A stretch of DNA of 34,585 nt from Deltaproteobacteria bacterium (GTDB taxonomy: Bacteria > Desulfobacterota > Binatia > UBA12015): positions 1-34,585 of the forward strand of contig JAJCZO010000269.1 in NCBI GenBank assembly GCA_029262355.1, read 5' to 3'. Shown in pieces: positions 1 to 34,585 of the stretch; the first letter of the stretch is position 1; the number at the start of each line of letters is the position of its first letter. The notes under the pieces are model-generated. The model had not been told where the DNA came from. It saw only the letters and a list, made by a program, of their open reading frames with translations, and ran no database searches. Both the position numbers and the translations under genes were made by a program.

Positions 1-1
1 G

Positions 2-97
2 GAGATTCCTCGGGCCCGGATCTCCGCGCTCCCGGACAGTGTGAGCGCGTCGATGGACGCGGCAGAGACGTACACCCTGAGCTGCGATCGGGGTTGA
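2..97 (+). CDS. C-terminal tail of an upstream gene (partial)
   Basis: Frame 2 is open from the left edge and ends at TGA 95-97, giving a 31-residue tail ending in TYTLSCDRG. Its stop overlaps the TTG start of the next gene (TTGA, 94-97), an arrangement typical of translationally coupled genes. The fragment is too short to identify a family. Frame 1 is also open to the edge, so the tail could be a chance open frame; the overlap is the main argument for it. Confidence 0.4.
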   Translation, partial: EIPRARISALPDSVSASMDAAETYTLSCDRG

Positions 98-1419
98 ACC
101 GTACTGCGGAGGTGGATCTACAGCACGCAGTCGTCGACCTCGGTGCGGCCGGCTACGTCGAAGAGGAGTTCTTCTTCGAGGGCAGCGCCCGGGGATTCGC
201 CCAGGAGGGAGACTGGGCGCTCGACGGCATCTGGCCGGTCCGCGCGGTGTCGAACGCCGACTACAAGACGCGCTTGCTCGTGCGTCGCCCCACCGACCGG
301 GGCCAGTTCAGTGGAGTCGTGATCGTCGAATGGTTCAACGTCAGCTCTGGCGTGGACATCGATCCCGACTTCGGTTTCCTCAGCGCGGAGATCCTCCGGG
401 AGGGACACGTCTGGGTCGGCGTATCGGCGCAGGCTGCCGGGCTCGCCAGAGGTGGCGATGGCCCGTTCGGACCGAATGCCGTCGGGCTGCCGTACTGGGA
501 CCCCGAGCGATACGGATCGCTTCACCACCCAGGCGACACCTACTCTTACGACATCTTCTCCCAGGCCGGTGCCGCGCTGCGATCCCCGAGGGGTATCGAC
601 CCTCTGGGCGGTCTCCGGCCGCGGATGCTGGTCGCCGACGGCGAATCCCAGAGTGCGTTCCGGATGCTGACCTACGTGAATGCCATCCACCCCGGCGCCA
701 GGATCTACGACGGCTTCCTCATTCACAGCAGAAACGGAACCGGCGCGCCCCTGTCAGAGGGCGTCGTCGGCAACGTTCCCGCACCGGCGCGGGTCCGCAC
801 CGACCTCGATGCCCCGGTGTTCCAGTTCGTGACCGAAACCGACCTCTTCGACCTCGGCCGCGGCGACTTCGCGTTCCCCGGCGCCCGCCAACCCGACTCG
901 GACGGTGTTCGGACGTGGGAAGTCGCCGGAACCGCCCACGCCGATGCGCATTATCTGACGGTCCTCCTCGCCCAAGGGCGACGACAGTTCGAGGGCTTCC
1001 TCGATCTGTCGGGGCTCCTCACTCTCGTCAACACCGCTCCCCAGCACTTGGTGATGAACGCTGCCCTACACGCAGTCGTCGCATGGGTCGCGAACGGCAC
1101 TCCTCCCGCGAGCGCCCCCCCGATCGAAACCGCCGACGGCGCCATCGTCCGTGACGAGCTGGGCAACGCGCGGGGAGGCGTGCGATTGCCCCACGTCGAG
1201 GTGCCGGTGGCCCTCCTCTCGGGTGAGGACGGGGTGCCGCTCTCCGGGAGAACAGTACCCTTCGATGAGGCGACGCTACGGACTCTGTATCCGGATGCAG
1301 CGTCCTACGTCGACGCGGTGAGAGCCGCCGCACAAGCCGCGGTCGACGCGGGCTTCCTGTTGGCGATCGACGCCGCCGACATCGTCGCGAGGGCCGAGGC
1401 CAGCCCCCCGATCACCTAA
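94..1419 (+). CDS. alpha/beta hydrolase domain protein (Abhydrolase_10-like)
   Basis: This 441-residue protein resembles the alpha/beta-hydrolase domain family Abhydrolase_10, common in actinobacteria and deltaproteobacteria and largely without known substrates. Family-like signatures are VIVEWFNVSSGVD near residue 76, the region DPERYGSLHHPGDTYSYDIF, and a nucleophile-elbow-like GESQS with Ser185. FVTETDLF (about 245-252) could supply the acid, and AHADAH (281-286) the catalytic His. No signal peptide is visible, so it is probably cytoplasmic. The start is TTG at 94, overlapping the stop of the upstream frame (TTGA). The frame stays open to the window edge, so a longer N-terminus cannot be excluded. 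The family call rests on visible motifs only; the substrate is unknown, probably an ester or lactone. Confidence 0.8.
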   Translation: MNRTAEVDLQHAVVDLGAAGYVEEEFFFEGSARGFAQEGDWALDGIWPVRAVSNADYKTRLLVRRPTDRGQFSGVVIVEWFNVSSGVDIDPDFGFLSAEILREGHVWVGVSAQAAGLARGGDGPFGPNAVGLPYWDPERYGSLHHPGDTYSYDIFSQAGAALRSPRGIDPLGGLRPRMLVADGESQSAFRMLTYVNAIHPGARIYDGFLIHSRNGTGAPLSEGVVGNVPAPARVRTDLDAPVFQFVTETDLFDLGRGDFAFPGARQPDSDGVRTWEVAGTAHADAHYLTVLLAQGRRQFEGFLDLSGLLTLVNTAPQHLVMNAALHAVVAWVANGTPPASAPPIETADGAIVRDELGNARGGVRLPHVEVPVALLSGEDGVPLSGRTVPFDEATLRTLYPDAASYVDAVRAAAQAAVDAGFLLAIDAADIVARAEASPPIT

Positions 1420-1444
1420 CCCCGAAGGTTACGCCTCGGCCGTC

Positions 1445-1471
1445 GGAGCGGTGGCCTGGCCTCGCCGCTCC
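1445..1471 (+). terminator. GC-rich hairpin after the hydrolase gene
   Basis: GGAGCGG (1445-1451) pairs with CCGCTCC (1465-1471) across a 13-nt loop, 25 bp after the stop codon. There is no T-run, so it is only a candidate terminator for the gene ending at 1419. Confidence 0.3.
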
Positions 1472-1813
1472 ACCGAACGAACGCCGGGATGGTGGAGCTT
1501 GCCTCGATCATTCGAGACACATCGTCGTCGAGGTCCAGAACCTCGCCCACCTCACTACGGCCGACACGCCAGCCGTTGCTCATTGCCGTGGCAGTTCAGT
1601 GTCTGAGCCAAATGGTCTGCCGTCGCGCCGCGCCCGGCGTCGACCGTCACCGGGCCGAGCAACGGCCCCTCTACCGAGAATCCGCGAAGCTCCGCGCGGA
1701 TCTCGATGCGATCATCGTCTCGCCGCCGCAGGCGCAGATCGCTCTTGGACTCCCGGCTGCGGCATCGAATCCGGTCCTGCGCGGCGATGAAGCGCCCCGA
1801 ACCCTCGTTCAGG
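1472..1813. other. intergenic stretch, possibly decayed coding sequence
   Basis: No convincing gene lies here. On the minus strand, roughly 1820 down to a stop at 1555, one frame reads SDLRLRRRDDDRIEIRAEL and then GPLLGPVTVDAG with mostly G/C third positions. This resembles beta-strand segments of secreted proteins seen elsewhere in such genomes, but it has no start of its own and runs out of frame into the neighbouring secreted-protein gene. It may be a gene remnant or chance. Confidence 0.2.
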
Positions 1814-2452
1814 CTAGCGGCGCTTGAATCCACCGGGGCCGGCCAGCCCGCGCCGATTGTTGTAGACGATAGACATTCCTCCGACGTGAAGCGGTAGGCT
1901 GCAGGTATCGTCGTTCCCGTTGGTTTCCCGGAAGATGCCAAAGTGGATTCCGTCGCCGGGTGCCAAGGGAATGTCTTCACCCTCGTCCGAGATCTCGAAT
2001 CGGACGCGAACGGTCTCGTGCGGGATATCCTCCGCCGCGAAGACGATCCCATTTCCCGCCGCCAGACTGAACGGAGTCGTCGAGGCATTGCGGCCCTCGA
2101 AGCCAACGCCGGTGTTGCCGAACTCTCCGCTCCTTCGGAGCCGCATTCGAAAGAGTGCGTCCGGCCGCAAGTGGAAGCTGCAGTTGACAGCCTCGCTCTC
2201 CACGAGCAGCTCGAGCGTCAGCGCCCCCCCTTTGTAGTCGTCCGGGATCGTGAAGCCGTTGTAGAAGGTCGGGCGAAACTCCGAGGGGAGGACGATCGGC
2301 GCATGCGACGACGACAGCAGGAAGATCGCATCATTGTCGAGCTGAGAACCGTACGGGTTCAGTGAAAGCCGTTTTTCAGCCGCAAGAACCGCGTCCGACA
2401 TCGATATCGAGATTGCGATTGCCGCGAGCACCAATACCGTTTTCCGTTTCAT
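1814..2452 (-). CDS. secreted protein of unknown function
   Basis: This 212-residue protein begins MKRKTVLVLAAIAISISMSDAVLA, a clear Sec signal peptide. The start at 2452 is chosen because GGAGGT sits 6 nt upstream of ATG; the in-frame ATG at 2473 has no such site and would put extra residues before the signal peptide. The mature part is beta-rich and polar, with segments such as LTLELLVESEAVNCSFHL, PFSLAAGNGIVFAAED and GDGIHFGIFRE, and two cysteines that could form a disulfide. I do not recognise the family. It is probably periplasmic or extracellular. The adjacent genes are not on its strand, so it is likely monocistronic. Confidence 0.75.
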   Translation of the reverse strand: MKRKTVLVLAAIAISISMSDAVLAAEKRLSLNPYGSQLDNDAIFLLSSSHAPIVLPSEFRPTFYNGFTIPDDYKGGALTLELLVESEAVNCSFHLRPDALFRMRLRRSGEFGNTGVGFEGRNASTTPFSLAAGNGIVFAAEDIPHETVRVRFEISDEGEDIPLAPGDGIHFGIFRETNGNDDTCSLPLHVGGMSIVYNNRRGLAGPGGFKRR

Positions 2453-2929
2453 GAGCGGACCTCCATCCTGCATTTCAGGCGACGCACCCCGTCGAGGCGG
2501 GTCGCGGGTTCAAAGTTGGGTTCGAGAGGCGGCGCGCGAGCGCTCGATCAACGACGGTTGGTCTTTCCTCGTGAACGCTCCAGAACCCTAGGAGAGTCGA
2601 TCCGCCCAGTCATAAGGCGGCGGTAACGAAGGGGTAAAACCTCCTCGGCGACCCGGTTCGGGCGACATCCGCGGCGGACCACTCCGGTTCGCAGACGAGC
2701 ACTGCACGAAACAAGACCGGACGTCGGCCGGCTCGTATCCTCGGTCCGTGGGGTTCCACGGCCACGCATTCAGCGGATCGAGCACGAGGGGGCCGAATCC
2801 GACGGCTTCGGGGGCCCTGTCCGTCCCGGTCCTTCCCGCTGGGCCGGCGGATCGCATTCACGGCGCCTTTACGGAATCCTTACCGTAGCTTTGGGACTCG
2901 GGCGACCAAGAACGCGTATCGTCCCCAGC
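2453..2929. other. intergenic region, no feature recognised
   Basis: About 480 bp separate the divergent genes starting at 2452 (-) and 2930 (+), so it presumably holds both promoters. The open frames in it are Arg/Pro-rich and lack family features. TACGG/CCGTA arms around 2870-2888, just upstream of the small gene, form only a 5-bp dyad. Confidence 0.4.
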
Positions 2930-3154
2930 ATGACGCCCCTAAACGATGCGAATGTGATTGAGGGAACGCTCGATCCCGCCGGGTCGTTCGTCATCCGTTT
3001 CCGAAGTGGCTCGCGCCGCGGCGGGCCGGTGGCCGGACGAGTCGAGCATGTCTCGACGGGGCGCCAATCGCGCTTCGCGTCGCTCGAGGAGCTGGCCGGC
3101 TTCATGCTCGACAGGCTGCCGGTCGCCGAGGGCAACCCGACTCGCGATCCCTGA
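2930..3154 (+). CDS. small conserved-type protein (GRVEHV...LEEL)
   Basis: This 74-residue protein has no signal peptide. The segment FVIRFRSGSRRGGPVAGRVE followed by HVSTGRQSRFASLEELAGFM matches a pattern I recognise from many small uncharacterised bacterial proteins. In these, a GRVEHV strand is followed by a G-x-x-x-RF-x-SLEEL helix ending in F(L/M). The ATG at 2930 was chosen because the protein aligns from here with that pattern; a TTG at 2891 would add 13 residues with no likeness. There is no strong ribosome-binding site. The function is unknown; it is probably cytoplasmic. Confidence 0.6.
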   Translation: MTPLNDANVIEGTLDPAGSFVIRFRSGSRRGGPVAGRVEHVSTGRQSRFASLEELAGFMLDRLPVAEGNPTRDP

Positions 3155-3352
3155 CTCCCAGACATCCTCCTCCGACGTGCCGGGCACGACGCTCGACTCC
3201 GGGTGTCGAGAGAGCCGTTCGGCTCGAAGATCCGGTTCCAGCGGGGGCGGCGTCGAACAGAACGTCTCGTCCGAACCGCCTTCGTGCGGGTCGACACTCA
3301 GTACGACGAACCAGTGCAACCGGGGCACGACGCCCCACGAAAGGACCATACG

Positions 3353-3739
3353 ATGAAGGGAATTCGAATCGCTACGATGATCGGCGGGGTCGTGCTCGCC
3401 TGCGCAGGCACCACGCACGCGGCGTTCCTCGCCACGGGCCCGCTGCGCCTGGACGACAACCCCGCCAACGGAACCATTCTCCAATGCGCGGCGGTGAATG
3501 TGGGCAACAAAGACATCGAGGTCGCGATCACCGCGACGCTCGAGGCCACCGATGTCCAGCCCCCCCAGGTCCTCGGCCCCGGTGAGTCGGCGAGCCTGTT
3601 CAACCTGAACTCAGGGCCCGGTTCGCGAGAGGGCTGGTGCCGATTCAATCTGGTGGCCGGCAAGAAGGCGCACCTGAAAGCGTCCGCCTGCGCGCTCGAT
3701 CAGAACAACAACTGCCGCGCGTATCTCCGCGCCAAGTAG
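3353..3739 (+). CDS. small secreted protein, tandem paralogue 1
   Basis: This 128-residue exported protein starts MKGIRIATMIGGVVLACAGTTHA and is probably cleaved before AFLATGP. AAAGGA lies about 8 nt upstream of the ATG, which supports this start over earlier in-frame starts. The mature domain contains CAAVNVGNKDIEVAITATL, a PGESASLFNLNSGP turn, GWCRF, GKKAHLKASACALD and a final NNCRAYLR. Its four cysteines are shared with the next gene. This is a single beta-sandwich-like domain family that I associate with deltaproteobacterial and Binatota-like secretomes; the function is unknown. It is co-directional with its paralogue 15 bp downstream, probably one transcript. Confidence 0.8.
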   Translation: MKGIRIATMIGGVVLACAGTTHAAFLATGPLRLDDNPANGTILQCAAVNVGNKDIEVAITATLEATDVQPPQVLGPGESASLFNLNSGPGSREGWCRFNLVAGKKAHLKASACALDQNNNCRAYLRAK

Positions 3740-3754
3740 AGAAGGAGAAAACTG

Positions 3755-4150
3755 ATGAATACTCTTCGTTCCTCGTTGGCCCTGGTGGCTCTGGTGGCTT
3801 TGGCAACCGGTGTCGCAGACACCGCACAGGCCGCCGCAACGCTCTCGACTGGCCCCGTGCGCGTAAGCGCCGACCCGGCTCACGGCGACCTCCTGCGTTG
3901 CGGAGCCGTCAATGTCGGCACGAAGGAGATCGAGGTCGTCATTACCGCCACCCTCGACGATACCTTCCAGAGCCCGCCACTGTTCGTTACGCCCGGCCAG
4001 ACCGCGACGATCTTCAACCCGAACTCGGGCCCGAGCTCGGCCAACGGCTTCTGCCGCTTCACCATAAAGGGAGGGAAGAAGAACGTCCGCGCCTCCGCGT
4101 GCGCGCTCGACCAGAACAACAACTGCCGCGCCGCCGCCGGTGCAGACTGA
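3755..4150 (+). CDS. small secreted protein, tandem paralogue 2
   Basis: This 131-residue protein has a signal peptide (MNTLRSSLALVALVALATGV then ADTAQA-A) and AAGGAG 7 nt before the ATG. The mature part aligns with the preceding gene almost without gaps: CGAVNVGTKEIEVVITATL, PGQTATIFNPNSGPSS, GFCRF, GGKKNVRASACALDQNNNCR. All four cysteines are kept. The two genes are a tandem duplication of one secreted domain, whose role is not known. A large hairpin (4182-4237) follows and probably ends the transcript. Confidence 0.8.
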   Translation: MNTLRSSLALVALVALATGVADTAQAAATLSTGPVRVSADPAHGDLLRCGAVNVGTKEIEVVITATLDDTFQSPPLFVTPGQTATIFNPNSGPSSANGFCRFTIKGGKKNVRASACALDQNNNCRAAAGAD

Positions 4151-4181
4151 CTCTTGCCTACGCCGTCCGAGACCAGGTTCC

Positions 4182-4237
4182 AGCCGCCCTCCCCTTTCGC
4201 ACCCGTCCGTGGTGCGAAAGGGCTGGCTCGGGCGGCT
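4182..4237. terminator. two-tier hairpin between convergent genes
   Basis: An inner perfect 12-bp stem, CCCTTTCGCACC (4192-4203) with GGTGCGAAAGGG (4211-4222), has a 7-nt loop. An outer 8-bp stem, AGCCGCCC (4182-4189) with GGGCGGCT (4230-4237), encloses it. It lies between the stop at 4150 (+) and the stop of the convergent gene at 4283 (-), so it probably acts in both directions. No long T-run follows on either strand. Confidence 0.6.
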
Positions 4238-4282
4238 CCTGCGAAGCGCGACGCTCCGTCCGCTCTACGGCCAGAGCTCGGC

Positions 4283-5734
4283 TTACTGTTCGAAGCAGTA
4301 GATGCCGTAGACCGGAAACGCAGGGCCGCAGGAGATGAAATCGCCGCGGGTCCAGGCGCCGACGAATTGCGGCATGGTGTCGCCTCCGGCGACGTTGGTC
4401 GGGCTCGCCGAGCTGGTCCAGTCGTCGCAGATCTTCGACGGGGCTGTCTCGACTGGCGTGCCGTCCATGTCCGTATTCGTGTAGACATACCGGTCGGGAA
4501 ACGATCCGCCGTCGGCCGTGATGTTGATTGCGCCGTCCGGGCCATTCGTCAGATCCCCCCAGTCTTCCGCAACGGAGACGCCGTTGGGCATCACGTAGGG
4601 AACGGTCGATCGCGTGAACCGAGTCGACGGGGAGCTCTTCGAATCGGACATCCACGCCAGGTAGATGCCGGGCAGACCTGCCGCCTTCGCGTCCTGCTGG
4701 CAAATGCTGTCCGCACCGAGAAGGCCTCCGAAGCTCGCGTTCTGGACCGCCTCGGCTACGAAGATCAGCTTCTCCGGCTCGTGATCCGCCAGGAAAATGC
4801 CCGACATGCGCTGGCCGACCGAGAACGTTCCCAACGACTGCGAAACCAGGCCGAACAGGTTCTCGTCGTCGGAAACCGAGCCGTCCGACGTGAACCAGAT
4901 CTTGCCACTGGCCTTCAGCGTGGTGCGCCCGGCGAGGCTCTGGAGTGTGTCCAGATGGACGCCGGATACCAGAAGGTTGCTCCTGCTCGCGACGCGTTTG
5001 CCTTCCGCGTCGTCGAAAGCGACGTCGAACGTAATCGTTGTCGGGCGAATGCGAGAGGGGTGGCCGTACGCATCGCGAAAGGCAGCGAGGATGATTCGAT
5101 TGCCGTCCTTTGACGGGGGCGAGAGCGTATCTGGCCGGAAGTATGTGGGGACGACGAGCGCATCTGGCGCGAACCTCTGATACCGCACGGCGACGCCGTC
5201 GACCGGCAACCCAGCCTTCGGACGCTCGCCTCGACGATTGACGGCAACCCGAGCCAGCGGGCTCTGCCCGAAGCCAGAACCCAGATCGGTGTTTGCCAGC
5301 GTAAACGCCCCTGCCAATGGCGGGGTGGAGCCCTTCTGTCCTACCCCAGGTGGGACCACCGCCTGATCCGAGCCCGCGACGACCGGGGTCACGACGGCAA
5401 GGCCCGCGTTTCCAACGACGCCGCTCACCGTCGTCGGATCCATCACGATGTTTCCGTTCGCAACCAGAGTCCGATTCTCGAGTGCGACGACCTTCTCGAG
5501 ATCCTCTGAATAGTAGGCGATCTCGATCCGAATGTCGGAGTTGGCCAGGTTTGCGACCGTGAGAAACGGCACGCGCTTGGACCGGGCGTCGAAGAAGAAG
5601 AAGAGTTGATCACCGTAGACGCCCGGCGTTTCGATGACCGGAGGAACCTGCGGCGGCACGGCCGATGCGATGCTCCGGAACATCGCAAGGAGGGCCAGCG
5701 TAGAGACCATGAACTTCAAGGCATCCGAAAACAT
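4283..5734 (-). CDS. secreted protein with C-terminal DUF1554 domain
   Basis: This 483-residue protein starts at an ATG preceded by GGAGG 6 nt upstream, followed by a signal peptide (MFSDALKFMVSTLALLAMF then RSIASA). Residues about 30-320 are a beta-rich region of unknown family (QLFFFFDARSKRVPFLTVAN and later strands). From about residue 335 the sequence IFVAEAVQNASFGGLLGADS, ICQQDAKAAGLPGIYLAWMS, STVPYVMPNG and CDDWTSS through the terminal YGIYCFEQ matches the DUF1554 pattern. That fold is related to C-type-lectin/endostatin-like domains and is known from Leptospira and environmental bacteria. Its paired cysteines fit an extracellular protein. A binding or surface role is plausible; no catalytic motif is visible. 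Confidence 0.8.
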   Translation of the reverse strand: MFSDALKFMVSTLALLAMFRSIASAVPPQVPPVIETPGVYGDQLFFFFDARSKRVPFLTVANLANSDIRIEIAYYSEDLEKVVALENRTLVANGNIVMDPTTVSGVVGNAGLAVVTPVVAGSDQAVVPPGVGQKGSTPPLAGAFTLANTDLGSGFGQSPLARVAVNRRGERPKAGLPVDGVAVRYQRFAPDALVVPTYFRPDTLSPPSKDGNRIILAAFRDAYGHPSRIRPTTITFDVAFDDAEGKRVASRSNLLVSGVHLDTLQSLAGRTTLKASGKIWFTSDGSVSDDENLFGLVSQSLGTFSVGQRMSGIFLADHEPEKLIFVAEAVQNASFGGLLGADSICQQDAKAAGLPGIYLAWMSDSKSSPSTRFTRSTVPYVMPNGVSVAEDWGDLTNGPDGAINITADGGSFPDRYVYTNTDMDGTPVETAPSKICDDWTSSASPTNVAGGDTMPQFVGAWTRGDFISCGPAFPVYGIYCFEQ

Positions 5735-5829
5735 GAGGTTCCTCCGTCTCTCGGTCGTACACGGGCCGCCGAGCCCCGACAAGAATGGCCCCTCGTGCTG
5801 AGCCAGGCCAGGCAGAGCATCGCGCGACG

Positions 5830-8448
5830 TCAGAGCGATCGCAGAAACGCGAGGAGCGCCTGTCGATCCGGATCAGACATCGACGCGAAGGCTTCCCGGG
5901 CGCCGCGCCCTTCGCCTCCGTGCCAGAGAACGGCTTCCGCGAGGGTACGCGCTCGACCGTCGTGAAGGTAGGCCTCGCCGCCGCTCACGCCGGCGGTCAG
6001 GCCGATGCCCCATAGGGGCGGCGTGCGCCATTCCGCGCCCGAAGCATTTCCCTCCGGTAGGTTCGCGGCCAGACCGGGCCCCATGTCGTGCAGGAGGAGA
6101 TCCGTGTACGCATGGATGGTTTGGTCGGCGAGCTCCGCGAGCGGATGGAAGGGCGTGGTCACGAACGTGGGCGCATGACATCCGCCGCAGCCTGCATCGG
6201 TAAACAGCTCCTCGCCACGTTGCACCACCGGATCGTCCGCATGCCGGCGGGCCTGCATCCCGAGGAGCGCGAGGTACGCCACCAGATCGTCGAGGTCGGC
6301 GTCGTTCACTTCGCTGCCACCAACGCCACACCCCATCTGTGACGAGCCACAGTCGGGATCGGGAAACACGCGAGACGTCACGCCCATGTCGGTGCGGAAG
6401 GCGGCCGCCGCCTGATGCCGAATCGTCGCTTGCCCCGCCTTCCACCCGAAGCGACCGAGGCGGAGCGCCCCGGATTCGGGGTCGGTCACGACGCGGACGC
6501 GGCCGGAGATGCCGTCGGCGTCTTCGTCTTCGGGGTCCGCTCTCGCCACCACCGCGTCTTCGGGAATCGCCTCGAGCAATCCCAGGCCCACCAGCTGCGG
6601 AGCGATTCGCGCAGAGAAGTGGCTCGGGACCGGCCCCCCGAAGGCAAAGCGCGGCCGACGCAGGCCGCCTTCTTCGGTCCATCCTTCGAGGATTGCCTCG
6701 CCCTCGCCGGGCCCGCCCTCGCCGCGCGGCTGGAGCACCGCGCCGAGCAGTGGATCCGGGTTCCCCAGCGCGTCGCCGACGCGGACGACGAACCGATCCA
6801 ACGGTGCGCCGGGCGGCGGAGGCAGCGCACGGCCGTTGTTCGGGTGACACGCGGCGCACGACACGTCGATGTAGGAGGGGCCAACCTTCCCGGCCTGGCT
6901 CGACCACGCGGGGTTCGCCGCCGACTCGTCGTGCGATCCGTCCTCGAAGCTCGTGTGCTGGACGCGCCTTCCGCGAAGAAACGGCTGTGCATTCTGCGGC
7001 GCAAGATTCTGCGTCATCTGGAGGAAGAGGTTGTCCGGCTCGGCCGACTCGTTTCGGTGGACGGTGGTGGCTCCCCCAAGGAGGTCACGGGCCGCGATGC
7101 GCCGCGAGTCGCGCAAGGGGCCGCTTCCCTCCCACGGGACGAGCCCCTCTCCGACCACGTACAGCATCGTGGTCCCGTAATAGTTCTCGCGACCGCGCGG
7201 CGGAGAATCGAGGAACTGGCTCAGCTCGAACTCCATGGCGTCGCCGATGCGGATCGGTCGACCCTCAGTCGGGTTGTAGGACACGCTGTGCGTGTAGTTC
7301 CGATCATCGATCGGCGTCATCGAACGATTGTCGAAGTACTCGGCCACCGTATTCACGCCTCGAAAGAAGAGGCGAAGCTCCGCCTGACCGTCGTCGAGCT
7401 TCCACTGCGTCGTCACGTTGAAGGTGATGGTGGCCCCGCCCTTGGCGACTTCATCGACGATCTCGACCGCCGCGCTGCGATGCTCCCAGTAATGGCTCAG
7501 ATAATGCTCGTAGGACTGGAACTGGCTCTCGCGGGCATGTCGATCTCGCGCCCGGTCCGACCAGCGAGTGATGCGCGCGGTCGGGGTCTCGAAGGTGAGA
7601 GACGGCTCGAGCGCAGTGCTCCCGTCGTAAAGTGGGACGATGTTCTCGCAGGATTCGTTGGCAACATAGATGCACGATCCATTCTCACAGGCGTCGTCGG
7701 TGCAGAGATTTCCGTCCTCACAGTCACGGTCCTCGGCGCATGCGCTGCCGTCGTCGCAGTCGTTCGCCACTGCGCGACATCCAAGGGTCGGGTCGCAGAG
7801 GTCGTCGGTGCAGATGTCGTCATCGTCGCAGACGGGCCCTGTCCCACCGCGGCAGGTGGCATCGACGCAAGCCTCCGTACCGTTGCAGACGTCGGCGTCA
7901 TCACAATCGGCATCCATGGTGCAGATCGCGGGTGCCGGCGAGGGCGAGGGCGAGGGGCGCGGCGCACCGAGCTGGAGATAGTCGAGAGCGCCGATCCAAC
8001 CCTCCCCCGCACCGAGCAGGCACAGCTCGCCCACCCCCACCTGTGGTGAGATGCTGGTCGAGGCATCTCCACACGATCCGCTCCAAGGCCCTCCCGTGAC
8101 GCAGTTCGGGAGCGCGATGCGACCGACCACAGTGCCGCCGTACGTGACGTCGACCCCGTCGCCGTTCCCTTCTCCGTTGCTGTAGCGCACCGTGACTCTC
8201 GTGACGCCGCCCATCTCCACGTCGCGCCAACACACGGAATCCCCCGCGGAGTCCATCACCCCGCCGAAGCTTCGGGCGCGCATGCCCTCCTGCCTCCCGC
8301 TCTCGACCTCGAGTCGGGGCCCACTCTCCTTCGGGCAGGCTGCGACAACGATCGCGACGAGCGCGAGTCCGAAGCTTCTCCGGAATCGTGAGCTCGAGGA
8401 ATTGCATCTGGCTCGCCGGTGAGCCCGCGGTCGGTGGTGTGTGAGCAT
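5830..8448 (-). CDS. di-heme DHOR (DUF1111) lipoprotein with Cys-rich repeats
   Basis: This 872-residue lipoprotein has a basic N-terminus, hydrophobic FGLALVAIVV and lipobox VAAC with Cys38. Residues 60-160 look like a carbohydrate-binding-module-type beta domain (VTRVTVRYSNGEGNGDGVDV). A PSPSPSPAP linker follows, then Cys-rich repeats at 176-268 (CNGTEAC, CTDDLCD, CTDDACENGSC) like those in slime-mould and myxobacterial surface proteins. An unassigned region spans 270-500. The C-terminal 370 residues are a DHOR (di-heme oxidoreductase-like) domain with heme motifs CAACH (531-535) and CGGCH (754-758) and the family-typical LHDGRARTLAEAVLWHGGE. The protein is presumably an outer-membrane or periplasmic electron-transfer protein or peroxidase-like enzyme; the substrate is unknown. 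AAGGGA lies 6 nt before the ATG. It is far longer than the usual DHOR of about 450-500 residues because of the N-terminal modules. Confidence 0.87.
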   Translation of the reverse strand: MLTHHRPRAHRRARCNSSSSRFRRSFGLALVAIVVAACPKESGPRLEVESGRQEGMRARSFGGVMDSAGDSVCWRDVEMGGVTRVTVRYSNGEGNGDGVDVTYGGTVVGRIALPNCVTGGPWSGSCGDASTSISPQVGVGELCLLGAGEGWIGALDYLQLGAPRPSPSPSPAPAICTMDADCDDADVCNGTEACVDATCRGGTGPVCDDDDICTDDLCDPTLGCRAVANDCDDGSACAEDRDCEDGNLCTDDACENGSCIYVANESCENIVPLYDGSTALEPSLTFETPTARITRWSDRARDRHARESQFQSYEHYLSHYWEHRSAAVEIVDEVAKGGATITFNVTTQWKLDDGQAELRLFFRGVNTVAEYFDNRSMTPIDDRNYTHSVSYNPTEGRPIRIGDAMEFELSQFLDSPPRGRENYYGTTMLYVVGEGLVPWEGSGPLRDSRRIAARDLLGGATTVHRNESAEPDNLFLQMTQNLAPQNAQPFLRGRRVQHTSFEDGSHDESAANPAWSSQAGKVGPSYIDVSCAACHPNNGRALPPPPGAPLDRFVVRVGDALGNPDPLLGAVLQPRGEGGPGEGEAILEGWTEEGGLRRPRFAFGGPVPSHFSARIAPQLVGLGLLEAIPEDAVVARADPEDEDADGISGRVRVVTDPESGALRLGRFGWKAGQATIRHQAAAAFRTDMGVTSRVFPDPDCGSSQMGCGVGGSEVNDADLDDLVAYLALLGMQARRHADDPVVQRGEELFTDAGCGGCHAPTFVTTPFHPLAELADQTIHAYTDLLLHDMGPGLAANLPEGNASGAEWRTPPLWGIGLTAGVSGGEAYLHDGRARTLAEAVLWHGGEGRGAREAFASMSDPDRQALLAFLRSL

Positions 8449-8705
8449 GCTCGGTCCCTTCGTCTCGAGGAGAAGCCCATCTTGGGCGAAACCGGGAGAA
8501 CCGAACGACTCGCTATCTTCTCAAAAGGACGACGCAGTTGGCCTCCCACGTGGCATCCCACCTGGCGCGCGCCTGAGCCGAAGCGCTCCCAACCCTTCGA
8601 CTTTGCGTCCCGCCTTGCGCGACCGCAGCCCGTTCTCGCCGCCCCGGCTCGGGCTCGAAATCCTCCGACCGGAGCCCGCGGAGCACCTCGGCGAAATCGC
8701 CCGCG

Positions 8706-9599
8706 TCAGCCCTTGTTCGCTCCGATGACGTCGCGCGCCAGCTCGACGTCGTCGACCATGAGACCGCGCGCACCAACGTCAATCAATGCCTGCATCACGT
8801 CTTCGTCGTTGCCCGTGCCGAAGACGTGGATAGGCAACCCGAACCGGTTCGCCTTTGCGACGAAGTCCGGTGTCATCACCTCTATGCCCTGGAAGTCCGG
8901 CGGGACGTGAAGGAACTCGCCGGGCGGCGTGTAGCTCGCCTCCCCTTCCGCATTGAGGCCGAAGAAGGCGATCACTTCGTTCTGCGCCAAGCTCGTGAGC
9001 GCCCCCGGTGCGACGTCACGGAACGCGGCGAGCACCGACTCGTCGAATGCCGCGGTAATCACGCTCTGAAACCGATCGTACTCGCGAAGCAGCGCTGCGT
9101 AGTCGGCGGAAACCGTGGGATCGCTCCCCTTGATCTCGATGATCATGTAGTCGTCGGGGAAGGTCTCGAAGATCTCGATGAGGGTCGGAACCGTCACGCC
9201 ATCGCCACGGAAAGGATACTCCGCGCCTCCATCGACCGTAAAGTTGTAGCCGGCGTCGAGCGCTCGGATCTCAGAGAGCGTCATCTCGTCCACTCGCCCG
9301 GTCCCGTTCGTCGTTCGATCGACGGAGCCGTCATGCATCAACACCAAGACACCGTCTCGCGTACGGCGAATGTCCATCTCGAGGACGTCGACACCGACCT
9401 CTCGGGCAGCATGGTACGCCTCGAGCGTCTCCTCGGGTGCGAGGCGGTTGGCGCCCCGGTGAGCGATGTTGAGCACGCGGTCCTCGAAGAACGGGTTGCG
9501 CGCCGCCTCCGAAGCGGGCGACGAGCCGTCGCCGCAACCGCCCACACCTCCGGCGATCAGAACCAGACCAACGACGACGAACCGCATGAGTAGAGACAT
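8706..9599 (-). CDS. glycerophosphodiester phosphodiesterase lipoprotein
   Basis: This 297-residue GDPD-family protein hydrolyses glycerophosphodiesters to glycerol-3-phosphate and an alcohol (family knowledge). Visible motifs are AHRGANRLAPEETLEAY (catalytic His47-Arg48 and Glu56/57), VDVLEMDIRRTRDGVLVLMHD (metal ligands Glu74 and Asp76, general acid His89), IIEIK in the middle and GLMVDDVELA near the end. The N-terminus is a lipoprotein signal with Cys22 after GVGG, so the enzyme is membrane-tethered outside the cytoplasm, where it could act on phospholipid head groups. The start at 9599 is the first ATG; a second ATG four codons in (9587) is equally possible and neither has a strong ribosome-binding site. 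The DHOR gene downstream is on the same strand, 257 bp away. Confidence 0.9.
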   Translation of the reverse strand: MSLLMRFVVVGLVLIAGGVGGCGDGSSPASEAARNPFFEDRVLNIAHRGANRLAPEETLEAYHAAREVGVDVLEMDIRRTRDGVLVLMHDGSVDRTTNGTGRVDEMTLSEIRALDAGYNFTVDGGAEYPFRGDGVTVPTLIEIFETFPDDYMIIEIKGSDPTVSADYAALLREYDRFQSVITAAFDESVLAAFRDVAPGALTSLAQNEVIAFFGLNAEGEASYTPPGEFLHVPPDFQGIEVMTPDFVAKANRFGLPIHVFGTGNDEDVMQALIDVGARGLMVDDVELARDVIGANKG

Positions 9600-9727
9600 G
9601 CCGGCTCGCTAGCACAGACGAGATCCCCGAATCCACGAACGGCTGAGGGCCGCGTGAGACATCCCAGCGCTCGATCCGACCACGCCCGTGATCACCGTCG
9701 ATCCAGTGGTACAGGCGGGCCACCGCC

Positions 9728-9771
9728 CAAAAAACGAACGCCCCGGGCGGCAGCGAAGCCGACCGGGGCGT
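9728..9771 (-). terminator. intrinsic terminator of the propeller gene
   Basis: On the minus strand, ACGCCCCGG (9771-9763) pairs with CCGGGGCGT (9746-9738), with an inner CGGC/GCCG extension around a 6-nt loop. TCGTTTTTT follows immediately. It lies 22 bp past the stop at 9794 and is the best intrinsic terminator in the window. Confidence 0.85.
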
Positions 9772-9793
9772 CGTCTGCTTTCGCCTCGCGCCC

Positions 9794-11137
9794 CTAGCGC
9801 CACCGATGCAGGAACACGTCGGGCTCGCCGTTGGCATCGTCCGACACGATGTTGCTCGCATCCGACTGAACGAGGACGTAGCGACCGTTGCGGCTCATGG
9901 CATCGCCCGAGGAAGCGCCGTCGCCCGGAACGCCGTCCGGCGAGCGCGATAGGTGGATGGTGGTACCCAGCTTCCGATCGCGCACGAAGACGTCAGGGCT
10001 GTCGTTGGTATCGCCCGCCATGAACTCCGTCGCGTGCGAGGTCATGACAACGTAACGACCGTTCGAGCTGATGCCGCCGGCAAAGCTGGCCATCATTCCC
10101 TGGGCGCCATCGCTCGCGACGCTCACCCGCTCGGTCTCGCCGGTCTTGCGGTCGTACACGAACGCATCATGGGCCCCGTTGGTATCGTCCGGCACCAAGT
10201 TGGTGGCCAGGGAGTGGAAGGCCACGTACCGGCCGCGCGCGCTGATCACCGGAAGCCGGCTCTGTGCGTCCCCCTGGTCGCCTCCGCTCGAGACGCTGAT
10301 CCGCGTGACGCTGCCGTCCTTGCGGTCTAGCAGAAAGGCGTCCATCACACCGTTCGTGTCGCTCGGGACCAGGTTCGTCGCCCTGGACTCGAACGATACC
10401 CACCGCCCGCGCCTGCTCAGACGCGGTACGCCACTGTCGGAATCGGACTCCGTGCCGGCGGGTTGTCCGACCCGCGTCGTCGTGCCGGTCTTGACCTCGT
10501 AGAGGAAGATGTCGGACGCGCCGTTGTTGTCGCCCCCGACGAGGTTCGACGCGAATGAGTTGTACGCGATCCAGCGACCGTCGTCGCTGATGGTGGGCCA
10601 ACGGCTCACACCGTTGGCCTCCGTCCTCTGAAGGCCGAGGTTTACGCGGGTGGTAGTGCCACTGGGCACGTCGTGCAGGAAGATGTCGTGCCGGTCGTTG
10701 TCGTCCGCCGCCGCGAGGTTGCTAGCGGACGACCAGAACACGACGAGCCTACCGTTGCCGCTCACACCGCCGGCCAAGCTGCGGTCGTCCCCCTGCCCTC
10801 CTTCGGTGCTGACACTGACGCGCCGGGTCTCCTGGGTGTGGCGATCGTGCCAGAACACGTCGGTCATGCCGTTCGTGTCGCCAGGGACCAGATCCGTCGC
10901 GTCCGACGAGAACACCGCGTACCGCCCGTTGAAGCTCATGTGACCGTGGTAGCTGGCGCCGCTCGCCTCTACGCCGCCGCTAGCGACGCTGAGACGAGTG
11001 CTGCTCCCGACTGGCATCGCGCCAGCTGCCGTGTGGCCGAGCGTGATCGCGCTGGCGACGCAGACGCCCGCGGCGAGCTTGCAGGCTCTCATGGCAAACG
11101 GCTGTCCGGGTCGTGGTGTAGAGCAATTCGTCTTCAT
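9794..11137 (-). CDS. secreted seven-repeat PD40/TolB-like beta-propeller
   Basis: This 447-residue protein has seven repeats of about 56 residues with the pattern SxxGRYVxFxSxATNLVxxD, then TNGxxDxFxxDRxTGxTxRVSV. D(T/N/D)N(G/D)xxD occurs in each repeat and could bind calcium. The last repeat stops after DVFLHRWR and its missing strands are supplied by the N-terminus (STRLSVASGG), the usual ring closure of a seven-bladed propeller. The start at 11137 has AGGAGA 5 nt upstream. The N-terminus is long but export-like (FAMRACKLAAGVCVASAITL then GHTAAGA). It is probably extracytoplasmic. No enzymatic residues are recognised; propellers of this kind usually bind ligands or proteins. Confidence 0.82.
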   Translation of the reverse strand: MKTNCSTPRPGQPFAMRACKLAAGVCVASAITLGHTAAGAMPVGSSTRLSVASGGVEASGASYHGHMSFNGRYAVFSSDATDLVPGDTNGMTDVFWHDRHTQETRRVSVSTEGGQGDDRSLAGGVSGNGRLVVFWSSASNLAAADDNDRHDIFLHDVPSGTTTRVNLGLQRTEANGVSRWPTISDDGRWIAYNSFASNLVGGDNNGASDIFLYEVKTGTTTRVGQPAGTESDSDSGVPRLSRRGRWVSFESRATNLVPSDTNGVMDAFLLDRKDGSVTRISVSSGGDQGDAQSRLPVISARGRYVAFHSLATNLVPDDTNGAHDAFVYDRKTGETERVSVASDGAQGMMASFAGGISSNGRYVVMTSHATEFMAGDTNDSPDVFVRDRKLGTTIHLSRSPDGVPGDGASSGDAMSRNGRYVLVQSDASNIVSDDANGEPDVFLHRWR

Positions 11138-11205
11138 GAGAATCTCCTGATTGGGGAGGCTCCGTCGCCTCAACCCCTTGGCGCCAGGACCCACCTAGCC
11201 AGCCG

Positions 11206-12777
11206 CTAGCCCGGATCTAGCGGCGGGAGCACGCGCCCGACCCGACGCCGACCCCGCGGCACAGGCACCTCCCCCCGATTCCTCGGTGCACTAGTCAGGC
11301 GCGCACCCACTTCGCGGCCGACTCGTCGGGCCAGACGACGATAGCCCTCATGATTCAGGTGGCAGCACATGTCATCGTAAAGGGTGCGCTGCACTCCCTC
11401 GAACATCATCGTGAGATCGACGAACTCCACTCCGCGTCGGGTCAGAGTCCGCCCCGCGGAACTCAGGACCGGGTAGCCGAACTCTGCCGCCCACTTGTAA
11501 GCACGCTGTGGGGCGGAGGCCTCGCCCTGCAGGCCGTCGATGTGCGCGATCCGCCTCTCTTTGGGCGACAGCGGCTTCGAGCCTTCGACGTACTGATTCG
11601 GTTGTAGGAAATGGAAATACCGAAAGCCGCGGGTCCGGGCCAGGCCGTGGATATGCATTGACGCCCTCGCCCATCCGTTGACGGCGTCGAGGAAGTACCG
11701 CGTCCAATCTTCCTCGTAGTCCACTTCCGGGCCAAGACGAGGCGGCCCATCGGCCGCATCCATACGCGTTCGGTACGACTCGTCCAGGCGAAGAATCCGG
11801 GTCTCGGCATCTCGGTCGAGACCGCGCCACACGAGGAGCGCGAGATTGCTCCAGTTCACGGCCGCAGACGCGAAGAACCGGCGGAGCCTCAGTTGCCACC
11901 GGCGCAACCGGATCATCTCCGCAGCATCGAGAGTATCTGCTTCGTTCAGCCCGGTGCGCACCAGCACGTTCCACATCCGCGGATGGTGAAGGAACGTGCC
12001 ACTCGGCAAGTTCTCGCTGAACGGGAGGACGACCTCGTTGAACCCGTCGAGATTGATCACGATGTCGTACTGAGCACCCAGGTAGGTCATGTACGTGAGC
12101 GCCAGGAGTTGTTGTGGCTGCTTGTAGCCCGGAAGCGCCAAGCTGATCATCTCGATCTCCTGGCCCGAGAACCTCGGAACGCGACGAAGCTCCGACTCCA
12201 AAACGTCGCGCGCATGCCGATACATGTGCAGAGCCAGGCTTCCGCCGACCAACGCGACATTGGTCCGCCCCGGAGCCCGCTTTACGACGGGCTGCGGGCC
12301 ATAGAAGCCATACTCGTTGGTCGGCTCCCCCTCGACGGAGCCTCGCACGAAGCCGGTGTACGGATGAGGGATTCTACCGATCGGCGGATGGCTCGAATCG
12401 GCGTCGATCCCGGGTTCATCCGCGAGCAGATCACTGGCCGGCGTCGCCCGAAGTTCACGGAGCAACTCGTCGCGCGAGTCGTCACGATCGAAGATCAGCG
12501 GGTAAACGAGAACCGCACCAACCTCCAAGCACCCGACGAGAACCACAGCCTGGGTGGCGAGTAGGGCAATGGTCTTGGTCCAGCGCCGGTCTGCCCTGAC
12601 ATCGTCCTCGTTGCCTACGCCTGCGACGGCGAAGACCGCGCCAAATCCTAGCGGACATCTGCCAGAGAGACGGGACCCGTGGCGGTTTCGAACCCGTCTA
12701 GGCCATCTGAACGCTCCAAAGCAAGGCTCTTCTCGGGCCACGACGCCGCCGGGGGCGCCGGAGTATGGACGCAGCAC
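11206..12777 (-). CDS. membrane-anchored SGNH-hydrolase-like protein
   Basis: One transmembrane helix (about 69-96, TIALLATQAVVLVGCLEVGA) precedes a large extracytoplasmic domain. NEYGFYG (154-160), VALVGGSLALHMY (Ser180 as candidate nucleophile, GGS in place of GDS), LDGFNEV (block III-like Asn) and YDDMCCHLNHEGYRRLA (Asp468/469, His473) fit the SGNH/GDSL fold as found in envelope polysaccharide-modifying proteins. The substrate is unknown; an acetyl or acyl group on a surface polymer is a guess. The start is uncertain. GTG at 12777 adds about 65 Arg-rich residues that do not look like protein, yet no ATG, GTG or TTG lies between codon 13 and the middle of the membrane helix. The cyclase gene ends 99 bp upstream on the same strand. 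Confidence 0.7.
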   Translation of the reverse strand: MLRPYSGAPGGVVAREEPCFGAFRWPRRVRNRHGSRLSGRCPLGFGAVFAVAGVGNEDDVRADRRWTKTIALLATQAVVLVGCLEVGAVLVYPLIFDRDDSRDELLRELRATPASDLLADEPGIDADSSHPPIGRIPHPYTGFVRGSVEGEPTNEYGFYGPQPVVKRAPGRTNVALVGGSLALHMYRHARDVLESELRRVPRFSGQEIEMISLALPGYKQPQQLLALTYMTYLGAQYDIVINLDGFNEVVLPFSENLPSGTFLHHPRMWNVLVRTGLNEADTLDAAEMIRLRRWQLRLRRFFASAAVNWSNLALLVWRGLDRDAETRILRLDESYRTRMDAADGPPRLGPEVDYEEDWTRYFLDAVNGWARASMHIHGLARTRGFRYFHFLQPNQYVEGSKPLSPKERRIAHIDGLQGEASAPQRAYKWAAEFGYPVLSSAGRTLTRRGVEFVDLTMMFEGVQRTLYDDMCCHLNHEGYRRLARRVGREVGARLTSAPRNRGEVPVPRGRRRVGRVLPPLDPG

Positions 12778-12876
12778 GGCCCCGGTCGCCTGCGAGCCCC
12801 CAGAAACCAGTCCCTCTAAAGAATGCGGCGCCGGGCTGCGACGGCACCACTCGCGCCTGACATCTCCGAGAACTGG

Positions 12877-13689
12877 CTAGGGACACTCACCAGGTACGCC
12901 AGCCGCAGCCTCCTGCGTCCCGTCGAGCGAGAAGAGGACCAACGGCCGCTCGACGCCCTTGACCGATGCGGGCGCCAGCTTGCGAACCCGGAACTGCGGC
13001 GCGAGCGAATCACGAACCGCGTCGGTGACGAGAATCCTCGCGCCTTCTCCACGTGTGAGATCCTGGACGCGCGCGGCGACATTCACCGTCCGCCCCACGA
13101 AGGCGAACTGCATCAGATCGCGACTCCCCACTAAGCCCGCGACCCCCGTGCCCCGATGCAACCCGATCCCCATGGACAGGCTCGGCAAGCCTTCGCCTGC
13201 AAGCTCGCGGCCGTAGTCCTCGAGCGCCGCTTGCATCGCGAGCGCCGCATGCGCGGCATCGTCGGCCTGCCACGGATTGGGCTCGAGAACACCGAAGAAC
13301 GCGAGCAGGCCGTCTCCGATGAAGGTCGAGACGTATCCCCGGTTGTCGACGATCGCGCGGCTCATGCGCTCGAAGTAGCCGTTCAGGATCCGCACCAGGA
13401 CGGTCGGCTCGACACTCTCGCTGAGAGCCGTGAAACCGACGAGGTCCGCGAACAGAACGGTCACGATCTTCTTCTCGCCGTAACTGTGGACGCCCTGGGC
13501 GATGATCTTCTCGATGATCGGGTCCGGTGCGAAACGACTGAAGGCTGTCTGAAGGCTCTGCAGCTCCTGCGTCGCCACCTCGAGGCGGCGCAGCAACCGC
13601 CCCCGGTTGCGTCGATGCGCGACGACCGACGCGGAAAGCGCGAGCACCGCCGCCGTAGCCAGAATCGCGACGACCGCAGACGGACTCAT
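12877..13689 (-). CDS. class III adenylate/guanylate cyclase, membrane-anchored
   Basis: This 270-residue protein has an N-terminal membrane helix (VVAILATAAVLALSASVVA), a short coiled linker (LLRRLEVATQELQSLQTAF) and a class III cyclase catalytic domain from about residue 70. The metal aspartates are Asp82 (LFADLVGFTALSE) and Asp126 (FIGDGLLAFFG). Transition-state residues Asn203 and Arg207 lie in VNVAAR. The two purine-specifying positions are unusual: Thr122 where Lys is normal, and Ala196 where Asp or Thr/Ser is normal. The start ATG overlaps the stop of the upstream AhpD-like gene (ATGA, 13689-13686), so the two are translationally coupled. It probably makes a cyclic nucleotide at the inner membrane; which one, or whether it is active, cannot be told. 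Confidence 0.88.
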   Translation of the reverse strand: MSPSAVVAILATAAVLALSASVVAHRRNRGRLLRRLEVATQELQSLQTAFSRFAPDPIIEKIIAQGVHSYGEKKIVTVLFADLVGFTALSESVEPTVLVRILNGYFERMSRAIVDNRGYVSTFIGDGLLAFFGVLEPNPWQADDAAHAALAMQAALEDYGRELAGEGLPSLSMGIGLHRGTGVAGLVGSRDLMQFAFVGRTVNVAARVQDLTRGEGARILVTDAVRDSLAPQFRVRKLAPASVKGVERPLVLFSLDGTQEAAAGVPGECP

Positions 13690-14783
13690 GGACTCGCAGG
13701 CACTTCCGCGAGGGCGGCACCCATGCGGCAGATCATGTTCGCGAGCGAGACGACCCCGACCACCTCGGCGAACTCGCCCCCCGACAAAGCACCGCGAACG
13801 TCGCGGGACCGTTCCTGCAGACGAGGTGCCTGGTACCACACGGTCTCCCGGGCGAACGGCACCAGGATCGCCTCCTGTGGAGTGAACTCCGACCACGCGA
13901 GGTGATCCAGAACGTGCAGCGCGTCGGCGCCGGTGAGTCCCTCCTCCGCGAGGATTCGCAGTGCCTCACCTTCCGAACGCGGGCACCCCAGAGCTCGAGC
14001 GACGACTCCGATGAGAAACGCCTTGCATCGCCGGGTCAGGATCTCCGAGCGCCACATCCCGTCAAAGACGCCACGAAGCTCATGTGCGATCGTGAGACCA
14101 TCGAGCGCCTCGACAACGAATCCGTAGGGCCCGGGCTCAAAACCGCCCGGCGCCGCGGGCGACTCGCGCCGGTAATATCTCCCCACCACGAGCGCCATCG
14201 CCGGCCGGAAGGCTCGCATGTACCAGGCGTCGGGCAGCGCTTCGAAGCCGTCGGGACGCAACGCCGAGATGGTAGCGAGACGATTGAAGAACGTATGGAG
14301 TGCGGCCAAGCTCACGAGCTCTCGGATCGCCGGGTCGGTGAAGCCCGAGGTCCGAAGCCGCGCGATGTCGTCCGGCCCGGGCAGCGGATTCGAACGCGAG
14401 AGCTTACGGGCGTACTCGAGCGCCGCCTTCTCGGGCGCACCCAGGTCGCCTATCATCAGATCCTGCTCGAGCCTCACGATGCGCTTTTCCGGGTAGCCGA
14501 GAATCCGCAGAACCGCGCGCTGCGCCGCAAAGCAGTACCGGCAGGAGTTGTCCTGACTGACGACGAGGCCAACCAAGTCGGTGAGCTCCCGGTCGAGGTG
14601 CACCCGCGTCAGAAGGCGGGCGCTCAGGACGATGAGGGTATCGACGAGCCACGGCGCATCCAGAAAGCCCAGCACCGGCCCCGCCGCCCGGCCCGTCGCG
14701 TCGCGAAAGCGCCGCTCCACGTCCGCATCGGACCGAAACTCGACGAGTGGGTCCCCCCAGGGTATGTCGCGCATCGCGCTCAT
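13686..14783 (-). CDS. AhpD/carboxymuconolactone decarboxylase-like protein
   Basis: This 365-residue protein contains two all-helical halves of the AhpD/CMD type. The first has LTDLVGLVVSQDNSCRYCFA (Cys81, Cys84), close to the AhpD E-x-x-x-C-x-x-C-x-x-x-H motif but with Gln instead of the His. The second has LTRRCKAFLIGVVARALGCP, in which the CxxC is lost (Cys253, Cys267). AhpD-like proteins reduce alkyl-hydroperoxide systems through the CxxC; loss of the His makes classical AhpD activity doubtful. The start at 14783 has GGGAGA 5 nt upstream; upstream ATGs at 14801 and 14834 lack one. It is coupled to the cyclase gene by a 4-bp overlap, which suggests redox sensing or signalling together (inference). 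Confidence 0.82.
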   Translation of the reverse strand: MSAMRDIPWGDPLVEFRSDADVERRFRDATGRAAGPVLGFLDAPWLVDTLIVLSARLLTRVHLDRELTDLVGLVVSQDNSCRYCFAAQRAVLRILGYPEKRIVRLEQDLMIGDLGAPEKAALEYARKLSRSNPLPGPDDIARLRTSGFTDPAIRELVSLAALHTFFNRLATISALRPDGFEALPDAWYMRAFRPAMALVVGRYYRRESPAAPGGFEPGPYGFVVEALDGLTIAHELRGVFDGMWRSEILTRRCKAFLIGVVARALGCPRSEGEALRILAEEGLTGADALHVLDHLAWSEFTPQEAILVPFARETVWYQAPRLQERSRDVRGALSGGEFAEVVGVVSLANMICRMGAALAEVPASP

Positions 14784-15337
14784 GGTTCTCTCCCGGGGCA
14801 TGCCATCATCTCGCAATGGCCTTGTCGAATCCAAGCTCCGCGCGGCGGGGCTTCACGCGGTGGCTGCGTACAGGTGCCACGATTCCGGCATGCCCTTCAG
14901 CGCATGAAGCCCTCGGTCCTCGAATCGAAGACCCGCACCCGCGACGAGATCCTTCACCGCGCTCGAAACGATGTTGACGTCACCGCTCTTGGCCTATTGG
15001 GTCTCAGGTAGCAGCACGTCTCTCACGCGGGGTTTTGACCGTCCGATGATGACACTCCGATGGGGCGAATCAAGTGCCGACACCGGATTCGCTCGACGAA
15101 CTGCAGCGCACGCCGGCGTCGGGGAGATCGTTCACGCGGCCCGAAGGCGCACCGAGTTTCCCCCTGGCTGCACCGGTCGTCCCCACCGTGCACCAAACCC
15201 CGCAGTCGGGGAGAAGTCGCACGGAATCCGCTTTCCATGACGCCCCGATGCGCCAAAGGATGTCCTTCGTGGACGCGGAGTGGCCGCGTTCCTCACGACC
15301 ATCGGCGTCCCGAGAGGGAGCGAGGAGACAGGACATC
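14784..15337. other. divergent intergenic region
   Basis: About 550 bp lie between the AhpD-like gene (-) and the DUF169 gene (+), and presumably hold both promoters. The plus frame is open upstream of the DUF169 start from 15074, but its residues show no family likeness. A small hairpin CCCCG-cagt-CGGGG lies around 15198-15211. I see no clear promoter hexamers. Confidence 0.4.
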
Positions 15338-16228
15338 ATGACGACCATCAGCAAGTGGTATGAGCGGTATCTTGCAGCCCACAACGTGCCCGGACTCGAG
15401 ATCCCGTTCACGGCGGTCAAGTTCTACGAGCGCGGCGCGGTCATACCGCCCGAGGTCCGCGCCATGGAGCCGACGGGGCTCACCCTCACGAGCTGTCAGG
15501 CCACGAAGCAGGCTTCGCTGGGCGACTCCGTCTGCCTGACGCGGGAGAACATCGGCTGCGTGGCGGCGGCGGTCAGCCTGGGGCTGGTCGATCAGCACCA
15601 GAACGAGCCGGTGGGGGACTCGCTGGTTTACACGGAGATCATGCGCGATCAGTCGGGCAAGGGCGACGGTTTCGTTCCGCCGAGCCCCGAGGACTTTACG
15701 TCGGGTCAGGTCTACGCCTGTGCCGCCGCTGGGCGCCCGGAGTTTGCCCTGTTCGGCGAGAGCGACACCGGCCGTTTCAAGGACGTCGCCACCGCGAAGC
15801 AGGCCGTCTCCGACATGATCGCAATCCAGCCGGCCACCATGCAGGCGGTCTTCCTGTACTCACTCGACTTCGACGATGTGGACGTGATCCCGGATGTGGT
15901 CGTGCTGAGCGTGCGCCCGGTCGAGCTCACGCGGCTGATTCAAGGATACGGCTTCGCCACCGGCAAGCGACTCAATGCGAGCATGGGCGGGCTGCGCATG
16001 GTCAACTCCGATTTGATCGCGCGTCCCTACCTCACCGGCGAGATCAACACCTCGCCCTACTGTCTGGGCGCGCGCCTGATCGCCCAGTTTGGACCCGATC
16101 GAATGGGCGTGGGCACGCCCTGGGATCAGTTCCAGCTGGTCGTCGAGGGCATGGAGACCTCCGCCGGCGGCTATCCCTTCCAGCTCTATCCGGGCGCCGA
16201 TCCAACCGCCGCCAGGACGAGAGTCTGA
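15338..16228 (+). CDS. DUF169 family protein
   Basis: This 296-residue protein shows the DUF169 (PF02596) signature: VKFYERGAVIPPEV, then SCQATKQASLGDSVCLTREN and IGCVAAAVSLGL. Further on come LTRLIQGYGFATGKR and SPYCLGARLIAQFGPDRMGV with GTPWDQFQLVVEGM. The cysteines in SCQ, IGC and SPYCLG are ones I associate with the family, which occurs in anaerobes, archaea and environmental bacteria and has no assigned function. There is no signal peptide, so it is cytoplasmic. The start at 15338 follows GAGGAG by 10 nt and fits the family N-terminus (KWYERYLAAHNVPGLEIPFT). The gene ends 2 bp before the desulfurase fusion, so the two are almost certainly one operon and may share sulfur chemistry (inference). 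Confidence 0.85.
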   Translation: MTTISKWYERYLAAHNVPGLEIPFTAVKFYERGAVIPPEVRAMEPTGLTLTSCQATKQASLGDSVCLTRENIGCVAAAVSLGLVDQHQNEPVGDSLVYTEIMRDQSGKGDGFVPPSPEDFTSGQVYACAAAGRPEFALFGESDTGRFKDVATAKQAVSDMIAIQPATMQAVFLYSLDFDDVDVIPDVVVLSVRPVELTRLIQGYGFATGKRLNASMGGLRMVNSDLIARPYLTGEINTSPYCLGARLIAQFGPDRMGVGTPWDQFQLVVEGMETSAGGYPFQLYPGADPTAARTRV

Positions 16229-16230
16229 GC

Positions 16231-17682
16231 ATGTCACTCGACGGTCTTACGCTTGCGATGGTCCACGAGATGTCGCGACGCAGTGGCACCGAACTCACTG
16301 CGCGTCACTACGAGTTGATCGAGTTCACCCACCGCTATCACGAGCGGCACCGAGTCGGACCACTGCTGCCCAACCTTCGTCGCCACACCGCCACAACCCA
16401 CGAGGAGCTGGAGTCGCTGTTCCCGTTCGGCCTGCACTCGCTGTACACGTGGGTGGGAGTTCCGATCCAAAGCCCCCATCACGGCTGCAAGCCGCTGGTA
16501 ACCATCGACGTAGAACACCCGCGCGAGGTCTACATGGATCACAGCGCGACGACCGAGCTGCGGCCGGAAGTGCTCGACTGCATGCGCCCGCTGCTCGAGG
16601 GCGACCAGAGCTTCGGCAACCCGGGCAGCAGCACGCACCTAGGCCGGATGGCGTTCGAAGCAGTCGACACGGCGCGCGCACAGCTCGCGGGCGCACTCGG
16701 AGTGCGCAGCGACGAACTAGTCTTCACCGGCTCTGGCTCGGAAGCCAACAACCTGGCCATCAAGGGCCTTCTCCTGCCGCGGCTACGAAGCGGTGTACAC
16801 GCGATCACCACGGCGATCGAGCACAGCTCCGTGCTCGAACCCCTTCGCTGGCTGGCGTCGTTGGGGCTCGAGCTCACCGAGCTGCCCTGCGACCGAAACG
16901 GGCTCGTCTCCGCCGACGACGTGCGCGCGGCGGTGCGCCCGAACACAGCCCTGGTTTCGGTAATGGCCGCGAACAACGAGATCGGCACGGTGAACCCGAT
17001 TGCCGAGATCGGCGAAGTATGCCGCGCGGCCGAGGTACCGTTCATGGTGGACGCCGTGCAAGCATTCGGAAAGCTGTCTCTGTCCCCGCGCGAAAACGGC
17101 ATCTCGCTGCTCAGCCTGTCCGGCCACAAGCTCCACGGCCCGAAGGGAGTGGGAGCACTCTTCATCGACGGCTCGCTCGAGCTCGCCCCGCTGTTGCACG
17201 GCGGAGGCCAGGAACGGGGGCTTCGCGCAGGGACCGAGAACGTCGCCTCGATCGCCGGGATGGGCGTCGCGGCCAAGTTGTCCAGCATCGAGCGCGAGCA
17301 CGAGACGGTACGCCTCGCCAAGCTTCGCGACGCGCTCCTTGCGCAGCTCCTCCGGGTCGAGCCCGAGCTCGTCGTCAACGGATCTCTGGAGCACCGCCTG
17401 CCACACAACCTCAGCGTGGGTTTCGAGGGAGTCGACAGCGGCTCGTTGCTGCTCAGTCTCAACGCGATCGGCGTCTACGTGTCCGCCGGTTCCGCGTGCC
17501 ACGCAGGTGCGGCGGAAGACTCGCACGTGATCCGTGCGCTGGGTCTCGACACCCGTCGATACGGCGTGCTGCGCTTCACCCTAGGCCGCCGCAACGACGA
17601 GGAGGACGTCGGCTACGTGGCGGACCACCTGGGTGAGATTCTGAACGCCTTGCGAGGGGAAGACCGCCGGCTGAGCGCCTGA
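16231..17682 (+). CDS. DsrC/TusE-like domain fused to cysteine desulfurase
   Basis: This 483-residue fusion protein has a DsrC/TusE-type sulfur-carrier domain at residues 20-89. ELTARHYELIEFTHRYHERH, P44, ELESLFPFG and VGVPIQSPHHGC align with the DsrC pattern ELTxxHWExIxFLRxYY...LFPxGP...GLPKPTGC. Cys86 matches the conserved C-terminal sulfur-carrying Cys; the second DsrC cysteine is replaced (Tyr72), as in TusE. After a 13-residue linker comes a complete NifS/IscS-type desulfurase. It has MDHSATT (102-108), FGNPGSS, FTGSGSEANNLAIKG, MAANNEIGTVNPI, VDAVQA (Asp274, Gln277), SGHKLHGPKG (PLP Lys300), GGGQERGLRAGTEN and SAGSACHAG (catalytic Cys423). The reaction is Cys to Ala plus persulfide (family knowledge); passage of sulfur to Cys86 in cis is inference. 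It lies 2 bp after the DUF169 gene. Confidence 0.85.
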   Translation: MSLDGLTLAMVHEMSRRSGTELTARHYELIEFTHRYHERHRVGPLLPNLRRHTATTHEELESLFPFGLHSLYTWVGVPIQSPHHGCKPLVTIDVEHPREVYMDHSATTELRPEVLDCMRPLLEGDQSFGNPGSSTHLGRMAFEAVDTARAQLAGALGVRSDELVFTGSGSEANNLAIKGLLLPRLRSGVHAITTAIEHSSVLEPLRWLASLGLELTELPCDRNGLVSADDVRAAVRPNTALVSVMAANNEIGTVNPIAEIGEVCRAAEVPFMVDAVQAFGKLSLSPRENGISLLSLSGHKLHGPKGVGALFIDGSLELAPLLHGGGQERGLRAGTENVASIAGMGVAAKLSSIEREHETVRLAKLRDALLAQLLRVEPELVVNGSLEHRLPHNLSVGFEGVDSGSLLLSLNAIGVYVSAGSACHAGAAEDSHVIRALGLDTRRYGVLRFTLGRRNDEEDVGYVADHLGEILNALRGEDRRLSA

Positions 17683-17691
17683 GCGCTCAGC
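17670..17691. terminator. hairpin across two convergent stop codons
   Basis: GCTGAGCG (17670-17677) pairs with CGCTCAGC (17684-17691) over a 6-nt loop. The stem lies within the 3' ends of the desulfurase gene (stop at 17682, +) and the AraC gene (stop at 17687, -). It could serve as a shared bidirectional terminator; no T-run is present. Confidence 0.45.
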
Positions 17692-18706
17692 TTCGGTGGG
17701 CGGCGCGCAGCGTATGCGACGGAGGCACTCCGTATTTTCGGCGGTATGCATTCGAGAAATGTCCGAGGTGAGCAAACCCATACCGAAGGGCGATCTGCCC
17801 GACCGTCGCCTCCTCGGGGCTTGCGCCCTTCAGGTCGGCGTGCGCGCGCTCGAGGCGCAACCACTTCAGGTAGGCCATGGGCGAGGTCCCGCGGAAACGT
17901 CGAAAGCCTCCATAGAGGGCGCGCGCGCTGACCCCCGAAGCCGCGACCAGCTCTTCCATGCTGATCGACTCGCTGGCGTGAGCGTGCATGTAGTCTTCCG
18001 CGCGACGCACGTAGAACGGCGCCGCGGCCGAGACGCCCTCGCGAAGGAGCGCGCTGTAGTTGTGTGGCTGGAGCGAGAGCAACATCGCCTTGGTCATACG
18101 CGAAGCCTCGCTCAGCAGGAGCGGCGCCACTGCGAAAGTACCGTTCAGGGCATTGGTCCATAGGTGCTCCACATAGCCCCACCAGGCGCGGCCGGCATCG
18201 GTGTCGGCGGGCAACGGGAACTCGAAGTGCACGGGCGCCCTGAGGTCGCGGTCGAGCCAGGTCGAGAGCTGGCGCTCGAGAGACTCACGCTCGAGGCGCA
18301 CGACTCGGAACTGGAGATTCGGCGTGAATCCGCGAATCAAGTTCGCGCGGTCCATGGACAGCACCGCCCCACGCGGGGGACCGCCGCTGATGTAGTCGTC
18401 GCCGTTGCGCACCTCGAGCTCACCCTTGAGCGGCCGCCCAATCATGAAGATGGGCTCCGGAACCGTCTGCTCGATCTCTACCGGCTCCGCAAACTCGACA
18501 TAGTTCACGGAGACGTCGCCCACCGAGACGGCACGGAGCACCGTGTCGACATGCTGCGCACGTCCCTCGACCTTGAGAACGTGCTCCGTGAAGTGATTCC
18601 CCAGAAAGTCGCGCACCCGCGCGACGTCGCCCGAGTGGAACTGCGTAATCTCCGGTCTCGCCGACAGGGGTGCGACGGGATCGAATTCCGGCCACGACTG
18701 CCCCAT
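17687..18706 (-). CDS. AraC family transcriptional regulator
   Basis: This 339-residue regulator has an N-terminal ligand-binding region of the AraC_binding_2 type (about 40-200, with VSVNYVEFAEPVEIEQTV and FMIGRPLKGELEV). The C-terminal tandem helix-turn-helix domain spans about 230-335: EDYMHAHASESISMEELVAA and SGVSARALYGGFRRFRGTSP, then MAYLKWLRLERAHADL and VGQIALRYGFAHLGHFSNAY, RRKYGVPPS. AGGTGA lies shortly before the ATG. It converges on the DUF169-desulfurase operon with only 4 bp between the stops, so it may regulate that operon, but position alone does not show this. The ligand is unknown. Confidence 0.9.
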   Translation of the reverse strand: MGQSWPEFDPVAPLSARPEITQFHSGDVARVRDFLGNHFTEHVLKVEGRAQHVDTVLRAVSVGDVSVNYVEFAEPVEIEQTVPEPIFMIGRPLKGELEVRNGDDYISGGPPRGAVLSMDRANLIRGFTPNLQFRVVRLERESLERQLSTWLDRDLRAPVHFEFPLPADTDAGRAWWGYVEHLWTNALNGTFAVAPLLLSEASRMTKAMLLSLQPHNYSALLREGVSAAAPFYVRRAEDYMHAHASESISMEELVAASGVSARALYGGFRRFRGTSPMAYLKWLRLERAHADLKGASPEEATVGQIALRYGFAHLGHFSNAYRRKYGVPPSHTLRAAHRS

Positions 18707-19127
18707 TCGTATTCACCTCGCCTCCTTGGCGGGTCGGGCCAAGGTTCGGGCCGCAACGCCACGACTTGTGGGGAACGTATCGCCAACGTCACGCTGGAGT
18801 CCAGCGAGAGTGGAGCCTCTTGTCGACCGAGCGTTCGACTCAGATCGCACCGCCCTCTTCTCAATTCGACGCGACGTCCTCACTCGGGCGCCCCGCCCGA
18901 TCGCTCGGTCGCGCATACGCGACCAACCAAGGGGCAGCCCAAATTGCCGATTCCCGGCGATCAGCGATCTTGGGGTCAGCCGATTCGCCACACCCGAGCA
19001 GAAGTTACGACAAGTCAGCAGACCCGCCCGGTTCTCCGAGACCGGCCCGCGCTGCCAGCTGCTGGAGAGCAGAACCTCGACGGGAAACGCCGTACACACC
19101 TCTCGCGCCGTATGGCATACCTACGCC
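18707..19127. other. divergent intergenic region
   Basis: About 420 bp lie between the AraC-type gene (-) and the astacin gene (+). The plus frame is open from 18726 into the astacin gene, but its residues are Arg/Pro-rich without a recognised domain, so I treat it as non-coding. I see no clear promoter hexamers or dyads. Confidence 0.4.
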
Positions 19128-21293
19128 ATGCCTAGGACTCTGCGCGTGGCCCCGCTCTTCGCCCTCGTCATCTCGCTGCCATCGCTAGCCGACGCGCAGA
19201 GTGCCCCGTTCATCTCCACGGACCCGGCGGTGGTCTGCACCACTCTCGAAGTCGTGGGCGGCGTCGCGTTGTTCGAGGGCGACATCGCGGTGGGCGAGTG
19301 CGAGGAGTTGGCGGGCGGCGGCTGGGAATTCCGCCCAGCCGGGGAGCTTGGGCGATCCCTGGTCGGTGCAGCGCCAGATGAGCCCGCGGATCTCAAGGAC
19401 GTCGATCCGAGCGCCGGAGTGAAGAGGCAGCTGGCGCGCCGGTGGCCTGATGGAATCGTTCCGTACGAGATCGACGAGACCCTGTCCGACTCCGCGGCCC
19501 CGGACGTCTACGAGGACATTCGCGAGGCGATCCGACATTGGGCGGACGGCACCTTCGTGCGTCTCGTACCGCGATCCGACGAGGCGGCGTACGTTCGCTT
19601 CCGCGCCTCACCCAGCTCCTGCTCTTCGTCGCTCGGAAGGCTCGGCGGGCTGCAGGACATCAACCTGATCGGGTCGGGAGCTTGCGGGTTCGGCGCCACG
19701 GTCCACGAGATCGGGCACGCGGTGGGCTTCTTCCACGAACAGTCGCGTACCGACCGAGACGCCTACATCACCATCAACTTCGCGAACATCTCGCCTGGGC
19801 ACGAGCACAACTTCAGGATGTACTCGCCCTTCGGCGGCATCGATGTAGGGCTCTACGACTACGGCTCGATCATGCACTACTCGTCCACCGGCTTCAGTTC
19901 GAACGGGCTCGCTACGATCGACGTGGACCCAGTGCAGCTCGCCGCGTACCAGGCGATCTACGGAGACGTAAACATCGGAAATCGAGCCGGCTTGAGCATC
20001 CTCGACCGTGCGGCGGTCCAGGACGTCATGAACACCTGCTACGCTGGGGCGCCTGCGAATGGAGCTTACTGGGCGACCTCCCCCTGGAGCGCCTGCTCGG
20101 CGAGCTGCGGCAACCCAGGCCAGACCCGTGTGGTATCGTGTCATCGACGCGACGGCGTCTGCTCGGACGACGACGTGTGTTCTGGGCTCGCGAAGCCGGC
20201 GGACCAGCGGTCATGCGATCCGTTCGTCGCAGAGAACTTCGAGCTCGGCCCCGGCGCATGGGACACGCTCGGCACGCAGGACGAGTTCGACTGGACGTTC
20301 GGAATCCGCGGCACGCCCTCCTTCGCCACCGGTCCAACGAGCGACCATACTCTCGGGAACGGCAACGACGGCTGGTACGCGTTCATCGAGGCCAGCTCGC
20401 CGCGGCTCTTCGGAGACGAGGCGCACCTGACGTCGGCCCCGTTCGTAGTACCCGCATCGGGCGCCCCTGCGATGAGCTTCTGGTACCATACGCAAGGCTC
20501 CGGAATCGCACCTGGTTCGCTCGAGGTCGAAGTCACGACCACGCCGTGCGCGGGCGCGCCGGCGACGTCGGTCCTCTGGAGTGCGGACGGGACGAGCACG
20601 AGCGAGTGGCGGCAGGCGTCCGTCTCCTTATCCGCGTACACCGGGATGGATGTGCAGCTCCGCTTCGTCGGCACGGTGACGTCGACCAGCAGTGACGTCG
20701 CGTTGGACGACATCGACTTCCACGTCGGGTGCGGCGCGGCACCCGACCCCTCGTGCGACACCTCGTGGGGCAGCGCCTCGCTGGTCGTCAAGGAGGACAA
20801 GGTCGGCAAAGAGAAGATCGCGGTGACGCTCGCGAAGGGCCCGGCGTTGACACAATCGGACCTCGGGACGCCACTAGACGCGCCGGGGACGACCTACACC
20901 TTGTGCGTGTTCGATGCCGCGGACGGCTTGGTCGCCGAACTGACGGCGGGCCGAGCCTCGACCCTCTGCGGCGATCGCGATTGTTGGCGGGCGCTCGGGG
21001 CATTGCCGCCGGAGGGCACGGGATACCTTTACAAGGACAAGGAGCGTTCGGCCGACGGCATCCGTCTCATCAAGTTGCGGGGCGGACCGGCCGGCAAGTC
21101 ATCGATCGTGGTCCGCGGCTCCAACAATACGGCGCGCGGATACGACGGCCTGCCGACGGGGCTTGCGGCCTCGCTCAGCGGATCCCCGGGTGCAACCGTG
21201 GAGCTTCACGGCGACAACTTGGAGGGCTGCTTCGCAGCCCACATGGACGAGGTGCGAACCGATACGGGAGACCTGTTCAAGGCAAAGAAGTGA
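19128..21293 (+). CDS. secreted astacin metalloprotease with TSP1 and MAM domains
   Basis: This 721-residue protein starts with a signal peptide, MPRTLRVAPLFALVISLPSL then ADAQ. Residues about 105-305 form an astacin (M12A) zinc protease domain. It has VHEIGHAVGFFHEQSRTDRD with zinc ligands His193, His197 and His203 and catalytic Glu194, then the Met-turn SIMHY (247-251). Next is a thrombospondin type 1 repeat (314-363: WATSPWSACSASCGNPGQTR, with further Cys) and a MAM-like domain (368-536: ENFELGPGAWDT, TGPTSDHTLGNGNDGWYAFI, MSFWYHTQG). Residues 541-721 carry a C-terminal beta-rich domain (YTLCVFDAADG, GYLYKDKERSADGIRLIKLR, GCFAAHMDEV) that I recognise from other deltaproteobacterial-type secreted proteins. 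A region of about 80 residues before the protease may be a propeptide. The start was chosen by the signal peptide; no strong ribosome-binding site is visible. Confidence 0.9.
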   Translation: MPRTLRVAPLFALVISLPSLADAQSAPFISTDPAVVCTTLEVVGGVALFEGDIAVGECEELAGGGWEFRPAGELGRSLVGAAPDEPADLKDVDPSAGVKRQLARRWPDGIVPYEIDETLSDSAAPDVYEDIREAIRHWADGTFVRLVPRSDEAAYVRFRASPSSCSSSLGRLGGLQDINLIGSGACGFGATVHEIGHAVGFFHEQSRTDRDAYITINFANISPGHEHNFRMYSPFGGIDVGLYDYGSIMHYSSTGFSSNGLATIDVDPVQLAAYQAIYGDVNIGNRAGLSILDRAAVQDVMNTCYAGAPANGAYWATSPWSACSASCGNPGQTRVVSCHRRDGVCSDDDVCSGLAKPADQRSCDPFVAENFELGPGAWDTLGTQDEFDWTFGIRGTPSFATGPTSDHTLGNGNDGWYAFIEASSPRLFGDEAHLTSAPFVVPASGAPAMSFWYHTQGSGIAPGSLEVEVTTTPCAGAPATSVLWSADGTSTSEWRQASVSLSAYTGMDVQLRFVGTVTSTSSDVALDDIDFHVGCGAAPDPSCDTSWGSASLVVKEDKVGKEKIAVTLAKGPALTQSDLGTPLDAPGTTYTLCVFDAADGLVAELTAGRASTLCGDRDCWRALGALPPEGTGYLYKDKERSADGIRLIKLRGGPAGKSSIVVRGSNNTARGYDGLPTGLAASLSGSPGATVELHGDNLEGCFAAHMDEVRTDTGDLFKAKK

Positions 21294-21453
21294 GGCGCCC
21301 GTGCGTTGTCCGTCGGGTGGGAGCGTCTTTTCGGGCTCCGAAGCGAAGCCGTTGGGCAACCGAGCGGGCGCTCTTCCAATTGGCGTCGGAGACCGAGCTT
21401 CAGGGGGGTCTCAGAATGTGGGCCGGCCCGCCGTAGACGCGGACGAAATTCTA

Positions 21454-21482
21454 TTGACATCGACTCGGACGCGGGGCTTATG
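21454..21482 (+). promoter_or_regulatory. candidate sigma-70 promoter
   Basis: A perfect -35 hexamer TTGACA (21454-21459) stands 17 bp before CTTATG (21477-21482), a poor -10 match. It lies about 45 bp upstream of the propeller gene start at 21524. Only the -35 is convincing. Confidence 0.3.
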
Positions 21483-21523
21483 TGACAGGCGGTTTCTCCT
21501 CATTCCCTGCGACGCCTCTCTCC

Positions 21524-22612
21524 ATGAGACTCCTCCCCGTTCTGCTTACGGCAGTAGCCCTCAGCTTGGTGCAGCCTTGCAGCCACAGCCTTGCGCTCGC
21601 CACGACGACAGCCCCGTCACACCGACTCTTCGTCACCAACTACCGAGACGATACCGTGTCCGTGATCAATGGGGACACTCACCACGAAGAGCGTGTGCTC
21701 AAAGTGGGAGCGACCCCCCAGGGCATCGCACACCGGAGCAACCCACCACTGGTGGCCGTATCCGCATCCACCGCTTCCGAGATTACTTTGATCGATCCGA
21801 TTTCCCTCGATGTGGTCGGCACGATCGAAACCGGCGCGGAGCCCGAGGATCTCGTTTTCAGCCGCGACGGAAAGCATCTCTATGCAACCAGTGCCGCTAC
21901 GAAATCCGTCCACGTCCTGGACGTCGAGAAGCGCGAAGAAGTGGCTGCGCTGCCACCCGCGAAAATGGGTCGACCGGTACGGCTACAGCTCTCCCCGGAT
22001 GGGACGATCCTCTACGTCCTCATTCGAAGCAAGCAAGGAGCCGTCTGGGTCGTCAACCTGGAATCGACCAAGGTCGAGAAGACGATCCCCGTTGGAGTCA
22101 ACTCGAACGACTTCGCTCTGTCTTCCGACGGGCGATGGCTGGTGAGCTCCAGCTTCGCAGACGACCGCCTATCGGTAATCGACACGACCTCGCGCGAAGT
22201 CGTTGCAACCCATCCAGCCCCGACAGGCGCCGGGTTGGTGATGCACCCGACCAAGAGTCGAGTGTTCTCGCTCGCGAGCTTCGACGACGCGGTGCATGCG
22301 ATCGACTATCAGACGGGCGCCAAGATGGGCACGGCCGAGGTAGGCGAGTCGCCCCAATACGGCTCGATCGATCCGGACGGAAGGGTTCTCTACGTGGCGT
22401 ACGAGGACTCGAACCGAATCATCGCGATCGACACCGATACGATGCAGCAGCTGTGGCGAGCGGGCGTGGGCGATGAGCCCGCCGACATCGAGTACGTCTC
22501 GCTGTCCGGACTGGGAGAACCCCCACTCCGCGCACGCAACAACCAGGCGCCAGACACACAGGCGCTGATCCACTCACCACAAGCGAGCCCCAATCCCGGA
22601 GCTCGTCCCTAA
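21524..22612 (+). CDS. secreted YVTN-type beta-propeller protein
   Basis: This 362-residue protein has a signal peptide (MRLLPVLLTAVALSLVQPCS then HSLALA). YVTN-type repeats follow, each with a strand pattern like RLFVTNYRDDTVSVINGDTH, KHLYATSAATKSVHVLDVEK and RVLYVAYEDSNRIIAIDTDT. Between them come TGAEPEDLVFSRDG and VGDEPADIEYVSL. The count is about seven blades, so a ring is likely. The protein is periplasmic or secreted; such propellers often bind or carry cofactors, or sit in surface layers, but no specific role can be assigned. The start at 21524 is preferred over a GTG at 21482, which would place extra residues before the signal peptide. The next gene begins 21 bp after its stop. Confidence 0.83.
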   Translation: MRLLPVLLTAVALSLVQPCSHSLALATTTAPSHRLFVTNYRDDTVSVINGDTHHEERVLKVGATPQGIAHRSNPPLVAVSASTASEITLIDPISLDVVGTIETGAEPEDLVFSRDGKHLYATSAATKSVHVLDVEKREEVAALPPAKMGRPVRLQLSPDGTILYVLIRSKQGAVWVVNLESTKVEKTIPVGVNSNDFALSSDGRWLVSSSFADDRLSVIDTTSREVVATHPAPTGAGLVMHPTKSRVFSLASFDDAVHAIDYQTGAKMGTAEVGESPQYGSIDPDGRVLYVAYEDSNRIIAIDTDTMQQLWRAGVGDEPADIEYVSLSGLGEPPLRARNNQAPDTQALIHSPQASPNPGARP

Positions 22613-22630
22613 CCTGCAACCTGGGAGGTT
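22611..22630 (+). promoter_or_regulatory. hairpin that can hide the next gene's ribosome-binding site
   Basis: AACCT occurs twice (22611-22615 and 22618-22622), and either copy can pair with AGGTT (22626-22630). That stem includes part of the GGGAGG ribosome-binding site (22623-22628). The first AACCT overlaps the TAA stop (22610-22612) of the propeller gene, so a terminating ribosome would open the stem. The stem is only 5 bp and may be weak. Confidence 0.35.
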
Positions 22631-22633
22631 TTC

Positions 22634-23266
22634 ATGTTGAGCAAGAAGTTGATCGTTGCCGCGAGCGTTCTCGCCATCGGGGCCATGGCGAGCACCGCCA
22701 CGGCGCAGCGTCCGGAAGAGCCGAAGAAGGCGAACAAGGTCAGCGCGACACTCGTCCGCTCGTACGACGCCTGCGAGATCGGGTCGGTCAATGACACGAC
22801 TGGTGGAGCGCTCGCGCTGTCCGCCTGCGCCCCGTCGGTTCCCGCAGATACGACGTGTTCGCTCGAGGCCGTGAAATCCAGTGCCAAGGTGGACATCAAG
22901 GAGAAGAAGGGCGCGCTCGAAGGAAGCCTCAAGGTCACGAAGATCATCGGCTGTGAAGGCGAGGAGCTTTGTGCGGAGGTCGACGCGCGCGTGACCACGG
23001 ACAACTGCACCTCAGGTGACCCCGAGGGCTGTACGGTTTGGGAAACACTGACGGAGCTGAACGGACTTTCGGCGAACGGCTTCGCATCGGGCATCTGCTG
23101 CACGATCGACAGCAAGGGCAACTGCAAGGCCAAGATCGGCCTCAATGAGGCACTGGGCAGCGCTGTGATCGTTGCCGGCGACAACACGTCGGTGACGATC
23201 GGCCGCGTGACCCTCGCCCGCACGGGCGGCGGTAACTTCCTCGTGTCCGGTCTTCTTTCGCGGTAA
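22634..23266 (+). CDS. Cys-rich secreted protein of unknown function
   Basis: This 210-residue protein has a clean signal peptide (MLSKKLIVAASVLAIGAMAS then TATA-Q) and a strong GGGAGG 5 nt before the ATG. The mature protein, about 185 residues, carries about ten cysteines: DACEIG, LSACAPS, TTCSLE, IIGCEGEELC, DNCTSG, EGCTVW, GICCTIDSKGNC. This fits a disulfide-stabilised extracellular protein. Its central region has lysine-rich strand patterns (KVDIKEKKGALEGSLKVTKI) typical of beta-sandwich surface proteins. I do not recognise the family. It is probably co-transcribed with the propeller gene 21 bp upstream and is followed by a strong hairpin. Confidence 0.8.
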   Translation: MLSKKLIVAASVLAIGAMASTATAQRPEEPKKANKVSATLVRSYDACEIGSVNDTTGGALALSACAPSVPADTTCSLEAVKSSAKVDIKEKKGALEGSLKVTKIIGCEGEELCAEVDARVTTDNCTSGDPEGCTVWETLTELNGLSANGFASGICCTIDSKGNCKAKIGLNEALGSAVIVAGDNTSVTIGRVTLARTGGGNFLVSGLLSR

Positions 23267-23290
23267 CGCGAACTCGCTTCACCCCCCGTC

Positions 23291-23325
23291 GTGGGCGGGG
23301 TGAGAAGGATTCTCACCCCGCCCAC
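23291..23325. terminator. perfect 15-bp hairpin after the Cys-rich protein gene
   Basis: GTGGGCGGGGTGAGA (23291-23305) and TCTCACCCCGCCCAC (23311-23325) form a perfect 15-bp stem around the 5-nt loop AGGAT, 25 bp after the stop at 23266. No T-run follows, so it may be a pausing, processing or mRNA 3'-end-protecting structure rather than a classical terminator. Confidence 0.6.
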
Positions 23326-23402
23326 GCACGCGGGCCTCGGGGGCGCCCCGCATCCCCCATTCATGCGATGCCAAACCATGTGCTGCGGCGTGGTAGGTAG
23401 AA

Positions 23403-23657
23403 GTCAGGAACACGCCTCGGAGACAGACCCGAACGACGACCGCGCTGGGGTTCACCACCGTCGCGATCGCGTGCCTCACGGCCTCCATTGGCCTGGCGGC
23501 CTATGGGGCACAGAACACGACGCGGCCGTTGACGAGCCTCGACGTCGGATGGATCGAGATCGAAGACGGTGTCGACACCTTCGTGATCAAGCGAGGCCGC
23601 ATCCGACACCAGAATCGGCATGGCCTGATCTCGTTCACCGGCCCACCCCCGGAGTAG
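23403..23657 (+). pseudogene. start-less ORF, possible NTF2/SnoaL-like remnant
   Basis: An open frame from 23397 to TAG 23655-23657 reads V-RNTPRRQTRT, a hydrophobic ALGFTTVAIACLTASIGLAA, then YGAQ and GWIEIEDGVDTFVIKRGRIR. It has no ATG or GTG start; the only TTG lies after the hydrophobic stretch. The end, DGVDTFVIKRGRI, resembles the last strands of NTF2/SnoaL-like proteins (G-x-DTF-x-(V/I)-x-x-G-(K/R)-I). The front looks like a signal peptide. It could be a gene remnant, a gene with an unusual start (GTC at 23403 after AGGTAG), or chance. Confidence 0.3.
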
Positions 23658-23702
23658 CCACCCGACGAACCCAGGGGGCGCCGAACTTCAGGTGCCTGGC
23701 GC

Positions 23703-24236
23703 TCAGGAGCAGGAGAAGCTGCAGTCGTCTCCGACGGGGAAGGCTTCGCATGTCTTCCTCGCCCCGGCACACGTCCCAGCCAAGACGCCGCTACACTCGA
23801 CGGCAGGATCCGATGTCGAGACCGTGTTCCTACAGACACCGAAAGTGCTCATTTCGAAGTTGCCTTCGTCCCCCTCCACGAGCAGGCAGCCGTCTGGGAA
23901 TGTGCCGTCTTCGCAGACCTCCGAGATGATCTGTACACCCTCATACCCAAGCCCATTCTCGTCCTGACAGTCCGCCCCTAGAACGAGCCGCGTCACCTGT
24001 GTCCGTGGGGATTGCTCGACTCGCGTTGCCCTGAGGATGCCTCCGCCACTGCAGTCACAGGTCGATGTCTCTGGACCTGCTGCGCCCCAGCACTCCGCGG
24101 TCTCGTCGAGGAGGTCCGACAAGCCCTCCCCCGATCGGATCAGGTCTTCAATGAAGGGGTCGGTGCTCGCTCCATCGCCACAAGCCAATAGGCTGGAGGA
24201 CAAGGCGACCAGAAGCACGAGGCGAACGGCGTTCAT
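23703..24236 (-). CDS. Cys-rich lipoprotein of unknown function
   Basis: This 177-residue lipoprotein reads MNAVRLVLLVALSSSLLAC, with the lipobox Cys at residue 19. The start at 24236 is preferred to the ATG two codons upstream because GGAG then sits at proper spacing. The mature protein has about 13 more cysteines in short motifs (AECWGA, STCDCSGGG, ADCQDE, EVCEDG, DGCLLVEGDEGN, GVCRN, VECSG, GTCAGARKTCEAF, DDCSFSCS), so it is probably disulfide-rich and extracytoplasmic. The motif CEDGTFPDGCLLVEGDEG hints at a small surface-domain family, but I cannot name it. Confidence 0.75.
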   Translation of the reverse strand: MNAVRLVLLVALSSSLLACGDGASTDPFIEDLIRSGEGLSDLLDETAECWGAAGPETSTCDCSGGGILRATRVEQSPRTQVTRLVLGADCQDENGLGYEGVQIISEVCEDGTFPDGCLLVEGDEGNFEMSTFGVCRNTVSTSDPAVECSGVLAGTCAGARKTCEAFPVGDDCSFSCS

Positions 24237-24501
24237 TGGCATCTCCGATCACGCCCATCCTGAGCGTCAGAACTTCCAGTGAGAATCTGCCCATGCCATA
24301 GGCCAGAGGCTCAGGCGCCGCAACAAAAGCGGGCCTGCATCCGCATCCATCGGTGACACCCGTGGGCGTCCAGTGGGTTCCCGCTCGTCCCGCCGTCGCC
24401 CGCTTCACCGGAAAGGGGGCCCCACCCGCGGCGGAATTGTTGTATATCCGGGATGCCGGTACACCGGTGTCTCTCAAACCCAGGACGGGAGTACGCGAAT
24501 C

Positions 24502-26229
24502 ATGCACGATGTCGTAATTCGAGGTGGCTGGATCGTCGACGGAACTGGGGCTCCCAAGCGTCGAGGCGATGTGGCCATCGACGGCGACCGCCTGGTGGCC
24601 GTCGGCGTGGTCGACGCGCCGGGACGTCGCGAGATCGACGCTGCCGGTGCGATCGTCACGCCCGGCTGGGTCGACATCCACACGCACTACGACGGCCAGG
24701 TCACGTGGGATCCCGAGCTATCTCCTTCTGGCTGGCACGGCGTGACCACGGTCGTGATGGGAAACTGTGGTGTCGGCTTTGCTCCGGTTCGCGCGGAGTC
24801 GCGGGATTTCCTCGTTCAGCTCATGGAGGGGGTCGAGGACATCCCCGGAAGCGCGCTGACGGAAGGGATGTCGTGGAACTGGGAGAGCTTCAGCGAGTAC
24901 CTCGAAGAGGTCGATCGGAGCCCGAAGTCGATCGACGTCGCCGCCATGCTCGCCCATGGAGCGCTGCGCGGGTACGTCCTCGGCGACGGTCGCCCCAACG
25001 ATCCCGCAACCGCAGCCGAGATCGAGGAGATGTGCCGGATCGCAAGCGAGGCGATCGAAGCCGGCGCCGTTGGAATCTCGACGACCCGCACCTTGGGCCA
25101 CCGCGCGGGGGACGGCGAGCCAGCGGCCGGTACCTTCGCCGGCTCCGACGAGTTGATCGGTATTGGTGCGGCTCTCAAGGGGCATGGACGCCGCATCTTC
25201 TCCGTCGTCACGGATCACATCTTCACCGGTGGAGACACAGCCGCCGGAGAGTTCGCCTGGATGGCCGAGATCTCCAGAGCCAATGGCGTTCCCGTGACGT
25301 ACATGGTTCTCGACATTCCGGGCAGGCCAGACCGATGGAAGGGCTGCCTGTCCGAAGGACTCGAGCTCTCTCGAGACGGCGTCCAGTTGGTGCCGCAGGT
25401 CGCGGGGAAGCCGGCTTCCGTGATGGTCGGATTCGAGTCGAGCGACCACCTCTTCTCCGGACACGCCGGTTACCAGCGACTCGCCGAGCTTGGTTACGAA
25501 GAACGGCTGACGGAGTTGCGCAAGCCTGAGGTCCGCGCGGCCATCCTCGCCGAGGAAGTCGTTCCGGCAAGTGCCATGATGGCCGTCATGCATGCGTCCC
25601 TCGAGCGCATCTTCCCCCTCTCCGACCCGCCCAACTATGAGCCAGCACCCGAACAGAGCCTCGCGGCGATCGCACGACGCGAGGGCATCTCCGCCTTGGA
25701 GGTCGCCTACGACCGGATGCTCGAACGCGACGGACACGAGCTTCTCTACATGCCCGCCTTGGGTTTCGGCGGCGGAAACTTGAACAACCTGCACTCCATG
25801 CTCACGCATCCCGACACCGTGCTCGGGCTCTCCGACGGCGGCGCGCACGTGGGCATCATCTGCGACGGCTCGATGCCGACCTTCATGCTGACGCACTGGG
25901 TGCGCGACCGTCCGGGCGAGACGCTATCTCTCGAGCAGGCGGTGAACATCCAGACGCAACGCACGGCGAAGCTCTTCGGCTTCGACGATCGCGGCGTTCT
26001 TGCTCCCGGCTACCTGGCCGATGTGAATGTCATCGACTTCGAGCAGCTGAGGTTGGATACGCCGTCGATGGCCTACGACCTACCGGCTGGTGGCAAGCGG
26101 CTGATTCAAGGGGCATCGGGCTACGTTGCGACGCTCAAATCCGGAGAGATCATTCGCGAGAACGACGCGAGCACGGGAGCACACCCCGGCAAGCTGCTCC
26201 GCGGACCGCAGGAACTTCGAGGCGGCTGA
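24502..26229 (+). CDS. N-acyl-D-amino-acid deacylase-like amidohydrolase
   Basis: This 575-residue member of the amidohydrolase superfamily resembles the D-aminoacylase (N-acyl-D-amino-acid deacylase) branch. The metal-binding HxH is in GWVDIHTHYDGQ (His60, His62). HGVTTVVMGNCGVGFAPV (with Cys89), EAGAVGISTTRTLG, SDGGAHVGIICDGSMPTFML and the cyclic-amidohydrolase C-terminal strands (GVLAPGYLADVNVIDFEQLR) are all present. The family removes acyl groups from D-amino acids or related amides using one or two zinc ions; the actual substrate here is unknown. No signal peptide is seen. The ATG at 24502 begins the typical MHDVVIRGGWIVDGTG strand, so upstream in-frame starts are rejected. Confidence 0.88.
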   Translation: MHDVVIRGGWIVDGTGAPKRRGDVAIDGDRLVAVGVVDAPGRREIDAAGAIVTPGWVDIHTHYDGQVTWDPELSPSGWHGVTTVVMGNCGVGFAPVRAESRDFLVQLMEGVEDIPGSALTEGMSWNWESFSEYLEEVDRSPKSIDVAAMLAHGALRGYVLGDGRPNDPATAAEIEEMCRIASEAIEAGAVGISTTRTLGHRAGDGEPAAGTFAGSDELIGIGAALKGHGRRIFSVVTDHIFTGGDTAAGEFAWMAEISRANGVPVTYMVLDIPGRPDRWKGCLSEGLELSRDGVQLVPQVAGKPASVMVGFESSDHLFSGHAGYQRLAELGYEERLTELRKPEVRAAILAEEVVPASAMMAVMHASLERIFPLSDPPNYEPAPEQSLAAIARREGISALEVAYDRMLERDGHELLYMPALGFGGGNLNNLHSMLTHPDTVLGLSDGGAHVGIICDGSMPTFMLTHWVRDRPGETLSLEQAVNIQTQRTAKLFGFDDRGVLAPGYLADVNVIDFEQLRLDTPSMAYDLPAGGKRLIQGASGYVATLKSGEIIRENDASTGAHPGKLLRGPQELRGG

Positions 26230-26285
26230 GAGGGCTTCGCCTCCGCGGACGTCGGGCGCGACCTCGTGCCGCGGCCAGGGGGTCC

Positions 26286-29045
26286 TCAGTCGCCAACCGG
26301 CTTGGCGACCGTCTTCTTCTTCGCCACGGTCTTCTTCGCTCCGGCCTTCTTCGTTGCCGGCTTCCGTGTGCCCGGCGCCTTCTTCGCCGCCACCTTCTTC
26401 TTGGATGAAGCCTTCTTCTTGGTTGCCCTGGCCTTCTTGCCCGGGATGCCGCCCTTGGCGATGATCGCCTCGCGGCGAATCGCGAGCAGCTCGTACGCAC
26501 GCTCGGGCGTCATCTCCTCGAGGCGGTCGCCCTTGCCGAGCGACGCGTTCGTCTCGCCATCGGTGACATAGATGCCAAAACGACCGTCCTTGGCCGTGAC
26601 CTTCTTCTCGCTCACCGGATCGAGGTCGAACTCCTTGAGCGGGCCCTTGGCGGCCATGTTCTGCCCGCGTCGCTTGTAGACCTTCGGCTCGCTGAAAATC
26701 TCCAGCGCCTGCTCCAACGAGATCTCGAGGAGCATGTCCTCGGAATCGATGTTCCGGTAGTCCTTCGCCTTCACGACATACGGCCCATACCGACCGTTGT
26801 TCGCCAAGATGCTGACACCATCCGCGGGGTCGTCGCCGAGGTGGCGCGGAAGCTGCAGGAGTGACGTCGCATCCTCCAGCGTCACGTCCTCCAAGGCCAT
26901 GGTCTTGAACAGCGACGACATCTTCGGCTTCTCCATCCCGGGAGGAGGATTGTCGTGGTCGCCCCACTGCACATAGGGGCCATACCGCCCGTTCTTCGCG
27001 TAGACCGGGAGCCCGTCGAGCTCGCCAATCGGATCGGTCGTCTTCGGGGCGGCCAGCAACTCGAGCGCCTTCTCGACGGTCAGCTCATCGGGCGTGAGAT
27101 CGTCGGGCACGCTCGCCGTGTCTTCGCCGCGCTTCACGTACGGCCCGTACTTGCCCGGCTTCGCGACGATCAGGTTGCCATCCTCATCGTCGCCGAGGGG
27201 AAACGTGTTGATCTCTGCGGCATCGATGTTGTCGAGGTTCTCCTCGACCAACCGCTTCAGTCCCAGCAGCGCGTGTTGACCATCGCCGGCTTCGGCCGTG
27301 ATCGCCTCCGTGTCACCGTCACCCGTGTCGCCGAAGTAGAAGCGCTTGAGCCATTTGTCCTTCTGGCGGTCGCCGCGCGAAATCGCGTCGAGATCGGTAT
27401 CGATCGATGCCGTGAAGTCATAGTCGACGATCGCGTTGAAATGTTCTTCGAGGAGCCGAATCACCGCGAACGCCGTCCATGTCGGCACGAGCGCTTGCCC
27501 CTTCTTCCATACGTACCCGCGATCCTGGATGGTCTGGATGATCGACGCCCACGTGGACGGGCGGCCGATGCCCAGCTCTTCGAGGCGCTTGACCAGCGAC
27601 GCCTCGGTGAAACGCGCCGGCGGTGAGGTCATGTGCCCATTCGGGGTGATCGAGTCGATCGCTACCGAGTCACCCTTCTGAAGTGGTGGGAGCAGTGCTT
27701 CCTTGTCTGCGGCGTCTTCGCCGGTCTCTTCTTTCGATGCGACGTAGACGGCTCGGTAGCCCGGGAACGTGATCGTGGTCCCGGAGGCCGCGAATTCGCA
27801 ATCCGCGGTTTCGCCGGTCGTCGGGTCCGCCGAGCCGGCACCGACGCGCACCGACACGGTGACACCCGCGGCATCCGCCATCTGCGAGGCCAGAGTGCGC
27901 TGCCACACCAGCCGGTACAAAGCGAGTTCCTGGCTGTTCAGCTCCGGCGAGAGCGCCTTCGGACTGCGGAACGGCGTGCTCGGACGGATCGCCTCGTGGG
28001 CTTCTTGTGCGTTCTTGACCTTGGACGAGTACTGCTTGGGTCCGGCGTTCAGGTATTGGGCGCCATATTCGCCCTCCACGGCGGTGCGCGCCGCCTGCAT
28101 GGCCTCGTTGGACAGAACGACGTTGTCCGTACGCATGTAGGTAATGTAGCCGCGCTCGTACAATCCCTGGGCGACGCGCATCACTTGCGAGGACGACAGC
28201 CGTAGCTTCCGGCCGCCCTCCTGCTGCAGCGTGGAGGTCATGAACGGCGCCTTCGGCGACGACCGATATGGCTTCTCTTCGACCGAGCGAACCAAGAATG
28301 AAGCGCCCGCGAGGCCGGCAGCCAGCCCCACCGCGCGCGCCTCGTTGATCGCAATGACCTTGTCGGAGGCCTGGCCCTGGTCGTCGAAGTCCTTTCCCGA
28401 GGCGACCTTCGAGCCGTCGACCGACACGAGCTTCGCGTCGAAAGACGGGCTCGTCCCCGTGACCACGTCGATGTCCCAGTAGTCGGCGGTGACGAACTTG
28501 ATGCGATCGCGTTCCCTAGCGACGATCAGTCGCACCGACGGGCTCTGCACCCGCCCGGCCGACAGCCCCCGATTGACGCGGCGCCACAGGACCGGAGACA
28601 CCTCATATCCATAGAGGCGGTCGAGCAGCCGGCGGGTCTCGGCCGCGTCGACGAGCCCGTAGTCCAGATCGCGCGGGTTGTTCACGGCGTATTCGATCGC
28701 CGACTTGTTGACCTCGTGGAAAACCATCCGCTTTACGGGCACTTTTGGCTTCAGATACTCCAACAAGTGCCAGGCGATGGCCTCGCCCTCGCGGTCTTCA
28801 TCTGTCGCGAGATAGAGCTCGGACGCCTGCTTGAGGGCCGCCTTGAGCTCCTTCACGACCGTTTTCCCACGCTCCGTCAGCTCGTAGGTCGGCTTGAAGC
28901 CGTTGTCGACGTCGATATTCAGCCCTTTTGACGGCAAATCGGCCACATGACCCACCGACGCCCGCACGTCGAAGTCGCTCCCTAGGAACTTGGACAGGGT
29001 CTTCGCCTTCGCGGGCGACTCGACGACAACGAGTGGCTTGGCCAT
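26286..29045 (-). CDS. topA: DNA topoisomerase I (type IA)
   Basis: This 919-residue type IA topoisomerase relaxes negatively supercoiled DNA through a 5'-phosphotyrosine. The Toprim domain is seen in PLVVVESPAKAKTLSKFLG (Glu9) and ATDEDREGEAIAWHLLE (Asp82, Asp84). The active-site Tyr303 is in ITYMRTDN, and GLSAGRVQSPSVRLI is conserved. Instead of zinc fingers, the C-terminus has four Toprim_C-type repeats with GKYGPYV, GRYGPYV (twice) and GRFGIYV. A tail of about 50 residues, rich in Lys and Ala (ATKKKASSKKKVAAKKAPGT and similar), follows and presumably binds DNA. The start at 29045 (MAKPLVVVES) matches the family. It converges on the amidohydrolase gene and diverges from the histidine kinase. 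Confidence 0.97.
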   Translation of the reverse strand: MAKPLVVVESPAKAKTLSKFLGSDFDVRASVGHVADLPSKGLNIDVDNGFKPTYELTERGKTVVKELKAALKQASELYLATDEDREGEAIAWHLLEYLKPKVPVKRMVFHEVNKSAIEYAVNNPRDLDYGLVDAAETRRLLDRLYGYEVSPVLWRRVNRGLSAGRVQSPSVRLIVARERDRIKFVTADYWDIDVVTGTSPSFDAKLVSVDGSKVASGKDFDDQGQASDKVIAINEARAVGLAAGLAGASFLVRSVEEKPYRSSPKAPFMTSTLQQEGGRKLRLSSSQVMRVAQGLYERGYITYMRTDNVVLSNEAMQAARTAVEGEYGAQYLNAGPKQYSSKVKNAQEAHEAIRPSTPFRSPKALSPELNSQELALYRLVWQRTLASQMADAAGVTVSVRVGAGSADPTTGETADCEFAASGTTITFPGYRAVYVASKEETGEDAADKEALLPPLQKGDSVAIDSITPNGHMTSPPARFTEASLVKRLEELGIGRPSTWASIIQTIQDRGYVWKKGQALVPTWTAFAVIRLLEEHFNAIVDYDFTASIDTDLDAISRGDRQKDKWLKRFYFGDTGDGDTEAITAEAGDGQHALLGLKRLVEENLDNIDAAEINTFPLGDDEDGNLIVAKPGKYGPYVKRGEDTASVPDDLTPDELTVEKALELLAAPKTTDPIGELDGLPVYAKNGRYGPYVQWGDHDNPPPGMEKPKMSSLFKTMALEDVTLEDATSLLQLPRHLGDDPADGVSILANNGRYGPYVVKAKDYRNIDSEDMLLEISLEQALEIFSEPKVYKRRGQNMAAKGPLKEFDLDPVSEKKVTAKDGRFGIYVTDGETNASLGKGDRLEEMTPERAYELLAIRREAIIAKGGIPGKKARATKKKASSKKKVAAKKAPGTRKPATKKAGAKKTVAKKKTVAKPVGD

Positions 29046-29157
29046 TGGTGTCTCTCGCTTGGGGATCAGAAGCGCCGTTGTCAAGGGATCGTGTGCCCGA
29101 GGTGAGCCAAGGCTACGATAACCGGGCACTTTCCAGGATCCGCCGAGCGGGGCGCTC

Positions 29158-29183
29158 GTTGCAACTTCGGCACGTGTTGCAAC
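29158..29183. promoter_or_regulatory. paired GTTGCAAC palindromes between topA and kinase
   Basis: The perfect 8-bp palindrome GTTGCAAC occurs at 29158-29165 and 29176-29183, and each copy continues as the 10-bp direct repeat GTTGCAACTT, with 18 bp between starts. They lie 113 bp upstream of topA and about 205 bp upstream of the histidine kinase start, in the 342-bp divergent region. This looks like a two-site operator; the factor is unknown. I see nothing else in that region. Confidence 0.45.
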
Positions 29184-29387
29184 TTTCCTTTAGCCACGTC
29201 CGCGGGAGGCTGACGACGCGTTCCTTGCGAGCGAACCGGTCCGGCACCTCGGTTCCGTCGCTGATTCGCCGCTCGGCGGCGTTCACTTGACGCTCAGAGC
29301 GCGAAACGGACCGAACGACGGTGCATGCGAGCTGGCATACGGTTTGCATAAGCGTTTTGGGCTGACTCACGGCTGTCGGCCGAAATC

Positions 29388-31205
29388 ATGGGAAGCGAAG
29401 GACGCGTCAGGGACGACCTCGGAGTCATCAACGAATGGCTCTCCCACACTCGGCTTCGCGCCGTGGCTCTCGTGGCCGTCTTTGCGACCGCCGTGGCCAT
29501 CACGGGCGGGCAGATCGACCTTCTCGTGGCCTATTGCGTGCTCGGGGGTGTGGCCCTCTTCTCGCTGTGGGCGATGCGCTGGCGGAGGCGTGGCCTGTTC
29601 GAGCTACCCTTCTTCTACGCGCAGCACTTCGTCGACCTGAGCGCCATCACCATCGGCATCGGCGCAGCAACGCAGGGGACTTTGGCGCTTCTCCTTCGGC
29701 CCCTGTTCGCGCTCGTGATCATCCCCGCGGGCCTCGTGTCGATCCCCTCGGGACTCATCGTCGCCGGGGGCGCGACCGTGGGGCACGAGATCCTCCTTGG
29801 GCTCGAGCGCGGCTTCTCGATGGCGACCCTCACGAGCGTCGAATCGCTCGGTCCGAGCTTTCTGTTCTTCCTCATCGCGCAGCAGTGCTTCTTCTACGGC
29901 GACCACCTCGAACAAAAGAACACCGCGCTCGCACTCCTCGCCGACCGCCTCGAAGACAGCCGACGGGGCTTGGCCGAGCTCGTCGGCATCGCGCGAGTGC
30001 TGAACTCGACGATCGAATCGCCCGAAGTGCTGGCGCGTGTGAACGGCCTCGCCCGCGAGCGGCTCTCCGCTGCTTGGAGCGCCACTCTTCTCATCGATCT
30101 CTCCCGAGAGACATTCCGCGTGGCGGCGGGCGCGCACGCGGATCAGCCGAGCGACAGCGCGCCGGCGATGGATATGCCGATTGCTGCGTGGCCGGGGATC
30201 GGGCGTCTCTCGCGTGAGCGTCGGGTCTTGCTCCTCGACGACGAGGCAGCCAACATCCCGGACCTCCTCACCGACGGGCGACCACTTCGCTGCGTATTAC
30301 TCGCCGGCCTCTTCCGCGACGAGGCGCTGGTCGGGGCCCTCGCGGTAGGCCACTCGGAGCTGCCGGCCAATGCGGACCCGAACCTCGCGCTCGAGCGTCT
30401 GGTCGTCATCGCCGAACACGCAACGATCGCGCTCGGCAACGCCCAGCTGCTGGAAGAGGCCCGCGAGGCGAGTTCGCTCAAGTCCGAGTTCGTGGCAACC
30501 ATGTCACACGAGCTTCGGACCCCGCTCAATGTGATCCTCGGGTACACCGAGATGCTGCGCGACGACTCCCAGGCGTCCCCCGGCGAGGTTCGAGCGCTGC
30601 TCGACCGTATCGACGCCAGCAGCCGCGATCTCCTCGACCTCATCGACACGACGCTGCAGGTGGGACGATTGGAGGCTGGCGCCATCACGGTGCAGCGAGA
30701 GCTCGTTCGAACCGGCGACCTTCTCGATTCCTTCGCAGCGAGCACCGCTGGACTGCCGCGCCAGTCCGGTGTTTGCCTCGACTGGGATTGTCGCGTGGAC
30801 CCGCAGAGTGCCACGTATTCCGACCCCGCCAAGATGGCCTTGATCGTTCGCAACCTCGTCAGCAACGCGTTGAAGTTCACCTGCAGCGGCACGGTGCAGG
30901 TCATCGTCCGCCGCGAAGCTGGAACGCTCCAGATCGAGGTGCAGGACACGGGGATCGGAATCCCCCCGGAGAAGCTCCCGGTGGTCTTCGACATGTTCCG
31001 TCAGGTCGACGCGCGTCCACACAGCGGCCAGAACGGCGTCGGGCTGGGCTTGTACATCGTCGATCAACTGGTGCGACGCCTTGGCGGCCGAATCGAGGTC
31101 GAGAGCGCCCTCGAACGGGGCACGTCATTCGTCGTTCACCTACCCGGCTTTCAAGACGCCGAGAACATCCCGATCGACGTCGCGGCCTCCGCACCCCCCG
31201 CCTAG
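29388..31205 (+). CDS. membrane sensor histidine kinase with GAF domain
   Basis: This 605-residue kinase has an N-terminal membrane domain with about five to six hydrophobic helices (about 24-170). A GAF-like domain follows (about 195-350, with LVGIARVLNSTIESPEVL and ALVGALAVGHSEL). HisKA has FVATMSHELRTPLNVILGY (phospho-acceptor His374), and the ATPase domain has N-box LVRNLVSNALKFT (Asn493), G1 DTGIGIP, F-box FDMFRQ and G2 GVGLGLYIV. It autophosphorylates and would pass phosphate to a response regulator, but none is encoded nearby, so it is an orphan kinase. The signal is unknown. The ATG at 29388 is the first start; there is no strong ribosome-binding site. Confidence 0.93.
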   Translation: MGSEGRVRDDLGVINEWLSHTRLRAVALVAVFATAVAITGGQIDLLVAYCVLGGVALFSLWAMRWRRRGLFELPFFYAQHFVDLSAITIGIGAATQGTLALLLRPLFALVIIPAGLVSIPSGLIVAGGATVGHEILLGLERGFSMATLTSVESLGPSFLFFLIAQQCFFYGDHLEQKNTALALLADRLEDSRRGLAELVGIARVLNSTIESPEVLARVNGLARERLSAAWSATLLIDLSRETFRVAAGAHADQPSDSAPAMDMPIAAWPGIGRLSRERRVLLLDDEAANIPDLLTDGRPLRCVLLAGLFRDEALVGALAVGHSELPANADPNLALERLVVIAEHATIALGNAQLLEEAREASSLKSEFVATMSHELRTPLNVILGYTEMLRDDSQASPGEVRALLDRIDASSRDLLDLIDTTLQVGRLEAGAITVQRELVRTGDLLDSFAASTAGLPRQSGVCLDWDCRVDPQSATYSDPAKMALIVRNLVSNALKFTCSGTVQVIVRREAGTLQIEVQDTGIGIPPEKLPVVFDMFRQVDARPHSGQNGVGLGLYIVDQLVRRLGGRIEVESALERGTSFVVHLPGFQDAENIPIDVAASAPPA

Positions 31206-31361
31206 AACGTCACCAGCGGTTGTCACGCAGCGCACCTCATCGCACGACGACGCGCACCGAACGAGGAACCAACCCGATTCCCGGAGGGCGGCGCCTCAGT
31301 CAGGTCCACCCGAGCGATCGAGAGGCCGAGGACCGAACATCGTCAGGGTACGACTCCACGT

Positions 31362-32882
31362 TTAGAAGAAGCCGAGGGGGCTCGTAGCGTAGCTGACGAG
31401 CAGGTTCTTCGTCTGTTGGTAGTGCTCCAGAGCCACCTTGTGGGTCTCGCGGCCCACGCCCGACTTCTTGTAGCCGCCGAAAGCCGCGTGCGCGGGATAC
31501 GCGTGATAGCAGTTCGTCCACACCCGACCGGCCTTGATGTTGCGGCCCATGCGGTACGCCCGGTTCATATCGCGCGTCCATACTCCAGCACCGAGGCCGT
31601 AGATCGTGTCGTTCGCGATCGCGAGCGCCTCGGCCTCGTCCTTGAACGTGGTAACGCTGATCACGGGTCCGAAGATCTCCTCCTGGAACACCCGCATGTC
31701 GTTCTTGCCTTCGAAGATGGTTGGCTGGACGTAGAAGCCCTTCGCGAAACCACCCGACATCTCCTCGACGCCACCACCCACGAGGACCTTGGCGCCCTCG
31801 TCTCGTGCGACCTTCATGTAGCCCATGATCTTCTCGAACTGCTCCGAGGATGCCTGTGCACCGACCATGGTCTCCGTATCCAACGGATTTCCGCGCTTGA
31901 TCTGATTGGTTCTCGAAACGACCATGTCCATGAAGCTCTCGTAGATCGATTCGTGGACCAATCCACGTGACGGACACGTGCAGACTTCACCTTGGTTCAA
32001 GAACGCGAGCACCATCCCCTCGACAGCCTTGCTAACGTACTCGTCCTCTTGGTCGAGAACGTCTTCGAAGTAGATGTTCGGAGACTTCCCGCCGAGTTCG
32101 ACAGTGGACGGAATGATGTTCTCTGCTGCGTACTTCAAGATCTGTGAACCAACAGCAGTCGAGCCGGTAAAGGCGATCTTCGCAATCCGCTCGCTCGTGG
32201 CCAAGGCCTTGCCGGCCTCCTCGCCGTAGCCGTTCACGATGTTCACGACCCCAGGAGGCAGCAGGTCGCCGACGAGCTCCATTACGAGCAAGATCGACGC
32301 AGGCGTTTGCTCCGCAGGCTTGAGCACGACGCAGTTCCCAGCAGCGAGAGCCGGCGCGAGCTTCCAGGCCGCCATTAGGATCGGGAAGTTCCATGGAATG
32401 ATCTGCCCGACGACGCCGAGCGGTTCGTGGATGTGATACGAGACCGTGGTCGCGTCGATCTCGGCGAGACCACCTTCCTGGGCGCGAATACAGCCCGCGA
32501 AGTACCGGAAGTGATCGACGGCCAACGGCAGGTCGGCCGCCAGCGTCTCCCGCACGCCCTTACCGTTGTCCCAGGTCTCGGCAATTGCGAGCATCTCCAG
32601 GTTCGCCTCGATGCGATCCGCGACCTTCAGCAAGATACCGGAGCGTTCTGTCACCGAGGTCTGCCCCCACGCATCCTTCGCCGCGTGAGCTGCATCGAGC
32701 GCCTTGTCGACGTCCGCGGCGGACGAGCGCGCGATCTCGCAAAACAGCTCGCCGGTCACGGGGGTGATGTTCCCGAAGTACTCGCCCTTGACCGGCGGCA
32801 CCCACCGGCCGCCGATGTAGTTCTCGTAGCGTGACTTGAATTTCACCGGCGAGTCGGCGTGGCCTGGATTGTCGTAGATCAT
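31362..32882 (-). CDS. NAD(P)-dependent aldehyde dehydrogenase, AldB/ExaC type
   Basis: This 506-residue enzyme oxidises an aldehyde to a carboxylic acid with NAD(P). Catalytic residues are Cys301 ([11 protein letters not shown]), Glu262 ([12 protein letters not shown]) and Asn165 (IIPWNFP). The cofactor-binding lysine is in [10 protein letters not shown], and FTGSTAVGS is present. The motif GEVCTCPSR, the start [16 protein letters not shown] and the length match the AldB/ExaC/AcoD group, which acts on acetaldehyde and related short aldehydes. AAGGAG sits about 8 nt before the ATG. It has no catabolic partner gene next to it, so the pathway is unclear. The histidine kinase converges on it across 156 bp in which I see no gene. 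Confidence 0.95.
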
Positions 32883-33097
32883 GGCGTCTCCTTCACGTAT
32901 TCCCGTGTATCCGGGGCTCGGATTCTCGTGCCGTCCGCACGTTCGCTCGCGTCCGCCCCCGGATCAAGCCATTCCCTCCCGGCCGCGGACAGCCTCACTG
33001 TGAAGACTGGAGCTAGGATCGCCAGCGGAGCTCCGCCCCGAAGATTGGCGGGAACTCAGGGGCGTACCTGTTCGACCCGCGGACCACCCTCGTCGGG
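32883..33097. other. intergenic region upstream of the aldehyde dehydrogenase gene
   Basis: These 215 bp hold no gene. A small dyad, CACG-tattcc-CGTG, lies just upstream of the aldehyde dehydrogenase ribosome-binding site (about 32895-32908). It could be part of an operator, but arms of 4 bp are weak evidence. Confidence 0.3.
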
Positions 33098-34585
33098 CTA
33101 GGCCGCCCGCCCCTCGCCGGCGTCGCCTCCGGCCTGCTGGGCCGAAGCGCCCGGCCCGGCGTTGCCCCCGAAGTCCGCCTCGGGGACGCGAATCGGAGCC
33201 GTCAGCCCCGCGTCGGTCATGTTCACCGGGAGGTCGGCCGTATGGACCAACGTCCGTCTGCGGAAGGGACTCCAAAGCAGCTCCAGGATGTCTCTCGCCT
33301 TCATGTAGCGACCGAAGTTGCGCAGGAGCTTGTAGGTCTTGATCGGGCGCAGGAAGATCCGCTTCGCGAACAGGACGGCATAGCCCTTCTGACGAGCTCG
33401 GTTGATGACCTCGCCGGGAAGCACCCGCGGGTCGATATCCGAGCACTTGAACCACTTGTACCAGTCGCGCTTGTCATCGATCACACCGCGCTCGACGTAC
33501 TCCTTCCACAGCGGCGTACCACGGTAGGCACAGAGGCGATTGAAGCCGAACGTGTCCAGCTCGAGCTTCGCGGCAAAGCGGAAGCTCTCGACGATGTCCT
33601 CTTCGGTCTCGTCCGGCGAACCAACGAGGAAGAACCCGTGGCACGTCTCGATACCGTTGCGCTTGGCTTCGCGCACCGCGTTCTCACACTGCTCGAGCGT
33701 CTGCATTTTCTTCAGACGATCGAGCACCTTCTGGGTCCCGGCCTCCACCCCGAACGCAAGGAAGCCGCAGTTCGCCTTGCCCATGATCGGAAACTGGTCG
33801 ACCGCAACCGAATCAACCCGCCCCTCGCAACCCCAGCGCAGCTCGAGCTTACGGTCGATGATGCCCTGGCAGATCTCGTTGATGCGCGACCGCTTCAGCA
33901 GGAAGTGATCGTCGGTGAGGTACACCGAGCGGTAGCCCTGATCGTTCAGCTGCTGCAGCTCCCCCAGTACGTGCTCGGCAGATCGACAACGCCACTTCCC
34001 TTCCGCCAATGCGGGGATGTCGCAGTACACGCAGGGATACGGACAGCCGCGTGAACTCTGCATCGTGCAGAACTTGTCGAGAGATAGAACCGTCGGCACG
34101 TCGAGTGGCATCGACTCGATGTAGTCGACCGGCAGGGTCATCCGATCGGGATACGGGAATCTGTCGAGATCCTTCAGAATCGGGCGCGGAGGGTTGTCCA
34201 CGATGCGGTCGCCGTCGCGCCACACGAGGCCGTTGACTGCTTCCAGATTGTCGAGGTTGTCGAGGTAGTCAGGCAGAAGCTCTTCGCCCTCGCCCTTTCC
34301 AACAGCATCCGCGTGCGGGCAATCCTCGAGGATCTGCCTCGTGTTCATCGAGGCGAAGACTCCACCGAGGATGATCGGCGTCTCCGGCGCGACTTGCTTT
34401 AGTCGCTCTGCCATTTCCTTGGTCGTCGGGTAGGACGTCGTCGACAGGAACGACAAGGCGATCACGTCGGGCTTCTCCTCGACGACGGCCTCCGCAATGC
34501 GCTCCTGCTTCATCTTGGGATGGCAGGTGTCGAACATCCGGACGTCGTGGCCAGCCTGCCGTACGATCGGAGCGAGGGTTTCGAT
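33098..34585 (-). CDS. B12-binding radical SAM protein (partial, 5' end missing)
   Basis: The frame is open to the right edge (reading ETLAPIVRQAGHDVRMFDTC at the edge), so the start lies beyond the window; 495 codons are present. The first 130 residues or so form a cobalamin-binding Rossmann-like domain (PDVIALSFLSTTSYPTTKEM, PIILGGVFASMN, ADAVGKGEGEELL). A radical SAM domain follows with the 4Fe-4S motif SRGCPYPCVYCD (CxxxCxxC), later EAGTQKVLDRLKKMQTLEQC, GFFLVGSPDETEEDI and FNRLCAYRGTPLW. It belongs to the BchE/HpnJ-like group that catalyses methylations, rearrangements or cyclisations; its substrate is unknown. The last 35 residues are Gly/Ala-rich and look disordered. Confidence 0.9.
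   Translation of the reverse strand: METLAPIVRQAGHDVRMFDTCHPKMKQERIAEAVVEEKPDVIALSFLSTTSYPTTKEMAERLKQVAPETPIILGGVFASMNTRQILEDCPHADAVGKGEGEELLPDYLDNLDNLEAVNGLVWRDGDRIVDNPPRPILKDLDRFPYPDRMTLPVDYIESMPLDVPTVLSLDKFCTMQSSRGCPYPCVYCDIPALAEGKWRCRSAEHVLGELQQLNDQGYRSVYLTDDHFLLKRSRINEICQGIIDRKLELRWGCEGRVDSVAVDQFPIMGKANCGFLAFGVEAGTQKVLDRLKKMQTLEQCENAVREAKRNGIETCHGFFLVGSPDETEEDIVESFRFAAKLELDTFGFNRLCAYRGTPLWKEYVERGVIDDKRDWYKWFKCSDIDPRVLPGEVINRARQKGYAVLFAKRIFLRPIKTYKLLRNFGRYMKARDILELLWSPFRRRTLVHTADLPVNMTDAGLTAPIRVPEADFGGNAGPGASAQQAGGDAGEGRAA

Follow-up and report, generated by a model that had tools for sequence, protein, structure and literature searches.

An intact open reading frame in the window (the 34,585-nucleotide stretch of DNA that was analysed as a whole) encodes a 483 aa protein in which a DsrC/TusE-type domain is joined to a complete NifS/IscS-type cysteine desulfurase (Table 1). 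This architecture, put forward in an earlier note on the same DNA, was upheld by profile searches and by five further fusions from other genomes. A gene for a DUF169 protein is located directly upstream in all five loci for which upstream DNA is available, and this adjacency suggests a self-contained sulfur-delivery pair. A chance open reading frame or an assembly artefact was rejected as an explanation, because the same gene order recurs in a complete genome and in three more loci, all besides the window.

Table 1. Features of the fusion locus, with positions numbered from the first base of the window.
Feature	Position	Strand	Evidence
DUF169 (PF02596) protein, 296 aa, partner gene	15338..16228	+	Pfam 118.8 bits
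DsrC-like / NifS-like fusion, 483 aa	16231..17682	+	ORF, Pfam, NCBIfam, alignment of 6 fusions
DsrC/TusE-type domain, residues 1-89, without the N-terminal DsrC segment	16231..16497	+	PF04358 25.9 bits (residues 1-95), PDB DsrC chains, hhalign, alignment
Cys86 codon, counterpart of the last DsrC/TusE cysteine; Lys87 next, invariant in fusions	16486..16488	+	6/6 fusions; 11/11 aligned
NifS/IscS-type cysteine desulfurase domain, residues 98-475	16522..17655	+	TIGR03402 413.7 bits; Foldseek
Lys300 codon, presumed PLP lysine by motif	17128..17130	+	invariant 6/6
Cys423 codon, presumed catalytic-loop cysteine by motif	17497..17499	+	invariant 6/6
AraC-family regulator, convergent with the fusion	17687..18706	-	PF14525 + HTH_18

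The two domains of the fusion protein

When residues 1-95 were scanned alone, as the earlier note had proposed, a DsrC match was obtained with PF04358 (25.9 bits, cut-off 24.9, E 1.5e-5) over residues 9-68 and profile positions 24-90. On the whole fusion protein the same profile scored 21.7 bits, under the cut-off, and TIGR03342 scored 23.2 bits against a cut-off of 53.5. A DsrC assignment from the window protein by itself would be borderline, because the Pfam threshold is passed by residues 1-95 only and TIGR03342 is below its own. The five fusions from other genomes make the assignment firm at the level of sequence. The N-termini of five of the six fusions (window and four others) were scanned alone with PF04358, and four pass (25.9, 37.4, 28.9 and 34.9 bits) while the fifth fails at 22.9 bits. 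A profile built from four N-termini ranked seven solved DsrC-family chains first in the PDB, from 2xsj_C (E 2.4e-8) to 1sau_A (E 0.0025), and a profile-profile comparison by hhalign, with N-termini of five fusions on one side and five stand-alone proteins of the DsrC family on the other, gave 98.3% over columns 3-69. The DsrC profile begins to match at position 24 in the window fusion and at positions 19-23 in the four others, leaving the first 18 to 23 positions missing. The DsrC/TusE pattern described in the earlier note stands as to the presence of the domain but not as to its extent, since about the first 20 profile positions, which make up the N-terminal DsrC segment, are missing. Together with features of the alignment, these missing positions point to a shortened, TusE-like relative of DsrC. 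The domain was filed neither as TusE nor as DsrC, because its cysteine is not in the penultimate position and the N-terminal segment is absent.

The DsrC profile matches all end before Cys86, and the equivalence of this residue comes from a multiple alignment of the six fusions and the five stand-alone proteins, in which the last DsrC cysteine aligns with Cys86 in 11/11. H26, P44, L63, F64, P65, G67, G76 and C86 are invariant in all 11 sequences, which places the LFPxG motif and the conserved glycine before the arm in the N-terminal domain (L63, F64, P65, G67 and G76), and P78 is kept in 10. The column of the second DsrC cysteine (CysB) is occupied by an invariant Tyr72 in all six fusions and by Cys in four of the five stand-alone proteins, with Arg in the fifth. 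The single TusE-like cysteine predicted earlier is thus borne out, as is a 3-residue insertion before it, the loop being three residues longer than in DsrC. Cys86 lies inside the chain, with Asp103 of the desulfurase 17 residues further on. The other five fusions are 48-54% identical to the window protein, and Cys86, Lys87, Lys300 and Cys423 are invariant in all six. Six columns carry cysteine either in the window protein or in three or more of the fusions; of these, columns 86 and 423 alone have it in every fusion, and column 264 has it in five. Residues 80-85, beside the invariant Cys86, vary with four to five letters each.

The remainder of the protein matches aminotransferase class V (Aminotran_5, PF00266) at 226.4 bits, in agreement with the intact desulfurase read by the earlier note. 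Lys300 and Cys423, which that note had named, are present, and we take them by motif to be the PLP lysine and the catalytic-loop cysteine. NifS TIGR03402 scored 413.7 bits over residues 100-475, under its equivalog cut-off of 530.75. Each of the 25 NCBIfam models listed leaves the desulfurase below the curated cut-off, with the best family scores going to NifS/IscS types. A Foldseek search with the predicted structure of the fusion returned human NFS1 (6wih_A, E 1.8e-42) and E. coli IscS (1p3w_A, E 3.0e-40), and all 50 matches listed are to the desulfurase part (NFS1, IscS, NifS and selenocysteine lyases).

This predicted structure reaches a mean pLDDT of 88.1 and a pTM of 0.79, and residues 80-86 and 422-428 fall below 50. 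Low values at these two places would fit two mobile loops, although at 80-86 they may only reflect the alignment, in which 2 of 33 rows cover the N-terminal domain. Residues 5-75 are helical in the whole-protein model, built from the same 2/33 rows for this domain.

When 40 desulfurase domains were placed in an unrooted tree, those of the six fusions formed one side of one branch (support 100/100, recovered in all 200 bootstrap trees). The 34 non-fusion domains were drawn from the 79 other loci of the scan of genome contigs; further NifS copies from the fusion genomes are represented in it by one Scalindua locus (L066). A second origin of the fusion would not be needed to explain this unrooted tree.

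Distribution and genomic context

Fusions were found in the window's own genome, in Desulfoluna limicola [NZ_AP024488.1] (L010), and in four genomes designated G018, G259, G446 and G1205. The D. limicola genome is complete, and its locus matches the window protein over residues 10-476 in the scan of genome contigs, from which 80 loci were kept; a profile of four fusion N-termini found the N-terminal domain to be absent from the remaining loci of those 80. G446 is the genome of a Candidatus Scalindua contig, and the fusion is located there in a 480 aa frame. G1205 was the one positive among 297 genomes in the phylum of an Acidobacteria contig. Further samples gave 1/294 (the Scalindua genome itself) and 1/17 (G259 itself). 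No match was found in 398 genomes in the phylum of a Burkholderiales assembly, a search with no known positive in the group that shows little.

A search of 58 genomes gave matches in 8 at E 0.001, strong only in the window's own genome and G018. Among 395 genomes of the phylum 201 match at E 0.001, three of them strongly (G018, the window's own and G259; E 5.4e-36 or better). None of the remaining matches listed exceeds 37.3 bits; their open frames range from 105 to 260 aa and are mostly of stand-alone DsrC/TusE size. The frames that contain the DsrC-family matches at G328:C5:296108-296296 and G108:C1:160464-160652 (260 and 238 aa) exceed the length of stand-alone DsrC and may encode other fusions. 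In viral contigs, searches for the fusion N-terminus, the DUF169 partner and DsrC yielded no relatives, and plasmids matched neither the DUF169 partner nor residues 1-100 of the fusion. The DUF169-fusion pair is patchily distributed.

At least one other NifS-type gene is present in each of the six fusion genomes, and the fusion is therefore probably an accessory desulfurase. It is the sole PF04358 match in the window's genome and likewise in G446; Desulfoluna has an additional 114 aa DsrC frame. TusB/DsrH (PF04077) was found in none of the six at E 0.001, in a search where E. coli, Thermotoga maritima and Methanosarcina acetivorans, among 14 controls, match; the window assembly is rated 92.9% complete, and completeness is given for three of the six genomes.

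The AraC-family gene downstream of the fusion is a possible regulator of the pair. Its product shares 55% identity over 322 aa with that of an AraC gene beside the G018 pair (L121, 2953-3987), where the gene order differs. In G018, a frame predicting a PALP (pyridoxal-phosphate dependent enzyme) and a rhodanese on one chain (L121, 1572-2906) adjoins this AraC gene and the pair. Neither AraC nor PALP-rhodanese was recognised by eye at the other pair loci.

Elsewhere in the window, the frame at 18726-21293 (+) predicts a single protein in which an astacin protease domain is combined with thrombospondin type 1 and MAM domains, a layout reminiscent of extracellular proteases of animals. The adjoining frames at 3203-3739 and 3755-4150 (+) encode small proteins that are alike by eye, the second without a Pfam match. 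An 872 aa frame at 5830-8448 (-) matches di-haem oxidoreductase/cytochrome c at 612-872, and its long N-terminal part has no Pfam match.

The DUF169 partner

The partner gene in the window starts with an ATG at 15338 behind gaggag and stops with the TGA at 16226-16228, 2 bases before the ATG of the fusion gene, and its Pfam score stands against a cut-off of 27. Over the five loci with upstream DNA, the spacing ranges from -7 to +17 bases, with overlaps of 4 bases in G018 and 7 bases in Desulfoluna and gaps of 17 bases in G259 and 5 bases in G1205. The G446 contig ends at the start of the fusion gene and hence falls outside this count. A profile of four partners was run against 13 genomes and, at E 1e-5, gave a single match in each of four, which are the ones among the 13 known to hold the pair. 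This search excluded G1205. Of the nine genomes without a match, one is G446; six of the rest (G001-G003, G024, G030 and G340) had been tested for absence of the fusion, the other two being G743 and G744. G446, where the contig ends at the fusion start, has the fusion and no DUF169 of the partner subfamily by this profile search.

Cysteines 53, 74, 128 and 242 are invariant in the five partners, which were compared with 26 other members of the family (26 of 30 loci gave a match; long-branch rows included). Cys53 is common to all 26 others. Cys242 is present in 20, and Cys74 in 11, the remaining 15 carrying a cysteine three columns on. Position 223 is Asn in all five partners, whereas all 26 others have Cys; conversely, Cys128 (5/5) and Cys66 (4/5) of the partners are found in none of the 26. 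The five partners group together in a tree of the family, which carries long-branch warnings. By these alignments, the partners belong to a DUF169 subfamily whose cysteine set is altered.

DUF169 is found in 100 of 148 genomes of the phylum at E 1e-10, and no solved relative was found by sequence (best E 0.17). Among 53 proteins scanned from the neighbourhoods of other DUF169 genes (from 71 frames, some of them DUF169 itself), nine have PHP domains, and no sulfur theme is seen among the 25 families listed of 56. In one locus (L141, 739-2169), a scan found DUF169 fused to the dephospho-CoA kinase CoaE. The family at large gives no clear sulfur link, because other DUF169 genes of the phylum either form such CoaE fusions or have neighbours of various kinds. 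Frames in L150, L157 and L159 look by eye like the DUF169-CoaE frame of L141, such frames being about 470-510 aa. In passages of published work, a DUF169 gene is listed among the STRING partners of the selenium-linked YedE (PMC5322559), DUF169 is at times beside SepRS in archaea (PMC8762117), and in a nitrate fitness table the locus numbers of a Desulfovibrio DUF169 gene and a TauE-like gene differ by one (PMC4001038); these passages give no function for DUF169.

Sulfur delivery and comparison with known systems

In the scheme that we favour, at roughly an even chance, the two genes are a dedicated sulfur-delivery pair in which cysteine sulfur would pass to Cys423, then to Cys86 and then to DUF169. 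The NifS-type domain would strip sulfur from L-cysteine with PLP on Lys300 and keep it as a persulfide on the loop Cys423; loading of the catalytic cysteine by PLP chemistry on cysteine is established for the desulfurase family. The tethered DsrC/TusE-type domain would take the persulfide onto Cys86, within one chain or within a dimer, and Cys86 would offer it to a single dedicated partner. This would be the DUF169 protein encoded upstream, which would dock and act as acceptor. The tether would do in one chain the work of the separate carriers of the Tus relay. We infer delivery to DUF169 from gene order and co-occurrence. The scheme builds on the architecture, its conservation in six genomes, the single branch of the desulfurase tree, the invariant Cys86, Cys423 and Lys300, the DUF169 neighbour, the other NifS copies and the lack of TusB/DsrH in the six genomes. 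Two precedents, as far as the passages concerned go, make it plausible: A. vinosum DsrC binds sulfur solely on the penultimate Cys111 in tests with IscS and cysteine or with sulfide, two donors that the passage does not separate (PMC3397948), and a naturally occurring fusion of a desulfurase with a rhodanese is a bifunctional enzyme that carries out transpersulfidation with cysteine as the source (PMC8931425). Cys86 is internal and not beside a free C-terminus as in DsrC, and this may limit its reach.

The DsrC-like domain could instead be only a docking arm that takes the desulfurase to DUF169, with Cys423 itself giving sulfur to DUF169 for maturation of an Fe-S cluster or another cofactor and Cys86 serving in structure or redox chemistry. 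Dedicated Fe-S proteins are among the clients of NifS-type enzymes, and several invariant cysteines in the partners (53, 74, 128 and 242) would suit a metal or Fe-S protein. However, Cys86 is invariant amid a variable linker and stands at the sulfur-carrying position of DsrC, and a docking arm alone is the less likely reading. The earlier note had framed the fusion as a shortcut of the E. coli Tus relay, and this is not supported as stated: TusB/DsrH, the part of the relay that was searched for, is found in 0/6 fusion genomes, and the likeliest sulfur recipient is the upstream DUF169 protein, a neighbour that the note does not mention. A related reading, in which Cys86 feeds MnmA directly for tRNA 2-thiouridine and replaces TusABCD-TusE, would accommodate the single TusE-like cysteine and the same TusB/DsrH result. 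It is nevertheless improbable, as the modification is near-universal whereas the gene is patchy (three strong matches in 395 genomes of the phylum, the window's own included), and the constant neighbour is DUF169.

Handling of selenium or another chalcogen, with the fusion as a selenocysteine-lyase-like donor, finds some encouragement in the STRING link to YedE (PMC5322559, as far as the passage goes); against it, SelD, SelA and YedE were not recognised among the 18 window proteins scanned with Pfam and the best family scores are to NifS/IscS types, making such a role very improbable. That the N-terminal part is a generic helix-turn-helix resembling DsrC by chance is barely credible. The borderline Pfam score and the missing DsrC N-terminal segment would agree with it, and homeodomain-only proteins are the next, weak PDB matches of the four-sequence profile (E 0.054 and 0.19), but they rank behind seven DsrC-family chains, and the residues from H26 to C86 listed above are invariant in 11/11.

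A more specific proposal, in our estimation unlikely, extends the sulfur-delivery pair to an undescribed sulfur-insertion machine, in which Cys53, Cys74 and Cys242 of DUF169 would hold a [4Fe-4S] cluster with an open iron that is fed directly by the Cys86 persulfide, so that two proteins would lead from cysteine to a new thiolated product. In some tRNA-thiolating enzymes three cysteines bind a [4Fe-4S] cluster with one open iron, and the proposal builds on the Asn at 223, where the 26 others have Cys, and on the three kept cysteines.

The Tus and Dsr relays depend on a separate sulfurtransferase to load a free-standing protein of the DsrC family. If the sulfur-delivery scheme is true, a desulfurase with its own DsrC-type arm would provide a direct route from cysteine to carrier. 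DUF169, an uncharacterised family common in the phylum, gains a link to sulfur transfer that is open to testing. The pair can be tested in Desulfoluna limicola, since this named strain has it in its complete genome.

Like the TusE/DsrC family (PF04358, TIGR03342), the N-terminal domain has LFPxG, the last cysteine and the glycine that precedes the arm, together with a predicted helical core. It is TusE-like in having no second cysteine, as is usual in organisms without DsrAB according to a rule given in a passage of PMC3397948. Unlike TusE and DsrC, it has no N-terminal segment, its loop to the cysteine is 3 residues longer, the cysteine is internal and tethered to a desulfurase, and Cys-Lys takes the place of Cys-x-end. 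The desulfurase is a complete domain with the lysine and loop cysteine of NifS/IscS types (TIGR03402, TIGR02006), but has an extra N-terminal domain, forms its own branch and scores below the curated cut-offs. The partner shares Cys53 with DUF169/COG2043 (PF02596) and differs in Asn223 and Cys128. The E. coli Tus relay (IscS, TusA, TusBCD, TusE and MnmA) likewise combines a cysteine desulfurase with a DsrC-family carrier, but as separate proteins with TusBCD between them. The earlier note knew of no described protein with this layout, and no description of a DsrC-type domain fused to a desulfurase was found in the titles and abstract openings listed by searches of open-access literature. Natural desulfurase-rhodanese (CD-Rhd) fusions, such as that of Pseudorhodoferax (PMC8931425), also carry donor and sulfur acceptor on one chain, but the acceptor is a rhodanese domain rather than an N-terminal DsrC-type domain, and the passage on them mentions no DUF169 partner. 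A desulfurase fused to a sulfur acceptor is therefore of a known kind, and the DsrC-type variant with a DUF169 partner appears to be new.
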